NCBI GenBank assembly: GCA_947504035.1
Contig: CANNGA010000002.1
Span: forward strand, 1 to 64,000
Length of the DNA stretch: 64,000 nucleotides
Source: an uncultured Flavobacteriaceae bacterium
GTDB taxonomy: Bacteria > Bacteroidota > Bacteroidia > Flavobacteriales > Flavobacteriaceae
Reading direction: 5' to 3'
The stretch's first letter is position 1. Each line of letters starts with the position of its first letter. The notes under the pieces are model-generated. The model was not told where the DNA came from and did no database searches. It was given only the letters and a program-made list of their open reading frames with translations. The position numbers were made by a program, and so were the translations under genes. Below are positions 1-64,000 of this stretch, piece after piece.

Positions 1-61
1 GTCTAACAAAAAACACACAAAGTATTGTAAACATTAGGGGTGTAAAAATATAAGTAGAAAA

Positions 62-397
62 TCAGCAAGCCCTAATTGGTAATGGAAAAGGTTTAACATA
101 ATCTGGTTTATATCTAAAATATCCGTTTGCTAGAACGGTACCTGTCTTTACTAAAAACCACCAAAAAAGCTGTGAATTTAAAATCGCTAATAAACATTTA
201 TATGATTCTGGAATATCATCATTTTTGACATAACCATATATAGTAGTTGTCGCATAAAATTGACCGTTTTTGTCATACGCATAGTTACCACCGACAGAAA
301 TCTCTGGAGCTATTAGTTTTTCTTGTTGAGAAGATATTATTGCTTGTTTTCTACCAAATTGAAACCAACTGCCGTCAATATTAAACCTTCCTATAAA
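62..397 (-). pseudogene. C-terminal remnant of an Eco57I/TaqI-like restriction-modification methylase
   Basis: An open minus-strand frame of 111 codons ends in TGA at 62-64 and has an in-frame TAA at 398-400, with no start codon between. The translation contains a W-F-Q-F-G-R motif, a short segment ending APEISVGGNYAYD, and then LLAILNSQLFWWFL followed by a GYFRYKPDYVKPFPLP tail. That order is typical of the TaqI-like C-terminal specificity domain at the end of type IIG/type I N6-adenine methylases and related enzymes. The methylase and motor parts that should lie to the right (the 5' side) are absent; the recombinase gene starts there instead. I infer a truncated remnant left when the neighbouring block arrived or rearranged. 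It could also be an unusual recombination cassette for target recognition. Confidence 0.65.
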
Positions 398-470
398 TTA
401 ATCAATATTGTATATATATGAAAGCGATAAACTATTGTAGATTGAGAAATAAAACTACAACTACAACATT

Positions 471-1076
471 ATGACATACGGATATATTAGAGTAAGTACA
501 GATCAGCAAAACACAGAGAATCAAAAATATGAAATCAAAAAATTCACAGAATCTAATATGATGATTGTTGACTGTTGGATAGAAGAAACTATATCAGGAA
601 CAAGATTAGTAGAAAATAGGGAATTAGGTTCTTTATTAGAAAAAATGCAAGAGGGAGATCGGCTAATTTGTTCGGAACTATCTCGTTTAGGGCGTAGCTT
701 ATTTATGATTATGGGAGTTTTAAATGAATGTATGAAAAGAGACATACAGGTTTGGACAATTAAGGATAACTACAGATTAGGAAATGATATTAGTTCTAAA
801 GTTTTAGCATTTGCTTTTGGATTAAGTGCAGAAATAGAAAGAAACTTAATTTCTCAAAGAACAAAAGAAGCACTCGCAAGAAAAAAAGCGGAAGGTGTAA
901 TATTAGGAAGACCTAAAGGGCGTATATCTGCCAAAACAAAATTAAGTGGTCACGAAGATCAGATACAACGCTTACTAAAAGAGAATACTTCGTATAGCGC
1001 CATTGGTAGAATGTTTAATGTCAATAGAATTACGGTAAGTAATTTTGTTAAAAGACACAATCTATCTACTTTGTAG
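471..1076 (+). CDS. Serine recombinase, resolvase/DNA-invertase family
   Basis: The 201-aa protein has the small serine recombinase architecture. The N-terminal catalytic domain (about residues 1-140) begins YGYIRVSTDQQ, with the expected nucleophile Ser9 and Arg7, and contains the conserved SELSRLGRS segment. A dimerisation helix follows (AEIERNLISQRTKEAL). A short C-terminal helix-turn-helix (about 155-200, ending in TVSNFVKRH) should read DNA. Length and domain order match Hin/Pin-type invertases and Tn3-type resolvases rather than large serine integrases. It lies between a truncated methylase and mcrBC, 82 nt before the McrB start. I see no clear pair of inverted crossover sites nearby, so whether it inverts, resolves or transposes DNA cannot be told from the sequence. 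Confidence 0.9.
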   Translation: MTYGYIRVSTDQQNTENQKYEIKKFTESNMMIVDCWIEETISGTRLVENRELGSLLEKMQEGDRLICSELSRLGRSLFMIMGVLNECMKRDIQVWTIKDNYRLGNDISSKVLAFAFGLSAEIERNLISQRTKEALARKKAEGVILGRPKGRISAKTKLSGHEDQIQRLLKENTSYSAIGRMFNVNRITVSNFVKRHNLSTL

Positions 1077-1158
1077 GAGATTAAATTAACAAGTAATCTA
1101 TACCAAAAACTACTTGTTTTTTTATTACCGAAACAACTTAAAGAGCCAGTCAAAGCCT

Positions 1159-3801
1159 ATGACTTATCACGAAGATATATTAGAAAAATTATTAGAATTT
1201 AGAAAAGAACACCCTGACTTCAATTTTATTCCAAGACAACGAAATAAAAGCGAAAGATTTGAACAAGGTTATTGGTTTCCTGGAGAGGAGAGATATGCTT
1301 TTGTAGGCTTATTAAACAATGGTAGCATTAATATGACCAGAAGTATAGGTTTTGTTTTCTGGAGAGATAATGATTATTTAGGCTGTACATTAGAGGTTAT
1401 TACTAAAGGAATAAAAGATGAAAGAATTCAACGTATTCATAACAAGACGTTAGAGATATTTGATGACTTTGAAGAAGAAAGAAAAGGCAAATACAAAAGA
1501 TTTATAGGTGACACATCGAGTGGGTATGATGATTTATTAAATAAATTCTATCGTGTTTTTCTAGAAATAAAAACATTTGTTTCTCAGGAAGATATAAATA
1601 AAGAACTTATCATTTCAGATAAAACATTTAACAAACTTATTGATCGCATTAATTCTTATCGAGAAGCTGACACTTCAAAAATGGGTTCTAAATGTATACT
1701 TGCTAACATTACCTGGAATAGTAATGACTGGAAGGCGACTAGTAAAGATAGTAGTAATCACGGCTATGTGAAAGATGGAAATGTTCCCGGAGAAAGTTGG
1801 AATTTTGATAAAGATGCAGAATGGAATGATAAAGATTATATCTACGGATATGCACAGTTTACAAACGAACCTTCAGAAACTAATCCACCAATAATTGTAT
1901 TCTACTCCGATGGTAAAATTGTTGGTTTTTATGGTAATGCCGAAATATCCAACTATGAAAAAGGAGAAATTTTTAAAAACCTCTGTGGAGAAATGGATTT
2001 AAGTTTTGTTTTAGAAAACAAAATTGATGATATAAAAAGTAAAGGTTTTTTAGAAGGCAAAGAGCGCATAGGGCAAATAGGCTTTAATTATCTAAAGAGT
2101 AAAGAGAATATTCTAGCAATATTAGACGAAGCTCTAAAACTAAATCCTATACAGACCTCTGAGATTACAAAATTAAAAAACTGGTATGTTAATAACAAAG
2201 TCAAAGAAGTAATAGAAAATAACAATACACAAATGGAAAACTCTAAAAAATTGAATCAGCTTTTTTATGGTCCGCCTGGAACAGGAAAAACATATCAAAC
2301 TATTGCAGAATCAATAAAAATAGTAGATTCAGAGTTTTACAAAGTAAATAAAGATAATCGTAAAGCCTTAACAGAACGTTATCAAGATCTTCTTATCACT
2401 GATTGGCATGATACTAAAGGTCAAATTGCATTCTGTACATTTCATCAATCTTTTACATACGAAGATTTTGTGGAAGGTATTAAACCTAAAACAACTCCAG
2501 ATAAGCAAGTATATTATGATGTTGAGCCAGGTATATTCAAAAAGATATGCGATGAAGCAAATAGTAGTAAAAGTTCAAAGAAGTTAAAGTCAGAGGGGAA
2601 GCTAAATTGGTCTGAGGATAAATTTATGAATAGAAAAGCTTTTTTTTATAAGCTTAGTTTAGGAGAAGCTAACAATCCTGAAGATAGAGAGATTTACGAA
2701 TATTGTAGAGACAATGGGTACGTGTCTATCGGGTTTGGTGGTGATTATGATTATTCTGGAATGTCTGAATCTGCTATCAAAAATAGATGTGAAGAGGCAA
2801 AAGAGTCAACTAGTGCTGGAAGTCAATTAAGCACATTTATTCACGGGCTTTCATTAGGTGATTATATTATTATTAGTAAAGGGAATAAATACATTCGTGC
2901 AATAGGTAGAATAATTGGCGAATACGAATATCATAACGATTTTCCAATTCGTTATAATCACTTTAGAAAAGTAGAATGGGTATTTGTAGATGAAAGTATT
3001 CCAGTGGAGGAATTGTATGGAACATCCTTAATGCAAAGAAGTATATATAAGATTGATCACGATAAGCTTAAAAAAGAGTTTTTTGTTTCAGATGGAATGA
3101 TATTACCTGATGAAACAAAAGAAGTAAAACCTTATGTAATTATAATAGATGAAATAAATAGAGGTAATGTAGCTTCAATTTTTGGTGAACTTATTACGCT
3201 TATAGAACCTGATAAACGTAATGGGGCTTCTGAAGAATTAAAAGTGATTTTACCTTACTCTAAAGAGAAGTTTAGTGTTCCCGATAACGTGTATCTAATT
3301 GGGACTATGAATACTGCCGATCGTTCTGTAGAAGCCTTAGACAGTGCTTTACGTCGTCGTTTTAGCTTTAAAGAAGTGATGCCAAATTATGATGTAATAA
3401 AAAAAATATTAGATACTAGAAATGATTGGGGTGAAACTCAAATCAGTCTTATTCTAGAAAAAATAAATAGGCGCATAACGAGATTAATCGATAGAGATCA
3501 CCAAATAGGACATTCATATTTCTTAGGATTAAAAAGCGTAAAGAATACCGAAATGCTATCTGCAGTTAAGGACATATTTTTTACAAATATTATTCCCTTA
3601 TTACAAGAATACTTCTTTAACGATTTTAATAAAATAGGATTAGTAATAGGCGAAGACTTCTTGAGAAAAGAGCAAAATGTATTTGCTGAATTTCAAGAAG
3701 GGGATAGTTCAGATTACGAAGATGAAGTCTTCGAAATCATAGATCCTAAAGAAATGAATGATGAAGCATTTATTAACGCTATTAAAAAGCTCATTAATTA
3801 G
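1159..3801 (+). CDS. mcrB: McrB-type AAA+ GTPase of a McrBC restriction system, with inserted EVE/PUA-like domain
   Basis: This is the motor subunit of a modification-dependent restriction system. With the start at 1159 (MTYHEDILEKL) it has 880 residues; a start at 1114 would add 15 unremarkable residues. Residues 1-350 are an unassigned N-terminal region, probably for target recognition. The Walker A GPPGTGKT lies near 371-378, Walker B IIIDEINRGN near 660, and the McrB signature GTMNTADRS near 715, followed by LRRRF with arginine-finger candidates. Between Walker A and B, at about 493-634, sits an insertion (FYKLSLGEAN... GYVSIGFGG... GDYIIISKGNKYIRAIGRI) that resembles EVE/PUA-like modified-base readers. 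Its stop codon overlaps the GTG start of mcrC by one base, so the two are co-translated. The AAA+ assignment is firm; the EVE call is by pattern. Confidence 0.92.
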   Translation: MTYHEDILEKLLEFRKEHPDFNFIPRQRNKSERFEQGYWFPGEERYAFVGLLNNGSINMTRSIGFVFWRDNDYLGCTLEVITKGIKDERIQRIHNKTLEIFDDFEEERKGKYKRFIGDTSSGYDDLLNKFYRVFLEIKTFVSQEDINKELIISDKTFNKLIDRINSYREADTSKMGSKCILANITWNSNDWKATSKDSSNHGYVKDGNVPGESWNFDKDAEWNDKDYIYGYAQFTNEPSETNPPIIVFYSDGKIVGFYGNAEISNYEKGEIFKNLCGEMDLSFVLENKIDDIKSKGFLEGKERIGQIGFNYLKSKENILAILDEALKLNPIQTSEITKLKNWYVNNKVKEVIENNNTQMENSKKLNQLFYGPPGTGKTYQTIAESIKIVDSEFYKVNKDNRKALTERYQDLLITDWHDTKGQIAFCTFHQSFTYEDFVEGIKPKTTPDKQVYYDVEPGIFKKICDEANSSKSSKKLKSEGKLNWSEDKFMNRKAFFYKLSLGEANNPEDREIYEYCRDNGYVSIGFGGDYDYSGMSESAIKNRCEEAKESTSAGSQLSTFIHGLSLGDYIIISKGNKYIRAIGRIIGEYEYHNDFPIRYNHFRKVEWVFVDESIPVEELYGTSLMQRSIYKIDHDKLKKEFFVSDGMILPDETKEVKPYVIIIDEINRGNVASIFGELITLIEPDKRNGASEELKVILPYSKEKFSVPDNVYLIGTMNTADRSVEALDSALRRRFSFKEVMPNYDVIKKILDTRNDWGETQISLILEKINRRITRLIDRDHQIGHSYFLGLKSVKNTEMLSAVKDIFFTNIIPLLQEYFFNDFNKIGLVIGEDFLRKEQNVFAEFQEGDSSDYEDEVFEIIDPKEMNDEAFINAIKKLIN

Positions 3802-5072
3802 TGAATAAACTAAATACATACCAACCTCTCCAGTTCTTTGAATATGATAGAGTAACATTTAAAGGAAAATGGACTAATTCTAAATTTAAGGAGTTACACT
3901 TCCAAGCTTTTGAACGTTATTATTTAGATAATCCTAACACACCTTTCTTTGAATTAATTCCCAATGGCGTGCGTTTTAGGCAATACGTAGGTGTAATTCA
4001 AATAGGTAAAACAACAATTGAAGTATTACCGAAAGCAGGAAAAGAAAACGATAAAAATATTTGGCAAGGTGTATTATTAGATATGCTCAAAACCTGTCAT
4101 TTGTTGACTGCGAAAAATACAGGAGCCGCGCAGTTGCGTTTAAAATCTAATTCGCTATTACACCTTTACTTTGAGCTATTTTTAAATGAAGTTGAAACAC
4201 TCATTCAGAGAGGTTTAATAAAAAAATATAGGAGAGAGAATAGTCAAGCAAAAGCACTCAAGGGACCTCTTCAATTTACTGAGCATATTGCAAAAAACTG
4301 CATTCACAAAGAACGCTTTTTCATTAATGATAGCTTATATGATAGAAATCATCTCATACATAAAATCTTAAATGAAGCGATAAAAGTAGTGACTCATTTT
4401 ACCTCAGAATCTATTGTTTTAGATAAATTGAATAAAGTCAAAACCCTATTTCCAGAAACTGATAATCTAAAAATAACTGCAAATCATTTCAAGAAAATTC
4501 CGCTTTCGAGAAAGCATATACCTTATGAAAAAGCATTACTTATTTCGAAGCTAATATTAATGAACTATCGACCAGATATCAAGTCTGGAAACAAAGACTT
4601 AATTGCATTAATGTTTGATATGAATAAGCTTTGGGAGGAATACATTCTACAGTCATTGAAGAAAGAAGGTAGCAATGACTTTATGATTAGAGGTCAAAAA
4701 CAAAAAGTTTTCTGGAACAATTCAAAAGTTATTAAACCAGACATAGTATTGGAATCAAGAAACAAAAACAAAACGTTTATAATTGATACTAAATGGAAGG
4801 TATTAAGCGATGGTAAGCCTGGTGATAACGATTTAAAACAAATGTATGCCTATAATCATAGATGGAATTGCACCCATAGTATGCTGTTGTACCCTTCAAT
4901 ATCAAATCAAACTTCTGTAAAAGGCAATTACTTTGAAAGAAAAAATGAAGACACACATTCTTGCGAGCTTGCGTTTGCTCAAGTTTTGAAAGAAGGAAAG
5001 TTGAATAAGGATATAGCTAAAGAAATCTTGCAATCGTTTATAGAGTCACCCAAAGACCTTATTATGATGTAG
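3801..5072 (+). CDS. mcrC: McrC-type nuclease subunit of the McrBC system
   Basis: This 423-aa protein is the partner of the upstream AAA+ GTPase. In the McrC family the N-terminal part contacts the McrB ring and the C-terminal PD-(D/E)xK nuclease cleaves DNA. Here the nuclease core is visible near residues 310-330: KPDIVLES, then FIIDTKWK, giving the D...D-x-K pattern with a hydrophobic strand between. The N-terminal half (FRQYVGVIQIGKTTIEVLPK) matches the beta-rich McrC N-domain. It starts with GTG directly overlapping the mcrB stop (TAGTG), which implies translational coupling. Nothing suggests truncation. Its substrate is presumably methylated or otherwise modified cytosine, but the base cannot be read from the sequence. 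Confidence 0.9.
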   Translation: MNKLNTYQPLQFFEYDRVTFKGKWTNSKFKELHFQAFERYYLDNPNTPFFELIPNGVRFRQYVGVIQIGKTTIEVLPKAGKENDKNIWQGVLLDMLKTCHLLTAKNTGAAQLRLKSNSLLHLYFELFLNEVETLIQRGLIKKYRRENSQAKALKGPLQFTEHIAKNCIHKERFFINDSLYDRNHLIHKILNEAIKVVTHFTSESIVLDKLNKVKTLFPETDNLKITANHFKKIPLSRKHIPYEKALLISKLILMNYRPDIKSGNKDLIALMFDMNKLWEEYILQSLKKEGSNDFMIRGQKQKVFWNNSKVIKPDIVLESRNKNKTFIIDTKWKVLSDGKPGDNDLKQMYAYNHRWNCTHSMLLYPSISNQTSVKGNYFERKNEDTHSCELAFAQVLKEGKLNKDIAKEILQSFIESPKDLIMM

Positions 5073-5532
5073 ATTGCTTAATAAGTACACCCCATTCCTT
5101 TACATTTCGCGAAAAACTTCATTTCAAGAAAAGCGGTTCACTAGAACATCTTGTACCCAGTCGCAGAAAAAGCGATAGCGTTCGTTAGAGAAACAAATCA
5201 CTCCAAACCTTGTTGGATACAAAGATTTAAATTTAGCTCGAGACGGATTGCATAAAACGGTCGTGTCTTTCTATTTATAAGTCCTTACTCGCTCAAAATT
5301 TTAGAGTCTGTTTCCTAAAAGGTTACAGCGATGGTAATATGGGAAGTAAGTGGATATGAAATCTTTGAGGTTTTGTACATCCTGGTTTTGAAGAACTCAA
5401 ATTGGACCACAAATTAAATCTTGTGTTACTAAATTAAAAGAAAAGGAAAACGTGAAATACCTGAATAATTTTTGGGATACCTAAATGGGATACCTTTTTA
5501 GAGCTTATAAACAAAGGAAAGTATAGTATAAT
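5073..5532. other. Gene-free stretch between mcrC and tRNA-Ser, possible decayed coding remnants
   Basis: About 460 bp without a credible gene. Short open pieces appear in different frames (for example one reading DLNLARDGLHKTVVSFYL near 5228-5280 and one reading FVHPGFEELKLDHKLNLVLL further on), each closed by stops, as expected from decayed coding sequence. A 9-bp direct repeat GGGATACCT occurs at 5474-5482 and 5487-5495. I recognise no protein family, RNA or insertion sequence here. Confidence 0.4.
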
Positions 5533-5563
5533 AAAAAAGCTCTACTAATTAAAGTAGAGCTTT
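5533..5563 (-). terminator. Rho-independent terminator of tRNA-Ser
   Basis: A perfect 9-bp stem (AGCTCTACT at 5538-5546 with its complement at 5553-5561, 6-nt loop) is followed on the minus strand by a run of six T. It lies directly downstream of the tRNA 3' end. Confidence 0.85.
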
Positions 5564-5568
5564 ATAAG

Positions 5569-5653
5569 CGGAGAAAGAGGGATTCGAACCCCCGGAGGTG
5601 TGACCCTCAACAGTTTTCAAGACTGCCGCATTCGACCACTCTGCCATTTCTCC
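5569..5653 (-). tRNA. tRNA-Ser (anticodon UGA)
   Basis: Read on the minus strand, the acceptor stem GGAGAAA pairs with TTTCTCC and is followed by a G discriminator, as usual for serine tRNAs. The anticodon stem GCAGT/ACTGT encloses the loop CTTGAAA, giving anticodon TGA at 5617-5619. A long variable arm precedes a T arm with TTCGAAT. No CCA follows the discriminator base, so the end must be added by the CCA-adding enzyme encoded at 55088-56503. tRNA-Ser genes are common attachment sites for genomic islands, and the accessory block at 1-5.1 kb lies at its 3' side. Confidence 0.95.
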
Positions 5654-5787
5654 TTGAGTGCCTCATCAAGCTATTTGCCTGAATGCGGGTGCAAATATAG
5701 AACCCTTTTTTAATTCTATCAAATAAAATCATACTTTTTTGAAAATAAATTTCAGATCACTTTCGTGAGGCTATTTTTAGGTGGATT

Positions 5788-5819
5788 TTAGTTAAAAACA
5801 ACAGCAAAGCTTATTTTTG
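5788..5819 (+). promoter_or_regulatory. Bacteroidota-type promoter of the nitroreductase gene
   Basis: A -7 box TATTTTTG (TAnnTTTG) at 5812-5819 is preceded, after 20 bp, by a weak -33 element TTAG at 5788-5791. Transcription would start about 10 nt before the ATG at 5836. Confidence 0.55.
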
Positions 5820-5835
5820 CAAAAAACAATTTGTA

Positions 5836-6468
5836 ATGTCCAATACCATAGCACAATTAGAATGGCGTTATGCCACCAAAAAGTTTGATTCTACTAAAAC
5901 ACTATCGCGTGCGAAACTAGATGTTTTAAAACAAGCTTTCAATTTAACAGCAACGTCTTATGGATTACAAACCATAAAACTAATTGTTATAGAAGACAAG
6001 ACATTAAAAGAACGTTTAGTAGCACATTCTTACCACCAAAAACAAGTGGTAGATGCATCGCATCTGTTGGTCATTTGTATACAGGACGATATTTTAACAG
6101 CTGATGTTGATAAATACTATGAAAACATCCAAGCGATTAGAGCAACACCTGAAGACATCTTAAAACCCTATAAAGACGGCTTAGTAGGAATGATGGCAAA
6201 GAAGACTGTAGAAGAACGCCAGCAGTGGTCTAAAAACCAAGCCTACATCGCATTGGGGAACCTGATGACAGTTTGTGCCTTAGAGGCCATAGATGCCTGT
6301 CCTATGGAAGGTTTTATGCCTTCTAAATATGATGAATTATTGGATTTAAAAGCGCAGGGATTGCAATCGGTGTTATTGTTACCTGTGGGGTACCGTGCAG
6401 CAGATGATGATTTTTCTACATTTAAAAAAGTAAGACAGCCTATTACAGAAGCCATTATCGAACTGTAA
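5836..6468 (+). CDS. NAD(P)H-dependent oxidoreductase, nitroreductase family
   Basis: A 210-aa protein of the FMN-dependent nitroreductase fold (NfsB/YdgI-like group). The N-terminal RYATKKFD segment and the LTATSYGLQTIKLIVI segment are where these enzymes contact the FMN phosphate and ring. The C-terminal half (QAYIALGNLMTVCALEAIDACPMEGF) carries the dimer/FMN helix and the usual PMEGF motif, followed by the VLLLPVGYR strand. Members reduce nitroaromatics, quinones or flavins with NAD(P)H in the cytoplasm; the physiological substrate here is unknown. Length is normal and the start agrees with the promoter box ending at 5819. It is a single-gene unit, convergent with the OmpA gene, with a shared terminator at 6562-6592. 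Confidence 0.9.
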   Translation: MSNTIAQLEWRYATKKFDSTKTLSRAKLDVLKQAFNLTATSYGLQTIKLIVIEDKTLKERLVAHSYHQKQVVDASHLLVICIQDDILTADVDKYYENIQAIRATPEDILKPYKDGLVGMMAKKTVEERQQWSKNQAYIALGNLMTVCALEAIDACPMEGFMPSKYDELLDLKAQGLQSVLLLPVGYRAADDDFSTFKKVRQPITEAIIEL

Positions 6469-6561
6469 TTCTTTATGTAAGGATAAAGGGGGTAAAGCCG
6501 TTTTAAGCGGGAGACGCGCGGTATGATACTCGATTTTCTATATTGTAAGAGTGATACGCCT

Positions 6562-6592
6562 AAAAAAAGCTGCTTATAGAGCAGCTTTTTTT
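6562..6592. terminator. Bidirectional terminator between nitroreductase and OmpA genes
   Basis: Stem AGCTGCT/AGCAGCT with a 5-nt loop is flanked by seven A on the left and seven T on the right, so it can end transcription from both convergent genes. Confidence 0.85.
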
Positions 6593-6644
6593 AGATCTTG
6601 TTTGATTTTCAGTTTTTGGATAGGATTAAAAACGCCGCCTAAGA

Positions 6645-8804
6645 TTATAAAATCCTTTTAATTACAAATTCAGACCTTCTGTTACCTTCATGGTCTTCTT
6701 CTGAACAGGCTTCTTCTGAAGCACAAGGAATAATAGGATTTGATTCACCATAACCAATAGCCTTCATACGTTCTCCGCCTAAACCTTCTGAGGCCAGATA
6801 GTCTTTGGTGGAACTGGCTCTTTTTTGAGAAAGATTTTTATTGTATGTTTTATTCCCTCTAATGTCTGTATGCGATTCAATGTCTATTTCCATCTTAGGG
6901 TATTTGCGCATTAAGGCCAAAACAGGCTGTAGAATACGCTTTACATCGCGACGGATATACCATAGTTTGTAATCAAAATTAATATCGCCAGTTTCAATAA
7001 CTAAACGTCCGCGTACACGCTTAATTAAAGGCTCTGAAGCAATAACACGTTCAATTTCTTTTTCGAGATCAAATTTTTCTTTTTCTTTTTGGCGACGTAC
7101 CTCTGCTTCTTTTTCTTTTTCTTCAGCTTTTTTCTTCAGCTCTAGTTCTTTTTGTTGGGCTATAAGACGCAAGCGGGCGTCTTCAGCTTTCTTTTTAATA
7201 GCAGCTAGTGATACTAAGGCCATAGACGCATCATTCTTTTTGTACCTTTCATTGCCAATAGTAAGTTGGCGTTGCGCGGGTTGATACCCTTCTGCTTCTA
7301 CCTTTACCAAAACATTAAGATTACAATCACTGTCGAGGTTAAAACCACCACTATCATCTGTCATATAATAGCCCAAATCTGAAGTAGACGTATTTACGAC
7401 CTGAGTTATGGTTAAAGTGGCATTAGGAATAAAAGCTTTGGTGTCTTTATCTGTAATCACACCAGTAATGTATTGCTTACAATCTTCAATAATTAAAGGT
7501 TTTTCTTCTTTAAACCTGTAGATATCGTCGCTGCCTTTACCTTCTTTTCGGTTAGAGGCGATATAACCGTTTTGTAGGGTCTCATCTAAAACTAATGAGA
7601 AATCATCATAGCCTGAGTTTAACGGTAAGCCTAAATTGTCTGGTTTTTGAAATGTAGCATCTTTGAAAGCGGCCCAAAAGACATCCAAACCTCCAAATCC
7701 TAAATGGCCGTTAGACGCAAAATATAAATCGCCATTTGCAGCTATAAAGGGGAATTGTTCTCTGTGTTTGGTATTAATTTTAGGACCTAGATTTACAGGT
7801 GCGCTATAGGTACTATCTGAAGCAATATCTACATAAAAGAGATCGAAACTGCCTAAACTCTCAGGCATATCCGATGCAAAGTACAAACGTTTGCCATCTG
7901 GGCTTAATGCAGGATGTTCTACAGAATAAGTAGCGCCATTAAAAGGTAAGGGTTTCACGTTTGTCCATACGCTGTCTATTAATTCTGCTTTATAGAGTTT
8001 AAGGTGGGTCACTGCTTTATCGTCCTTAACCTCCTTACGTTTGTCGAAGTTATTTCTAGTAAAGTACATGGTGGTACCCTCTTTGTTAAAAGCCACAGTA
8101 GCTTCATGAAGTTTGGTGTTCACTTGGTTAGAAATGCTTTTCGGACTTGCATTGGGCGCAAAAACACTGTCTTTAGGTAGTGTATAAATGTCTAAAAAAG
8201 GCTCATTATTCCAACCGTAATAGCCATGGAATAATGAATTTTGCTTCTGTGTTTTTCTTGAAGCTGCGAATATGAAGTGGGTAGGCGTTTCAACAGCTCC
8301 AAATTCCGATTGAGGGGTATTTATAGCTAAGTTTTCTAAGTGGTAACGTTCGCCTATAGCGGCAACATTATCTAGCCGTTTAACTGCTGCATTAAATGCT
8401 TTACGCGCTGTTGTATCTTCTGCATAGGTATAGTATTCGCGCATTACGCTATTGGCATCCTCATAATTTCCAGATGCTCTTAAGGCATGCGCATATTTAA
8501 AACTGTTCTCGTAAGTTTGTGTTTCACTACGGTTAAGGAGATAGCCGTATAATCGGGCAGAAGCTTTTAAATCTCCTGTGTTGTAATAACAGGTGGCTAA
8601 TTGTTCTACAATACGCTTTGTTCTATGTTTGCGCATCACTTTTTCATACAAAGGAATGGCTTTGGCATAAAAAGCGCGGTTGTAATAGGTGTTAGCCTTT
8701 TTTAAGTCAGCACTAAATATAGGTTTTGCTTTAGGAATGCCCTCTTGAGCAAAGATAAAGCAACTAAAGAGTAATGTTAGTAGTGGTAATAATTTTTTCA
8801 TCAA
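6645..8804 (-). CDS. OmpA-family outer-membrane-associated protein with TPR and PD40 repeats
   Basis: A 719-aa exported protein. A signal peptide (MMKKLLPLLTLLFSCFIFAQ) is followed by TPR-like helices (about 30-140), WD40-like PD40 beta-propeller repeats (about 215-425, with HPALSPDGKRLYFASD), a carboxypeptidase-regulatory-like domain (about 440-530), a highly charged coiled coil (about 535-595) and a C-terminal OmpA/MotB domain. That last domain has IESHTDIRG and LSQKRA, the peptidoglycan-binding signature. This layout is common next to PorP/SprF genes in Bacteroidota (PorE-like proteins) and probably links the secretion or adhesin complex to the cell wall. It is the last gene of the operon, 8 nt after porP/sprF. 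Confidence 0.9.
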   Translation of the reverse strand: MMKKLLPLLTLLFSCFIFAQEGIPKAKPIFSADLKKANTYYNRAFYAKAIPLYEKVMRKHRTKRIVEQLATCYYNTGDLKASARLYGYLLNRSETQTYENSFKYAHALRASGNYEDANSVMREYYTYAEDTTARKAFNAAVKRLDNVAAIGERYHLENLAINTPQSEFGAVETPTHFIFAASRKTQKQNSLFHGYYGWNNEPFLDIYTLPKDSVFAPNASPKSISNQVNTKLHEATVAFNKEGTTMYFTRNNFDKRKEVKDDKAVTHLKLYKAELIDSVWTNVKPLPFNGATYSVEHPALSPDGKRLYFASDMPESLGSFDLFYVDIASDSTYSAPVNLGPKINTKHREQFPFIAANGDLYFASNGHLGFGGLDVFWAAFKDATFQKPDNLGLPLNSGYDDFSLVLDETLQNGYIASNRKEGKGSDDIYRFKEEKPLIIEDCKQYITGVITDKDTKAFIPNATLTITQVVNTSTSDLGYYMTDDSGGFNLDSDCNLNVLVKVEAEGYQPAQRQLTIGNERYKKNDASMALVSLAAIKKKAEDARLRLIAQQKELELKKKAEEKEKEAEVRRQKEKEKFDLEKEIERVIASEPLIKRVRGRLVIETGDINFDYKLWYIRRDVKRILQPVLALMRKYPKMEIDIESHTDIRGNKTYNKNLSQKRASSTKDYLASEGLGGERMKAIGYGESNPIIPCASEEACSEEDHEGNRRSEFVIKRIL

Positions 8805-8812
8805 TTCTATGT

Positions 8813-9772
8813 TTAGAAAAATCTTGGCGATTTTTTATACCCTTCTTTTAATCCGAATAAAGAGAGGTCGAATAATAATACGATTTCGTGAGAGCCATCA
8901 TTATAGCTAGAAAAGTCAGATACTGTAGCGTCATAAGCATAAGCTACTTTTAGGCTAGGAGCTATTCTAAAGCCTACAATACCACTTATGGCATCGTTAT
9001 GGCGGTAGGAAGCACCTATTTCAAAGCGGTCGTACAGTAGGGTATTTAAAGAGAGGTCTACATTAAGCGGTGCACCATTCACTTCTCGTACTAAAAATGA
9101 AGGTTTTAATTTTACCGCAGCACTTATAGGGATGACATACCCTCCAATAAGATAAAAATGGATTTCTTCTCGACCTTGGCTGTTAAAGGCTACGGCGTCA
9201 TCTAATTGTGTAGCTCGTAAAAAATTAGGCGCCGATACACCAATATAATAGTGGTCTGAAAAGAAATAAGCTCCTGCGCCTATACTAGGGAACGCTTGGT
9301 TAGCATCATTAGAGAATGCAGGATCGTTAGAATTTATTAAAATACCTGAAAATGCAGTATCATAAAGTGTGACACCTGCTTTAAGTCCTAAAGATAATTT
9401 AGCGTGATCTGTAATGTTTAATACATAGGCAAAGTCGGCGTTGATGTTTTTTTCATTGATTTCGATCACATCTTCTCCGATTTGATCGGATGTAAAGGTA
9501 AGCCCTAACTCTATGGTGTTAGAGAAAGGCGTATGTCCAAAAAATGAAAAAGTTCTCGGGCTACCAACTGTGCCTGTCCATTGTCTGCGGTAGTTGCCAC
9601 CTAGATTTAATGTTCCTAAGTCACGAGTCGCATAAGCGGGATTAATCACGCTCATGTTATAATTATATTGCGTGAATTGCGGGTCTTGCTGTGCCATTAT
9701 AAGGTTACAGCACAACACAACAATAAGAGGTAATAGCTGTTTGTACATGTTAAGTTGTATAGTGTAATTCAT
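8813..9772 (-). CDS. PorP/SprF-family type IX secretion system outer-membrane protein
   Basis: A 319-aa beta-rich membrane protein of the PorP/SprF family. It has a signal peptide followed by QQDPQFTQYNYNMSVINPAYA, the hallmark N-terminus of this family, and alternating strand patterns to the C-terminal LFDLSLFGLKEGYKKSPRFF. In Flavobacterium johnsoniae SprF is required to deliver the adhesin SprB to the surface, and the gene order adhesin-sprF is the same here. The ATG at 9772 overlaps the adhesin stop (TAATG). A second Met at 9748 (MYKQLLPLIVVLCC) gives a cleaner signal peptide and could be the true start. The pairing suggests that it handles the specific adhesin encoded immediately upstream. 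Confidence 0.88.
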   Translation of the reverse strand: MNYTIQLNMYKQLLPLIVVLCCNLIMAQQDPQFTQYNYNMSVINPAYATRDLGTLNLGGNYRRQWTGTVGSPRTFSFFGHTPFSNTIELGLTFTSDQIGEDVIEINEKNINADFAYVLNITDHAKLSLGLKAGVTLYDTAFSGILINSNDPAFSNDANQAFPSIGAGAYFFSDHYYIGVSAPNFLRATQLDDAVAFNSQGREEIHFYLIGGYVIPISAAVKLKPSFLVREVNGAPLNVDLSLNTLLYDRFEIGASYRHNDAISGIVGFRIAPSLKVAYAYDATVSDFSSYNDGSHEIVLLFDLSLFGLKEGYKKSPRFF

Positions 9773-12700
9773 TAGCGTTTTAAATAAACTTGTCCTTGCA
9801 GTGGTGCTTTGTTAGATCTGTTAAAATTGATGACGTAGAAATAGACCCCTGTTGGTAAAATGGTATTGGTAATTATACCAGATTGGTTAGGTCTGCCGTC
9901 CCAAAAACCTGTGGAAACATCTCCTTTAAAAAGGACTCTTCCATAGCGGTTATAAATTTCAATATCATAATCAGGAAACACAAAAGCGATGTTCTGCAAT
10001 TCGAAGGTATCATTGATACGGTCGCCGTTTGGAGAAAAAGCATCAGGTATAGTTAATAACGCTTCGTCACAATTGGTAAGATCTACTGTAATCGCTACAG
10101 GATCACTTTCACAAAGAATACCATTGGTTTCAGTTTGATAGACTGCAAAATAAGATACGCCTTGTTCTAAAATGGTACTTGTGTCTAATAAGACTCTAAA
10201 ATCTATATCTTCGGCATCGTACCATACTAATGTGGCATCTTCTGGGATTACAAAACGATCAGCAGTAGCGTCTTGTAATAAATCGGTAATGGTTTTTGGG
10301 TCAATACCACAGAGGTTTGCAACCGCACTAGAAGGCTGTGGTGTTTCTACGGTTATCAAATTAGGACTAACCGGTGTGCGTGCTGTTAAGCAGCCATTAA
10401 TTTCTAATTGTGCGCTATACGTACGGTTAGGAATTAAAGGGGTGTCAAGGGCTAAAACGCTATTGTTTTCATCGAACCATGTTATAGTTTGAGCGCCTAA
10501 ATATAGAGCGTTTAATGTTGGCACTTCAGATAAACAGTGCGTTAGTTGAAAATCGATATTAGGAAATTCTGGTGTTTCCAAGTTAAATACAACTTGCGTT
10601 CTGTCGGTACTTTCACAACCTGCAATGACGGTTTGCGAAGCGAAGATAGGCGTTGTAAGTGTTTCTAAACGGCGTGTTAGATCAACTAAAACACTGGTAG
10701 ATGCATCGTTGTAAAGACGTAAGGTTGCTGGTGTTTGTGTTTGCAATTGATCTAAAAGGTCCTGTACTGTAGGGGAACTTTGCGCACAAAGACTAACAGC
10801 ATTTAATAGCGGCGCCGTTGCTATGGTTTCTAAGGTGAAAGTAACCTCAACAATAGGACTGGTACAAGTCGATCCTAACGATTGCTGCGCAAATACAGGG
10901 GATGTTAATGTATTTAAAGTTGTTGACGTATTTAGAGGTTGTGTACCCTCAGCATCAGAAAAATAAGAAATAGTAGCAGCGGTTGTCAACGAATTTTCTT
11001 GATAATTAAGTGTTTCTAAAGTTGGGGTAAATCCATTCGCTGTACAAAACACGTTCGCTAAAGGGATTAGTGTGGCTGCGGTGTCCGAAAGCGTGAAATT
11101 AACCTGTGTACGCTCACTTTCACAGCCTTCTACCAAGGTTTGGGTTACCCAATATTCGTTTGCAGTTTCTAAAGGCAATGTGGTACTGTCGTAAGCTGCT
11201 CCTGTTTGAGAGGTATACCATGTAAGCGTTGCTGCGGAGTTATGGGCTACGTTTAAATCATCTATAATTGGTGCTGTTTCAGTACAAAAATTATTTGGCA
11301 ATGCTAGTGGTGCCTCTGCTTGTTGCTCTAAACTAAATACAGCTCTTGTTCTACCTGTACTGGTACAACCTCCCGTAATGGTTAGTTCTGCCCAGTAGGC
11401 ATTAGCAGTGTTTAAAGGATCTGTAGCATTATATGTATTCGCGCCTGTTTCTGTTGTAAACCAAGTGATATTTTGATTCGGCACCTCTAAATCGGCCACC
11501 GTAGGGTTGGTTAATTCACAGAACGTATAAGGCTCTAAAACTGGATTTGAAGGTTGAGATACTACGGTTACGTTAAACATTTCAGAACCGAGATCACAAT
11601 TTGTGCTGGAACTGGTAAATGTAGCTGTAAAGGTTTCGTCTTGAGTGATTTCATACGTTAATGGCAATACATCCCCTGAAGTATTAGTGGTTGTAATTGT
11701 AACATCACTTCCTGCATCAAGCTGTAAATCATTTAGGGTTACTGGGCCAAATTGTAAGCAGACTTCAAACATTGTATTCACTAAGTTTACAGGTTCTTGC
11801 ACTCCAATTCTAAACGGTAAGCGCACATCAAAGATATGTTCACGACCAAGCTGTGTTAAATCAATACTGATATTTTGGGCTGCATAGCCTTCAATTTCGT
11901 CAGAACTTAACCCTCTACATGGGGCATTGTCATCTTGTACACTTCGAATCACAAAGACATAATCTCCATCAGGCAATGCCGATACATCATTTCTATTGGT
12001 GATATTAATATCAATACCATCTCCTACAGTGTTATTAGACAAAGAGGTGTTAGGATTTCTGGGCGCAAATAGTGCTGGGGCACCATCTTGTTCGTAAATA
12101 TCAAATGTGACACTGCTATAATTGATAAATTGTCCAGAAGGGCTATCAAAATTAAATTCTAAATTGGTAGCATCACATCTGTCATCTGGCTGTATGCCAA
12201 AAATAGGATTTGGAGGTGCGGGTATTAAGTTTAATACAGAAGATCTTAAGAGGTCTCCACAGTGAATAAAACTATTAGATTCGAAAAATGTAAGTTGATT
12301 GCTACCCAAGTTGAAACGGTCTATAGAAACTCTTGGGTTGGCATTACCATTTACAAATTCTACGTCATCTGTAAATACTGTACCATTTATTGCATAGGTT
12401 ACCGAAGTCATACCATCAATAGGATTAAAAGCAGCATCTGTAGTATTGGCATACGTAATAAGGATATCATCTAGGGCACAGCCCGTTGTAGAGGATACCG
12501 TAATAGTAGGTGTGACATACAAGTCAAAGCTTTCTGGTGGTACCGTAACTATGGGGGTGCATAATCGTGTATTTTCGCAAATAACACCTCCTGATATATC
12601 GGTAATGGTGAGTGTTAGATTTTCACTTGTATTTAGTGGAAGGCTAGGAAACAGGTTAAAACTTGCGACACCGTTACTAAAAGGAACATTTATTGCAGTT

Positions 12701-13758
12701 CCTGAAAAATTACCTAGACTATTGCCAGTAACCGTATAAGAGAGTGTGTAAGTGCCATTGCCTAATTGTGCATCGTCATAATTTATGTTAACCATCCCTG
12801 TACACTCGACATCAAGAGTCGCTTCTAAGATGAGTTGACGTTCAATACAGACTACAAAAGTAGTGCTAGAGGCATCACATATAGGGTGGTTGGGGTCTAC
12901 AGTATAGGTATAGCTGTAAGAGCCAGGTCCAAAATTAGTAAAGATATCTTGTACGTTGATTTCAAAATCGGTACCACTGGTCAGTTCACCTGTCGATGGG
13001 ACATTAATATCACGCCATACACCATTAGGATCTTGTGAACCATCCAAACGGTCAAAAAGATTTACAGCAGTAAGACCAGATAGGTCATCGGTTTCACAAA
13101 CACTTAAATTTATAGCATTTCCAGAGTTGGGTACTCTACGAAGTTCAACATCTATAATAGCAGAACGCTCTGGACAGCTCGCAACTGCTGGTACGGTATA
13201 TGTAAACGTATAAGTACCTATAGGTAAACCTACAAAATTAAAAAACTCATCTGTTAAGCGGCTTTGAAGTTGCGGGTCTATCGGTGCCCATATACCATTA
13301 AAGTCAGGCCCTCTAATACCATCAGGAATATCTAAAAATGAGAATAAATTTACAGCGGGATCGTTTTGGCAGGCATTATTATCTCCAAAATCTTGACTGC
13401 TCTCACCAGGATAGCCCCCTAAATTTATGGTTACTGTAGCGCTACTGGAATCACAATTTGGATTGGAATAGGTGAATAGGTGTGCACCAAATCTGTTGAT
13501 ATCCCATAAATTTAATTCACCAGTTGTCGCATTGAGCGCGTTAGAGTCTAGATTGCTTTCTGCAATCCAAGTTCCACCAGGCATAGCGTCTGTTAAAACA
13601 GTAAATAAATCGAAGTTTTGTAAACTAGGGTCTTGTTCCTTATCACAAATTGTTGTGACGCGATCTGTACCTGCACACTGTGCTATTGCCGAAGACGTAT
13701 TAAAAACGATAAGGCCTACAATCAAGGTACAGAATAAATTGCCAAAGCAAGTATTCAT
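9772..13758 (-). CDS. Giant T9SS type B surface protein (gliding motility-associated C-terminal domain)
   Basis: This 1328-aa secreted protein has a signal peptide ending ...SSAIAQC and a long extracellular region of repeated beta-sandwich-like segments rich in Thr, Asn and spaced Cys. About residues 840-1150 show repeated units with a T-(F/W)-x-(T/S/D) signature (ITWFTTETGA, LTWYTSQTGA, ITWFDENN). The C-terminal ~95 residues form the CHU_C/type B sorting domain, TIPDAFSPNGDRINDTF ... IYNRYGRVLFKG ... ending LKR, which directs T9SS export and surface attachment. It is the first gene of the operon with PorP/SprF and OmpA, coupled to the next gene by TAATG. Function is probably adhesion or motility; the ligand is unknown. 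Confidence 0.88.
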   Translation of the reverse strand: MNTCFGNLFCTLIVGLIVFNTSSAIAQCAGTDRVTTICDKEQDPSLQNFDLFTVLTDAMPGGTWIAESNLDSNALNATTGELNLWDINRFGAHLFTYSNPNCDSSSATVTINLGGYPGESSQDFGDNNACQNDPAVNLFSFLDIPDGIRGPDFNGIWAPIDPQLQSRLTDEFFNFVGLPIGTYTFTYTVPAVASCPERSAIIDVELRRVPNSGNAINLSVCETDDLSGLTAVNLFDRLDGSQDPNGVWRDINVPSTGELTSGTDFEINVQDIFTNFGPGSYSYTYTVDPNHPICDASSTTFVVCIERQLILEATLDVECTGMVNINYDDAQLGNGTYTLSYTVTGNSLGNFSGTAINVPFSNGVASFNLFPSLPLNTSENLTLTITDISGGVICENTRLCTPIVTVPPESFDLYVTPTITVSSTTGCALDDILITYANTTDAAFNPIDGMTSVTYAINGTVFTDDVEFVNGNANPRVSIDRFNLGSNQLTFFESNSFIHCGDLLRSSVLNLIPAPPNPIFGIQPDDRCDATNLEFNFDSPSGQFINYSSVTFDIYEQDGAPALFAPRNPNTSLSNNTVGDGIDINITNRNDVSALPDGDYVFVIRSVQDDNAPCRGLSSDEIEGYAAQNISIDLTQLGREHIFDVRLPFRIGVQEPVNLVNTMFEVCLQFGPVTLNDLQLDAGSDVTITTTNTSGDVLPLTYEITQDETFTATFTSSSTNCDLGSEMFNVTVVSQPSNPVLEPYTFCELTNPTVADLEVPNQNITWFTTETGANTYNATDPLNTANAYWAELTITGGCTSTGRTRAVFSLEQQAEAPLALPNNFCTETAPIIDDLNVAHNSAATLTWYTSQTGAAYDSTTLPLETANEYWVTQTLVEGCESERTQVNFTLSDTAATLIPLANVFCTANGFTPTLETLNYQENSLTTAATISYFSDAEGTQPLNTSTTLNTLTSPVFAQQSLGSTCTSPIVEVTFTLETIATAPLLNAVSLCAQSSPTVQDLLDQLQTQTPATLRLYNDASTSVLVDLTRRLETLTTPIFASQTVIAGCESTDRTQVVFNLETPEFPNIDFQLTHCLSEVPTLNALYLGAQTITWFDENNSVLALDTPLIPNRTYSAQLEINGCLTARTPVSPNLITVETPQPSSAVANLCGIDPKTITDLLQDATADRFVIPEDATLVWYDAEDIDFRVLLDTSTILEQGVSYFAVYQTETNGILCESDPVAITVDLTNCDEALLTIPDAFSPNGDRINDTFELQNIAFVFPDYDIEIYNRYGRVLFKGDVSTGFWDGRPNQSGIITNTILPTGVYFYVINFNRSNKAPLQGQVYLKR

Positions 13759-13877
13759 TTTAATTGAGAGTTTAATTACAAAAAGCGCCCAAGGTAAAAA
13801 AAAACATATAATTACCTCCTTTTATCAGCAGTTAATCTGCTTTTTATCGAGATTTATTTCAGGATGAAATATGATTC

Positions 13878-14897
13878 TTACAATGTGTTGTAGGGTTGTT
13901 TTTTCTTGCACTTTACGGTATAAGATGCTATAACCGTGTTTCCTATTTTTGCATGGACGTTATAGGTGCCTTTTTTATCAAATACATGTGTTAGTTCTGC
14001 ACGCGTGTGTTGTGCTACAGCTGTTATTGGCAGTGTTGTTATTTTGAATTTATTACTAATTTCTAAGGTCATTTGCTTTTGGGGTGAAGTCTCTTCAAAG
14101 GTATAGGCAAATGTGACCGCTGTACCTGCTGTAATAGTGGTTATTAATTGCTGCGGGCTTACAGGAGTGATTTTTGTTTTAAAAGCAGCATTATAAACAA
14201 CGGGAGCTTTAGAAAAAGCCTCTAAAGTTAATGTTAGGTCTCCTAAACGCCATCGTGGGTTTTTTGCATAATGGTTTTTCGAAAATAATTCTGGTGCTGT
14301 TAAAAAATACCCGTCATTATAGTTTTTGATGAACTGATCTTTAGATATATCATAGTACCCACTAGCCCAAGTAGCGTCTGTAACATACCATTTATGATTT
14401 AGTTTAACAACATTCCAAGAGTGGTTAGGGATATCTACAGCTTTGTTTAGGATTTTACTGTAGCCTTCTACAATTTCACAAGAAATACCAGATGCATTTG
14501 AAAGTGCCTTAATAAGATAGGCATAACCTATGCAAACGGTTGCCTTATCTTCTATAAGGCGCTTGAAAAACGATTTGTGTATGCTTTTGTTCCACGCCTG
14601 TAATGCGGGTGTATTGTGATGTAATTTTTTAAGTTTTTTAGCAATACGCTCATTTAAATAATGGTCACTTTCAATATTAGAACACACCCAAGTATGAATG
14701 GCTCTAAATTGTTCAACTTGGGTGTCTAAATCTTTTGTAAGTTTATAGGCTAATAGCGGTAAATGGTGTAATGAAGCGCCATGATGTACTTGTGCGATGC
14801 TATCGGCTTTAGCAAAACTTATAGTTTTAAAATCCGATTGCTGCCCATAGCTTATTAAGCATGTACACCAAATACCAAGTAGTATTAAAAAACGCAT
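13878..14897 (-). CDS. Secreted transglutaminase-like protein
   Basis: A 339-aa protein from the start at 14897 (MRFLILLGIWCTCLISYGQQ, a good signal peptide). A start 27 nt earlier is possible but would lie inside the previous gene. The middle domain matches the transglutaminase-like fold: IHTWVCSNIESDH, then CIGYAYLIKALSNASGI with the candidate nucleophile Cys, NHSWNVVKL with His, and YVTDATWASG with Asp, in the order of a Cys-His-Asp triad. The C-terminal ~120 residues look like a beta-sandwich domain. The start overlaps the stop of the upstream gene (TAATG), so the two are co-translated. Related bacterial proteins act as peptidases or cross-linkers; the substrate here is unknown. Confidence 0.85.
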   Translation of the reverse strand: MRFLILLGIWCTCLISYGQQSDFKTISFAKADSIAQVHHGASLHHLPLLAYKLTKDLDTQVEQFRAIHTWVCSNIESDHYLNERIAKKLKKLHHNTPALQAWNKSIHKSFFKRLIEDKATVCIGYAYLIKALSNASGISCEIVEGYSKILNKAVDIPNHSWNVVKLNHKWYVTDATWASGYYDISKDQFIKNYNDGYFLTAPELFSKNHYAKNPRWRLGDLTLTLEAFSKAPVVYNAAFKTKITPVSPQQLITTITAGTAVTFAYTFEETSPQKQMTLEISNKFKITTLPITAVAQHTRAELTHVFDKKGTYNVHAKIGNTVIASYTVKCKKKQPYNTL

Positions 14898-15415
14898 TAA
14901 AATAAAGCTTTTACTTTTTGCCATAAGTTGTGCTTAGTTGTGTACGTTTCATTGGTTTGTTCGTCGCAGGTTATCAAAACATTGTCCAAATTTAGAACGA
15001 GGTCTAAAGGCGCTTGTTCTTTTTTAATAGTAACATATTGCGTTTGGTAACCTATATAACTTACTATTAATCGATCTCCTTCTTTAAGTCGCTTTGGAAA
15101 TTCGAATTTCCCATCAAAATCTGTTACGACCCCTATGTGTGTACCTTCTAATAAGATATGAGCTTCTGGTAGAGGTGTTTTTATGTCATCTGAAACCGTA
15201 CCTGTCACAAGTTGTGTGTCGTTTGTAGTGTTTGAGATTTGAATCTGTTGTGCTGGGGAGGCGTCTTGTGCATGGAGTGTTCCAAAACTAGATAGTGTGA
15301 TGGTTACTAAAGCAGCAATTCGCAGAGATTTTGATTGTATAAGCAATTGCAATGGATGTGTTTGTGCGGTTGTTTGTTTGGCGATGGTACTGTTGTTTTT
15401 TGCATTCTGTTTCAT
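14897..15415 (-). CDS. Small secreted protein with one carboxypeptidase-regulatory-like domain
   Basis: I chose Met at 15415 (MKQNAKNNSTIAK), giving 172 residues. It follows a TAnnTTTG box at 15439-15446, whereas the longer reading frame begins upstream of that box. The protein has a long polar N-region, a hydrophobic segment ending SSFGTLHAQ, and then a single CarboxypepD_reg-like beta-sandwich (GTVSDDIKTPLPEAHILLEG ... VVTDFDGKFEFP ... LIVSYIGYQTQYV). This domain usually stands at the N-terminus of SusC/TonB receptors, but here no receptor follows: a short tail closes the protein. It is translationally coupled to the transglutaminase-like gene, so the two may act together at the cell surface. 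Confidence 0.7.
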   Translation of the reverse strand: MKQNAKNNSTIAKQTTAQTHPLQLLIQSKSLRIAALVTITLSSFGTLHAQDASPAQQIQISNTTNDTQLVTGTVSDDIKTPLPEAHILLEGTHIGVVTDFDGKFEFPKRLKEGDRLIVSYIGYQTQYVTIKKEQAPLDLVLNLDNVLITCDEQTNETYTTKHNLWQKVKALF

Positions 15416-15438
15416 GAGATATGTGTTTAAGTGTTCTT

Positions 15439-15446
15439 CAAAACTA
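15439..15446 (-). promoter_or_regulatory. -7 promoter box of the carboxypeptidase-regulatory/transglutaminase operon
   Basis: TAGTTTTG on the minus strand fits TAnnTTTG exactly and would start transcription about 16 nt before the ATG at 15415. No clear -33 element is visible. Confidence 0.45.
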
Positions 15447-15635
15447 TAACAAACGATAAGGCTATACCACTTAAATTGAGTCAATAGCCCTTTTGAATGC
15501 GTGAATAGCTCTTTTGCGTGAGACGAAAAACATGTATACCGAAGTTGTTAAACATTAAAGCGCACAGATGGCCTTATTTGCCACATTTAAGTGTCTTTAA
15601 ACTGCTACTATTTAGAAGTAGATTCTTTGAAGCGC

Positions 15636-16812
15636 ATAAAAAAAGCAATAGGATCTTATGAAGGGATCCTATTGCTTTTATAACTAAACTAACTAACTAA
15701 ACTTTTTAACTATTGCTTCAGTCGATAGGTTGTAAAATACCTTACATGGTCATTAAAAAAAAAGACGTTTTTTTATTTAAGAAGTGAAGGTTAGGGGTAG
15801 CTTTTGAATGTGTTGCACAAAAAAAGCAATAGGATCTTATGAAAGTATCTTATTGCTTTTATAACTAAACTAACTAACTAACTAAACTTTTTAACTATTG
15901 CTTCAGTCGATAGGTTGTAAAATACCTTACATGGTCATTAAAAAAAAAGACGTTTTTTTATTTAAGAAGTGAAGGTTAGGGGTAGCTTTTGAATGTGTTG
16001 CACAAAAAAAGCAATAGGATCTTATGAAAGTATCCTATTGCTTTTATAACTAAACTAACTAACTAAACTTTTTAACTATTGCTTCAGTCGATAGGTTGTA
16101 AAATACCTTACATGATCATTAAAAAAAATGACGTTATTTTATTTAAGAAGTGGAGCTTAGGGGTAGGCTTTTGAATGTGTTATACAAAAAAAGCAATAGG
16201 ATCTTATGAAGGTATCCTATTGCTTTTATAACTAAACTAACTAACTAACTAACTAAACTTTTTAACTATTGCTTCAGTCGATAGGATGTAAAAGACCTTA
16301 CATAGTCATTAAAAAAAATGACGTTATTTTACTTAAGAAGTGGAGGTTAGGGGTAGGCTTTTGAATGTGTTGCACAAAAAAAGCAATAGGATCTTATGAA
16401 AGTATCCTATTGCTTTTATAACTAAACTTTTTAACTATTGCTTCAGTCGATAGGATGTAAAAGACCTTACATAGTCATTAAAAAAAATGACGTTATTTTA
16501 TTTAAGAAGTGGAGCTTAGGGGTAGCTTTTGAATGTGTTATACAAAAAAAGCAATAGGATCTTATGAAAGTATCCTATTGCTTTTATAACTAAACTAACT
16601 AACTAAACTTTTTAACTGTTGCTTCAGTCGATAGGATGTAAAATACCTTACATGGTCATTAAAAAAATAGGGCATTTTTTTATTTAAGAAGTGGAGGTTA
16701 GGGGTAGCTTTTGAATGTGTTGTACAAAAAAAGCAATAGGATCTTATGAAAGTATCCTATTGCTTTTATAACTAAACTAACTAACTAAACTTTTTAACTG
16801 TTGCTTCAGTCG
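15636..16812 (-). repeat. Tandem array of seven ~181-bp hairpin units with variable CTAA tract
   Basis: Seven near-identical units have the left stem (GCAATAGGATC) starting at 15645, 15826, 16011, 16193, 16383, 16551 and 16733, so spacings are 181, 185, 182, 190, 168 and 182 bp. Each unit has a 10-11-bp inverted repeat (GCAATAGGAT/ATCCTATTGC), a CTAA microsatellite of varying copy number, a conserved TTTTTAACTATTGCTTCAGTCGATAGG segment in two blocks, a small TGTAAG/TTTACA inverted repeat and a ~70-bp spacer. Most spacing differences are multiples of 4 nt from CTAA gain or loss. On the minus strand the hairpin is followed by seven T, like an intrinsic terminator; on the plus strand only four. 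There is no open reading frame. It could be an array of ~90-nt small RNA genes or a tandemly expanded intergenic element. Strand assignment is inferred. Confidence 0.85.
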
Positions 16813-17018
16813 AAGCGCAATGAAAGATCTTACAACTGAATTTAAAAAAAAGCAAAAATAAAAGTCATTTATTTTTAGAGTGATAACTTTTAGTAAAATA
16901 TATTTTGGTGTAATTTAATTCAATAAAATAAGTAAAAGGGTGTACTACAAATTTTGGGTATGAGCAGCCCTAATAGTATAAGGTCAGGATTACTATTTTA
17001 TTTACTAAAGACACATAA

Positions 17019-18302
17019 TTAATTATTCATAAGTCTTATAAGACGATCAGAATTATGTTCTACAAATTTTTTGGTTTCTTTAATATTGGCTTTTTTTAAG
17101 TATTCGGAAACTTCATGATTAAAAGATGCGTCTGCGTAATATAATGCATTTTCATTAATGCTATTTTTGTAGTGGACGTTTGCTTTATTGGCGATTAAAT
17201 ATTTTACTGTTTCCATACTGTTTCCTTTGGTTTTCTCTACACTTTTCCCCATTGCGTCATATAATATCACATTAATAGAAATATTGAAGCGTTGCGTTTT
17301 TTTGTTAAGGTCGTCCATTTGTCCGTTTAATTGAGCGGCATACATTAGTGGTGTAGCAGTACCTTTTCGAGAGCGTTGATTTATATTTGCACCATGGGCT
17401 AACAGAAATTTTAACATGGAAACATCACCTCGTATAGCGGCATAATGAATAGCAGCATAGCCATATTGAGAATGAAGTGCTTTAATGGAAGCCCCTTTGT
17501 TTAGTAAAATTTTTGATACAATGGTGTCTTTTGAAAAAACAAACGCATCTTTAAGCATTGTTTTAGAAATCCATTTTTCATTAAGGATTTGTTTTAAAAA
17601 GGCGATGTCACCAGAATTTCTAACCAAATTAAGAAATAGCTTTTCTTTTTTTTCTAGACTCATTTTGTTGTAGAATAACTTTAGGATATGAATACTCTTA
17701 GACTTTGTAGATAAGTCAATCACGGTTTTACCATTTGCATCTGTTATCGTATCTGAAGCATTATGATCTAATAGAAGTTGTGCTATTAGTGCGTTTTCAT
17801 TATCTACAGCAATATGTAATGCTGTGTTTTCCATTATAGCTTCAGTTTTTATGTTCACATTAGCTTTTTTGGAAATGAGTTTTTTTACCAAATCCATGTC
17901 ATTAAAGTAAGTCGCGTAGTGTAGTGCAGAAAAACCATTATAATAGTCGATAGTATCGACAGAAACGTCTTTTTCTAAAAGTTTTTCTGTGATTTCTTTC
18001 GATTTAGAATGAATAGCAAACAATAGTGGGGTAAAATTTAGAGAATCCGTTTCATTTAACATAAAATCAGCAGTAATAAGTTTATTTGCTATTTTATCAG
18101 CCTTCATTTCTAATGCATAATGAAGTGCGTTTCTACCTTCTTCAAATCTACAGGTGTCTAAGTTTATACGTAAAGCAAGTCTGTCAAATTGACTTAGGTT
18201 GTCTTGTTCAATACTTGAAGCTAATCTTATAAGATCACTTTTAGTGTCACAAGAGGATGTTATAAATAGAGTAATACAAATGAATAGCGTAAATAGTCTC
18301 AT
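17019..18302 (-). CDS. Ankyrin-repeat lipoprotein
   Basis: A 427-aa protein with a lipoprotein signal (MRLFTLFICITLFITSSC, lipidated Cys in the SSC box) and at least six ankyrin-type repeats. Examples are GRNALHYALEMKADKIANKL, FSALHYATYFNDMDLVKKLI, NTALHIAVDNENALIAQLLL and AAIHYAAIRGDVSMLKFLLA. Two middle repeats (about residues 215-265) are degenerate. Ankyrin domains bind proteins; anchored by a lipid in the periplasm or outer membrane, this protein would act as a binding scaffold, but no partner is suggested by its neighbours. It stands alone, with the hairpin/CTAA array downstream. Confidence 0.88.
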   Translation of the reverse strand: MRLFTLFICITLFITSSCDTKSDLIRLASSIEQDNLSQFDRLALRINLDTCRFEEGRNALHYALEMKADKIANKLITADFMLNETDSLNFTPLLFAIHSKSKEITEKLLEKDVSVDTIDYYNGFSALHYATYFNDMDLVKKLISKKANVNIKTEAIMENTALHIAVDNENALIAQLLLDHNASDTITDANGKTVIDLSTKSKSIHILKLFYNKMSLEKKEKLFLNLVRNSGDIAFLKQILNEKWISKTMLKDAFVFSKDTIVSKILLNKGASIKALHSQYGYAAIHYAAIRGDVSMLKFLLAHGANINQRSRKGTATPLMYAAQLNGQMDDLNKKTQRFNISINVILYDAMGKSVEKTKGNSMETVKYLIANKANVHYKNSINENALYYADASFNHEVSEYLKKANIKETKKFVEHNSDRLIRLMNN

Positions 18303-18700
18303 TATGTTGTGTTTAAAATGAGCTGCAATATAGTTGAAAACTATATGAAATTTGAGAGTTTATATTTTAATATTAAGCCTAAACTCATTTGCTATTTCAT
18401 AGTTATGGGTATGATGCTTTAATTTTTGTAAAGGAAACGCGCTTTATTTGTTTAGTAGTAATGGAGACGCTGTTAGAATATGTTTGAAGTTGAACCCCAA
18501 TTAGTCATTAAAAAGTCTATTACGGCTTTCGACTACAGCAAGTAGTAGTGCTGCATTTTGTTTTTTAATTTAACCGTAATACTAACTTAATGGCATTGAG
18601 TGCTACCTACACTGAAATTAAAAAAATAGTAGTTTTTATGGTATTTGAAACCCTAATGATAATGTTCTAAGGCATAATTAAGGGGACATGATGAGGTTAT
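18303..18700. other. Gene-free stretch between clpB-side repeat and ankyrin gene
   Basis: About 400 bp with stops in every frame. It should contain the promoter of the ankyrin gene near its left end, but I see no exact TAnnTTTG box at a fitting distance and no further repeat or RNA. Confidence 0.4.
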
Positions 18701-18776
18701 AAAAAAAGCAACAGGATAATCTGTTGCTTTTATAACTAAACTAACTAAACTTTTTAACTGTACTATCAGTCGATGA
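18701..18776 (-). repeat. Solitary diverged copy of the hairpin/CTAA element, downstream of clpB
   Basis: The order is the same as in the 15.6-16.8 kb array: hairpin, then ATAACTAAACTAACTAAACTT, then TTTAACTG and CAGTCGAT. The stem is AAAAGCAACAG/CTGTTGCTTTT, differing from the array stem by a paired change (T to C on one arm, A to G on the other) that keeps base pairing. On the minus strand it ends in seven T and lies 42-117 nt after the clpB stop, so it can serve as the clpB terminator. Confidence 0.8.
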
Positions 18777-18817
18777 AACACTAGAACTTAACATGTACAC
18801 TTAAAATAAAGATGTAT

Positions 18818-21421
18818 TTATATGTGTTCTACCAAGTCGTTTTGATTTCTAAACACCAGTAAATTATCAAAAGCATCTAATAATATAATACTATCTGTAG
18901 TCACTTTACCAGCTAGAATTTCTTTACTTAACGCGTTTAGCACTTCTTTTTGAATGACGCGCTTTACAGGACGTACGCCGTACTCTGGGTTATAGCCTTT
19001 TGCAGCTAAATAGGTTACAGCTTCAGGTGTGGCATCAAACGTGATGCCTTGTTGTTCCAATGTTTTTGTAACCCCTTTTAATTGAAGTGCAACAATTTTA
19101 GAAATGTTGTCTTTGTTTAGAGGCGTAAACATAACCGTATCATCAATACGATTTAGAAACTCGGGGCGTACACTTTGTTTTAATAGTGCCATAACATCTA
19201 CTTTTGCAGCTTCTATCGCTGTATCAATATCTTTAGAGGCTTCAAAATGCTGTTGTATACTGCTACTGCCTATATTAGAGGTCATGATAATGATGGTATT
19301 CTTAAAATCAGCCATGCGTCCCTTATTATCCGTAAGGTGTCCTTCGTCTAAGACTTGTAATAGAATATTAAAAGTATCTGGATGTGCTTTTTCAATTTCA
19401 TCTAAAAGGACCACAGAGTACGGTTTGCGTCGTACAGCTTCTGTGAGCTGTCCGCCTTCATCATACCCCACATAACCTGGAGGGGCTCCAACCAAGCGAC
19501 TAACAGCATGGCGTTCTTGGTATTCGCTCATGTCTATTCTAGTCATCGCACTTTCATCATCAAAAAGATACTCGGCTAAGGCTTTGGCTAATTCTGTTTT
19601 TCCAACTCCTGTTGTTCCTAAAAATAAGAATGTGCCAATAGGTTTTTGTGGGTTTTGCAATCCTGCCCGGCTGCGTCTCACGGCATCACTAACAGCTTCA
19701 ATAGCTTCTTCTTGACCTACGACACGTTTGTGCAATTCGTCTTCTAAACGCAATAGTTTTTCGCGTTCACTTTGTAGCATTTTAGTAACAGGAATACCTG
19801 TCCATTTTGCAACAACTTCTGCAATATCATCATAAGTCACTTCTTCTTTGATTAGAGAGTGCTCGTCTTGCTTTAGCATATCGCGTTGTAAAAATTCCAG
19901 TTGGTCTTGAGCCTCTTTAATCTTGCCATAACGCAGTTCTGCCACTTTTCCATAATTGCCTTCTCGTTCTGCTTTTTCAGCTTCTAATTTGTAGTTTTCA
20001 ATCGCTTGTTTGGCGTTTTGAATGTTATCTACAATGTCTTTTTCACTTTTCCATTTGGCATTTAAGGCATTGCGTTGTTCTTTAATATTAGCTAAATCTG
20101 CTCGGAGACTTTTTAATTTTGTGTCGTCTTTTTCGCGTTTAATGGCTTCAATTTCAATTTCTAACTGCATGATACGTCTATCTAGAACATCTAATTCTTC
20201 GGGTTTAGAATTGATTTCCATACGCATTTTAGCAGCAGCTTCATCCATCAAATCAATCGCTTTATCTGGTAAAAATCGATTTGTAATGTAACGTTGGGAT
20301 AAGGCAACAGCGCCTATAATGGCATCATCTTTTATACGTACTTTATGGTGTGTTTCGTACTTCTCTTTAATACCTCTAAGTATAGATATGGCACTTTCGG
20401 TATCGGGTTCGTTCACAATAACTTTTTGAAAACGGCGCTCTAAAGCCTTGTCTTTTTCAAAATACTTTTGGTATTCGTCTAAGGTTGTTGCTCCTATGGC
20501 TCTAAGTTCGCCACGGGCCAAAGCCGGTTTTAGAATATTAGCGGCATCCATAGCACCTTGTCCGCCGCCAGCACCAACAAGGGTGTGAATCTCATCGATA
20601 AAGAGTACAATATCGCCTTCGCTTGTTGTCACTTCTTTAATAACGGCTTTTAAGCGTTCTTCAAACTCGCCTTTGTATTTAGCACCAGCGATAAGTGCGC
20701 CCATATCTAAAGCGAAAATTTGTTTATTTTTAAGATTTTCAGGAATATCACCATCTATAATTCTATGCGCTAAACCTTCGGCAATAGCCGTTTTTCCTGT
20801 CCCTGGTTCGCCCACCAAGATCGGATTGTTTTTAGTACGGCGTGATAATATTTGAAGTATTCTGCGAATTTCTTCATCACGGCCTATCACAGGGTCTAAC
20901 TTACCGTCTTGTGCTAACTGGTTGAGGTTCTTTGCATATTTGTTTAAGGCATTATAAGTGTCTTCTTGATTTTGAGACGTTACAGTGTCGCCCTTTCGCA
21001 ATTCGTTTATGGCAGCTTTTAAAGCGGTTTCAGTCACGCCTTGGTCTTTTAGCATTTGCGCAATCCTACTTTTAGACTTGTAAATGGCTAAAATTAAATG
21101 CGCTGTAGATACAAAATCATCTTTTTGCTGTTGCGCGATAAGCGCAGCTTCGTTTAGCGTTTTTCCAGCGTCTCTCGAAAGCATAAGGTCTCCACCAGAA
21201 ACTTTAGCAAAGCTTTCCAGTTGTTTGTCTAGTGCTTGTTTGAGGCTGTTTATATTAACATTGAGTTTTTTTAATATGAAGGGTAAAACATTTTCATCTA
21301 CTTCAAAAATACCTTTAAAGAGGTGTTCGTTTTCAATGTGTTGATGCCCAAAACCTTGCGCTATCAACTGCGCTTGCTGTAGGGCTTCCTGCGACTTTAT
21401 GGTATAATTATTCAAATTCAT
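18818..21421 (-). CDS. clpB: ClpB disaggregase (AAA+ chaperone)
   Basis: An 867-aa HSP100 protein that, with DnaK, extracts polypeptides from aggregates. The Clp N-terminal domain (about 1-145) is followed by AAA+ module 1 with Walker A GEPGTGKT and Walker [11 protein letters not shown]. The M-domain coiled coil (about 400-530, charged [20 protein letters not shown]) precedes AAA+ module 2 with [31 protein letters not shown] and the D2-small domain ending [19 protein letters not shown]. The M-domain distinguishes it from ClpA and ClpC. Length is normal for ClpB. It is monocistronic and divergent from ytxJ, and the solitary hairpin/CTAA element follows it. Confidence 0.97.
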
Positions 21422-21648
21422 AGTATGGGTTTTTGCATTGTTTTTACTTAACTTTACGCAAACAAGTAGTCAATTATCTTACCAATTGTAAAAGATGTGT
21501 TTTTTAAGACAAAATGTCTTGTTTCTTATATGATATGGGTGACTTTTAGTCAGTTTGTAAGATTTTGATAAAATATCGACTGAGTATTAGCGTTAATCAT
21601 TGAAATAACTCTATTTCACAAACAACATTACATCTAATTAATAGCATT

Positions 21649-22038
21649 ATGGGATTATTGAAAAAAATTTTTGGAGGAGAAAGAGAAGCAAGAGAAGAGA
21701 AAATTTTGCCATGGATTCCTTTAAATGACATTAAGCAAATAGCATATATTAGTAAAAAATCTAAGCTTAAAACGCAGGTTATTTTTAAGCATTCTACACG
21801 TTGTGGTATTAGTAGTATGGTGCAGCGTCAGTTTGTGAGTCAATATAACTTTAGCGAAAAGGAATTGGATTTGTATTACTTAGATATTTTAAGTTACCGC
21901 AACCTGTCTAATGAAGTAGGGTATGCGTTTCAATTGTTACATGAGTCGCCACAAATGCTAATCATTAAGAATGGACGCCTTGTAGCTCATGCGTCTCATG
22001 GGCAAATCAATGCTATTGATTTAGCACAATTTATTTAA
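21649..22038 (+). CDS. ytxJ: Bacilliredoxin-like redox protein YtxJ (DUF2847)
   Basis: A 129-aa cytoplasmic protein with a thioredoxin-like fold. Its single catalytic Cys52 sits in FKHSTRCGISSM, the characteristic motif of YtxJ, a monothiol bacilliredoxin-type protein thought to remove bacillithiol from protein thiols. The C-terminal SPQMLIIKNGRLVAHASHG corresponds to the cis-Pro strand and final helix region of the fold. Members occur in Bacillota and in Bacteroidota that make bacillithiol, so its presence suggests this organism uses bacillithiol. The following gene starts 15 nt after its stop, suggesting a two-gene operon. Confidence 0.88.
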   Translation: MGLLKKIFGGEREAREEKILPWIPLNDIKQIAYISKKSKLKTQVIFKHSTRCGISSMVQRQFVSQYNFSEKELDLYYLDILSYRNLSNEVGYAFQLLHESPQMLIIKNGRLVAHASHGQINAIDLAQFI

Positions 22039-22053
22039 CAACAAACACATTTC

Positions 22054-22470
22054 GTGTCTTCTTATCTTTTTGTTTACGGAACATTACAGACAGCTCTTAA
22101 TACCGAGATGGCTGCGTATTTAGCAGCACACGCTTCTTTTATGGGCAAAGGCACTATTCAAGCGCAACTTTACAAGGTATCGTGGTTTCCTGGTGTCGTT
22201 TTAAGCCCTGTAATAACCGACCGTGTTTATGGGACACTTTTTCAAATTGAAAGCGCAGCAGTAACAGCCGTATTCGATGTTTTAGATGCCTATGAGGGGG
22301 CAGATGCTCAGCATTCGCAAGACAGTTTGTTTATTCGGAAATTGGTCACTGTTTCTACCTTGTCTAAGCAACAGCATACCGCTTGGGTATACCTTTATAA
22401 CGGACCAATAGTAGGTTTAGAGCGTATCCTTTCAGGAGATTTCCTAGCTCATACATCCTCCCAAAACTAA
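22054..22470 (+). CDS. Gamma-glutamylcyclotransferase-fold protein (AIG2-like)
   Basis: A 138-aa protein starting with GTG at 22054 (VSSYLFVYGTLQTALN); no ATG lies upstream in frame before a stop, and the YGTL motif is only ten residues in, as usual. The YLFVYGTL loop that binds the substrate carboxylate and the VLDAYEGAD segment with the expected catalytic Glu are both present, followed by the typical AWVYLYNGPI strand. The family includes gamma-glutamylcyclotransferases and enzymes acting on gamma-glutamyl-amines. It sits 15 nt behind the bacilliredoxin gene, so a role in thiol metabolism is plausible but not shown. Confidence 0.82.
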   Translation: MSSYLFVYGTLQTALNTEMAAYLAAHASFMGKGTIQAQLYKVSWFPGVVLSPVITDRVYGTLFQIESAAVTAVFDVLDAYEGADAQHSQDSLFIRKLVTVSTLSKQQHTAWVYLYNGPIVGLERILSGDFLAHTSSQN

Positions 22471-22596
22471 GTATACTCTAAAAGCTATTTTTAAGTGTTT
22501 TTAGGCTTATAAATCATGCTTAGAGCGTAGCGAAGACTTTATTAAAAATATTCTAGTATCTTTAGTTGAAATTTTAATCTAAATTACGCTATAGTT

Positions 22597-24381
22597 ATGA
22601 AACGACTCTTACAACTGTCTTTGTTAGTGTTTGTGGTGTATGCCTGTAAAGAACCTTCTAAATCTACATCTCAATCGGTTTCTGAGGGCTTTTCCCAATT
22701 GCTAGAGGCTTACAGTGAAGAAGGGTATAAATTAGAACCTTTGCAAGCTACGGCCGCAGGAGATTACCGCTACAATATGAGGTTCCCTAATGTCTTGTCG
22801 GCGTCTTATAAGACCAAAAAACGGGCTTATTACGAAACATATTTAGAAGCGCTTCAGCATATAGATACGACCAAGCTCACTGAAACGGAACGTATGAGTA
22901 AAGCTGTTTTAGAATGGGATTGTACTATTCATTTAGAGGGCATGGCATTTCAAAAGGATTTAATGCCTATAGATCAAATGTGGTCTCGAAATTTGGATTT
23001 TAACCAGTTAGCGAGTGGTACCAATGCGCAACCGTTTAAAACTGTAACAGATTATGAAAATTGGCTAGAGCGTGTAGATCAGTATTTACTGTGGTTAAAG
23101 GCTGCCCAACGCAATATGGAAAGCGGTATGACTAAGGGGTATGTATTGCCTAAAGCTTTAATTAAAAAGGTGATTCCACAATTCGAAAGTCTCGCTACGG
23201 GTGCCGTAGAAACACATTTGTATTATACACCTGTTACGGCATTCCCAGATGCATTTCCTGAAGCAGATAAAGCACGAATTACAGCGGCATATAAAACTAT
23301 GGTTGCAGATAAGCTTATGCCTGCCTATGCGGCTATGGCTTCGTTTTTAAAGGACACGTATTTGCCTGCTGGACGAGATACCGACGGCATTAATGCAACA
23401 CCGTTGGGAGATGCCTATTACAAGCATCAAATTAAACGTTATACGACGACCAACATGACGGCAGATGAGATCCATGCCTTGGGCTTAAAGGAGGTTGCGC
23501 GTATTAAGGCCGCTATGGAGGCTGTGAAAAAAGAGGTGGGCTTTACAGGAGATTTAAAGGCTTTTTTTAATCACGTAAGAACCCATAAGGCTTTAATGCC
23601 TTTTACTGAACGTTCTCAAGTGATAGCCTTTTATGATAGCATTCATAAAGTGATGCAACCCCAAATTAATACGTTATTTGGCACGCAGCCTAAAACCCCC
23701 TTTGAAGTAAGACGTACCGAACCTTTTAGAGAACATTCTGCAGCTGCGAACTACAGTCCAGGATCATTAGATGGCGCACGACCTGGTATTTTTTATACGC
23801 CTATTCCAGATGTAAGACATTACAATCTTTTTGATAAGGAAGATTTGTTTTTACACGAAGCCATTCCAGGGCATCATTTTCAAATTTCATTGGCTCAGGA
23901 AAGTGAAACGCTTCCAAAATTTAGAAAAACATTGTGGTACAGTGCTTATGGTGAAGGTTGGGCTTTATATACAGAGGCGATGGGTAAAACATTAGGACTC
24001 TACAAAGATCCTTATCAATATTTTGGAATGCTTAGTGCTGAAATTCATCGGGCAATACGTTTGGTTGTAGATACAGGGCTTCATGCTAAAGGTTGGACAC
24101 GGGAACAAGCCATTGCTTATTCGCTTGAAAATGAAGCAGAGGCAGAAGCCGATATTATAAGTGAAATAGAACGTTATATGGCCAATCCAGGGCAGGCGTT
24201 GTCTTATAAAATTGGACAATTAAAGCTAATTGCTTTGCGTACTAAGGCTCAAACAATTTTAGGTGATGCTTTTGATATTAAAGCATTTCATCATCAAGTG
24301 TTAGAAACAGGATGTATCCCTTTACAATTATTAGAACAAAAAATTAACCGCTGGATTGCGAGTTACAAGCATAAAGCGTAG
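22597..24381 (+). CDS. DUF885 family lipoprotein, putative metallopeptidase
   Basis: A 594-aa exported lipoprotein (MKRLLQLSLLVFVVYAC, Cys17 as lipidation site). Nearly the whole mature protein is the all-helical DUF885 domain. The core motif LHEAIPGHHFQISLAQE contains the HExxxGHH metal-binding residues, and GEGWALYTEAMG follows, matching the third ligand/Glu helix of this M3-like metallopeptidase fold. FYTPIPDVRHYNLFDKEDLF precedes the motif as in other members. The protein should act in the periplasm or at the cell surface. Substrates of the family are poorly known, although peptidase activity is assumed. A single-gene unit; no truncation is seen. Confidence 0.88.
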   Translation: MKRLLQLSLLVFVVYACKEPSKSTSQSVSEGFSQLLEAYSEEGYKLEPLQATAAGDYRYNMRFPNVLSASYKTKKRAYYETYLEALQHIDTTKLTETERMSKAVLEWDCTIHLEGMAFQKDLMPIDQMWSRNLDFNQLASGTNAQPFKTVTDYENWLERVDQYLLWLKAAQRNMESGMTKGYVLPKALIKKVIPQFESLATGAVETHLYYTPVTAFPDAFPEADKARITAAYKTMVADKLMPAYAAMASFLKDTYLPAGRDTDGINATPLGDAYYKHQIKRYTTTNMTADEIHALGLKEVARIKAAMEAVKKEVGFTGDLKAFFNHVRTHKALMPFTERSQVIAFYDSIHKVMQPQINTLFGTQPKTPFEVRRTEPFREHSAAANYSPGSLDGARPGIFYTPIPDVRHYNLFDKEDLFLHEAIPGHHFQISLAQESETLPKFRKTLWYSAYGEGWALYTEAMGKTLGLYKDPYQYFGMLSAEIHRAIRLVVDTGLHAKGWTREQAIAYSLENEAEAEADIISEIERYMANPGQALSYKIGQLKLIALRTKAQTILGDAFDIKAFHHQVLETGCIPLQLLEQKINRWIASYKHKA

Positions 24382-24460
24382 AGGAGATATATGACATGTA
24401 AGATGCTATTTAGGAGGGCAAATTAAAATTGAAGACAGAAACCTAAAGTGATACTTGATC

Positions 24461-24468
24461 TAATTTTG
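24461..24468 (+). promoter_or_regulatory. -7 promoter box of the pseudouridine synthase gene
   Basis: TAATTTTG matches TAnnTTTG exactly. A start of transcription near 24475 places the ATG at 24474 at or before the transcript start and supports Met at 24495 as the real start. Confidence 0.45.
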
Positions 24469-24494
24469 TTTCTTTGCACTTCTTTATAAAATCC

Positions 24495-26180
24495 ATGAAA
24501 GACTTTAGGCAATCTTTATTTCATCCTTTAGCTGTAGATGCGGCTCAGGATATACCAGAACAGTTTACCTTTCCCTTTTATTACACGCCTCATGCGTTAA
24601 GTATTATGGCAGCAAAAGAGCTGCAATCGTATTTAGAGACCCAAACTGATTTTGATCATAATTTTGGATTGAATCCCGCGCAAACCGGACTGCAAATAGG
24701 AAAGATGTTTGGAGTAATGGTAGTGCAGGATGCACAGGGGCATTTGGGGTACTTAGCTGCTTTTTCAGGAAAATTAGCTGAAAAAAATTTTATAAATGGT
24801 TTTGTGGCTACGGTATACGATACCTTAGATACAGAAGGATTCTATAAAAAAGGGGAGGCGCAATTGAATGCTTTAAATGCTGAAATTGAGACCTTAGAAG
24901 CACAGGGAGAAATCGCAACAGCTCAACTACAGCTTGCTAATTACAAGAAGGCTTCAGAAATGGAATTGAAAGCCTTTAAAGAAACGATTAAAATCAAGAA
25001 AAAAGAACGCCAATTAAAGCGTACGCATGCTTTGCAAACAATGGATGCAACCGCCTACGATGTCCTGCTTGAAGCTTTGAGAAAGGAGAGTGTATTTTAC
25101 CATTACCGTTTAAAAGATTTAAAGCAAGATTGGACTTCTAAAATAGCCCTTGCAGAGACACAGTTGCAGTCTTATTTAGAACCGATTTCTCATAAAAAGG
25201 AGGCACGTGCAGCATTGTCTGCCAAATTGCAAAAACGGTTGCACGAACAGTATCGGTTTTTAAATGCCAATGGCCAGATTAAAGACTTATTAGCCATTTT
25301 TAAACCTACAAAAACACCAACACCTCCAGCGGGCTCTGGTGAATGTGCGGCACCAAAGTTGTTTCAATATGCGTACGAGAACGCTTTACAGCCTATTGCT
25401 ATGGCCGAGTTTTGGTGGGGCGCTTCTCCTAAGTCTGAAGTCCGCCAACACAAACAATTTTATCCCTCTTGCCGTAGCAAGTGTGAACCTATTTTAGGAC
25501 ATATGATGCAGGGGTTACAGGTGGAAGCGAATCCTATTGATCAGATACCAGAATATAAAGCGCCTTTAGATATTGTATATGAAGATGACTATTTGTTATT
25601 GGTAAATAAACCTCATGAGTTTTTATCGGTACCTGGAAAACAGGTAACGGCTTCTGTATTAACGCGCATGCGGGACTATTTACCAAAAGCGAAAGGGCCC
25701 TTATTGGTTCACCGTTTAGATATGTCTACTTCAGGACTACTTTTAGTTGCTAAAAACGAGAAGACACATAAAAATTTACAAAAGCAATTTATAACACGTA
25801 CAATTAAAAAACGTTATGTGGCCTTATTGGATGGGGAGCTTACGACTACGTCTGGGGTGATCGACTTGCCATTACGTGTCGATTTAGACCACCGGCCACA
25901 GCAATTGGTTTGTTACGAACATGGCAAGCCTGCGCAAACCCGATACGAGGTTGTTGGCGTTGAAAAGGGTAAAACTAGAATTCATTTTTACCCTATAACC
26001 GGTCGTACACATCAATTACGTGTGCATGCCGCTCATGTAAATGGGTTGCATACAGCCATTGTTGGGGATGATCTTTATGGCACTAAAGGGACGCGTTTGC
26101 ATTTACATGCAGAAGCCTTGTCCTTTGAGCATCCTGTAACTCAAGAACTCTTAACGATTACTTGCAAGGCGCCATTTTAA
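24495..26180 (+). CDS. RluA-family pseudouridine synthase with long N-terminal extension
   Basis: A 561-aa protein from Met at 24495 (MKDFRQSLFHPLAVDAAQDI). The C-terminal third is a standard RluA catalytic domain: IVYEDDYLLLVNKPHEFLSVPG, LVHRLDMSTSGLLLVAKN with the catalytic Asp in HRLD, KRYVALLDG, and GRTHQLRVHAAHVNG. The first ~340 residues are an extension not found in canonical RluA. It has a helical, strongly charged coiled-coil part and a conserved-looking PPAGSGECAAPKLFQYA block followed by YPSCRSKCEPILGHMMQGL with three Cys. Large RluA paralogues of this layout occur in several bacteria. The enzyme should isomerise uridines in structured RNA in the cytoplasm; the target is unknown. 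Convergent with the next gene, 32 nt apart. Confidence 0.88.
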   Translation: MKDFRQSLFHPLAVDAAQDIPEQFTFPFYYTPHALSIMAAKELQSYLETQTDFDHNFGLNPAQTGLQIGKMFGVMVVQDAQGHLGYLAAFSGKLAEKNFINGFVATVYDTLDTEGFYKKGEAQLNALNAEIETLEAQGEIATAQLQLANYKKASEMELKAFKETIKIKKKERQLKRTHALQTMDATAYDVLLEALRKESVFYHYRLKDLKQDWTSKIALAETQLQSYLEPISHKKEARAALSAKLQKRLHEQYRFLNANGQIKDLLAIFKPTKTPTPPAGSGECAAPKLFQYAYENALQPIAMAEFWWGASPKSEVRQHKQFYPSCRSKCEPILGHMMQGLQVEANPIDQIPEYKAPLDIVYEDDYLLLVNKPHEFLSVPGKQVTASVLTRMRDYLPKAKGPLLVHRLDMSTSGLLLVAKNEKTHKNLQKQFITRTIKKRYVALLDGELTTTSGVIDLPLRVDLDHRPQQLVCYEHGKPAQTRYEVVGVEKGKTRIHFYPITGRTHQLRVHAAHVNGLHTAIVGDDLYGTKGTRLHLHAEALSFEHPVTQELLTITCKAPF

Positions 26181-26212
26181 GTGTTTTGTAGCCCCAAAGC
26201 TAAGGTTTTTTA

Positions 26213-27394
26213 TTACCTTATGGTATAGCCGCTAATAATGTCTTTTAGTTTTAATTTTAAATCCTCGCCACTATCAAATACCATTTGTTCATTGCTAGGA
26301 AAAGGGCGGCGCCTGTTGTTTAATAAACGCCTGTCATCAACATTTAACGCCCGTTTGTCGCCTCTGTACGTCGCAAAAATATGTTCGAAAATAAAACCAC
26401 TATCTATGCTAAAGGTATCTAATATTTGTTGAGTTCTAGTGTCTAAATAAACAACATCAGCAATGACTTGGGCCGATTTTGTTTGTATGGTTTCATACAA
26501 ACGGCAACGTATCCTAATTAGTTTCTCATGTTTAATATCGTTCCCTAAACTGTCTTTTAGAACATTGCCATTGGCGTCTTTTTCATAGGTCCAACCCTCT
26601 CTAATTTCACGTTCTCTATTAATTTCACGTTCGTTAATGCGCTCTGGAGAAATGTTTATTTGTTTTAAATTTAAGTGCATTGCATAATCGTATGTTGTAT
26701 TAGCGGCTTTATTGGCATGGTAAACACTCCAGAATTTATTTAAACCATAGGTGTCAAAATTCAGTAAGTCGTCTTCTAAACGGCGCGGAATAATTTGTTG
26801 GGTGTCATTGTGTATGGTTACCAAGATATAGCTTTTGCCTTGTTCATGGGCTTGTGATAATAAGGCTGTCGTATTTTTGTAATTCGGGTGAATACGCTGC
26901 AAGTACGATAAATGTTGATGCGCTTCTCTTGCCGCGTATTTGTCTTTAGATTTTAGAAGTGTATGACTTTTGGTATAGAGGTGCTGCGTTAATTTTGATT
27001 TAGCGTTTAAAATAGCTGCATCGTAATTCGAAAACTGAAACGGAATGGCCTTACCATTAACGTAAAGTGGTATTAAAGGTTTTATCGCTTCTTGTCTTTG
27101 GTCTAGCGTTAAATAAGTGTTGTAAATGGCTTTGTAATCTTCGGGGTTATGGCCTTCTTTTAAACGGTTGATGGTATTTAAATCGCGCGTGACTACTTTT
27201 GTATAGGCCTCTTTAAGAATGAGGGTGTAATCCTGATGGCGTTTTTTGTCTTTATTTTTTCTGAGTTTGTCTAAAGCTGTTTGTATGGCTTGGTTATACT
27301 GCCCAGAATTTACAGCGGTAGCGACACGTTTTCTAGTGCTACATGCGGTAAGCAATAGGACTGAAACCATTGTAAAAAGTAGTGTTTTTTTCAT
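26213..27394 (-). CDS. Lipoprotein of unknown function, helical repeat type
   Basis: A 393-aa protein with a clear lipoprotein signal (MKKTLLFTMVSVLLLTACSTRKR). The mature N-terminal half is helical and TPR-like (QYNQAIQTALDKLRKNKDKK, followed by KYAAREAHQHLSYLQRIHP), while the C-terminal half alternates strand-like segments such as SYILVTIHNDTQQIIPRRL and AQVIADVVYLDTRTQQILDTF. I do not recognise a named family. It is probably periplasmic, anchored in the outer or inner membrane. It stands alone with a 341-bp gene-free stretch upstream. Confidence 0.75.
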   Translation of the reverse strand: MKKTLLFTMVSVLLLTACSTRKRVATAVNSGQYNQAIQTALDKLRKNKDKKRHQDYTLILKEAYTKVVTRDLNTINRLKEGHNPEDYKAIYNTYLTLDQRQEAIKPLIPLYVNGKAIPFQFSNYDAAILNAKSKLTQHLYTKSHTLLKSKDKYAAREAHQHLSYLQRIHPNYKNTTALLSQAHEQGKSYILVTIHNDTQQIIPRRLEDDLLNFDTYGLNKFWSVYHANKAANTTYDYAMHLNLKQINISPERINEREINREREIREGWTYEKDANGNVLKDSLGNDIKHEKLIRIRCRLYETIQTKSAQVIADVVYLDTRTQQILDTFSIDSGFIFEHIFATYRGDKRALNVDDRRLLNNRRRPFPSNEQMVFDSGEDLKLKLKDIISGYTIR

Positions 27395-27735
27395 AAGTTT
27401 AAGTTTAGATGAAGGTCATACCTGCCATTGTATTAGGATTTAGTACACTAATATACCATTATAATGATGTGCCTAATGTAATAGACTTTTCAACAGTTGT
27501 GCCAAAAAATAGAATAGATGACTTTAGCCCTCTTTAAACCTGTTGAGTATTCTATTAAAGTACTGGTACAACAAAATGGGTAACATAAATATAACTAATA
27601 CTATTAATAGATGTATTTATCTTAACATGCTACCTTTTAGACACATTTATCTGTTGATTTAGAATACCTATCTAAATTTCAGAACAACTAAGTGCATTAC
27701 AAAGTAAGAACGCTTGTATTTGAGTGTATGGGTTA
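27395..27735. other. Gene-free stretch between fumarylacetoacetase and lipoprotein genes
   Basis: 341 bp with no open frame of note. It lies downstream of fumarylacetoacetase and upstream of the lipoprotein gene, both on the minus strand. I see no strong hairpin with a T-run and no repeat shared with other parts of the window. Confidence 0.4.
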
Positions 27736-29016
27736 TTATTTTTTAGTATAAACAGGTAATAATTTTGTAGACACTTCACCAAAACCAATACGTGTGCCAT
27801 CTTTTTCACAGAACCCTCGCATGATTACCGTATCGTTGTCATTTATAAACTTACGCTCGTTACCGCCATGCAGTTGAATAGGAGTGGTCCCCTTATTTGT
27901 GAGTTCCAACATGGAGCCGTATTGATTTTCAGAGGGGCCAGATATGGTACCGCTACCCATTAAATCACCAGAATTCACAGGACATCCATTAATAGTATGG
28001 TGGGCTAATTGTTGAGACATGTTCCAATACACATATTTAAAATTCGATGTGCTCACCACTGTTTCTTTAGCACCTTTAGGTTGTATGGCTACCTCAAGAT
28101 TAATATCAAAACTTTTAGCGCCTTTGGTTTTAAGATACGGCAGTTGTCCTTTTTGAGGTTTAGGGCCATGAATACGATAAGGCTCTAAGGCATCTAGTGT
28201 AATAATCCAAGGTGAAATTGAAGAGGCAAAGTTTTTAGATAAAAAAGGCCCCAAAGGTAAATGTTCCCATTCTTGAATATCTCTAGCGCTCCAGTCATTT
28301 AAGAGTACAAGGCCAAAGATGTATTCTTCGGCTTCTTCAACAGGAATAGCTTCCCCTAAATCATTCGCATCTGTAGTAATAAATGCCATTTCTAATTCAA
28401 AATCTACAGACGTACTTGCTTCTAATAGAGGTTTAGTTGTGCCTTCAGGGCGTATCTGTCCCATAGGGCGGTGTACTGGAATCCCAGACGGGATTACCGA
28501 AGAGCTTCTACCATGATGTGCTAACGGAATGTGCAACCAGTTTGGTACTAATGGTGTTTCGGTAGCATTATAGATTTCAATATTTGTAGCATGTTCTATA
28601 CTCGAGTAGAAATTTGTGAAATCCCCAACCTGAACAGGCAGTTGCATTTCAATTTCATCGAGGCGAAACAATACGATTTCTTTATGTTTGACATTATTTT
28701 TAAGCGCTTCATTTTCAGCATCAAAAATTTCAGCAATGCGGTTTCTTACAGAACGCCATGTTTTTCTACCATCCGCAATAAAATCGTTAAGCGTATCTTG
28801 GAGAAAGATGTCATCTGTTAAGGCAATACCCTCAAAGTATCCGAGTTGGTGCAGTGCACCCAAATCAATTGCAGTATCACCAATACGTGTTCCTATAGTA
28901 ATAATGTCATCACGTGTTAAAAAGACCCCAAAAGGGATGTTTTGTATGGGGAAATCAGAATTTTTATCAACGTGTAACCACGAAGTTCTATCTGGGTTGT
29001 TAGCGTTTAAGGGCAT
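27736..29016 (-). CDS. fahA: Fumarylacetoacetase
   Basis: A 426-aa enzyme that hydrolyses 4-fumarylacetoacetate to fumarate and acetoacetate, the last step of tyrosine and homogentisate breakdown. The N-terminal SH3-like part (WLHVDKNSDFPIQNIPFGVF) is followed by the FAH fold with PVHRPMGQIRPEG, the metal-binding acidic residues in STSVDFELEMAFI, and LLNDWSARDIQEWEHLPLGP followed by FLSKNFASSISPWI. Length and N-terminal domain distinguish it from the smaller FAH-family hydrolases. It is transcribed away from glyA. A TAnnTTTG box at 29041-29048 sits about 25 nt before the ATG. No other tyrosine-catabolism gene is in the window. Confidence 0.93.
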   Translation of the reverse strand: MPLNANNPDRTSWLHVDKNSDFPIQNIPFGVFLTRDDIITIGTRIGDTAIDLGALHQLGYFEGIALTDDIFLQDTLNDFIADGRKTWRSVRNRIAEIFDAENEALKNNVKHKEIVLFRLDEIEMQLPVQVGDFTNFYSSIEHATNIEIYNATETPLVPNWLHIPLAHHGRSSSVIPSGIPVHRPMGQIRPEGTTKPLLEASTSVDFELEMAFITTDANDLGEAIPVEEAEEYIFGLVLLNDWSARDIQEWEHLPLGPFLSKNFASSISPWIITLDALEPYRIHGPKPQKGQLPYLKTKGAKSFDINLEVAIQPKGAKETVVSTSNFKYVYWNMSQQLAHHTINGCPVNSGDLMGSGTISGPSENQYGSMLELTNKGTTPIQLHGGNERKFINDNDTVIMRGFCEKDGTRIGFGEVSTKLLPVYTKK

Positions 29017-29040
29017 GCGGTTCTTTTTTTAGTTGCTTAC

Positions 29041-29048
29041 CAAACCTA
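29041..29048 (-). promoter_or_regulatory. -7 promoter box of fahA
   Basis: TAGGTTTG on the minus strand is an exact TAnnTTTG and would start transcription close to 29035. The -33 region is an A/T run without a clear TTTG. Confidence 0.5.
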
Positions 29049-29175
29049 CATAAAATTTTCATTTTTTTTAAAAAAAATAATGATAAAATGTGATTTTTCT
29101 TAGTGCGTTGATAAAATCGTGTATAACTTATCTCGTAATTTTACAGGTTTTAATGTTTAAAACTATAGTATTTAT

Positions 29176-29183
29176 TATTTTTG
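29176..29183 (+). promoter_or_regulatory. -7 promoter box of glyA
   Basis: TATTTTTG is an exact TAnnTTTG. It lies inside the upstream extension of the long reading frame, so translation must begin after it, at Met 29213. Confidence 0.55.
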
Positions 29184-29212
29184 CAGAATTATTTAAAGAC
29201 AATTTAAAATTT

Positions 29213-30487
29213 ATGCAACGCGACGAACAAATTTTTGAATTAATCCAAGCTGAGAAAGAGCGTCAATTACATGGTATTGAACTTATAGCATCAGAGAATT
29301 TTGTTAGTGACCAAGTTATGGAAGCTGCAGGATCTGTATTAACTAATAAATATGCTGAAGGTTATCCAGGTAAGCGTTATTATGGGGGCTGTGAAGTTGT
29401 AGATGAAGTTGAACAAATTGCCATAGATCGTGCTAAGACACTTTTTAATGCCGCATATGCGAATGTACAACCACACTCTGGAAGTCAAGCTAATACAGCG
29501 GTATACCATGCTTGTATTAAGCCAGGTGATACCATTTTAGGTTTTGACTTATCTCATGGTGGACATTTAACTCACGGTTCTCCAGTAAATTTTTCTGGAC
29601 GATTATATAAGCCTGTATTTTATGGCGTTGAAAAAGAAACAGGTGTTTTAAACTACGATAAGATTCAAGATATTGCTACTAAAGAGCAGCCAAAGCTTAT
29701 CATCGCTGGGGCATCTGCATATTCTAGAGATATAGATTTTAAGCGTTTTAGAGCTATTGCAGATAGTGTAGGTGCTATTTTATTAGCAGATATTTCACAT
29801 CCATCTGGTCTTATTGCAAAAGGAATTTTAAACGATCCTTTACCGCATTGTCATATTGTGACAACAACAACACATAAAACATTAAGAGGCCCTAGAGGTG
29901 GTTTGATATTAATGGGTAAAGATTTTGATAATCCTTTTGGTATTAAACTTAAGAATGGCTCATTGCGAAAAATGTCTTCTTTACTAGATTCAGCAGTATT
30001 TCCTGGTAACCAAGGTGGCCCATTAGAGCATATTATTGCAGCTAAAGCTATTGCATTTGGAGAAGCCTTGACAGATAATTTCTTAAACTATACCTTACAA
30101 GTTAAGCGCAATGCAGCTGCTATGGCAGAAGCTTTGGTTGCTAAAGGTTACAATATTATTTCTGGTGGTACAGATAACCATATGATGTTAATCGATCTTA
30201 GAAATAAAGAAGTGTCTGGAAAAGATGCTGAACAAGCGCTTGTAAAAGCAGATATTACGGTTAATAAAAACATGGTACCGTTTGATGATAAGTCGCCTTT
30301 TGTAACTTCTGGTATTCGTATTGGAGTTGCAGCTGTAACGACAAGAGGTTTGGTAGAAGCTGATATGGCAACAATAGCAGATTTAGTGGATGAAGTTATT
30401 GCTAATTTCGAAGATGAAGCTATTTTAGAAGGCGTTAAAGCGAAAGTTAATGCCTTAATGCAAGACCGTCCTTTATTTGTAGCATAG
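29213..30487 (+). CDS. glyA: Serine hydroxymethyltransferase
   Basis: A 424-aa PLP enzyme that interconverts serine and glycine with tetrahydrofolate, supplying one-carbon units. The start is Met at 29213 ([18 protein letters not shown]); the open frame reaches 29090, but the extra 41 residues are hydrophobic and unlike the family, and the promoter lies within them. Diagnostic segments are [12 protein letters not shown], the substrate loop [15 protein letters not shown], and [14 protein letters not shown], whose Lys forms the Schiff base with PLP. The C-terminal [14 protein letters not shown] is also typical. It is monocistronic, with a strong terminator at 30518-30546. Confidence 0.97.
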
Positions 30488-30517
30488 GTGTTTTACACAT
30501 AGGAAACAAAAGATAAG

Positions 30518-30546
30518 AATCCTGCTTTTTTTAGCAGGATTTTTTT
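30518..30546 (+). terminator. Terminator of glyA
   Basis: Stem ATCCTGC/GCAGGAT with a T/A-rich loop is followed by seven T. Confidence 0.85.
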
Positions 30547-30668
30547 ATGCTTATGTGTGGTGTATAAGTACGAAATAAGGCTTGCCCAGCTAAAGCGTTT
30601 GAAATTTAAGATTTCTTTAGGGCGCTTGCATGTGCATAAGCCTTATATTTAAAATCTTAAAACACATT

Positions 30669-32051
30669 ATGCAAGCATTTAAAATTATAGGGGTATGTAG
30701 TGTACTCTTATTCGTGCAAACACTAACAGCGCAAACCGATGCTGCTGTATTTAAGCAGCTTTATGATACAGCGCTTACCCAAGGCAAAAGTTACGAGTGG
30801 TTAGACCATTTATCAAATCGTATAGGAGGGCGTTTATCGGGCTCTTACAATGCCCAAAAAGCAGTGACTTATGCCAAAGCAACTTTAGACAGTATAGGAC
30901 TTACTAAAGTTTGGTCGCAACCTGTTACTGTGCCTAAATGGGTACGAGGCGCAAAAGAATATGCCTATATTGAAAGTTCTGCAGGAAAAACGACTACAGT
31001 AAATATATGTGCACTAGGCGGTTCTATTGCTACTCCCAGTTTAGGAGTGAAAGCGGCTGTAGTAGAAGTTGATGGTGTAGAGGCATTGTTGGCTTTAGGA
31101 GCAGCAAACATAAAAGGTAAAATCGTATTTTTTAACAGACCAATGCGAGCAGATGTTATAGATACTTTTACGGCTTATAACGAAGGGCTGCAAAACTATT
31201 CTAAGGCTGTTATTGAAGCTGCAAATTATGGTGCCTTGGCTATTATTATGCGGTCAATGACATTGCGTTTAGATGATGTACCACATACAGAGGCGATAGA
31301 TTATGGTAGTGTTCCTTTAAACAAACGCATTCCTTCGGCGGCAATTAGTACCAAAGGCGCAGCATTGTTAAGTGGCCTTTTGGCATTAGACCCGACAGCT
31401 AAATTCTATTTTAGACAGCATTGTAAGCAGTTAAAAGACGTCGTGTCATATAATGTTATAGGGGAGCTTAAGGGAAGTACTTATCCCAATGCTTATATTG
31501 TAGTTGCTGCGCACTTAGATTCTTGGGATTTGGGTGATGGTGCTCATGATAATGGTACTGGGGTTTCACAAGTTATGGAGGTATTGCGCTTGTTTAAAAC
31601 CTGCGGGATTAAGCCCAAACGCAGTATACGCGTGGTTCTTTTTATGAATTCTGAAAATGGTTTACGTGGTGCAACGCGGTATGCGCAAAGCAGCAAACAG
31701 AACAAAACACAGCCTATCTTTGCTCTAGAAAGTGATTCTGGTGGTTTTACGCCAAGAGGATTTTCCTTAACATGCAATTCGGCTAACTTTGAACAAATTT
31801 TAAGTTGGAAACCTTTGTTCGCGCCTTATCTTGTCCATAATTTTGAAACAAATTTTAAAGGTCGGGATATTGCCTTATTAAAAACTAAAAAGAACGTATT
31901 GGCTGGTCTACGACCAGATTCACAACGCTATTTTGATTACCAGCATTCGGGTAGTGACACCTTTGCAACAGTTCATAAAAGAGAATTAGAACTTGGAGCG
32001 GCTACTATGGCTGCTTTGGTATACCTTTATGACCGTTATGGCATTAAATAA
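30669..32051 (+). CDS. Secreted M28-family zinc aminopeptidase with PA domain
   Basis: The chosen start at 30669 (MQAFKIIGVCSVLLFVQTLTAQ) gives a typical signal peptide and 460 residues; 13 more upstream codons are open. A protease-associated insert lies at about 120-230 (GAANIKGKIVFFNRPM, AANYGALAIIMRS). The peptidase core shows the M28 co-catalytic zinc ligands in order: AAHLDSWDLGDGAHDNGTG (His and bridging Asp), FMNSENGLRG (general-base Glu and ligand), LESDSGG, and the last ligand His in YQHSGSDTF. The protein should release N-terminal amino acids in the periplasm or outside. The DinB-like secreted protein follows 32 nt later, probably in one operon. Confidence 0.92.
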   Translation: MQAFKIIGVCSVLLFVQTLTAQTDAAVFKQLYDTALTQGKSYEWLDHLSNRIGGRLSGSYNAQKAVTYAKATLDSIGLTKVWSQPVTVPKWVRGAKEYAYIESSAGKTTTVNICALGGSIATPSLGVKAAVVEVDGVEALLALGAANIKGKIVFFNRPMRADVIDTFTAYNEGLQNYSKAVIEAANYGALAIIMRSMTLRLDDVPHTEAIDYGSVPLNKRIPSAAISTKGAALLSGLLALDPTAKFYFRQHCKQLKDVVSYNVIGELKGSTYPNAYIVVAAHLDSWDLGDGAHDNGTGVSQVMEVLRLFKTCGIKPKRSIRVVLFMNSENGLRGATRYAQSSKQNKTQPIFALESDSGGFTPRGFSLTCNSANFEQILSWKPLFAPYLVHNFETNFKGRDIALLKTKKNVLAGLRPDSQRYFDYQHSGSDTFATVHKRELELGAATMAALVYLYDRYGIK

Positions 32052-32083
32052 ACAGGATATTAGAACCTCTTAATTTTAAATTC

Positions 32084-32638
32084 ATGACACGTTACATTTT
32101 ATTAATTTTTATAGTATTTACCATGCCAAATTTTGCACAAAACGCATCAGATTTACCGTATTACGAAATTCCAAAAGCAGCAGAAAGCTATACCGCAGGT
32201 GCCGTAGCTTCTAGAATGCTAGATGGATTGGGCTTCCGATTTTATTGGGCTACAGAAGGTTTAAGCGCAGAAGACTTAAATTATGCGCCTAGCGCTACAG
32301 GACGAACTTCTGAAGCTACAGTAACCCATATTTTAGAATTGTCTAATTTTATATTAAGTACCTTAGATAAGGATGCTGTATTTGTAAAAAACACCGCCCT
32401 GTCGTTTACAGCCAAACGGGCAGAGACCTTACAAAATATCCAAAAGGCCTCTTCTATTCTGAGAGCCTCTAAGGGACTGTCTGAATTTGATCATGAAACG
32501 TTTAAGTTTTGGAACATTATAAACGGCCCTATATCTGATGCTTTATGGCATTGTGGGCAAATTGTTATGTTGCGACGTGCGTCGGGGAATCCCGTGACCT
32601 CTAAAATGGAACTTTTTACGGGTACTATAAAAAAATAG
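32084..32638 (+). CDS. Secreted DinB-like four-helix protein
   Basis: A 184-aa protein with a signal peptide (MTRYILLIFIVFTMPNFAQNA). The mature part fits the DinB/YfiT-like helical fold that usually binds a metal with three His: MLDGLGFRFYWATEGLSAED, VTHILELSNFILSTL with a candidate His, and DALWHCGQIVMLRRASGNP with a second His near the end. An exported DinB-like protein is common in Bacteroidota, whereas Bacillus members are cytoplasmic. Biochemical function is unknown, with thiol-transferase-like activities suggested for some relatives. It lies 32 nt after the M28 peptidase gene. Confidence 0.78.
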   Translation: MTRYILLIFIVFTMPNFAQNASDLPYYEIPKAAESYTAGAVASRMLDGLGFRFYWATEGLSAEDLNYAPSATGRTSEATVTHILELSNFILSTLDKDAVFVKNTALSFTAKRAETLQNIQKASSILRASKGLSEFDHETFKFWNIINGPISDALWHCGQIVMLRRASGNPVTSKMELFTGTIKK

Positions 32639-32774
32639 TGCTTTTTAGATCTATAATGTGATTTTTAACGTAAATCTTATAAGAATTCTTTAAAGAAGCT
32701 TGTTAAATGTTATTCTTTTAATAACTTTACAATTGACTAAAAAACACATAATTCCCTCTAGACTAAATTAATCC

Positions 32775-33731
32775 ATGAAGACACGACTACTTTCGCTTAC
32801 CCTACTCGTAACACAATTGTATTTTGGACAGACTCCAATAGAGCAATTTCGAAGTGCAGTAGATGCCCAATACACAGTACTATCTGGCACGATTGACCAA
32901 TCGCCATCTGGAGCAGATCAAACTTGGAATTTCACCAATTTAACAGCGACAACTACACTTTTAACAGATACCTATACAGAAACCGCTACAACAGCAATTC
33001 TTGAAACTTCAGAGGATGATGTTCCTCAAAGTGGTATAGCGCTTAGCATTACCGAAGGTGAACTAGCCATTACAGGAGGTTTGTCTCAAGAGGTAACATT
33101 AGCCTATTCGCAAGATGCTGCAGTTATGGGGACCTTTCCATTAGAGTTTAATTATAATTTTACCGATAATTTGCAAGGTACTTTTACAAGTACAATGTTT
33201 AATGGGGATATATTACCCACAAGTACCATAACGACAAGCGTGGATGCTTGGGGAACACTTCAGGTAGGTACGTTTGAAGGGGAAGTAACCCGCTTAAAAA
33301 TTGAACAAACCTTAGATTTATCTGTAGAAGGCTTTTCTATTGGGCAAGGTGTACAAACGACCTATTTGTATTATGATGCAGCTAGCGAAGACCTTGTATT
33401 TAGAACCACACGTTTAAATATCCCTTTTGCAGATATTGATGAGACTGTTATGGAAGCATTGTCTATACTAACGTTAAGTGATCGTAGTATAGATGCTCCA
33501 AAAGCTGCATTTTCTATTTTAGAAAACCCCGTTAGAAACGTATTAAAACTTAGTGTCTCAAACCATCTTGCTATTAGCGCTATCCGTATTCTAGATGTTT
33601 CAGGCCGACTTGTAAAACGAATAGCTAATGATGATCCTTACATGAATATAGGGGCCTTACATTCTGGAACCTATATTATTTCGTTAGATACTAATGTAGG
33701 TGCTTTAACGTCTAAATTTATTAAAGAGTAA
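32775..33731 (+). CDS. Secreted protein with T9SS type A sorting domain
   Basis: A 318-aa protein with a signal peptide (MKTRLLSLTLLVTQLYFGQ), a beta-rich central region of unknown function (about 20-235) and a C-terminal type A sorting domain (about 240-318). The domain shows FSILENPVRNVLKLSVS, IRILDVSGRLVKRI and LHSGTYIISLDT, ending SKFIKE. The sorting domain directs export across the outer membrane by the type IX system and is normally cleaved. The central part resembles other small Flavobacteriaceae surface proteins, but I cannot name a family. A single gene with a terminator shared with lysA. Confidence 0.85.
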   Translation: MKTRLLSLTLLVTQLYFGQTPIEQFRSAVDAQYTVLSGTIDQSPSGADQTWNFTNLTATTTLLTDTYTETATTAILETSEDDVPQSGIALSITEGELAITGGLSQEVTLAYSQDAAVMGTFPLEFNYNFTDNLQGTFTSTMFNGDILPTSTITTSVDAWGTLQVGTFEGEVTRLKIEQTLDLSVEGFSIGQGVQTTYLYYDAASEDLVFRTTRLNIPFADIDETVMEALSILTLSDRSIDAPKAAFSILENPVRNVLKLSVSNHLAISAIRILDVSGRLVKRIANDDPYMNIGALHSGTYIISLDTNVGALTSKFIKE

Positions 33732-33750
33732 ACTTATAAATTTTACTATA

Positions 33751-33793
33751 AAAAAGCCTCAGTATAAATTAGGATTTACACTGAGGCTTTTTT
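33751..33793. terminator. Bidirectional terminator between T9SS protein and lysA
   Basis: Arms AAAAAGCCTCAGT and ACTGAGGCTTTTT pair around a 16-nt A/T-rich loop, flanked by A and T runs on both sides; the two genes converge on it. Confidence 0.85.
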
Positions 33794-33812
33794 GTTGTAC
33801 TCTAAGTTTTAT

Positions 33813-35054
33813 TTACGCTTTTATAGAAGCTGTTTTTGCTTTTTTAGTAGAGAAATCTACTTCTATTTGATTGTGCATGATGTCTTCGAAAGTTTCACGC
33901 TGTCTTATCAAATGCGCCTTACCGTTGTACCATAATACTTCAGCAGGTCTAAACCTAGAATTATAGTTGCTAGCCATTGAAAAACAATACGCACCTGCAT
34001 TTTTAAAACGTAAAATATCACCTTCGTTAATTTCTGTAATACGTCTGTTATTGCCAAAGGTATCTGTCTCGCAAATGTAACCTACTACAGAGTAAAAACG
34101 CTCGCGGCCATCAGGGTTAGAGATGTTATCGATCTCATGGTGAGACCCGTAAAACATTGGGCGAATTAAATGATTAAACCCAGAGTCTACCTGAGCAAAA
34201 ACAGTAGATGTGGTTTGTTTTACTGCATTTACTTTCGTTAAAAAATGACCAGATTCACTTACTAAAAACTTACCAGGTTCGAAAGCTAATGTTAAATCAG
34301 AACCGTATTCTTTACAAAATGCATTGAATTTTTTAGACAGTTTTTCGCCTAACTCTTCAATGTTGGTTTCAATATCACCAGGCTTGTAAGGCACTTTAAA
34401 ACCAGAACCAAAATCAATGAATTTTAGATTTTTAAATTGCTTAGCGGTTTCAAATAAAATTTCACTGGCATATAAAAATACATCAATATCTAAAATATCA
34501 CTACCTGTATGCATGTGTATACCGTTAATATTCATTTTGGTATTTTCAACAATACGCAATAAATGTGGTATTTGGTGAATAGAAATACCAAATTTAGAAT
34601 CGATATGTCCTACAGAGATGTTAGCGTTTCCACCAGCCATAACATGAGGGTTAATTCTAATACATACTGGCGTTTTGGGATGTTTACTTCCAAACTGTTC
34701 TAATATCGATAAGTTATCAATATTTATTTTAACGCCTAATTTTGCTGCTTTTTCAATTTCATCTAAAGCGACACCATTTGGTGTGAAAATAATTTGATCT
34801 GGCGTAAATCCAGCGGCTAAACCTAATTTCACCTCTTGTATAGATACCGTATCTATACCCGACCCTAAACTTTTAAATAGTTTTAATATAGATATATTAG
34901 ACAACGCTTTTACAGCATAATTTAATTTAAGGTGTTTTACAGATTTAAAAGCATTGGTAAGTCTCTTGTATTGAGACTCAATTTTCTCAGCATCATAAAC
35001 GTATACTGGGCTTCCAAATTCATTTGCAATTTTTACCAACTGGGAATGTTCCAT
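33813..35054 (-). CDS. lysA: Diaminopimelate decarboxylase
   Basis: A 413-aa PLP enzyme converting meso-diaminopimelate to lysine. The start is set at Met 35054 (MEHSQLVKIANEFGSPVYVYD) because the complete promoter (35076-35105) lies inside the upstream extension of the open frame. The alanine-racemase-type barrel carries NYAVKALSN with the PLP Lys, HTGSDI, the phosphate-binding DFGSGFKVPY and EPGKFLVSESG. The C-terminal beta domain has CETDTFGNN, with the active-site Cys from the second subunit, and NAGAYCFSMASNYNSR. Length is typical. DapD of the same pathway is encoded at the right end of the window, about 28 kb away, not in one operon. Confidence 0.95.
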   Translation of the reverse strand: MEHSQLVKIANEFGSPVYVYDAEKIESQYKRLTNAFKSVKHLKLNYAVKALSNISILKLFKSLGSGIDTVSIQEVKLGLAAGFTPDQIIFTPNGVALDEIEKAAKLGVKINIDNLSILEQFGSKHPKTPVCIRINPHVMAGGNANISVGHIDSKFGISIHQIPHLLRIVENTKMNINGIHMHTGSDILDIDVFLYASEILFETAKQFKNLKFIDFGSGFKVPYKPGDIETNIEELGEKLSKKFNAFCKEYGSDLTLAFEPGKFLVSESGHFLTKVNAVKQTTSTVFAQVDSGFNHLIRPMFYGSHHEIDNISNPDGRERFYSVVGYICETDTFGNNRRITEINEGDILRFKNAGAYCFSMASNYNSRFRPAEVLWYNGKAHLIRQRETFEDIMHNQIEVDFSTKKAKTASIKA

Positions 35055-35075
35055 TTCTATATTATTAATTTTTGA

Positions 35076-35105
35076 CAAAGATATTTTTTTGATACCAAAA
35101 ACAAA
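35076..35105 (-). promoter_or_regulatory. Promoter of lysA
   Basis: On the minus strand TTTG (35102-35105) and TATCTTTG (35076-35083) are 18 bp apart, close to the -33/-7 consensus of the Bacteroidota primary sigma factor. Transcription would begin about 15 nt before the ATG at 35054. Confidence 0.7.
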
Positions 35106-35200
35106 CAAATAACTAAAAATAATACAAATTACACATAGTGTTAATTATTTAACAATTTGAAATTCACAACAAATTATTAACACATTAACTAGTTTAAATA

Positions 35201-35232
35201 TTAGAATAATTACGGCTGATTATTTACATTTG
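35201..35232 (+). promoter_or_regulatory. Promoter of sucC
   Basis: A -7 box TACATTTG (35225-35232, exact TAnnTTTG) lies 20 bp after TTAG (35201-35204), a weak -33 element. The ATG follows at 35262. Confidence 0.6.
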
Positions 35233-35261
35233 TTTTTCTTAAAAAAATGACATAACAGATT

Positions 35262-36452
35262 ATGAATTTACACGAATATCAAGGTAAAGAAATATTAAAC
35301 AGTTTTGGTGTACGCATTCAAAGAGGTATTGTGGCGCAAAATGCTCAAGAGGCTGTAGCAGCGGCGAAACAATTAACAACAGAAACGGGTACAAGCTGGC
35401 ACGTAATTAAAGCTCAGGTTCACGCAGGTGGACGTGGTAAAGGTGGCGGTGTTAAACTTGCTAAGAATTTACAAGAAGTAGAAGAGATTGCAGGACAAAT
35501 CATTGGAATGGATTTGGTAACACCTCAAACTTCTGCTGAAGGTAAGCGTGTACATCAAGTTTTAGTTGCAGAAGATGTATACTATCCTGGAGAAACAGAA
35601 ACAGATGAATTTTATGTATCTGTGTTATTAAACCGTGCTACAGGAAAGAACATGATCATGTATTCTACAGAAGGTGGAATGGATATCGAAACTGTTGCAG
35701 AAGAAACACCACATTTAATCTTTACTGAAGAAGTAGATCCTGCTGTAGGTTTAGTGCCTTTCCAAGCAAGACGTGTTGCTTTTAATTTAGGATTATCTGG
35801 TTTGGCATTTAAAGAAATGACAAAGTTTGTAACGGCATTATATACGGCTTATGTAAAATCAGACGCTTCTTTATTTGAAATCAATCCTGTTTTAAAAACA
35901 AGTGATAACAAAATAATGGCTGTTGATGCAAAAGTAACGATCGATGAGAATGCATTATATAGACATAAAGATTATGTAGATTTAAGAGATTTACGTGAAG
36001 AAAACCCTATTGAAGTAGAAGCTAAAGAAGTAGGCCTAAACTATGTAGATTTAGACGGTAACGTTGGATGTATGGTAAATGGTGCCGGTTTAGCAATGGC
36101 AACTATGGATTTAATAAAGCAAGCTGGTGGTGAGCCTGCTAACTTTTTAGATGTTGGAGGTACTGCCGATGCTGCTAGAGTAGAAGCGGCTTTTAAAATC
36201 ATCTTAAAAGATCCTGAAGTTAAGGCCATCTTAATTAATATCTTTGGTGGTATTGTAAGATGTGATCGTGTAGCACAAGGTGTTATCGATGCTTATAAGA
36301 ACATGGGTAATATTAGTGTGCCTATTATTGTAAGATTACAAGGTACTAATGCTGATATCGCTAAAGAACTTATTGATAATTCTGGACTTGATGTTTTAAG
36401 TGCTACAGAATTCCAAGAAGCTGCAGATAAAGTACAAGATGTTTTAGCGTAA
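35262..36452 (+). CDS. sucC: Succinyl-CoA ligase (ADP-forming), beta subunit
   Basis: A 396-aa TCA-cycle subunit that, with the alpha subunit SucD, couples succinyl-CoA cleavage to nucleotide triphosphate synthesis. It begins with the canonical [17 protein letters not shown]. The ATP-grasp domain carries [16 protein letters not shown] and SLFEINPV, with metal-binding residues. The C-terminal flavodoxin-like domain has [14 protein letters not shown], followed by [13 protein letters not shown] and the phosphate-loop [13 protein letters not shown]. Length matches the family. sucD is not adjacent, which is common in Bacteroidota. Strong promoter upstream, terminator downstream. Confidence 0.97.
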
Positions 36453-36471
36453 TACGCAAGACACCTATTAT

Positions 36472-36509
36472 AAAAAAAGAGCAATGCTATTTAGCATTGC
36501 TTTTTTTTT
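36472..36509. terminator. Bidirectional terminator between sucC and DUF1456 gene
   Basis: Stem AGCAATGCT/AGCATTGCT with A and T runs on either side. The stop codon of the minus-strand DUF1456 gene (36487-36489) lies inside the hairpin. Confidence 0.85.
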
Positions 36510-36771
36510 GTGCGTTTTTTGGCTCTTGTTTTTGTTTGGAGTCTTGTTTTGGAGGCATGGGACCTCTTAAATGAATCACCAATCCGTTTAAAAAATTACG
36601 TAAGATTTGATCACCGCATTCCATGTACTTAGGATGGTCATCTCTCCTAAAAAAAGCACCTAATTCACTTTTAGAGATTCTAAAGTCTACGAGGGCTAAT
36701 ATCTTTACAATATCATCGTCTCTAAGCTTAAGTGCTACTCTTAATTTTTTTAAAACATCGTTATTTGTCAT
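36487..36771 (-). CDS. DUF1456 (YehS-like) protein, single-repeat form
   Basis: A 94-aa protein whose first ~65 residues (MTNNDVLKKLRVALKLRDDD, then ISKSELGAFFRRDDHPKYMECGDQILRNFLNGL) match one copy of the DUF1456 helical repeat. E. coli YehS has two copies in ~155 residues, so this is a one-repeat form. A lysine/glutamine-rich tail (PPKQDSKQKQEPKNAQKKSNAK) follows and suggests nucleic acid contact. Function of the family is unknown. The last codons and the stop are embedded in the terminator hairpin shared with sucC. There is no partner gene; it is transcribed toward sucC. Confidence 0.82.
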   Translation of the reverse strand: MTNNDVLKKLRVALKLRDDDIVKILALVDFRISKSELGAFFRRDDHPKYMECGDQILRNFLNGLVIHLRGPMPPKQDSKQKQEPKNAQKKSNAK

Positions 36772-37140
36772 GTGCTTAAGTATTAGGATTTCGACTTATG
36801 CATTTCATCGATTTTGATAAATGCTAAAGCCATTTTCTGCGTTTTTTAAGGTTGGTAAAGGTAATTTAATTTGAACGATTAATTTGGGTTGATTTTTTTT
36901 GATTTCAAACAATTTTAATTATCTGATAATCAATTGTTTAAATTGAATATGTTTTATGTATTTCTATTTAAAGATAAAAGACAATATGCATTTTTTTTAG
37001 ATAAAAAAAATCATAATTTGATGAAACATGTAAAATTACCGATGAATCACACCGGTTTTTTCGATAAGAGACCTAAAAACAACGATCATAAAAAGCCCTT
37101 TCTATGTAAATTGAAGTTATAAACGAAATACCCTCAGTAC
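36772..37140 (+). other. Intergenic stretch with a possible 33-codon ORF
   Basis: About 370 very AT-rich bases between divergent genes, holding their promoters. At 37021-37122 an ORF could encode MKHVKLPMNHTGFFDKRPKN followed by 13 more residues, a basic peptide with no recognisable domain. Nothing else supports it, so I do not call it a gene. Confidence 0.3.
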
Positions 37141-37560
37141 ATGATTAATAAGGTAGAAAAATTAAGTCTATTGTCTGAAATGATAGCATTTGCTCAGTAT
37201 GATAAAAAAGACATAAAGGAAATTGAATATAACTTTTTATTAGGAGTTGCAAAGCAATTGGAAGTGTCACGTCATGATTTTAATTATTTGATTACACACC
37301 CTGTAAATTACACGCATTTAAAATCTCATAGTGAGCGTATTGTGCAGTTTCATAGGTTGGTTTTATTGATGAATATCGAACAAGAGCACGATGAGGAGAG
37401 AAGCAAAGCAGAGGGTGTGATAAAACTTTATAATTTTGGGTTACGAATGGGCTTAAGCCATGAGTCTATCTCTAAAGTGTTATACCTTATGGATAGTTTT
37501 CCAAACAAGATCGTACCACCAGATGTATTGATTGATGTTTTTAAAACACAGTACAACTAA
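37141..37560 (+). CDS. TerB-like helical protein
   Basis: A 139-aa all-helical cytoplasmic protein. The pattern VEKLSLLSEMIAFAQYDKKD followed by EYNFLLGVAKQLEVSRHDF, then RIVQFHRLVLLMNIEQEHDEE, resembles the TerB/tellurite-resistance-like fold with acidic residues between helices that bind metal in some members. Similar stand-alone proteins of this size are common in Flavobacteriaceae. Function is unknown, and tellurite resistance should not be assumed. Convergent with uvrB, with a strong hairpin between. Confidence 0.55.
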   Translation: MINKVEKLSLLSEMIAFAQYDKKDIKEIEYNFLLGVAKQLEVSRHDFNYLITHPVNYTHLKSHSERIVQFHRLVLLMNIEQEHDEERSKAEGVIKLYNFGLRMGLSHESISKVLYLMDSFPNKIVPPDVLIDVFKTQYN

Positions 37561-37709
37561 TCCATTTTATAGATAAGCTCCTTTTTAGGTCGTGTAACTA
37601 CAGTAAATTGTGTTTTCAAGTAGCAATATTACTTTATGTGCTCAAATTTAAAAAGCGTATTAATTTTTAGTAGCTAAACATTATATAGCACATTCATAAA
37701 TTTATATTT

Positions 37710-37743
37710 AAATCGCTTTAAAAGGGAACTTTTAAAGCGATTT
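37710..37743. terminator. Bidirectional terminator between TerB-like gene and uvrB
   Basis: A perfect 15-bp stem (37710-37724 with 37729-37743) closed by a GGAA tetraloop, flanked by A/T-rich sequence. It lies between convergent genes; the T-runs are short, so it may act partly as an mRNA-stabilising hairpin. Confidence 0.75.
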
Positions 37744-37793
37744 CTTATTTTTAGTGCACTACTCATGTATAGATTAGGCTAAATTGGATTGGT

Positions 37794-39797
37794 TTAGGTT
37801 TTTAGTTGTTCTAATTTATCTTGATAGCCTTTGAGTTCGTCTCTTAATTTTGCAGCAACAATAAAATCGAGTGCCTTTGCGGCGGCTTCCATCAATTTAC
37901 GTTTTTCGCGTATTTTTTGTTCTAATTCGGGTTTACTAAGGTAAGCACTTTCTGGTTCTGCAGCTTTAGCAGCTTCTAATTCATAGCTATAGGTACTTAC
38001 AGAGTTTTTAGAAAGTACATTGTCTAAGCTTTTATTTAAGGCTTTAGGCTTTTGCTTGTGTTTGGTATTGTAAGCGATTTGTTTTTCACGCCTGTAATTG
38101 GTCTCATCAATGGTTTTTTGCATGCTATTCGTAATTTTATCAGCATACATGATGGCTTTACCATTTAAATTTCTGGCGGCGCGCCCCACAGTTTGTGTTA
38201 ATGAGCGGTTAGATCTTAAGAAGCCTTCTTTATCTGCATCTAAAATCGCAACAAGAGAGACTTCGGGTAAGTCTAAGCCTTCCCGTAATAGGTTTACACC
38301 AACCAATACATCAAATAAACCTTTACGTAAATCTTGCATGATCTCTACGCGTTCTAGGGTATCTACATCACTATGTATGTAGCGACAGCGAATTTGTATA
38401 CGGTCTAAGTACTTCGTAAGTTCTTCTGCCATACGTTTGGTTAGGGTGGTTACAAGTGTACGCTCGTCCTTTTCCACACGTATTTGTATTTCTTCAATTA
38501 AATCGTCTATTTGATTTAAACTTGGGCGTACTTCAATGATGGGGTCTAATAACCCCGTAGGTCTTATAATTTGCTCTACATAAATTCCATCTGTTTTTTG
38601 TAGTTCGTAATCTGCGGGGGTTGCACTTACATAAAGCACTTGGTTTTGTAAAGCCTCAAATTCTTCAAACTTAAGCGGCCTGTTGTCCATAGCAGCAGGA
38701 AGTCTAAAGCCATATTCAACGAGGTTTTCTTTTCTGCTTCTGTCTCCACCATACATGGCGTGTACCTGAGAGACCGTAACATGACTCTCGTCTATCACCA
38801 TGAGGTAATCGTCTGGAAAATAATCCAGCAAGCAGAAAGGACGTGTGCCAGGGGCTCTTCCGTCTAAGTAGCGGGAATAGTTTTCTATGCCCGAGCAATA
38901 GCCCAGTTCTCGTATCATTTCTAAATCAAATTCGGTACGTTCTTTAAGGCGTTTGGCTTCTAAGTGTTTCCCGATGTCTTTAAAATAGTCATGTTGTTTT
39001 ACAAGATCATCTTGAATGTCTTTAATAGCATTTTGTAGGACCTCTGGAGAGGTAACAAACATGTTGGCAGGATATATGTTTAAACGGTCATAACGTTCGG
39101 TTACGGCGTTGGTTTGAATGTCAAAGGCTTCTATATCTTCAATTTCATCACCAAAAAAATGAATGCGAAAGGCGTTATCTGCATAACTCGGAAAAATATC
39201 TACGGTATCGCCTTTAATTCTAAAATTACCATGTTTAAAATCGGCTTCTGTTCTAGAATAAAGACTTTGTACGAGCTGATGGAGCAATTGGGTTCTGGAG
39301 ATTACTTGATCCCGTTGTATGGTAATCACGTTCTTTTGAAATTCTACGGGGTTACCAATACCATATAAACAAGACACGGAGGCTACGACTAAAACATCAC
39401 GTCTTCCAGACAGTAGGGAAGAGGTGGTGCTCAATCGCATTTTTTCGATTTCTTCGTTTATAGATAAATCTTTTTCAATATAAACACCAGACACAGGAAT
39501 GTAAGCTTCCGGTTGGTAGTAATCATAATAAGATACAAAGTATTCTACAGCGTTATCAGGGAAAAATTGTTTAAATTCAGAATACAATTGCGCTGCTAAG
39601 GTTTTATTATGGGCTAAAACTAAAGTAGGCCGTTGCACTTCTTTTATAACATTGGCAACCGTAAATGTTTTACCAGATCCTGTTACACCAAGTAAAGTTT
39701 GGTATTTTTCATCACGTGTAATGCCATCGGTTAATTCTTTTATGGCATTAGGTTGATCTCCTGTAGGGCTAAATTCAGATTCTATTTTAAACTGCAT
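37794..39797 (-). CDS. uvrB: UvrB, excinuclease ABC subunit B
   Basis: A 667-aa DNA-damage verification helicase of nucleotide excision repair. In order: LLGVTGSGKTFTVANV (Walker A), the beta-hairpin YFVSYYDYYQPEAYIP that inserts between strands, VIDESHVTVSQ (Walker B/DEAD-like), YGFRLPAAMDNRPL, LLREGLDLPEVSLV and TQTVGRAARN (motif VI). A C-terminal UVR domain (about 625-660, EKRKLMEAAAKALDFIVAAK) binds UvrC. Length and motif set are normal. Monocistronic; 307 gene-free bases separate it from the degraded adhesin gene upstream. Confidence 0.97.
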   Translation of the reverse strand: MQFKIESEFSPTGDQPNAIKELTDGITRDEKYQTLLGVTGSGKTFTVANVIKEVQRPTLVLAHNKTLAAQLYSEFKQFFPDNAVEYFVSYYDYYQPEAYIPVSGVYIEKDLSINEEIEKMRLSTTSSLLSGRRDVLVVASVSCLYGIGNPVEFQKNVITIQRDQVISRTQLLHQLVQSLYSRTEADFKHGNFRIKGDTVDIFPSYADNAFRIHFFGDEIEDIEAFDIQTNAVTERYDRLNIYPANMFVTSPEVLQNAIKDIQDDLVKQHDYFKDIGKHLEAKRLKERTEFDLEMIRELGYCSGIENYSRYLDGRAPGTRPFCLLDYFPDDYLMVIDESHVTVSQVHAMYGGDRSRKENLVEYGFRLPAAMDNRPLKFEEFEALQNQVLYVSATPADYELQKTDGIYVEQIIRPTGLLDPIIEVRPSLNQIDDLIEEIQIRVEKDERTLVTTLTKRMAEELTKYLDRIQIRCRYIHSDVDTLERVEIMQDLRKGLFDVLVGVNLLREGLDLPEVSLVAILDADKEGFLRSNRSLTQTVGRAARNLNGKAIMYADKITNSMQKTIDETNYRREKQIAYNTKHKQKPKALNKSLDNVLSKNSVSTYSYELEAAKAAEPESAYLSKPELEQKIREKRKLMEAAAKALDFIVAAKLRDELKGYQDKLEQLKT

Positions 39798-40104
39798 TTA
39801 GCTAAATTATAACAAAATATAGACTCTTTATAGTGTTAGTGGTATTTGATTATAAATTTTGACTTTTAAATATGTTGTAGGCGCTATGAAATGCTTTTGA
39901 AAAGCTCTATTACAGGATAAGTAAAGCTTATCTTGTTTGGTATGTTATGATAAATCAGTTAAACCGCACATGCTCTAAAAAGGGGGTTAGATACTAACTA
40001 TCAAAATACCGTACAATTTAAAGACATGGTTCTGGTTAAGGTTCCTGAATATCTTAATATAGTGCTGTTACATTTAAATAGATACTAGGTATTAGCTGTT
40101 GCTG
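39798..40104. other. Gene-free stretch between the type B pseudogene and uvrB
   Basis: 307 bp with stops in all frames. It should hold the uvrB promoter at the left end (an A/T-rich TATATTTTG near 39813-39821 is close to, but not exactly, TAnnTTTG). A short inverted repeat GATAAG/CTTATC is seen near 39918-39934. No terminator-like hairpin with a T-run follows the pseudogene. Confidence 0.35.
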
Positions 40105-43100
40105 TTACCGCTTCAACGTAAAATGCCCTGTAAAGGCACGTCCATCCTCTAGAGTAACACTAAACCAATAATCATCTGTAGGGAGTGGTTGCCCGTTAGC
40201 GGTGCCATCCCATCCGTTTGAATTCGCCAAAAGTTGCTTGAGGAGTTTGCCATACCGATCGAAAATATGAATGGAGCTACTCGCTTGTGTGTTGCCATCA
40301 ATTCCTTTTATTTGCCACCTATCATTAATACCATCTCCATTAGGTGTGAAAAAGCTAAAATGACCAATAACAGAGATGTCTAGAGTGGTAATGCCACAAA
40401 TAATATCTCGAACTAAAATGGTATAAAACCCTGGCGCTACGTTAGAGAACGACGGGCTGTCTTGGTATACTGGATTTGTGTCGTTTTCACCTAAGAGCGC
40501 ATAGTCGTATGTGCCACGTCCAAGATTTGTAGTGTCTATAGTTACGGTATTGTTAGTGGTTAAATCTCTTATGGAAACAGCGTTTGGAGTTAGCGTTGCT
40601 GCCTCAGAAAAGTCTACAGTGATTGTTCTAGATCTTGAACAATTTGTACCGTCTGTTTTGGTTAGTGTTATGGTATAGATACCTGGCGTTGATACTGTGA
40701 TTAGACGTTCATTTGAAATAAAAGTATCAAGGCCTGTCCCATCTAGGTTTGTGCGTCGCCATTCATAGGTAAAAACTTCGTTAGGATCTGCTTCTAAAGG
40801 TTCTAAATCTACAGTTACACTATCATCAGATTCGCATACAATTTGAGATGTAGTGTCAACTTCAAAACGCGGTAATGGGTTTACATCAAGTTGTACGAGA
40901 CCTTTTAGACCTAAACAATCATTACCTGTTTGGCTGTCTATTCTCACAAAAATGAGCTGAGATTCTGGGAATCCTATATTTCTATAAGTAGTAATGTTTG
41001 TGATTTCATTTTGTTCTGCAAGAGCATCTGCTTCGTTTCTGTAATATTTTGGGGTGAGGCCTGGCATTATAAGATCTAATTCATTTTGAATAAAATCATT
41101 TATAGCTGTAAAATCGAACGCAGCAATACCATCTGCATCGTTGTTATTAGCGTTGTTAGCTCCATTAATGTCTAGAAAATCGTCACATTCGGCACTATTT
41201 TGTAGAGGAATACCATCTAGAATAGCCGTAGAAGCGACTGCCAATCTAAGTTGGGCAGTGGTGGCACAACCTGTGGTGTTGTTTTCAATACGCACCCATA
41301 CGCTATCAGTATTCACTGTTCTATTTTGGAATGTTGTAGGGTTCGCAATAAAATTAGGGGCTGTTCTATCTCCAAGTGCTGCTGCATTAGGATCTAAATA
41401 AAACGAAAAGGTTTCGTTAGCTGAATTACTAGAAATTTTAGAATTGGCTTCGTTTAAATTAAAGCGTGTTATCCCTGCTATGCCGTCGTCATCTTCACAC
41501 TGTATTAGAGTTTCTGAAGTATTAACTTGAGGTAAGGGGTTAATCGTTAGGCGAATTTCTGGGGTTGTAACATCGCAACTATTACCAGTTCGTTGTACTA
41601 CAGCCCTGTACCTATTCGCACTAAAGGAGGCATCGACATTAAAAATGGTTAAATTGGGGGTTTGTGTGCCTGCAAACACATTAGCAGTATCAGAAATAGG
41701 GGAAAATGTTACACCACCGTTGCTACTTGCTTCCCATTGTATGCTAAAACTTGCGTCGAAAGGGGGATCGAATGTTAAAGCGATAATGGCATCGTCAAAT
41801 TCACATACCGGGACAGCAGTTTCAAGTTGAAAAGGTACTATTGGAGCTGCTATGGAATAATTGGGAGCAGGTCTAGGAAAGGGCGGGGTACCCGTAGTGT
41901 TAATATTTGCTTCTATAATATCACTGCAGGCATCACCATCACTATCAGCATCCAAATAGGAAAAAATAGTATCATTATCAGGATCGAGCGTAATAGTAGT
42001 GTTTAAGGTATTGCTATCAGGAGTTGTTTCTGCAGCATCAGACCAGCCATTTGTACCATAAGGACCATCTTCAATCCCATCTTCATTAGCGTCGATGAGT
42101 AGGCCTCCAAATACACTGGTTTCATAAAAATCGGAGACTCCATCGTTGTCACTGTCTAAGTCGTAAACATCGGCTGTACCATCACGATCACTATCTATCG
42201 ATCTGGCATTAAGGTCATAGATGTTATCCAGACCATCTAAATTGGAATCTTGTCCAGATAATGGGACAAATAAGCCTTGGTGTTCTATAAAATCAGGGAG
42301 ACCATCATTATCACTATCCAAATCAAATTCATCGCTAATGCTGTCGTTATCTGTATCGCGCTCAAAGCAAGTTAAACTTAGGTTCCCATTAAGGGTAGAG
42401 GTTGTAGTTGGAGCACTTACATTATGTATAAAACGAATGCCTTCTACATGTTGCGCAAAAAAGGAATAAGGGAGTGTACCAGTTGGAGAAGGGTTGATTT
42501 TAAAGCGAATTTCAGAACCTGATATTTGCCTGATACCAGTTTCGAAAACGCCATCAAAATTAGAATCAACAAGTAGCCTGTTGCTAGGGTCTACTAAGGT
42601 AATGTTTTGATCGCTGGGCGAAATTTGAGCTGTAAAAATGGCTTCGGAAGGACCCGTAGAGGGTAGATTGGAATTGTTTGATAATTTAACCCGCTTTATG
42701 CGATAGAACCTCTATTACACCTTTGAGCTACTGCAAATACTGGCGCTACACTACTTTTTTCAATTTAACCATAGCGATGCTATGCCAAAATCAAGAAAAA
42801 GTCAGTATTTATGGTATCTCAATGCTTCACGACAATGTTCTATCGCATAATTCGGGTTTAATGTTTACAGGTGCGTTGAATTCTAAACGGAATGTATTTG
42901 GGGATGTAGTGCCCGCTGGAATTGTACTTGTAAAGTTACCTGAGGCATCACCATTAAAAGTATTGGTGTTTAAAATCGTACTGTTTCTAGAGTTATCTTG
43001 AAAAATAAGTGCTGTGTTCGCAATATCTATAGTTACGTTTCCTCGAGATTCATCACAGTTTAGAATGCCATCATTATCGTTGTCTATATCTATATTATCT

Positions 43101-44745
43101 ATAATACCGTCGTTATCGGTATCATCAGGGCATTCAGGCAATGGAATTTCTACAGATTCTAGGAGTTCTCCTGTACATGTAATGGTGCCAATTAATTTAT
43201 AGGTACCTGGTTGTTCTGCATTAAAAGTTGGACTAGTACCTACTGGATTAAAGCCCGAACCACTATCAAAGAGCCATTCTAAGGCGTCGAATGCGCCCGC
43301 GTTGGCCGCAACCAAGGTAACGGGGACACAGTTGCCAAAAGTAACTGTTTGATTTTCAAAACTAATTTCTGGTGATGAGGGAAAGCCTGAATAAAAACTC
43401 CCTGAGGTTGCAGCGCCATTAAAATTGAAGTAGGCGACGTATAATTCGCCATCGCCTTGAACAGAAATATCTCCAGTAAGCCCTGTAACTTTATAGGTCA
43501 CATAATCTGAATTGCCTGTTACAGCGTTAGGGCCAGTAGTGTTTCTAAAAGAGGATAAGGGCTATTGTTAATAGAAACTGAAGCATTTGTTGTGGTTACA
43601 ATAGATAAGCCGCCCTCAAAAGTGTTGTTTCCTATAGCTTCTATCGTCGCAATGTTATCAATGTTTCCTCGCGTTTCACAGCTTAAAGGGGGGACGAAAA
43701 ACATGCCTTGATTGGCTTCGGAATCGGCTTGACCTCCAATACCTTGATACGCAAATACAGGATTATTGGTTTCGACATACATATTACCTGCATTATTAAA
43801 TGCATCCCCTTCAATAACAAGGTGTTCACCTGCATTTAAAATGGATGATATAGAACCTCCATTAATGCGAACAGTTGTGTTACTAGTATGCGCAACAATT
43901 AATACATTTTCCCAAGCGTCATTACCATCTCCTCTAACAAATATGTAGTCCTTACCAACTTTGTCGAGACCTACAATTTGATCGATACCGTAGTCTCTTG
44001 CAGGGCCATCACCAAATGTTCCATTAGCAGAACCGCAATTCACGACAATAGGTTTGTTAGAATTTACTAAACAGCCTATTAACGCTTGTGCGTTTACATT
44101 GTTATTTACCCTTTCGGTTGCGATGATATAACTATCCCCTTGGTTTAAATTAATGGTAAAGGGCACATTTCCCGAGTAGTTATCAATGACAATGCTAGAA
44201 GGAAGCGCACTAAAATCAATTTGCGTATTATCTTCGGTAGCCATAACAGATATAAAGTCTAAGAGACTATCTTGGGGGTTTTCGCTAGTATTCGTTCCTA
44301 TTCTAAATGTAGTGCCTAGGGCAGAAAGGCCTTTGCTTACTAAAGCTCCAGCTTGAGATCCACTACCTGCAAGCATTCTTACAGAGACATATATGGGCGC
44401 ATCGGCTTCTATTATGTAACCTTTATTACTCACAACTCTACTGGTTGCATTAGCGGGCATAAACAGTTGTCCCACACCAGAGCCTAAAGCGATCTCATCA
44501 GGATTTGTATTAGATACAGTGCCTGTTATATAACTTGTAGAAGGTTGTCCCGCTGGCATTACCGTATAAGACACATTTGTAGTGCTTGGGGTAGAAATGT
44601 ATATAAATTGCTCTAGTGGACTTGCACTATTATTTTGAGCACTTGTTAAGGGGGGAATGTAATGCGTTTGACTGAGCTGAGAAAAGCCTTTAAAACACAG
44701 TAATAGTAGACCAATAAAAAGTAGTTTTGTCTTAGCGCTATTCAT
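40105..44745 (-). pseudogene. Broken giant T9SS type B surface protein (IgGFc-binding-like N-terminus)
   Basis: Three consecutive reading frames are pieces of one gene. Piece 1 (44745-43519) has a signal peptide (MNSAKTKLLFIGLLLLCFKGFSQ) and an IgGFc-binding-like N-terminal domain. Piece 2 (43501-42827) holds Asp-rich thrombospondin-3-like repeats (DTDNDGIIDNIDIDNDNDG). Piece 3 (42640-40105 when read through) continues with more DSDNDG repeats and ends in a type B sorting domain (FFTPNGDGINDRWQIKG ... LKR). A single-base deletion near 43557 joins pieces 1 and 2, and a 169-bp insertion at 42689-42857 separates 2 and 3. Correcting both gives one frame of 1489 codons. The intact paralogue lies just upstream. 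The secreted product would be lost, or end before the sorting domain and stay unattached. Confidence 0.88.
42686..42860 (+). mobile_element. 169-bp MITE-like insertion with 21-bp terminal inverted repeats
   Basis: The element spans 42689-42857. Left end ACCCGCTTTATGCGATAGAAC and right end (reverse complement) ACCCGAATTATGCGATAGAAC match at 19 of 21 positions. A 3-bp target duplication TTA flanks it (42686-42688, 42858-42860). Removing 172 bp restores an uninterrupted codon series reading NAPVNIKLSNNSNLPSTG across the site, which proves the insertion boundaries within one or two bases. It is too short for a transposase. A plus-strand open frame runs through it without recognisable domains, and an internal palindrome CATAGCGATGCTATG is present. 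Ends starting with AC recall IS982-type elements, but this parentage is a guess. Confidence 0.85.
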
Positions 44746-44964
44746 TTTGCAAATCTAAAATTAGAAATAAGGGGATAAGATATATCATTTTACATTTATA
44801 AGATGATAAAAAGGGATGAAGGTTTAACCCTTTAAGAAATAATTAATTTCTAATTGCTATTTACAGTCTATTAAAACACTGCTTTTCACTTACTACTAAG
44901 TGTTATCGTCTAGATCAGATTTATATTAGGTCTGTTGTTATTAAATGCAATACGAAGATATTGC

Positions 44965-47900
44965 CTAACGTTTTAGTGTGAAATGACCTTTAATGTTAAA
45001 CATTTCGCCTTCTTGGATGATGTTCGCAGAAAACCAGTAATCATCTGCAGGCATACGTTGTCCATTATAGATGCCATTCCATCCTGGAGAATTATGGGTT
45101 AACATCTTTAAGAGCTTTCCATAGCGGTCAAATATTTGAATTTCAGAGCCAGGGAGTTGTCTGGCACCAACAATGTGCCAATTGTCAAAAAAGCCATCAT
45201 TATTAGGCGTAAAGAATTTAGGAATATCGATAACAAATACTTCTGTATCGATAGGTTCGCAACCATTAAGGTCTATAACGGTAACAATGTGTTTGCCTAG
45301 TGTAACATTACCGAAAAAGCCAGATTCTTGTGGTGTGTCACCATCTAAACTATAAACGTAATCGCCAATGCCGTTTACGGTAACAGTGATTGAATTGGGA
45401 TCCACAAAATCGGTTGTTGTAGAAATATCAATAATAGCCTGCTGCGATTCAATTACAGTAAAGGTTTTAGAGCTGTTACAATCGTCTGTATTTAAAGCAG
45501 AATTATCGGTTGTTACAGTAATGCTGTAATTGCCTATTTGTGATGGATCGGTAAGTGTGATGCGTGGATTAGTAGAACCATTAACATTAGGATTAACAGT
45601 GGTTTGCCATAAATAACTATCGTTAGGATTGCCTGTATTGGCATCTATAACTAACGGTAAGTCGTTTAGGCAGAGGGTTACAACATCTTCGATAGGGATT
45701 ATAGGCAAGGGATTTAAGATGAGGTTAAAAGCTGTCGTTGCAAAACAACCTGTACTCGTGTTTTCAACACGTGCAAAAACGGTGGTATTACTTTCGGCAT
45801 CATAGTCGGTATTTAGAGCATTTCTATTTGCCTCTGCATCGTTTAAAGATTCAAAATAACGTACACTAAAGGCATTTGGATTTTGCGAAGGGCCTAAAAT
45901 TTCAGCATCTTTTTTAGTAAGGTCAAAAATCAAACGATTGTCAAAATCATCATCACATTCTACGAGATCTTGGGGTATTTGAGCTATAGGGTTTGGCTGT
46001 ATGCTTAATAGAAATGGAGATATAATAGAGCAACCTCCTGGTACAGCGTCTACGACATTAGCCCAAATCTCGGTATCACCAGGTGTTGTATACGTAAATG
46101 TATTCGCTACAAAAATGTCTGTATTTGTAGCAGCACCAGTAGGTGTACTGTGGTAACTAATGGTTACAGTACTAGGGTCAACGATTAACATAGAATCCAC
46201 TTGCGTTAAATCATAAGATCCACTATTAGTAAAGCATTCTAGTATAGGAGCTGTTATTGGGGTTATTACAGGTGGCGCTACGACTTCTAATTTCAATTCA
46301 ATAACAGTAGAACAATTTGATAATGTATTTTCAACATTTACATGTAGGCTTCTTGAATTGGATCTAAAATTTGCTAAATCTGCGGGATTGATGGCTCTAC
46401 TAGGATCAGATACATCTTTAAGATCATTAAAATAGCTAACTTCTATGTTAGCTGAGGTATTTGCTACCGTTTGTATAAAATTAGGGATTTGATTAGCAGG
46501 GGACGATAAGTCAAATGTCGCAACACCATCATAAGGATCCGTATCTGTATCACAAACAGGTGGAAAGCTAGAGTTCTCAACATTGGGTTGTTCTAAAGCA
46601 ATTAAATTTATGACAGTAGGGTCTGTAGCACATCCTGTATTTCTGTTTTCTATTTCAATTTCAATCGTAGAAGAGCCTTGTAGTATGTAGTTTTCAGGAT
46701 TAGTTATCAATATACGATTAGTGCCTTGACCTTCAAAAAATAGAAAATCGAGCAGATTACCATCAGGCGTGTTTTGTTTAATCGTATTAGCTTCAGCTTG
46801 TAAATCAAAAACTAAAGGTTCCCCTGATGGGATACAATCTTCAAGGGATAAAGGGAGGTTAACAACAGGTGTGGTCCCTACTTGTAATATAAAAGAGGCC
46901 GATACAGGACAACTGTTAGGGTTTAGGCTATTTTGTATGCGTACGTATACAGGCGTACCGTCATTAAAATTCCTTGGAGCGGTTTTGTCTATAGGAATGC
47001 TTAAGGCAGAGTCCTCAAAATAAAGGACTTCTTTTTCAGAGCTTCCTACTTGATTATTTAAAATTCGAGCATCGAAGTCTGACAGTGTAAAGCTAGAACT
47101 ACTGCTATTCCCCATGATACAAGAGGTTAGGTTTCTATTGTCTGGATCTGGTAATTGGGGTTCTGAGTTTATGATAACTCGTAAAGGCGCTATATCTAAG
47201 CAACTGTTTACAGCTGTTGTATTTTCTGCGCGAATGTAAATGGTATGAACTCCAACAGGATATGGTCTGGTAAAATCGAAGATACCGTTAGTTGTATTAT
47301 CGAGATTTACGGCATCTGCTCTATTATCGAAATAAGAATATGTTAATGTTGGGTTGCCTAAATGAGTTTCAACGTCTTGTAATGTAATGGTACCTTCAGT
47401 TATACCGATTGGAAGACAAGGCAAAGCTAAAGGTGTTAGTGTCCCTAAGTTTGGAGGTGAAATAACGTCAATAGTAAATTCAGTGACGTCAAAACATTCT
47501 GAATCTTCACTTTCAATTCTAGCGTATATAATGGTAGGATTACTTGTGTTTTGAAAGAAACGACCAAGGGGTTGCGCATTAAGCGAAGGTGTTTCAGCAT
47601 TGGTCTTATCATCAAAATAAAGTACAGAAAAGTTGGCTTGATCTTCAGTCGAGATAGCATCATTTTTAGTCGCGATAGCATCAAAAGTATTCAAGTCAAT
47701 TAAAGAACTATTATCATTTAATGGGGCTGTAACATCGCATATAGTTTCGGATCTATTATCTAAAAATGTAAACGGAGGGTCCCTACGTAGTGTGATGGTT
47801 TTAGTTTTAGTACAGCTTGCCCCCGAAGTATTAGTCAATTCGGCAGTAATATTGGTTAAAGCCGTTGAGGTTTCAAATCGACTTGTAGTGATAAGGTTTC

Positions 47901-49995
47901 CATTTTCATCAAAAAAACGAGCTTGATAGTTTGGAGGCACCATGTCACTGTCGTCTCTAAACCTTTCAAATAATCTGTTTCTAACATCATTAAGGTTAAA
48001 AGAAAAGGTATCACAAACTCCAAAAGGGCCATCATCTGTTCCTGTTAATAGCAATTCTTTATGAACTTCTAAGGGAGCCACGGCGACACATCCTGTAACA
48101 TCGTCTACAACTCTAACATAAACAGTTTCTTCTGCTGTTGTAATTGTGAATGCTGTACTATTGGTAATTTCATCTGTAAGCCCACTTTTAGCACCTTCTT
48201 GGGTGGTGTAATAAGTGAGTGGGATGCTTGTCGTAAAACTGCCTAGTATTTCTGTTGCAGCTGTTGTTAGGTCGAAGGTAGCAGCGTTACTTGGGTCATC
48301 TAAACAGGCGTCTAATGGAATAGGGGTCTGGTTGATAACGGGACCATTGGTAATGCTAATATTTAAAGTAGATACATTTGTACATCCCGTAACAGTATTT
48401 GTAATTCTAGCAAAGAGTTGTGCAGAATTTGCACTTGTGTTGATGTAATTTACAGGAGTACTGATAGGGTTTAAATCATTAGCAGCGTCACTCTGTGTGT
48501 TGTGAAAAGAGGCTACTGTAACATTAGGGGTGTTTGCTGAAAGGGCGTTATTTTGAGTACTAAGATCTATAGTCGTAAAACCATCTTCGGGGTCATTATC
48601 GCAATCGCAGACAGGGTAATTTACCGTGGCATTGGTTGGAGGTGCGTTGACTACTAATTGGAATCGTGAAATGACAAAACAATTGGAGTCTTGATCTTGA
48701 ATGCGTATAAAAATCTCAGAAGTTGGCGGTGAAGCAGTTGTTACGGGATTTGTATTGGCTCTCGCATTAGCTATAGACGTATGGTATGACACTGCAAAAA
48801 GCTGAAATGGAATTTCTTGTGATAGGTCTAAAACTTCTGTCGTTTTAGTATTTAAGGTAAAGACTTCTGGTCCTGTCTCGTCACACAATTCTAAATTGGT
48901 TAAAGCTGAAATTTCTTCTCCGTTAACTAAGTTGAGAACGATTTCATCTGAAACACTACAAACACCAGGAACTTCAACATCTACACGGTAGGTTGGTGCA
49001 GTAACAGGAGCTTGCGTTACAGCTTCTACCACAAATGTAGGTGCTATTCCCTCAGGAGCAGGGACAGGTGTATTATTAACAAACCATTGGTACGTAGCAT
49101 TTACATTATTGATATCGGCATTTAAAGTAAGAGCATCGATACATTGTTGTTGAGGGTTGTCTTCGCCAAGGTTTAAAATATCAAAACTACTGCCTTCAAT
49201 AAAAACAGCAGAATCGGCTGCACCTGTATTAAGATCTGCAATAATAAGTTTAACGTGATAGGTTACGCCGGGTAGTATTGCTGTAGTGGCGGTTAAAATT
49301 GTTGATCTGCCTTCATAATTAGTATCGCCAAAGTTAAATCCTGCAAAAAAGTTTTGATTTCTAGCAGGACAGCCTGCGGTGTTAATACCAGGAGAAATAT
49401 TGCGTACTACAACAGGGTCGGTTGTATTGGGCACCAGTGCTATGTTCGTGTAAGGTGCTGTAGGGGTAGCTGCTTCACGAATTAAAAACACAACGCCTTC
49501 TTGTGAATTACAAAAGCTATTAAAGTCTTGATATTCTTCTGAAGCTATGAGGTAATTGAATTTAAATTCCCCCGAAGCAGATCTAAAATCAAATTCTATA
49601 GAGGTGGCGTTTGTGGTATTAGTCGTTCCTAAAGCGGTTTCAATATCTGGATCTGTTCCCCAACTAGAGGCACTTTCATTTAAAGGATTTGAAATTATTC
49701 CATTACCAGCAGAGGCTGCACTACCTGTAGCAAGTACAATACCATTCGTAAAAGGAAAATTAGAGTTTCCTCTTGTAAAACTACCGTAACTATTAAGACC
49801 ATGTGGGTTTCCATTAACAAACGAACTTATGTTGCTAATCTCTACACAATTTTCTGCTAAGTTATCTAAGATAAGATCACTTAAAGGCACATTATTATCA
49901 ACTGTGATTTGTTGTGCAGTTACGATACTACAGCAACAGAATGTAAGTATATGGAGAAAGAGCTGTTTTATCGCCTTAGTAGATTTGGGTTTCAT
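44965..49995 (-). CDS. Giant T9SS type B surface protein with choice-of-anchor L domain
   Basis: A 1676-aa secreted protein with a signal peptide (MKPKSTKAIKQLFLHILTFC, ending ...IVTAQ). The N-terminal ~250 residues fit the choice-of-anchor L domain: LILDNLAENCVEISN, then NFPFTNGIVLATGSAASAGN, then FDFRSASGEFKFNYLIASEE and YQDFNSFCNSQEGVVFLI. A long series of ~100-residue Cys-containing repeats follows, each with a variant of ...LxxCDDDxDxxxxFDLTxxxxxI and a ...V(R/N)VENxxTGC ending. The C-terminus is a type B sorting domain, FFTPNNDGFFDNWHIVG ... IFDRYGKLLKML ... ending LKR. It is probably a cell-surface adhesin exported by the type IX system. Its C-terminus closely resembles that of the broken gene downstream (219 bp away), indicating tandem paralogues. 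Confidence 0.88.
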   Translation of the reverse strand: MKPKSTKAIKQLFLHILTFCCCSIVTAQQITVDNNVPLSDLILDNLAENCVEISNISSFVNGNPHGLNSYGSFTRGNSNFPFTNGIVLATGSAASAGNGIISNPLNESASSWGTDPDIETALGTTNTTNATSIEFDFRSASGEFKFNYLIASEEYQDFNSFCNSQEGVVFLIREAATPTAPYTNIALVPNTTDPVVVRNISPGINTAGCPARNQNFFAGFNFGDTNYEGRSTILTATTAILPGVTYHVKLIIADLNTGAADSAVFIEGSSFDILNLGEDNPQQQCIDALTLNADINNVNATYQWFVNNTPVPAPEGIAPTFVVEAVTQAPVTAPTYRVDVEVPGVCSVSDEIVLNLVNGEEISALTNLELCDETGPEVFTLNTKTTEVLDLSQEIPFQLFAVSYHTSIANARANTNPVTTASPPTSEIFIRIQDQDSNCFVISRFQLVVNAPPTNATVNYPVCDCDNDPEDGFTTIDLSTQNNALSANTPNVTVASFHNTQSDAANDLNPISTPVNYINTSANSAQLFARITNTVTGCTNVSTLNISITNGPVINQTPIPLDACLDDPSNAATFDLTTAATEILGSFTTSIPLTYYTTQEGAKSGLTDEITNSTAFTITTAEETVYVRVVDDVTGCVAVAPLEVHKELLLTGTDDGPFGVCDTFSFNLNDVRNRLFERFRDDSDMVPPNYQARFFDENGNLITTSRFETSTALTNITAELTNTSGASCTKTKTITLRRDPPFTFLDNRSETICDVTAPLNDNSSLIDLNTFDAIATKNDAISTEDQANFSVLYFDDKTNAETPSLNAQPLGRFFQNTSNPTIIYARIESEDSECFDVTEFTIDVISPPNLGTLTPLALPCLPIGITEGTITLQDVETHLGNPTLTYSYFDNRADAVNLDNTTNGIFDFTRPYPVGVHTIYIRAENTTAVNSCLDIAPLRVIINSEPQLPDPDNRNLTSCIMGNSSSSSFTLSDFDARILNNQVGSSEKEVLYFEDSALSIPIDKTAPRNFNDGTPVYVRIQNSLNPNSCPVSASFILQVGTTPVVNLPLSLEDCIPSGEPLVFDLQAEANTIKQNTPDGNLLDFLFFEGQGTNRILITNPENYILQGSSTIEIEIENRNTGCATDPTVINLIALEQPNVENSSFPPVCDTDTDPYDGVATFDLSSPANQIPNFIQTVANTSANIEVSYFNDLKDVSDPSRAINPADLANFRSNSRSLHVNVENTLSNCSTVIELKLEVVAPPVITPITAPILECFTNSGSYDLTQVDSMLIVDPSTVTISYHSTPTGAATNTDIFVANTFTYTTPGDTEIWANVVDAVPGGCSIISPFLLSIQPNPIAQIPQDLVECDDDFDNRLIFDLTKKDAEILGPSQNPNAFSVRYFESLNDAEANRNALNTDYDAESNTTVFARVENTSTGCFATTAFNLILNPLPIIPIEDVVTLCLNDLPLVIDANTGNPNDSYLWQTTVNPNVNGSTNPRITLTDPSQIGNYSITVTTDNSALNTDDCNSSKTFTVIESQQAIIDISTTTDFVDPNSITVTVNGIGDYVYSLDGDTPQESGFFGNVTLGKHIVTVIDLNGCEPIDTEVFVIDIPKFFTPNNDGFFDNWHIVGARQLPGSEIQIFDRYGKLLKMLTHNSPGWNGIYNGQRMPADDYWFSANIIQEGEMFNIKGHFTLKR

Positions 49996-50156
49996 TGCAA
50001 TAAGATATAAGAGTAATAGCGTCTAAACTATAGATTATAACAATACCTTGCAAAAAAAACGAACGAATGGCATTAAAAAACGATATGTAAGCGTTTTAGG
50101 TCTGAAATAACTTATAGAAGTTCTTTTTAATAGCGCCAAACGATGAGAATTAGGGC

Positions 50157-50984
50157 TTATAAGTCTCTTTTTTTGAGCAGTCTATACGCTACATAAATAG
50201 ACACGACCGTCCATAAAACAACAATAGCTATTTCATGAAAATGCACCATATAATCGTATGTTAAATCTATTTTTTGTCTTGAAAATTTTAGCATGGCTAT
50301 ACGCTGAAAAGGTTGTTCTATAAGATTGTACATCGATTGCAAAGGAAATAGGTTATGAATTTTAGCAACAGTTTCTGCTTCAAAGTTCCAAGACAGGATG
50401 CCATATAAAATCCATTCTGCAATTAAAATAATCCCCAAAAAGGCTAGTGCAAAAGCAGAACGTTTGGCGAGTACCGCTAAACAAAGGCATAAACTAAAAA
50501 AACCTACCAGTTTTATGAAATAAGCGATTAAAAAAGTACTGCCTTCTAATACATGAGATAAATTGATGGCGCTAGAATAATACCACCCAATACCTAGAGA
50601 AATTACACCTATTAACAATGTCGATAATAGGGAAAAGAAGAGTATGGTATAGCATTTAGAACTTATAAATTCTCGTTTGCTTAAGCCATCAATTAAATTT
50701 TGTTTTAGCGTTTTGTTACTGTATTCATTGCCTATCATGCTTACCACTACAATAGCAAAAAACAATTTAAAGTACGACGCAAAAAAGGTGTTAAGATGCC
50801 ATATAACAGGAAAATTAAAGATGCCTAATTCTCCCAAATTTAAAGTAAAAAGACCAAAGACATTGATTTTAAGTGCAGACAACAGGATCACAAAAAACGG
50901 CAGTATAAATGAAATGCCAATAAGCATCTTGCTGGTCCTGTTTAATAATAGCTTTTGTAATTCTAACTTTAAAAGGCGTAACAT
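50157..50984 (-). CDS. ABC-2 type transporter permease
   Basis: A 275-aa inner-membrane protein with about six hydrophobic segments. The first is SKMLIGISFILPFFVILLSA near residue 20-40, and the last (AIVVLWTVVSIYVAYRLL) lies near the C-terminus. A short cytoplasmic segment YSNKTLKQNLIDGLSKREFI after the second helix is the typical coupling region of ABC-2 permeases. It begins 10 nt after the ATPase gene stop, so the two form an export transporter. The pairing resembles bacitracin/lantibiotic-immunity or NatAB-type exporters; the substrate is unknown. Confidence 0.88.
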   Translation of the reverse strand: MLRLLKLELQKLLLNRTSKMLIGISFILPFFVILLSALKINVFGLFTLNLGELGIFNFPVIWHLNTFFASYFKLFFAIVVVSMIGNEYSNKTLKQNLIDGLSKREFISSKCYTILFFSLLSTLLIGVISLGIGWYYSSAINLSHVLEGSTFLIAYFIKLVGFFSLCLCLAVLAKRSAFALAFLGIILIAEWILYGILSWNFEAETVAKIHNLFPLQSMYNLIEQPFQRIAMLKFSRQKIDLTYDYMVHFHEIAIVVLWTVVSIYVAYRLLKKRDL

Positions 50985-50994
50985 ATAAAATGGT

Positions 50995-51894
50995 TTATTT
51001 GGTATCTGTGAGTTGTAAAAATTGTTCTTCTAAGCTTTCTTTTCGTTGTACTAAATGTGTTAAAATAATGTGTTTTTCAAAAAGCTGTTTATTAAAAACA
51101 TCAGCAGCAAGAGGGGTATTAAGAAACGCAGTGATAAGACCGTTATGCACTTTAAGTTTGCCAAAGGCAGGATGTGCTTTTAACTCTTGCATGAGCAGGT
51201 CATGTGTATTGCTTTTTAATTCAAAAAAACCATGGCTAGAGATCATTTCATCGACCCGACCAGAATAAAGTTTTATACCTTTTCTTAAAATCACAACATG
51301 GGTGCATATTTTTTCAACTTCATCGAGAAGATGTGATGCCAGTAGAATCGTAGTGCCTTGTTTTGCTATACGTTTTATAATTTCTCTAATATGGTGGATG
51401 CCTTGGGGATCTAAACCGTTAGTAGGCTCATCAAGAATAAGTATTTCTGGATCGTTAAGTAGGGCAGAGGCAATTGCCAAACGTTGTTTCATACCTAAGG
51501 AATAATTGCGAAACGTACTGTTTTTTCGATCTAACAGCCCTACAATGTCTAGTTTTTCTTCAATTTTAGACGCGTGAACGTGTTTTATAGTACAGACGAG
51601 TTTAAGGTTTTCTACGGCGGTCATGTAAGGGTAAAAATTAGGGCGTTCTATAATTGCGCCTACTTTTCTTAAGGCGTCATGGGTATTTAAAGTGCCATTA
51701 AACCATTTGAAATGACCAGAAGTTGTGTTTACAACATTTAGAACCATGCCTAATGTTGTCGATTTTCCACTCCCGTTAGGTCCCAAGATGCCATAGATTT
51801 CACCTTTATTTATAGTAAAAGAAAGGTTATTTACTGCTGTAATAGGACCAAATTTTTTAGTAAGATTGTTAATTGTAAGTATAGGTGCCTCCAT
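50995..51894 (-). CDS. ABC transporter ATP-binding protein
   Basis: A 299-aa nucleotide-binding subunit. Walker A is GPNGSGKST (in GEIYGILGPNGSGKST), the ABC signature is the variant NYSLGMKQRLAIASALL, and Walker B plus D-loop is ILILDEPTNGLDPQG, followed by the H-loop His in LLASHLLDEVEKIC. The ~80-residue C-terminal extension is usual for BcrA/CcmA-type ATPases that pair with ABC-2 permeases. It is the first gene of the two-gene unit with the permease at 50157-50984. Function is probably ATP-driven export of a peptide, lipid or drug; no specificity signal is visible. Confidence 0.93.
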   Translation of the reverse strand: MEAPILTINNLTKKFGPITAVNNLSFTINKGEIYGILGPNGSGKSTTLGMVLNVVNTTSGHFKWFNGTLNTHDALRKVGAIIERPNFYPYMTAVENLKLVCTIKHVHASKIEEKLDIVGLLDRKNSTFRNYSLGMKQRLAIASALLNDPEILILDEPTNGLDPQGIHHIREIIKRIAKQGTTILLASHLLDEVEKICTHVVILRKGIKLYSGRVDEMISSHGFFELKSNTHDLLMQELKAHPAFGKLKVHNGLITAFLNTPLAADVFNKQLFEKHIILTHLVQRKESLEEQFLQLTDTK

Positions 51895-52316
51895 TTTTTG
51901 TTTTAAAGTACATGATAATCAGTTCTTTTCTATGCATTCTTAGTCTAAGACGCTAATCGTAGTGTTTTGTTACATATTGTAAAGAAAAGCTTAAATTTGA
52001 ATCAAAGCTGAATTATGTATGAAAAGAACCTTATAAAGGTTTAAAATGCGATAAATTCTGATCGTTTTCAAGTTTTTGTGTAGTAGCTGCTCCAGATAAA
52101 CTTGAAACTTATGTAAAGATCGGAATTTGAACTCGTTTTAAGAGGTATAGATATTTATGCATAATTGAGGTGAAAAGGCTAAATACATTAGAAGTCACTG
52201 TAAAAGTTAGTATTTATGCCGCACACTTTTCTTGTTAAAGCATAGAACACTGGTATAAAAGCTAAGTGTTTTTATGGCTTACGAGATATATAAAAATCAG
52301 TTTAAAAACGGTTTGT
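51895..52316. other. Gene-free stretch holding a long imperfect stem-loop
   Basis: 422 bp between divergent genes. At 52053-52128 an 11-bp outer stem (one G-T pair) continues directly into an 11-bp inner stem (one bulge). I see no open reading frame and no T-run after the structure. The rest is AT-rich promoter-type sequence. Confidence 0.5.
52053..52128. ncRNA. Candidate structured RNA element (two stacked stems)
   Basis: AAATTCTGATC (52053-52063) pairs with GATCGGAATTT (52118-52128), and GTTTTCAAGTTT (52064-52075) pairs with AAACTTGAAAC (52098-52108) with one bulged T. There is a 22-nt loop and a 9-nt one-sided internal loop. It lies 189 nt before the ATG at 52317, so it could be a 5' leader element or a stand-alone RNA. 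Only one copy is available, so conservation is untested. Confidence 0.3.
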
Positions 52317-53387
52317 ATGGACGATTTAAAAATTTCTAAGAAGAAACCTTCCTATCCAATTTCAAATCAATTGGATGCTTACCTTACGGAGTATAATAGA
52401 AATATACAGATTCCTATTTTTTATGATGATTTGTTACGTTTTCAAGGAGCGGTTGAGGTTTATGACAAAGACGATAATGACACCCTTTGGATACGGGTGT
52501 ATTACAATGAATTTGATAGGGAAGAGATAGACCTTGCACTTAAAAAGGTATATGCGATCTTGCATTCTGACGGTAATGAGAGTATTTTTCCTTTTTTAAG
52601 TGTTGATGCCATAGACTTTTGCACGTTTGGTAATTCCAAACCTTTTCGTATCAAGGTTAGAAATATACTAAACGATAACTTTGTCTATTTTTATATTAAA
52701 ACAGCAGATGCGTCTCGTATTTACGGTTTAGAGTTAGAGCATATGTTGTCGCCTTATAATCTCAACTTTTTAGTGAGTAATACAACACTTATTGAAGAGC
52801 ATATCGCGGGGATACCTGGCGATGTGTTTATGAAAGACATCTTGCCTAATTGTACGAAGTCTGAAAAAGCACAGATCGCTAAAGAATTTGTGAAATTTAA
52901 TGAACGTTGTATGATTCGGCTTTTAGGAGATATGCGTTCGTATAACTATGTGATTGTACCGACGCATGATTTCGATCATGTGGTGTATAAGATTAGGGCT
53001 ATAGATTTCGATCAACAGTGTTACGAAGGGAAATTTAATATTTACCGACCTCAATTTTTTAAAGAGAATCTAAAGATGGTAGAACTGGTATCGGGGAGTT
53101 TTCAAAAACTATCGATCGACCAATATAAAATTGAAGAACGCTCTATATTAGTAAAGCGCATGAAAAGTTTTCACGACCGTATCGATTTATTGCTAGATGC
53201 TATGATTAATGATACATTATCTACAGAAGACAATATCGCTATTTTAAAACTTAAGATTTTTGATTATACTTACGATCCTAAGTTTAAAAAGTGCAACTCT
53301 ATGGGTGCCATTTTAAAACAGGCTTTAGAATTTTTAACTGATAATTACGAAAATGTAAACCCGTTAAATCTGAGACGTGAACATTAA
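52317..53387 (+). CDS. Uncharacterised protein with kinase-like motifs
   Basis: A 356-aa soluble protein from Met at 52317 (MDDLKISKKKPSYPISNQLD); the frame is open 17 codons further up but that part is unlike the rest. I do not recognise a named family. The middle of the protein has ELEHMLSPYNLNFLVSN, then EEHIAGIPGDVFMKDILPN. The C-terminal half has RLLGDMRSYNYVIV and, about 25 residues later, YKIRAIDFDQQ. GDxRxxN followed by IDFD is similar in spacing to the catalytic loop and metal-binding motif of aminoglycoside-phosphotransferase/kinase-like folds, with Arg where His is usual. This is a pattern-based guess. It is transcribed away from the ABC genes. Confidence 0.7.
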   Translation: MDDLKISKKKPSYPISNQLDAYLTEYNRNIQIPIFYDDLLRFQGAVEVYDKDDNDTLWIRVYYNEFDREEIDLALKKVYAILHSDGNESIFPFLSVDAIDFCTFGNSKPFRIKVRNILNDNFVYFYIKTADASRIYGLELEHMLSPYNLNFLVSNTTLIEEHIAGIPGDVFMKDILPNCTKSEKAQIAKEFVKFNERCMIRLLGDMRSYNYVIVPTHDFDHVVYKIRAIDFDQQCYEGKFNIYRPQFFKENLKMVELVSGSFQKLSIDQYKIEERSILVKRMKSFHDRIDLLLDAMINDTLSTEDNIAILKLKIFDYTYDPKFKKCNSMGAILKQALEFLTDNYENVNPLNLRREH

Positions 53388-53422
53388 AATGTGTAGTACA
53401 GCACTTTATGCGTATGTGATAT

Positions 53423-53929
53423 TTAGTTCCAGTTTTCGTTAAAATCTAAGTCGTCGTAATCCACATCAATAGTATCATCAAGGGGGTCTATTCCATCTTG
53501 TTCACTTTCAAAAACGCGATCGGGTGCCGTATCAGGTACTTGGCCTTGAACAAACATAAGGTTGGGGTAATCGTGGCCTTCGGCTTCCTCTACAATTTCT
53601 GCCAATTCTACATAGAAGGTCCACATGCTTAGAAAGTCATAAATGTAGATCAATTTTGTTTGGACTTCGTGTACGACATCGCAAATTTCGGTTTCATTCA
53701 TTAAGCGCGCAGAACCATCATCACTCAAATCAAACAAGGAGATTTCTTCACCTTGTTCCCAAGCATCATTACTGATATAAAAAGAGGCCATCTCACTACC
53801 ATCAAACCCAAAAGATTGTGTAATGATGTTGTGTAAATCTTCCAAACTATCGGTTTCACGAATTTCTAAATCGCGAAAAATATCGTCTTCGGTGTCGTTG
53901 TCTAAAATGACTCTAAATCTGTAAATCAT
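53423..53929 (-). CDS. pRiA4b ORF-3-like protein (IS1096 passenger TnpR family)
   Basis: A 168-aa, very acidic protein. It starts IYRFRVILDNDTEDDIFRDL and continues LEDLHNIITQSFGFDGSEMASFYIS, the core of the plasmid pRiA4b ORF-3-like domain (beta-strand, helix HxxI, then a short F/Y strand). Name aside, such proteins in Bacteroidota are chromosomal and not tied to a transposon; no insertion sequence lies nearby. The C-terminal ~45 residues are mostly Asp/Glu (DPLDDTIDVDYDDLDFNENW). Function is unknown. It is transcribed toward the kinase-like gene with 35 nt between stops. Confidence 0.82.
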   Translation of the reverse strand: MIYRFRVILDNDTEDDIFRDLEIRETDSLEDLHNIITQSFGFDGSEMASFYISNDAWEQGEEISLFDLSDDGSARLMNETEICDVVHEVQTKLIYIYDFLSMWTFYVELAEIVEEAEGHDYPNLMFVQGQVPDTAPDRVFESEQDGIDPLDDTIDVDYDDLDFNENWN

Positions 53930-54025
53930 AACAAAAAATTAGACTACAAAGATAGATTATTTTTAACGTTTTCCCTTCTAAAAGCATGTAATAGTCGTCT
54001 TAGGATAAAAAACGGTTATAACAAA

Positions 54026-55042
54026 TTATTTGCTAAAGCGGTGCAATGTAAATACCATTGTAGAAAGTAGGATAAAAGCACCTACTTGATGCGCTACACC
54101 TAACCATACAGGGACTTGGAGCAGTAAGGTTAATATACCTAATACAAATTGTAAAGTCACAACAATGAGCAAGGCATATATGCCTTTGTCTTGGTGTTTT
54201 GTACGGATTAAAGCGCGGCTTTTTTTCCATAAAAGTACTATAAAAAACACAACGATATACGCTAGCGTTCTGTGTACAAATTGCACCCCACTTTTACCTT
54301 CAATAAAGTTTTTGTATAGTGGGCTTTGCTCGATATAAACCGTTTCATGAATAAATTTCCCTTCACTCATCATGGGCCAATGGTTATGTATCCACCCAGC
54401 ATCTAATCCAGCAACAAAAGCACCATAGATAATTTGCAGTATAAGTACCAATAAAGCTAAACGGACTACATTTCTAAACTTAAGATCTCTTTCTTTTACA
54501 TTAGAAAATATTAGATCTAAAGCGACCCAAAAGGTATATGCAAAAGTGAGAAATGCAGTTGTGAGATGTGCTGCTAGCCTATAATGACTTACATCTGGAC
54601 GGTCTACCAATCCACTCTTAACCATATACCAACCTAAAAAGCCTTGAAAACCGCCCATAACTAATAAAACGGCTGCTTTTTTTAGCGTGGGTTTAGTGAG
54701 CTGTTTAGTGCTAAGGAAATAGATAAAAGGGATGATAAATACAAGACCAATAAGGCGTCCCAATACGCGGTGAAACCATTCCCAAAAATAAATAGACTTA
54801 AAATCTTGAAGTGAAAAATGAGTGTTTAATTTTTGATATTCTGGATATTGTTTATACAAATCGAAAGCAGCTTGCCATTCGGTAGCATTCATTGGTGGTA
54901 TGGTACCAGAAATTAGTTTATAGTTAGAAATAGAAAGCCCAGAGTGTGTGAGTCGCGTAATGCCGCCTACAACCACCATTATAAAAATGAGAACACACCC
55001 TGTTAAAAGCCAATATATAACACGTTTATTATCTTTTTTCAT
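54026..55042 (-). CDS. ctaA: Heme A synthase (COX15/CtaA family)
   Basis: A 338-aa inner-membrane protein with about eight membrane helices, converting heme O to heme A for aa3-type cytochrome oxidases. Helix I carries VVVGGITRLTHSGLSI and is followed by WEWFHRVLGRLIGLVF. HLTTAFLTFAYTFWVAL, QFVHRTLAYIVVFFIVLLW and VWLGVAHQVGAFILL supply the other conserved His residues that bind or bracket heme. The length (about 340) corresponds to the alphaproteobacterial/mitochondrial COX15 type more than to Bacillus CtaA. The next upstream gene is the CCA-adding enzyme on the same strand, 45 nt away. Confidence 0.92.
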   Translation of the reverse strand: MKKDNKRVIYWLLTGCVLIFIMVVVGGITRLTHSGLSISNYKLISGTIPPMNATEWQAAFDLYKQYPEYQKLNTHFSLQDFKSIYFWEWFHRVLGRLIGLVFIIPFIYFLSTKQLTKPTLKKAAVLLVMGGFQGFLGWYMVKSGLVDRPDVSHYRLAAHLTTAFLTFAYTFWVALDLIFSNVKERDLKFRNVVRLALLVLILQIIYGAFVAGLDAGWIHNHWPMMSEGKFIHETVYIEQSPLYKNFIEGKSGVQFVHRTLAYIVVFFIVLLWKKSRALIRTKHQDKGIYALLIVVTLQFVLGILTLLLQVPVWLGVAHQVGAFILLSTMVFTLHRFSK

Positions 55043-55087
55043 TTTGCAAGTTTTTTAAGAGCCATTACAAAGGGAACAGTCTTGGTA

Positions 55088-56503
55088 TTAGTCTGTAATT
55101 TTAAGGCCTAATTCTTTTCCTTTTTTCAGCATTAATTGGTAGGCTGCGTCGTATTCATTAGGTATAACACCTTCTAAAATGGCTTCTTTTATCGCTTCTT
55201 TTATCGTACCGATGTCTCGAGAGGGCTTAAGGTTAAACGTTTTCATGATTTCTTCACCACTTACTGGCGGTTGGAAATTACGTATTTGATCTCTTTCTTC
55301 AACTTCTATTATTTTATCACGTACAATTTTAAAATTATGATGGTATTTCGCGAATTTCTTTGGGTTTTTAGTGGTAATATCTGCTTCGCAAAGTGTCATT
55401 AAATCATCGACATATACGCCAGCATCAAATACCAAACGCCTTACCGCAGCATCTGTAACCTCTTGTGCTAACACAATAGGGCGAGAGCTCATAAATACCA
55501 TTTTTTGGGTGAACTTCATCTTGTCATTTAAAGGCATTTTTAAACGTTTAAAAATATGATATACCATTTTAGAGCCTTCAAACTCATGACCATGAAAGGT
55601 CCAACCTACTTTTTTACTAAAACGTTTTGTAGGCGCTTTACCAATATCGTGTAATAGAGCAGCCCAGCGCAACCATAGATTATCGGTATGCTTGGCTATA
55701 TTATCGACCACTTCTAGGGTATGGTAGAAATTATCTTTATGGCGTTGCCCTTCAATATCATCAATACCTTTTAGTGCTGTGAGTTCGGGCAGTATTAATT
55801 TTAAAAGTCCTGTGCTTTCAAGAAGCAAAAAGCCAATAGAAGGTTTGGGACTTTCTAAGATTTTATGCAATTCGACAACAATACGTTCTTTCGTTATGAT
55901 AGAAATACGTTCTGCATTTCTAGTTATGGCCTCTAAACTTTGAGGGGCTATAGTGAAATTGAGTTGGGTAGCAAAGCGAATGGCACGCATCATACGCAGT
56001 GGATCATCACTGTAGGTGATATCTGGATTTAATGGCGTGCGTATAATCTTGTTTTCAAGGTCTTTAATACCGTTAAAAGGATCTAAAAGTGATCCGTAAT
56101 TGGTTGAAGATAGACTTAAAGCTAAAGCATTAATCGTAAAATCACGACGGTTTTGGTCGTCTTGCAACGAACCGTTTTCAACCACTGGATTTCGACTGTT
56201 TGTTGTATAGGATTCTTTACGTGCACCAACAAATTCAATTTCAATAGCATTGTGCTTTAACATGGCTGTGCCATAGGTTTTAAAAACCTGCACTTTAGGA
56301 CGCTTAGGTAAATTTTTAGCAACCTGTTGCGCTAATTCTATACCGCTTCCTATCGCCACTACATCGATGTCTTTGGCGTCTCCTCTTTCAAGTAAAAAGT
56401 CACGTACAAAACCACCAATAACAAAACTTTCTAAGTTGAGTTGGGCAGCTGATTTAGAAATGACTTCGAAAATGTCGTTTGATAATGCGTTTTTGTAATT
56501 CAT
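55088..56503 (-). CDS. cca: CCA-adding tRNA nucleotidyltransferase with HD domain
   Basis: A 471-aa class II nucleotidyltransferase that adds or repairs the 3' CCA of tRNAs. The head domain begins [26 protein letters not shown] with the metal-binding D-x-D, then [17 protein letters not shown] and [17 protein letters not shown]. An HD phosphohydrolase domain follows ([26 protein letters not shown]). Such two-domain enzymes may be complete CCA-adding enzymes or A-adding poly(A)-polymerase-like paralogues; the sequence alone cannot settle this. The tRNA-Ser gene at 5569-5653 lacks an encoded CCA, so the organism needs this activity. Confidence 0.92.
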
Positions 56504-56745
56504 AAAAAAAAATCAAAACTCTACAGCGCGGTAGTATTGCAGCGTGTTAAGTAGATCGATTAAACGGTCTCTTAAAAGGATACACTTGTATTTGTTGTTT
56601 TACGGCACTAAAAGTTGTTTGCAAATTTACGACATCGCTGAGATTTTTTATAACAGCATACTTATTTTATTTGCATATAAATTGGTCCTGCAAAGTCTTA
56701 GGTAAAAAACAGCGTGAAACAGTGTGTATTCTATGTTACAACTTA

Positions 56746-57849
56746 TTAGTTTAAAATAGAGTTGTAAATTTCTATTGTGTTTTGCGCCATATTAGCCGTA
56801 GTATATTTTTCTAATAGCTTTTGAGCACTCAAGGTTACAAATTGCTGTTTGAGGGCATCCGACTGTTGCAAGGTTAAAAGGTGTTTGGTTAATGTTTTAG
56901 CATCATGCATAGGCGCTAATAATCCATTTTTTTCATGCTTTATAAGTTCTGGAATACCACCAACATTAGTACTTACTACAGGCACCTTATGATACATGGC
57001 TTCATAAATAAATTGCGGTAACCCTTCACTTTGGGACGTCATTAGAGCAATATTAAATTGCGGAATAAAATTAGACGCATTAGGTCTATAGCCCATAAAA
57101 ATAATATGGGCTTCTAGATTTAGAGTTTTCACTGTTTCTAAGAGTGCAGGAGTACGATCACTATGGGTGCCTATTTGAATGAAAACAAGGTCTGTGCGTC
57201 GTTCTACATTAACCACTCTATTGACTACCTCTATAAAGGTTTCTAAGTGTTTGGCTCTAATATGGTTTCCAATATGACCAATAATGGTCTTTTCGGCACT
57301 AATACAGTATTTCTCACGGAGTAAAAAATCGGTAACAGTGCTTTTTGTCCTTAAGTTTGTACCGTGATAAACCGTTACAACTTTGGTGGTATCACGAATC
57401 GCTTTTAACGTGACAGCTTCTGTTTCTTTAGAGACACAGAGTATCTTTTTTATTTTAGGATAGTTGTATTTATACAGTGTTTTTTTTCGTTCCTTTATAG
57501 GAAATGATGTCTTTTTACTAAAAACAAAAGGCGGTAAATTATAGAGCTTATCTGCGATAATAGCAAGTTGTAAAGCACTAGGGTCATGAATGTGAATGAG
57601 GTCTATTTTTTCTTTTTTACAAACATTACCAAGTTTAAAAACATACCTTAAATCTATTTTAATGTCTAGAGGTGCTGTTATAAAACGAATAGCAGTTTGT
57701 GCTAAGCGTTTGTGAAACGGCGCATTGGCAACGCAAAATACGAGATTAGAAATTTCGGGATTGGTAATGGCTAGTTCACTACATAAGTTTTCGATGTGGT
57801 ATTCTCCACCGCCCCAGTTTTTGACTCCAGACAGATGTAATATTTTCAT
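56746..57849 (-). CDS. Glycosyltransferase, GT4 family
   Basis: A 367-aa retaining GT-B glycosyltransferase. The N-terminal domain starts MKILHLSGVKNWGGGEYHIENL, and the C-terminal domain has IGHIGNHIRAKHLETFIEVV and SEGLPQFIYEAMYHKVPVVSTNVGGIPE. The last contains the E-x7-E motif for nucleotide-sugar binding. It begins immediately after the stop of the upstream GT2 gene (57850), so the two are translated together. Cytoplasmic or membrane-attached; probably transfers a sugar in LPS core or O-glycan assembly. Sugar and acceptor unknown. Confidence 0.92.
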   Translation of the reverse strand: MKILHLSGVKNWGGGEYHIENLCSELAITNPEISNLVFCVANAPFHKRLAQTAIRFITAPLDIKIDLRYVFKLGNVCKKEKIDLIHIHDPSALQLAIIADKLYNLPPFVFSKKTSFPIKERKKTLYKYNYPKIKKILCVSKETEAVTLKAIRDTTKVVTVYHGTNLRTKSTVTDFLLREKYCISAEKTIIGHIGNHIRAKHLETFIEVVNRVVNVERRTDLVFIQIGTHSDRTPALLETVKTLNLEAHIIFMGYRPNASNFIPQFNIALMTSQSEGLPQFIYEAMYHKVPVVSTNVGGIPELIKHEKNGLLAPMHDAKTLTKHLLTLQQSDALKQQFVTLSAQKLLEKYTTANMAQNTIEIYNSILN

Positions 57850-58776
57850 TTATTTACTGGCTATTTTTTGAGATTGTTTTAATGAGGTATGTAATGAAGC
57901 TCCTTTAAAAAATAAGGCATGAAAGAGCATATAATACTTAGGTTTGAATAGTGATTTAAATAGATATTTAAACGTAAGTATTGTTTTTAAAAGTATAAAA
58001 CTCATATATGAAGAATTCTTTTTTATCACGTATAATAACGATAATTTAAGTTCTTTTTTTATGAGCATATTTTTAGAAGTGCTTTGTCCTCTATAATGAA
58101 TATACTTGGCTTCTGGCACTAAGAAACATGCATTTTTACCGTTTAAAGCATTTATTCTATAGGCTAAATCGGTCTCTTCATAGTATAAGAAAATATTGGT
58201 ATCGAAACCCCCAACAGCATTGAAAGCGGCAACGTCAACATATAAAAACGATCCAGGAATACTGTCTACCTTCAAAGGCGTGGTATAGGTTTGATTTCGT
58301 TTCGGGTATTTTTTAGGATGTAGCTTTCGCAGTGTTTTTCGACCTAATAATTCCCTTTTTAGCGTTAAGAAGTAATCAAACGATTTTAGGACATTACCAT
58401 CCTCATCAAAACTTTGTGGGGCACACATGGCCGCCGTATCTTCTGTTTCTATAAAATTGTAAAGGACAGACAAACAATCGTTTTTTAAAACCGTATCATT
58501 GTTTACAAACGCATAGTGTTTTGCGTTGGCGAATTGAATGCCTAGCATGTTACCCGCTCCAAACCCCGTATTTATTTTACTTCGAAAAAGTGTTATGTTA
58601 CTACTAACCGCTATGTTTTGTTTTAAATGATGGTAATCATCATATTGAGATGCATTATCGATAACAATAATTTGATAATTTAAAGCTTTTGAGGTAGTTG
58701 AAATGATAGAATTAACAGCATTTAGTGTAAAATTAGAAGAATTATAATTGATGAGAATAACTGCTACTTGATACAT
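57850..58776 (-). CDS. Glycosyltransferase, GT2 family (rhamnosyltransferase-like)
   Basis: A 308-aa GT-A enzyme. VILINYNSSNFTLNAVNSI opens the nucleotide-binding fold, FVNNDTVLK holds the D-x-D-like metal site, SIPGSFLYVDVAAFNAVGGFD the acceptor loop, and YYEETDLAYRINAL the catalytic E-E-x-D motif. The C-terminal ~60 residues are hydrophobic and basic (LKTILTFKYLFKSLFKPKYYMLFHALF) and likely hold the protein at the inner membrane. The family often transfers rhamnose or similar sugars. It is directly followed by the GT4 gene with no gap and is divergent from the kinase-like gene. Confidence 0.92.
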   Translation of the reverse strand: MYQVAVILINYNSSNFTLNAVNSIISTTSKALNYQIIVIDNASQYDDYHHLKQNIAVSSNITLFRSKINTGFGAGNMLGIQFANAKHYAFVNNDTVLKNDCLSVLYNFIETEDTAAMCAPQSFDEDGNVLKSFDYFLTLKRELLGRKTLRKLHPKKYPKRNQTYTTPLKVDSIPGSFLYVDVAAFNAVGGFDTNIFLYYEETDLAYRINALNGKNACFLVPEAKYIHYRGQSTSKNMLIKKELKLSLLYVIKKNSSYMSFILLKTILTFKYLFKSLFKPKYYMLFHALFFKGASLHTSLKQSQKIASK

Positions 58777-58843
58777 TTATGAGGTGTTTAAAAGCAAATA
58801 TATATAAGATATCTCGATAAGACCTATATCATTAGGTATTTGT

Positions 58844-58851
58844 TATATTTG
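58844..58851 (+). promoter_or_regulatory. -7 promoter box of the sugar-kinase/GT4 operon
   Basis: TATATTTG is an exact TAnnTTTG, 57 nt before the ATG at 58909. No convincing -33 element at 18-21 bp. Confidence 0.4.
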
Positions 58852-58908
58852 TGACTTCTAATCTTATATTGAGACCAGTTACTCTTCATAAAAGTTTGCA
58901 GTTATTAA

Positions 58909-59706
58909 ATGAAACGTATTGCTATAATTAATCCTTTATATAAAGCTGATAAGGCTAATTTTGATGATTTTATTACCAATTTTGAAACGAAGGGGGAGGA
59001 TTTTGGCAATCAAGATAGAAATAGTTTAAAATTATTTGAATTAAACGGAACGACTGTAAACATAAAGTCTTTTAAAAAACCGAATATTATTAATCAAATC
59101 GTGTATCGTTTTTTTAGAAAAAGTAAGGCCCAGCGTTCTTTTGAATATGCTAATAAGTTGCTGGAATTAAACATATTGACCCCCAAACCTATAGGGTATT
59201 ATGAGTTTACGGAAGGGCTCTTGTTTAAAAATAGCTACTATATTAGTGCGCAACAATATTGCGATTTGACCTATAGGGAGTTAACGACAAACTTAGATTT
59301 AGAGCAGCATGAAACCATTTTAAGAGCTTTTACACGGTTTACGCATGATTTACATGTAAAAGGTGTGCATTTTTTAGACCATTCTCCAGGAAATACTTTA
59401 ATTGAAACCCATGATGATGGGTATCATTTTTATTTAGTAGATCTTAATAGAATGGAGTTTGGCCCCTTAGATTTTGAGACTCGAATTAAAAACTTTTCTA
59501 AGCTTACCATTCATAAGTTTATGATAGAAATTATGAGTAATGAATACGCTAAGTGTTCTGGAGAGGATGAAACGAAGATCTTTAATTTGATGTGGGAGAG
59601 CACTAGAGCATTTCAAGAGAAATTTTATCGAAAAGTGAGACTTAAAAAACGTATTTTCTTTTGGAAGAAAAAATATAAGAATAGAGTTTCTCAATCTCCC
59701 ATATAA
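58909..59706 (+). CDS. Lipopolysaccharide core kinase-like protein (WaaP/Kdo kinase family)
   Basis: A 265-aa protein of the LPS-core kinase group within the protein-kinase-like fold. It has an N-lobe with VNIKSFKKPN (candidate ATP Lys), a hinge near NSYYISAQQYCDLTYREL, the catalytic loop GVHFLDHSPGNTLIE with D...N, and YLVDLNRMEFGPL at the metal-binding DFG position. The C-terminus is strongly basic (RKVRLKKRIFFWKKKYKNR), suited to contact with the membrane. It should phosphorylate a Kdo or heptose of the LPS core on the cytoplasmic side. It is followed by a GT4 gene 18 nt later in the same operon, consistent with LPS assembly. Confidence 0.82.
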   Translation: MKRIAIINPLYKADKANFDDFITNFETKGEDFGNQDRNSLKLFELNGTTVNIKSFKKPNIINQIVYRFFRKSKAQRSFEYANKLLELNILTPKPIGYYEFTEGLLFKNSYYISAQQYCDLTYRELTTNLDLEQHETILRAFTRFTHDLHVKGVHFLDHSPGNTLIETHDDGYHFYLVDLNRMEFGPLDFETRIKNFSKLTIHKFMIEIMSNEYAKCSGEDETKIFNLMWESTRAFQEKFYRKVRLKKRIFFWKKKYKNRVSQSPI

Positions 59707-59724
59707 TACAGGTTCCCTAATAAA

Positions 59725-60723
59725 ATGAAAGAACAACTATATTTTACCATCGTTCATAAATGGAAGTATTTATTCGCTATTTTAAAGTCGCATTTCTATT
59801 CGCGTTCTAAGACGGTTAAAAAAGTAGTTTATATTGCTAGGGAAAAGGATAAAGATTGGATTTTTGGAGCAAAAGTAAGGCGTTTATCAAGATATTCGGC
59901 TCTAGATGCTACAGTGCATTACCACAATAAACTTAGAAACTTTCCTAAAGCAGATGGCTATTTTTTTATATACCAAAACTATTTTTGCCGCAGTATTCGC
60001 AGTAATCCAAGCATACTAAAAAAGCGTAATGTGGTGATGTTTACCCATCCCAATTGGTCCAGAAAATATTCCAAAACGCATGTGGTATGGTGTCTCAATA
60101 AGGCCGATGTTATTATTTGTTTGAATTCTAATATTAAGGCATACCTTATTGCATGTGGTGTTAAGGCTGATTTATTACAAGTATTACATATTGGAACGTC
60201 GTCCTCCTTTTTTCATCCCCATGAAAGGGGACAAGGTGATATTGGTTTTTGCTCTGCATTTCATGTGCGCAAAAATCCTGATTTAATTTTGAATATTATC
60301 AAACATATGCCGGATAAAACGTTTCATTTAATAGGAAGGCATTGGGAACGGTATGAGAGGTTTGAAGAACTTAATGCGCTTTCAAATTTGATACATCATG
60401 ATGCGATGCCTTATGAGTCTTATCCAGACCTGTATAGCCAACTAGATGTATTTGTCTCGACATCCCTGTTAGAAGGTGGTCCTGTACCCATATTAGAGGC
60501 AATGATGTCTAATTGTGTGCCTGTAGCTTCTAAAACAGGATTCGCAGAAGATGTGATAGAAGATGGCACCAATGGATACCTCTTTGATTTAGAGGCGTCA
60601 CATGAGACTGTTATTCCGTTAATAGAAAAAGCATTAAAACTTAAAGGAGACATGAGGCCTTATGTGATGCCTTATACTTGGCAAAACTGCTCGAAAACTA
60701 TAGATTCTTATTTTTTAAGCTAG
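59725..60723 (+). CDS. Glycosyltransferase, GT4 family
   Basis: A 332-aa GT-B enzyme. The N-terminal half is shorter and less conserved than usual (VKKVVYIAREKDKDWIFGAK), while the C-terminal domain is clear: VLHIGTSSSFFHPHERG, IGFCSAFHVRKNPDLILNII and STSLLEGGPVPILEAMMSN, with E-x7-E, followed by VPVASKTGFAEDVIEDGTNG. It is the second gene of the operon with the WaaP-like kinase. Its last 9 bases overlap the end of the convergent GT2 gene. Probably works on the LPS core or an attached glycan. Confidence 0.88.
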   Translation: MKEQLYFTIVHKWKYLFAILKSHFYSRSKTVKKVVYIAREKDKDWIFGAKVRRLSRYSALDATVHYHNKLRNFPKADGYFFIYQNYFCRSIRSNPSILKKRNVVMFTHPNWSRKYSKTHVVWCLNKADVIICLNSNIKAYLIACGVKADLLQVLHIGTSSSFFHPHERGQGDIGFCSAFHVRKNPDLILNIIKHMPDKTFHLIGRHWERYERFEELNALSNLIHHDAMPYESYPDLYSQLDVFVSTSLLEGGPVPILEAMMSNCVPVASKTGFAEDVIEDGTNGYLFDLEASHETVIPLIEKALKLKGDMRPYVMPYTWQNCSKTIDSYFLS

Positions 60724-61491
60724 TTCTTGTTTGAGGTGCATGGCTTTAAGTTGCTTGTAGCGGTACCAGACACCATAGGCTGTTAAATAGCAAATGTCAA
60801 GGCCCTTTTTACCATCTAAAATGCCAAGGCGCACCAAATAGTTTTTTAAAAACTTATAGGTCGGTCTAAAGATGAAATGGAGAATGTTGGCTTTCTTACC
60901 TTGGTCAAATAACTCTTGGGCTTTAAGTGTTGCATAATATTCCATTTTCCGTTTATAATTGGCATTATTTGTAAAACAATAATGCGTCATACGGCTTTTG
61001 AGAATACGGCTTTTACCATTAACGACTAAACTTTCATGAACAATTTTATCCTTGTCGTAAGATGCATACCCTCTTTTAAAGAGTCGGTAAGTGGTGTCGG
61101 ATTGTAAACCACTAAAGCGAATAACTTCTTTATTGAAATAAAAACGACGTTTAAACATATAGGCCACCGTACTATTGGGCTTTGATAAGGCTTCAAACAT
61201 TTCGTTTTTAAGTGCGTCAGGAATGCGCTCATCTGCATCTATAAATAGAATCCATTCGTTTTTGGCTTGCGCAATGGCATAGTTACGCTGATCGGCAAAA
61301 TTTTTAAAAGGTCTTGATATTAGAGTCACTTCAGGAAAACGCTTTAACAGTGAAGGAGTCTTATCAGTACTAAGCCCATCAACTACAATAATCTCATCGG
61401 CAAATTTAATATTATTGATCACATCAACAATATGTTGCTCTTCGTTATAAGTAATTAGCAGTGCTGTTATTTTAGGTACCTTTTGATTCAA
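60715..61491 (-). CDS. Glycosyltransferase, GT2 family (WaaE/KdtX-like)
   Basis: A 258-aa GT-A enzyme. KITALLITYNEEQHIVDVI and DEIIVVDGLSTDKTPSLLKR form the nucleotide-binding part, and EWILFIDADERIPDAL carries the D-x-D. This opening and the QRNYAIAQAKNEW segment are typical of the WaaE/KdtX-like group, which adds beta-glucose or a related sugar to the inner LPS core. The C-terminus (NILHFIFRPTYKFLKNYLVRLGILDGKKG) is amphipathic, as in the family. Convergent with and overlapping the GT4 gene by 9 bp; divergent from the next GT2. Confidence 0.9.
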   Translation of the reverse strand: MNQKVPKITALLITYNEEQHIVDVINNIKFADEIIVVDGLSTDKTPSLLKRFPEVTLISRPFKNFADQRNYAIAQAKNEWILFIDADERIPDALKNEMFEALSKPNSTVAYMFKRRFYFNKEVIRFSGLQSDTTYRLFKRGYASYDKDKIVHESLVVNGKSRILKSRMTHYCFTNNANYKRKMEYYATLKAQELFDQGKKANILHFIFRPTYKFLKNYLVRLGILDGKKGLDICYLTAYGVWYRYKQLKAMHLKQELA

Positions 61492-61523
61492 GGATATTGG
61501 ATTAATATTTATGCAAAAATACT

Positions 61524-61531
61524 TATTTTTG
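61524..61531 (+). promoter_or_regulatory. -7 promoter box of the GT2 gene at 61537
   Basis: TATTTTTG is an exact TAnnTTTG only 6 nt before the ATG at 61537. A TTGG at 61497-61500 is a possible -33 element with slightly long spacing (23 bp). A transcript from here would be almost leaderless. Confidence 0.45.
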
Positions 61532-61536
61532 GCGTA

Positions 61537-62355
61537 ATGAAAGATATAAATGTTTCTGTAATTATAAGTACTTATAATAATCCTGAATGGTTAGAAAAAG
61601 TACTATGGAGTTATCATTTTCAAACCTATAAAAAGTTTGAAGTGGTTATTGCTGATGATGGGTCTACGAAAGTGACTAAAGCGTTGATTGACAGGTTGAA
61701 AAACGAAGTCGATTACCCTATTCAACACATATGGCATCCTGATGATGGGTTTCAAAAAACCATTATATTAAATAAGGCTACAGTTGCAAGTCTAGGGGAA
61801 TATTTGGTGTATACAGATGGCGATTGTATTGCACGAAAGGATTTTCTTGAGGTGCATGTTGCTAAAAGCGCACCTGGTTATTTTTTATCTGGAGGTTATT
61901 TTAAATTGCCAATGGGGTTAAGTAATGCCATAACGTTAAAAGACATCGCACAGCAAGATTGTTTTAATATAGCATGGTTAAAAGCAAAGGGCTTACCATC
62001 ATCTTTTAAAACGAGTAAACTTACGGCTCGTGGTTTTAAAGAAAAGGTGTTGAATAGATTTACGCCAACCACTGCGACTTGGAATGGACATAATGCCTCT
62101 GGCTGGAAAACAGATATTTTGAATGCGAATGGGTACGACGAACGGATGCAATATGGAGGTGAAGATCGCGAACTGGGAGAGCGTCTCTTTAACGCAGGCA
62201 TTAAAGCAAAGCAAATACGCTACTCGGCGATTTGTCTGCATTTAGATCACCAAAGAGGCTATGTGAAACCAGAAATGATTAAAAAAAATAAAGCTATTAG
62301 GGCCAATACGACATCGAATGGCGTATGTAGAACTGCTTATGGTATTACGAAATAG
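61537..62355 (+). CDS. Glycosyltransferase, GT2 family with galactosyltransferase-type C-terminus
   Basis: A 272-aa enzyme from Met at 61537 (MKDINVSVIISTYNNPEWLE); upstream codons are open but unlike the family and overlap the divergent gene. GT-A motifs are VVIADDGSTKVTKAL, YLVYTDGDCIARKDFL (D-x-D) and, at the C-terminus, YGGEDRELGERLFNAGIKAKQ, the GT7-like metal/acceptor block, followed by HLDHQRGYVKPEMI. This layout fits chondroitin-polymerase-like or galactosyltransferase-type GT2 enzymes. It ends by overlapping the convergent GT9 gene by 11 bp. Likely adds a hexose in glycan assembly. Confidence 0.88.
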   Translation: MKDINVSVIISTYNNPEWLEKVLWSYHFQTYKKFEVVIADDGSTKVTKALIDRLKNEVDYPIQHIWHPDDGFQKTIILNKATVASLGEYLVYTDGDCIARKDFLEVHVAKSAPGYFLSGGYFKLPMGLSNAITLKDIAQQDCFNIAWLKAKGLPSSFKTSKLTARGFKEKVLNRFTPTTATWNGHNASGWKTDILNANGYDERMQYGGEDRELGERLFNAGIKAKQIRYSAICLHLDHQRGYVKPEMIKKNKAIRANTTSNGVCRTAYGITK

Positions 62356-63406
62356 TGTTTAAAAACTGCGTTAATTTAGGGACAATGAATTCTGGTAAAA
62401 AGGCGTCGTAATAACTGGCAAAGTCGTCTTTGGTTTGTTTTGGAGACATCCCTTTGTAAAGTTCGGGTTTAATGTCGTATAAATGTATAGCATCGTTGGT
62501 CGTGCCATTGTCGAACATATTCCAAGCCTCTTTTATAATCCATGGAGAGAAAATAGAAAATGTAGGCATGTCTATGGCTTTAGCCATATTTATAGCACCA
62601 CCTTCATTACCAATAACCGCAGTACAATGTTTGGTAAGGGCTATAAACTCTCTTAAGGACTTTCCAAAAATATCCAAGCGGATGCTTTTTTGAGTCTCTT
62701 TAGAACAGAGGTTATATATGTGTTTTACCATATCTATTTGATGCGGAATGTAATTGAATAGAATAGTAGCATCTGTTTTAGCAACAATAAGGTCTATCAA
62801 AGTAGCCATGTACTTTAAAGGGTAAGTTTTCCTTTCTGAGCTTCCCAGAACACTTATCATAAAAAGCGGTTTATCTAGCGCTACAGCATTATGTTTTAAA
62901 ATGTGTTTTGCGTGTTCTAATTCTTCGTTTTTAAGATAAATTTTAGGCTTTTCAACTTTTATAGGAGCGTTAAAAAAGGGTTTTAGTAAGTTGAGTCGAT
63001 TTTCTATAGCTAAACCTGCGGTACCGTTTTGAAGTAAGTTTTCTTTATAGGTATCTGTATAAACAAAAGCAGAGTACCATTTGTATTTAGATATTTTACG
63101 AGATGCTCCAGAAAAAAACGAAAGTATGGTACTGGATAGTTTTGAATAGACATCAATTACAGTATCGTAATTTTCTTTTCGAATACGTTTAATTAATTTA
63201 CAAAATAAGAGGTTGCTACGTTCTATTTCTGGGGTAACGAAGATAAAATCATCAATATCAGGATGATGTTCAACAACAGGAAATGTATGGGAATTGATAA
63301 GATAATGCAATGTAGCCGTCGGGTATTTTTTTCTCAAAATAGAGCATAAAATACCTGAGGTGAGCACATCCCCAATCATTTTTTGTTGGATAATTAAAAT
63401 CTTCAT
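62345..63406 (-). CDS. GT9 family (heptosyltransferase-like) glycosyltransferase
   Basis: A 353-aa GT-B enzyme of the ADP-heptose:LPS heptosyltransferase family. MKILIIQQKMIGDVLTSGIL is the standard GT9 opening (with GD), PTATLHYLINSHTFPVVEHHP and YDTVIDVYSKLSSTILSFFSGA follow, and the C-terminal domain has FMISVLGSSERKTYPLKYM and AVIGNEGGAINMAKAIDMP followed by TFSIFSPW. The phosphate-binding N-E-G-G-A-x-(N/H)-(M/L)-A motif is conserved. It should transfer a heptose (or related sugar) to the LPS inner core. It is the last glycosyltransferase before dapD, on the same strand. Confidence 0.9.
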   Translation of the reverse strand: MKILIIQQKMIGDVLTSGILCSILRKKYPTATLHYLINSHTFPVVEHHPDIDDFIFVTPEIERSNLLFCKLIKRIRKENYDTVIDVYSKLSSTILSFFSGASRKISKYKWYSAFVYTDTYKENLLQNGTAGLAIENRLNLLKPFFNAPIKVEKPKIYLKNEELEHAKHILKHNAVALDKPLFMISVLGSSERKTYPLKYMATLIDLIVAKTDATILFNYIPHQIDMVKHIYNLCSKETQKSIRLDIFGKSLREFIALTKHCTAVIGNEGGAINMAKAIDMPTFSIFSPWIIKEAWNMFDNGTTNDAIHLYDIKPELYKGMSPKQTKDDFASYYDAFLPEFIVPKLTQFLNTIS

Positions 63407-63428
63407 TTTTGATTGTAATTAAAACTAT

Positions 63429-63472
63429 AAATTCCAAGTTCCAAAATGGTTAACTTTTGGAACTTGGAATTT
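63429..63472 (-). terminator. Long perfect hairpin after dapD
   Basis: A perfect 18-bp stem (63429-63446 with 63455-63472) with an 8-nt loop lies 16 nt after the dapD stop. Only short T-runs follow on the minus strand, so it may terminate dapD or protect its mRNA. Confidence 0.6.
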
Positions 63473-63488
63473 AGTTGCCTAACCTTTA

Positions 63489-64000
63489 TTAAACGGCTAC
63501 GCTATGTTCTCTTAAGGCATCATTAAGAGAGGTTTTTTTGTTTGTGCTTTCTTTACGTTTTCCGATAATTAAAGCACAAGGTACGTTGTAACTTCCAGAA
63601 GGGAATTCTTTAGCATAACTTCCTGGTATTACAACCGATCTTGCTGGAACGATTCCTTTATATTCTACAGGTTCGCTTCCTGTAACGTCAATTATCTTAG
63701 TACTCATGGTTAATACAACACCCGCACCTAAAACAGCTTCAGTTTCTACTTTAACACCTTCTACGACGATACATCTAGATCCGATAAAAGCATTATCCTC
63801 TATGATAACTGGAGCGGCTTGTAAAGGTTCTAAAACGCCACCAATGCCTACACCACCAGATAAATGCACATTTTTACCTATTTGTGCACAACTTCCAACA
63901 GTAGCCCAAGTATCTACCATAGTACCTTCGTCTACATAAGCTCCAATGTTTACGTAACTAGGCATTAAAATAGTTCCTGCTGAGATGTAAGCACCATGTC
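63489..64000 (-). CDS. dapD: 2,3,4,5-tetrahydropyridine-2,6-dicarboxylate N-succinyltransferase (5' end outside window)
   Basis: The C-terminal 170 residues of a left-handed beta-helix acyltransferase. The coding frame is open to the window edge and reads [20 protein letters not shown] before continuing, so the Met at 63965 is internal, not the start. Hexapeptide-repeat coils are visible ([58 protein letters not shown]), with family-typical [14 protein letters not shown] and [12 protein letters not shown]. The enzyme acylates tetrahydrodipicolinate in the diaminopimelate/lysine pathway, a supplier of peptidoglycan precursors. The missing part is about 100 residues. lysA of the same pathway is at 33.8-35.1 kb. 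Confidence 0.95.

Follow-up and report, generated by a model that had tools for sequence, protein, structure and literature searches.

A seven-unit tandem array related to the 3′ end of clpB in an uncultured Flavobacteriaceae bacterium

In Vibrio cholerae, arrays of type VI immunity genes have been described in which effector-immunity genes are gained and lost with homologous recombination; that report (PMC5361080) places these arrays in the 3′ part of the type VI clusters, "without specific integration sites". None of the ingredients of the present locus, namely terminators, tandem repeats and cassette exchange, is new in kind. The locus analysed here lies in a 64,000-nucleotide stretch of DNA from an uncultured Flavobacteriaceae bacterium (assembly GCA_947504035.1, contig CANNGA010000002.1, positions 1 to 64,000), hereafter the window. 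It contains a tandem array of seven hairpin-bearing units, which we read, with a probability of about 0.6, as a sevenfold-amplified 3′ module of the clpB type, forming stacked terminators and probably a seam for cassette recombination. The portion of the open-access literature covered by our search yielded no description of this module or of its place at cassette borders.

The array is the single 181-bp array in the TRF output (15634-16813, minus strand, 6.5 copies, 91% matches). Unit mapping resolves it into seven units of about 181 bp, starting at 15638, 15819, 16004, 16186, 16376, 16544 and 16726. A preliminary description had also counted seven units, with spacings of 181, 185, 182, 190, 168 and 182, which agree exactly with the mapped starts; the hairpin, the minus-strand T7 and the plus-strand CTAA tract that it reported are present in all seven. 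Read on the minus strand, a UUAG-repeat tract is followed by the hairpin and U7, and the units share with a copy behind clpB the order CGACTGA, AGTTAAAAAGTTTAG..., ATAAAAGC hairpin, T7. The cores, delimited on this strand from sequence and covariance model, span 15638-15725 (unit 1, with CGACTGAAGCAATAG, UUAG tract, hairpin and U7), 15819-15910 (unit 2), 16004-16091 (unit 3), 16186-16281 (unit 4), 16376-16450 (unit 5), 16544-16631 (unit 6) and 16726-16813 (unit 7), with lengths of 88, 92, 88, 96, 75, 88 and 88 bases. Unit 4 has the longest tract and unit 5 the shortest, with 13 bases fewer. The sequence GTTAGTTNGTT occurs nine times in the window, always inside the array, where shuffled sequences lead one to expect 0.34 occurrences.

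Differences in unit spacing had been put down mostly to gain or loss of CTAA. This holds for the 4-bp tract steps, the exception being the 13-base shortening of unit 5, and the spacer contributes further 1-bp indels. The spacer makes up about 95 bp of each unit and is without clear source. Variable columns number 4 of 75 in the core versus 13 of 93 in the spacer (p=0.075), which is only suggestive of a core under more constraint. The stem arms are near-constant across the seven copies, with few positions differing; the arm change reported for unit 2 is present and gives an A-C mismatch in the minus-strand RNA. The region had been called gene-free, and no open reading frame of 60 amino acids or more was found inside the array.

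Between 9772 and 21421, the main genes are encoded on the minus strand. They include clpB (18818-21421, an open reading frame of 867 amino acids, named by eye), an ankyrin-repeat gene (17019-18302, 427 amino acids, with a start that looks lipoprotein-like by eye; open reading frame and family search) and, downstream of the array, a gene for a CarboxypepD_reg-like protein (14897-15484; open reading frame and family search). An eighth, diverged copy of the module, absent from the preliminary description, forms the clpB 3′ end at 18701-18773 on the minus strand, starting 44 bases past the clpB stop codon, and is recognized by sequence and covariance model from its tract, GCAACAG hairpin and U7. 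The ankyrin gene thus has the clpB copy on one side and the array on the other, unit 7 being the first unit downstream of it. The position directly after clpB is held by the eighth copy and the seven units follow the ankyrin gene instead; we therefore class the array as a set of module copies and do not equate it with the end of clpB. Matches to the ankyrin protein at E ≤ 1e-20 are found in two of 60 genomes, its own and G004, and no effector adjoins its gene within the window. A type VI link through the G004 homologue was considered and rejected, none of the six neighbouring open reading frames scanned matching a type VI family. The window also contains a minus-strand tRNA gene at 5569-5653.

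A clpB 3′ module, recognized by a tract, an AAAAGC hairpin and a U run, is present in 11 of 12 genomes of the genus, including the one studied here, and the array units have the same three parts. Its anatomy may be summarized as a G/U-rich tract of UUAG (elsewhere UUGG), a GC hairpin closed by AAAAGC...GCUUUU, and a U run; the layout after clpB stop codons of the genus is often TTTAGTTTGGTTGGTTAGTTTGAAAAGCAACG...CGTTGCTTTTTTT. The exception is G004, whose clpB end is without the tract and has a different stem, and the G008 tract is interrupted. For analysis of the stem, 20 of 26 collected sequences were aligned; units 2, 3 and 6, G004 and two G011 copies, one of them truncated at a contig end, were omitted, and without unit 2 the alignment conceals one minus-strand A-C mismatch. 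Eight of the 12 stem pairs are altered on both sides (shuffled mean 5.3), in rows that are related to one another, and the covariation should be read accordingly. The other four pairs are invariant, and 89.0% of the alignment cells pair. The covariation score is 0.347 versus 0.125 for shuffled alignments, with none of 500 shuffles as high, while further pair types do not exceed the shuffles (14 versus 12.5, with 137 of 500 as high).

With the covariance model built from this alignment, R1, scores are 56.4-73.2 bits for the array units and 57.9 for the clpB copy; this copy and four of the units had themselves been part of the training set. In the genome studied here, matches with E below 1e-6 comprise all seven units, the copy behind clpB and C21:63810-63877, with weaker ones after these. 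Among 120 Flavobacteriaceae genomes drawn evenly, including this one, 37 have R1 matches at E ≤ 1e-4 and 83 have none under the strict filters applied. The C-terminus of ClpB is encoded directly upstream in 25 of the 29 loci inspected, the window's own locus being left out of this count. Since 11 of the 20 model rows are clpB ends, R1 matches show conservation rather than selectivity for clpB. The preliminary description had suggested a comparison with Rfam, for example Flavo-1; in Rfam 15, no family reaches its gathering threshold in the window except a tRNA, and all array matches are sub-threshold. An exact, longer motif was found in four stretches of the GTDB collection, from which records of this genome may have been excluded: two come from a record that fits G011 and two look coding by eye.

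Because this module stands in sense orientation at the end of clpB in 11 of 12 genus genomes and follows clpB at 25 of the 29 family loci inspected, the array, whose strand had been left uncertain, can now be assigned to the minus strand, and the terminator-like hairpin noticed there was correctly identified. The units are homologous to the clpB 3′ end and lie in sense orientation. With the module conserved after clpB and its stem covarying, the array is best explained as an amplified clpB-type 3′ end. The copies would have arisen by tandem duplication and unequal recombination, and the UUAG tract by slippage.

The stem lies directly before the U run on the sense strand in all seven units and in the clpB copy, an anatomy that makes each unit a putative intrinsic terminator. 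A polymerase coming from clpB would thus meet one terminator, and one coming from the ankyrin gene seven consecutively. A terminator scan of 464 kb of the genome found 42, seven of them in the array and clpB stretch; TTAGTT lies upstream of only one of the 35 others and GTTTAG of none, so terminators of this genome do not, as a rule, carry the tract. A second, simple terminator scan listed neither the array hairpins nor the clpB hairpin. The motif TTTAGTTAGTTW was tried as a genome-wide 3′-UTR signal and rejected, since the 12 genus genomes together have 110 matches to it versus 133 to the reversed control. Elsewhere in the genome, a doubled TTTAGTTAGTTT tract is followed by a GTGCGAT hairpin and T8 downstream of an open reading frame of 354 amino acids (L056, G000:C17:13988-14011, G000 being the genome studied here), and L062 and L085 have ends that look similar.

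The sister genome G011 offers a second view of the module. There, clpB is followed by a module, open reading frames of 334 and 204 amino acids, neither of which has a Pfam match over the cut-off, and two further modules. A second cassette follows, with genes for TssD/Hcp, a Tae4 amidase effector and a 101-amino-acid open reading frame among others, and then two more modules, of which the second is truncated where the contig stops. A further contig opens with two modules, the first cut, followed by deoC; the locus is thus split over two contigs and its adjacency is presumed. The first 156 bp behind the module match at 83% between the two cassettes, which near their 3′ ends have a further 59-bp piece in common (80% alike). 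The Hcp gene has an in-frame TGA at L089:7418, indicating either a pseudogene or an error of assembly. Each of the two cassettes has, close to its 3′ end, an attC-looking palindromic repeat (L089:6490-6590 and 8768-8860), with five matches in G000 (C1, C13, C17, C26 and C33) and one more in G011 (C22).

In G001, G007, G008 and G009, clpB and its module are directly followed by a DeoC-family gene, and the remaining genus genomes have other genes, named by eye, at this place. G100, which belongs to another genus, has in succession clpB, a module, a DeoC-family gene, a second module and deoC. Among the 12 genus genomes the module is repeated at clpB only in G000 and G011, with different spacers in the two and interleaved with genes in G011. 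TssD occurs in three of them (G000, G011 and G004), so that repeated clpB modules are present in two of three Hcp-bearing and none of nine Hcp-free genomes, small numbers from related genomes. An Hcp or effector gene lies between repeats in one of the two G011 cassettes; the window has the ankyrin gene alone. G000 has fourteen TssD/Hcp matches on many contigs, and at the five places viewed, repeat-protein and lipoprotein-like genes follow by eye. As the G011 modules separate cassettes between clpB and deoC, the repeats probably also provide the homology by which cassettes behind clpB are gained, lost and swapped, and the ankyrin gene may be one such cassette.

The same kind of tract and hairpin ends a conserved intergenic RNA candidate, aligned from eight genus genomes (alignment A2, a count that excludes G006), which carries a UUGGUUGGUUAGUUAG tail plus terminator. 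Its copy in the genome studied here is at C3:227872-227925 on the minus strand (L233:1873-1926); weak model hits in G008 and G011 that were read turned out to be other sequences. All eight aligned candidates have TTTGGCA, one C (T in G009), five bases and TTG. Upstream of the own-genome copy this takes the form TGGCAC-N5-TTGCT, a sigma-54-like arrangement; the string resembles the sigma-54 consensus. An Rfam search with the own copy and two others of the genus gave no overlapping match on their strand at gathering score (E up to 0.5). The L156 copy overlaps a sub-threshold RsaA match (28.1 bits, gathering 50) and the L233 copy a sub-threshold Phe_leader match (26.9 bits, gathering 55). A different element with tract and terminator occurs in G070 (L236) as two tandem copies 322 bp apart (C13:24677-24736 and 24999-25058), antisense to the two flanking genes, one for a class II tRNA synthetase and the other for a Plug-domain protein.

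These stand-alone elements bear on two other explanations. The preliminary description had raised the possibility that the array consists of small RNA genes; every unit would then be an independent gene, with its start in the spacer and a minus-strand RNA of about 90-170 nt. The tails of the intergenic candidate and of the G070 element speak for this, as does a weak sigma-70-type match before the tract in units 1-5 (nine of 12 letters). However, sigma-70-type sites are fewer than in shuffled sequence (10 versus a mean of 17.3), with none listed in units 6 and 7. The Bacteroidetes promoter consensus is TTG...TAnnTTTG. Scanned at 8 or more of 9 letters over 15501-17000, it gives two minus-strand hits, both upstream of the array at 16886-16923, and none on the plus strand, where shuffles lead one to expect 3.5 and 4.3; the array itself has no hit on either strand, nor a sigma-54-like box in its units, and these sequence scans do not reveal a promoter in every unit. 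Most homologous copies examined are moreover clpB 3′ ends and not separate genes, and we regard small RNA genes as unlikely. The tail common to the intergenic candidate and the G070 element also keeps a protein-binding interpretation in consideration, although we consider it a decidedly long shot. Tract and hairpin would form a tail by which an RNA-binding factor of Flavobacteriaceae recognizes both clpB mRNA and stand-alone small RNAs; with transcription continuing beyond the ankyrin gene, the array would act as a sponge that titrates this factor, as well as a type VI cassette seam. The idea that an RRM protein binds a GUUAGU-like tract comes from Musashi, and RbpB is also of the RRM type; this particular reader was rejected, since PF00076 was not found in the genome.

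Other explanations concern the repeats as such. As an inert satellite, a by-product of slippage and unequal exchange, the array would contain copies that add nothing beyond the first terminator. Tract length and spacer do vary among the units, and ten of the 12 genus genomes are without clustered copies by R1, but the repetition of clpB modules in two genomes with different spacers, gene-interleaved in G011, and the scarcity of stem-arm differences among the seven copies make this improbable. A mobile repeat (MITE or REP) or an integron attC array might be suspected from hairpin repeats that border genes and from the separate attC-looking palindromes at the G011 cassette ends. The core sites of attC are GTTRRRY and RYYYAAC, and exact matches to these are absent from units 1-6 on either strand; nor are copies dispersed genome-wide as in MITE or REP families, those at E below 1e-6 being limited to the array, the clpB end and C21:63810, and the array has no Rfam match. 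We therefore hold this origin to be very unlikely. Least credible is the attenuator that had been proposed, in which a segment before the tract repeats the 5′ arm and competes with it for the 3′ arm of the hairpin. The segment, GAAGCAATAG, does match in units 1-5, but units 6 and 7 have GAAGCAACAG in its place and it is not kept in the clpB copy or the G011 copies either; the predicted folds of units 1-6 retain the terminator stem. An attenuator is thus not supported.

If the array is an amplified clpB-type 3′ module, it leads to a chaperone mRNA 3′ end that is conserved in many genera and lies outside the families of Rfam 15, and whose tail is shared with a conserved intergenic RNA candidate. 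Should that tail bind a protein, it would give a handle on RNA regulation in Flavobacteriaceae. The Bacteroides RNA-binding protein RbpB (PMC11697453) would exemplify the kind of protein that might read a G/U tract, with the difference that no RRM domain (PF00076) was found here. The conserved sRNAs of Flavobacterium psychrophilum, e.g., Rfp18 (PMC9723704), are likewise conserved structured RNAs of the same family. With intrinsic (Rho-independent) terminators, the units have in common their place past a stop codon and a GC stem directly before a U run; they differ by the conserved UUAG/UUGG tract ahead of the stem and by the sevenfold stacking. Terminator modules here mark cassette borders behind a housekeeping gene, one cassette carrying a type VI effector. 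What they appear to have in common with the Vibrio cholerae immunity arrays (PMC5361080) is gene gain and loss with homologous recombination; unlike those arrays, the present cassettes lie behind clpB and have terminator modules as their borders.
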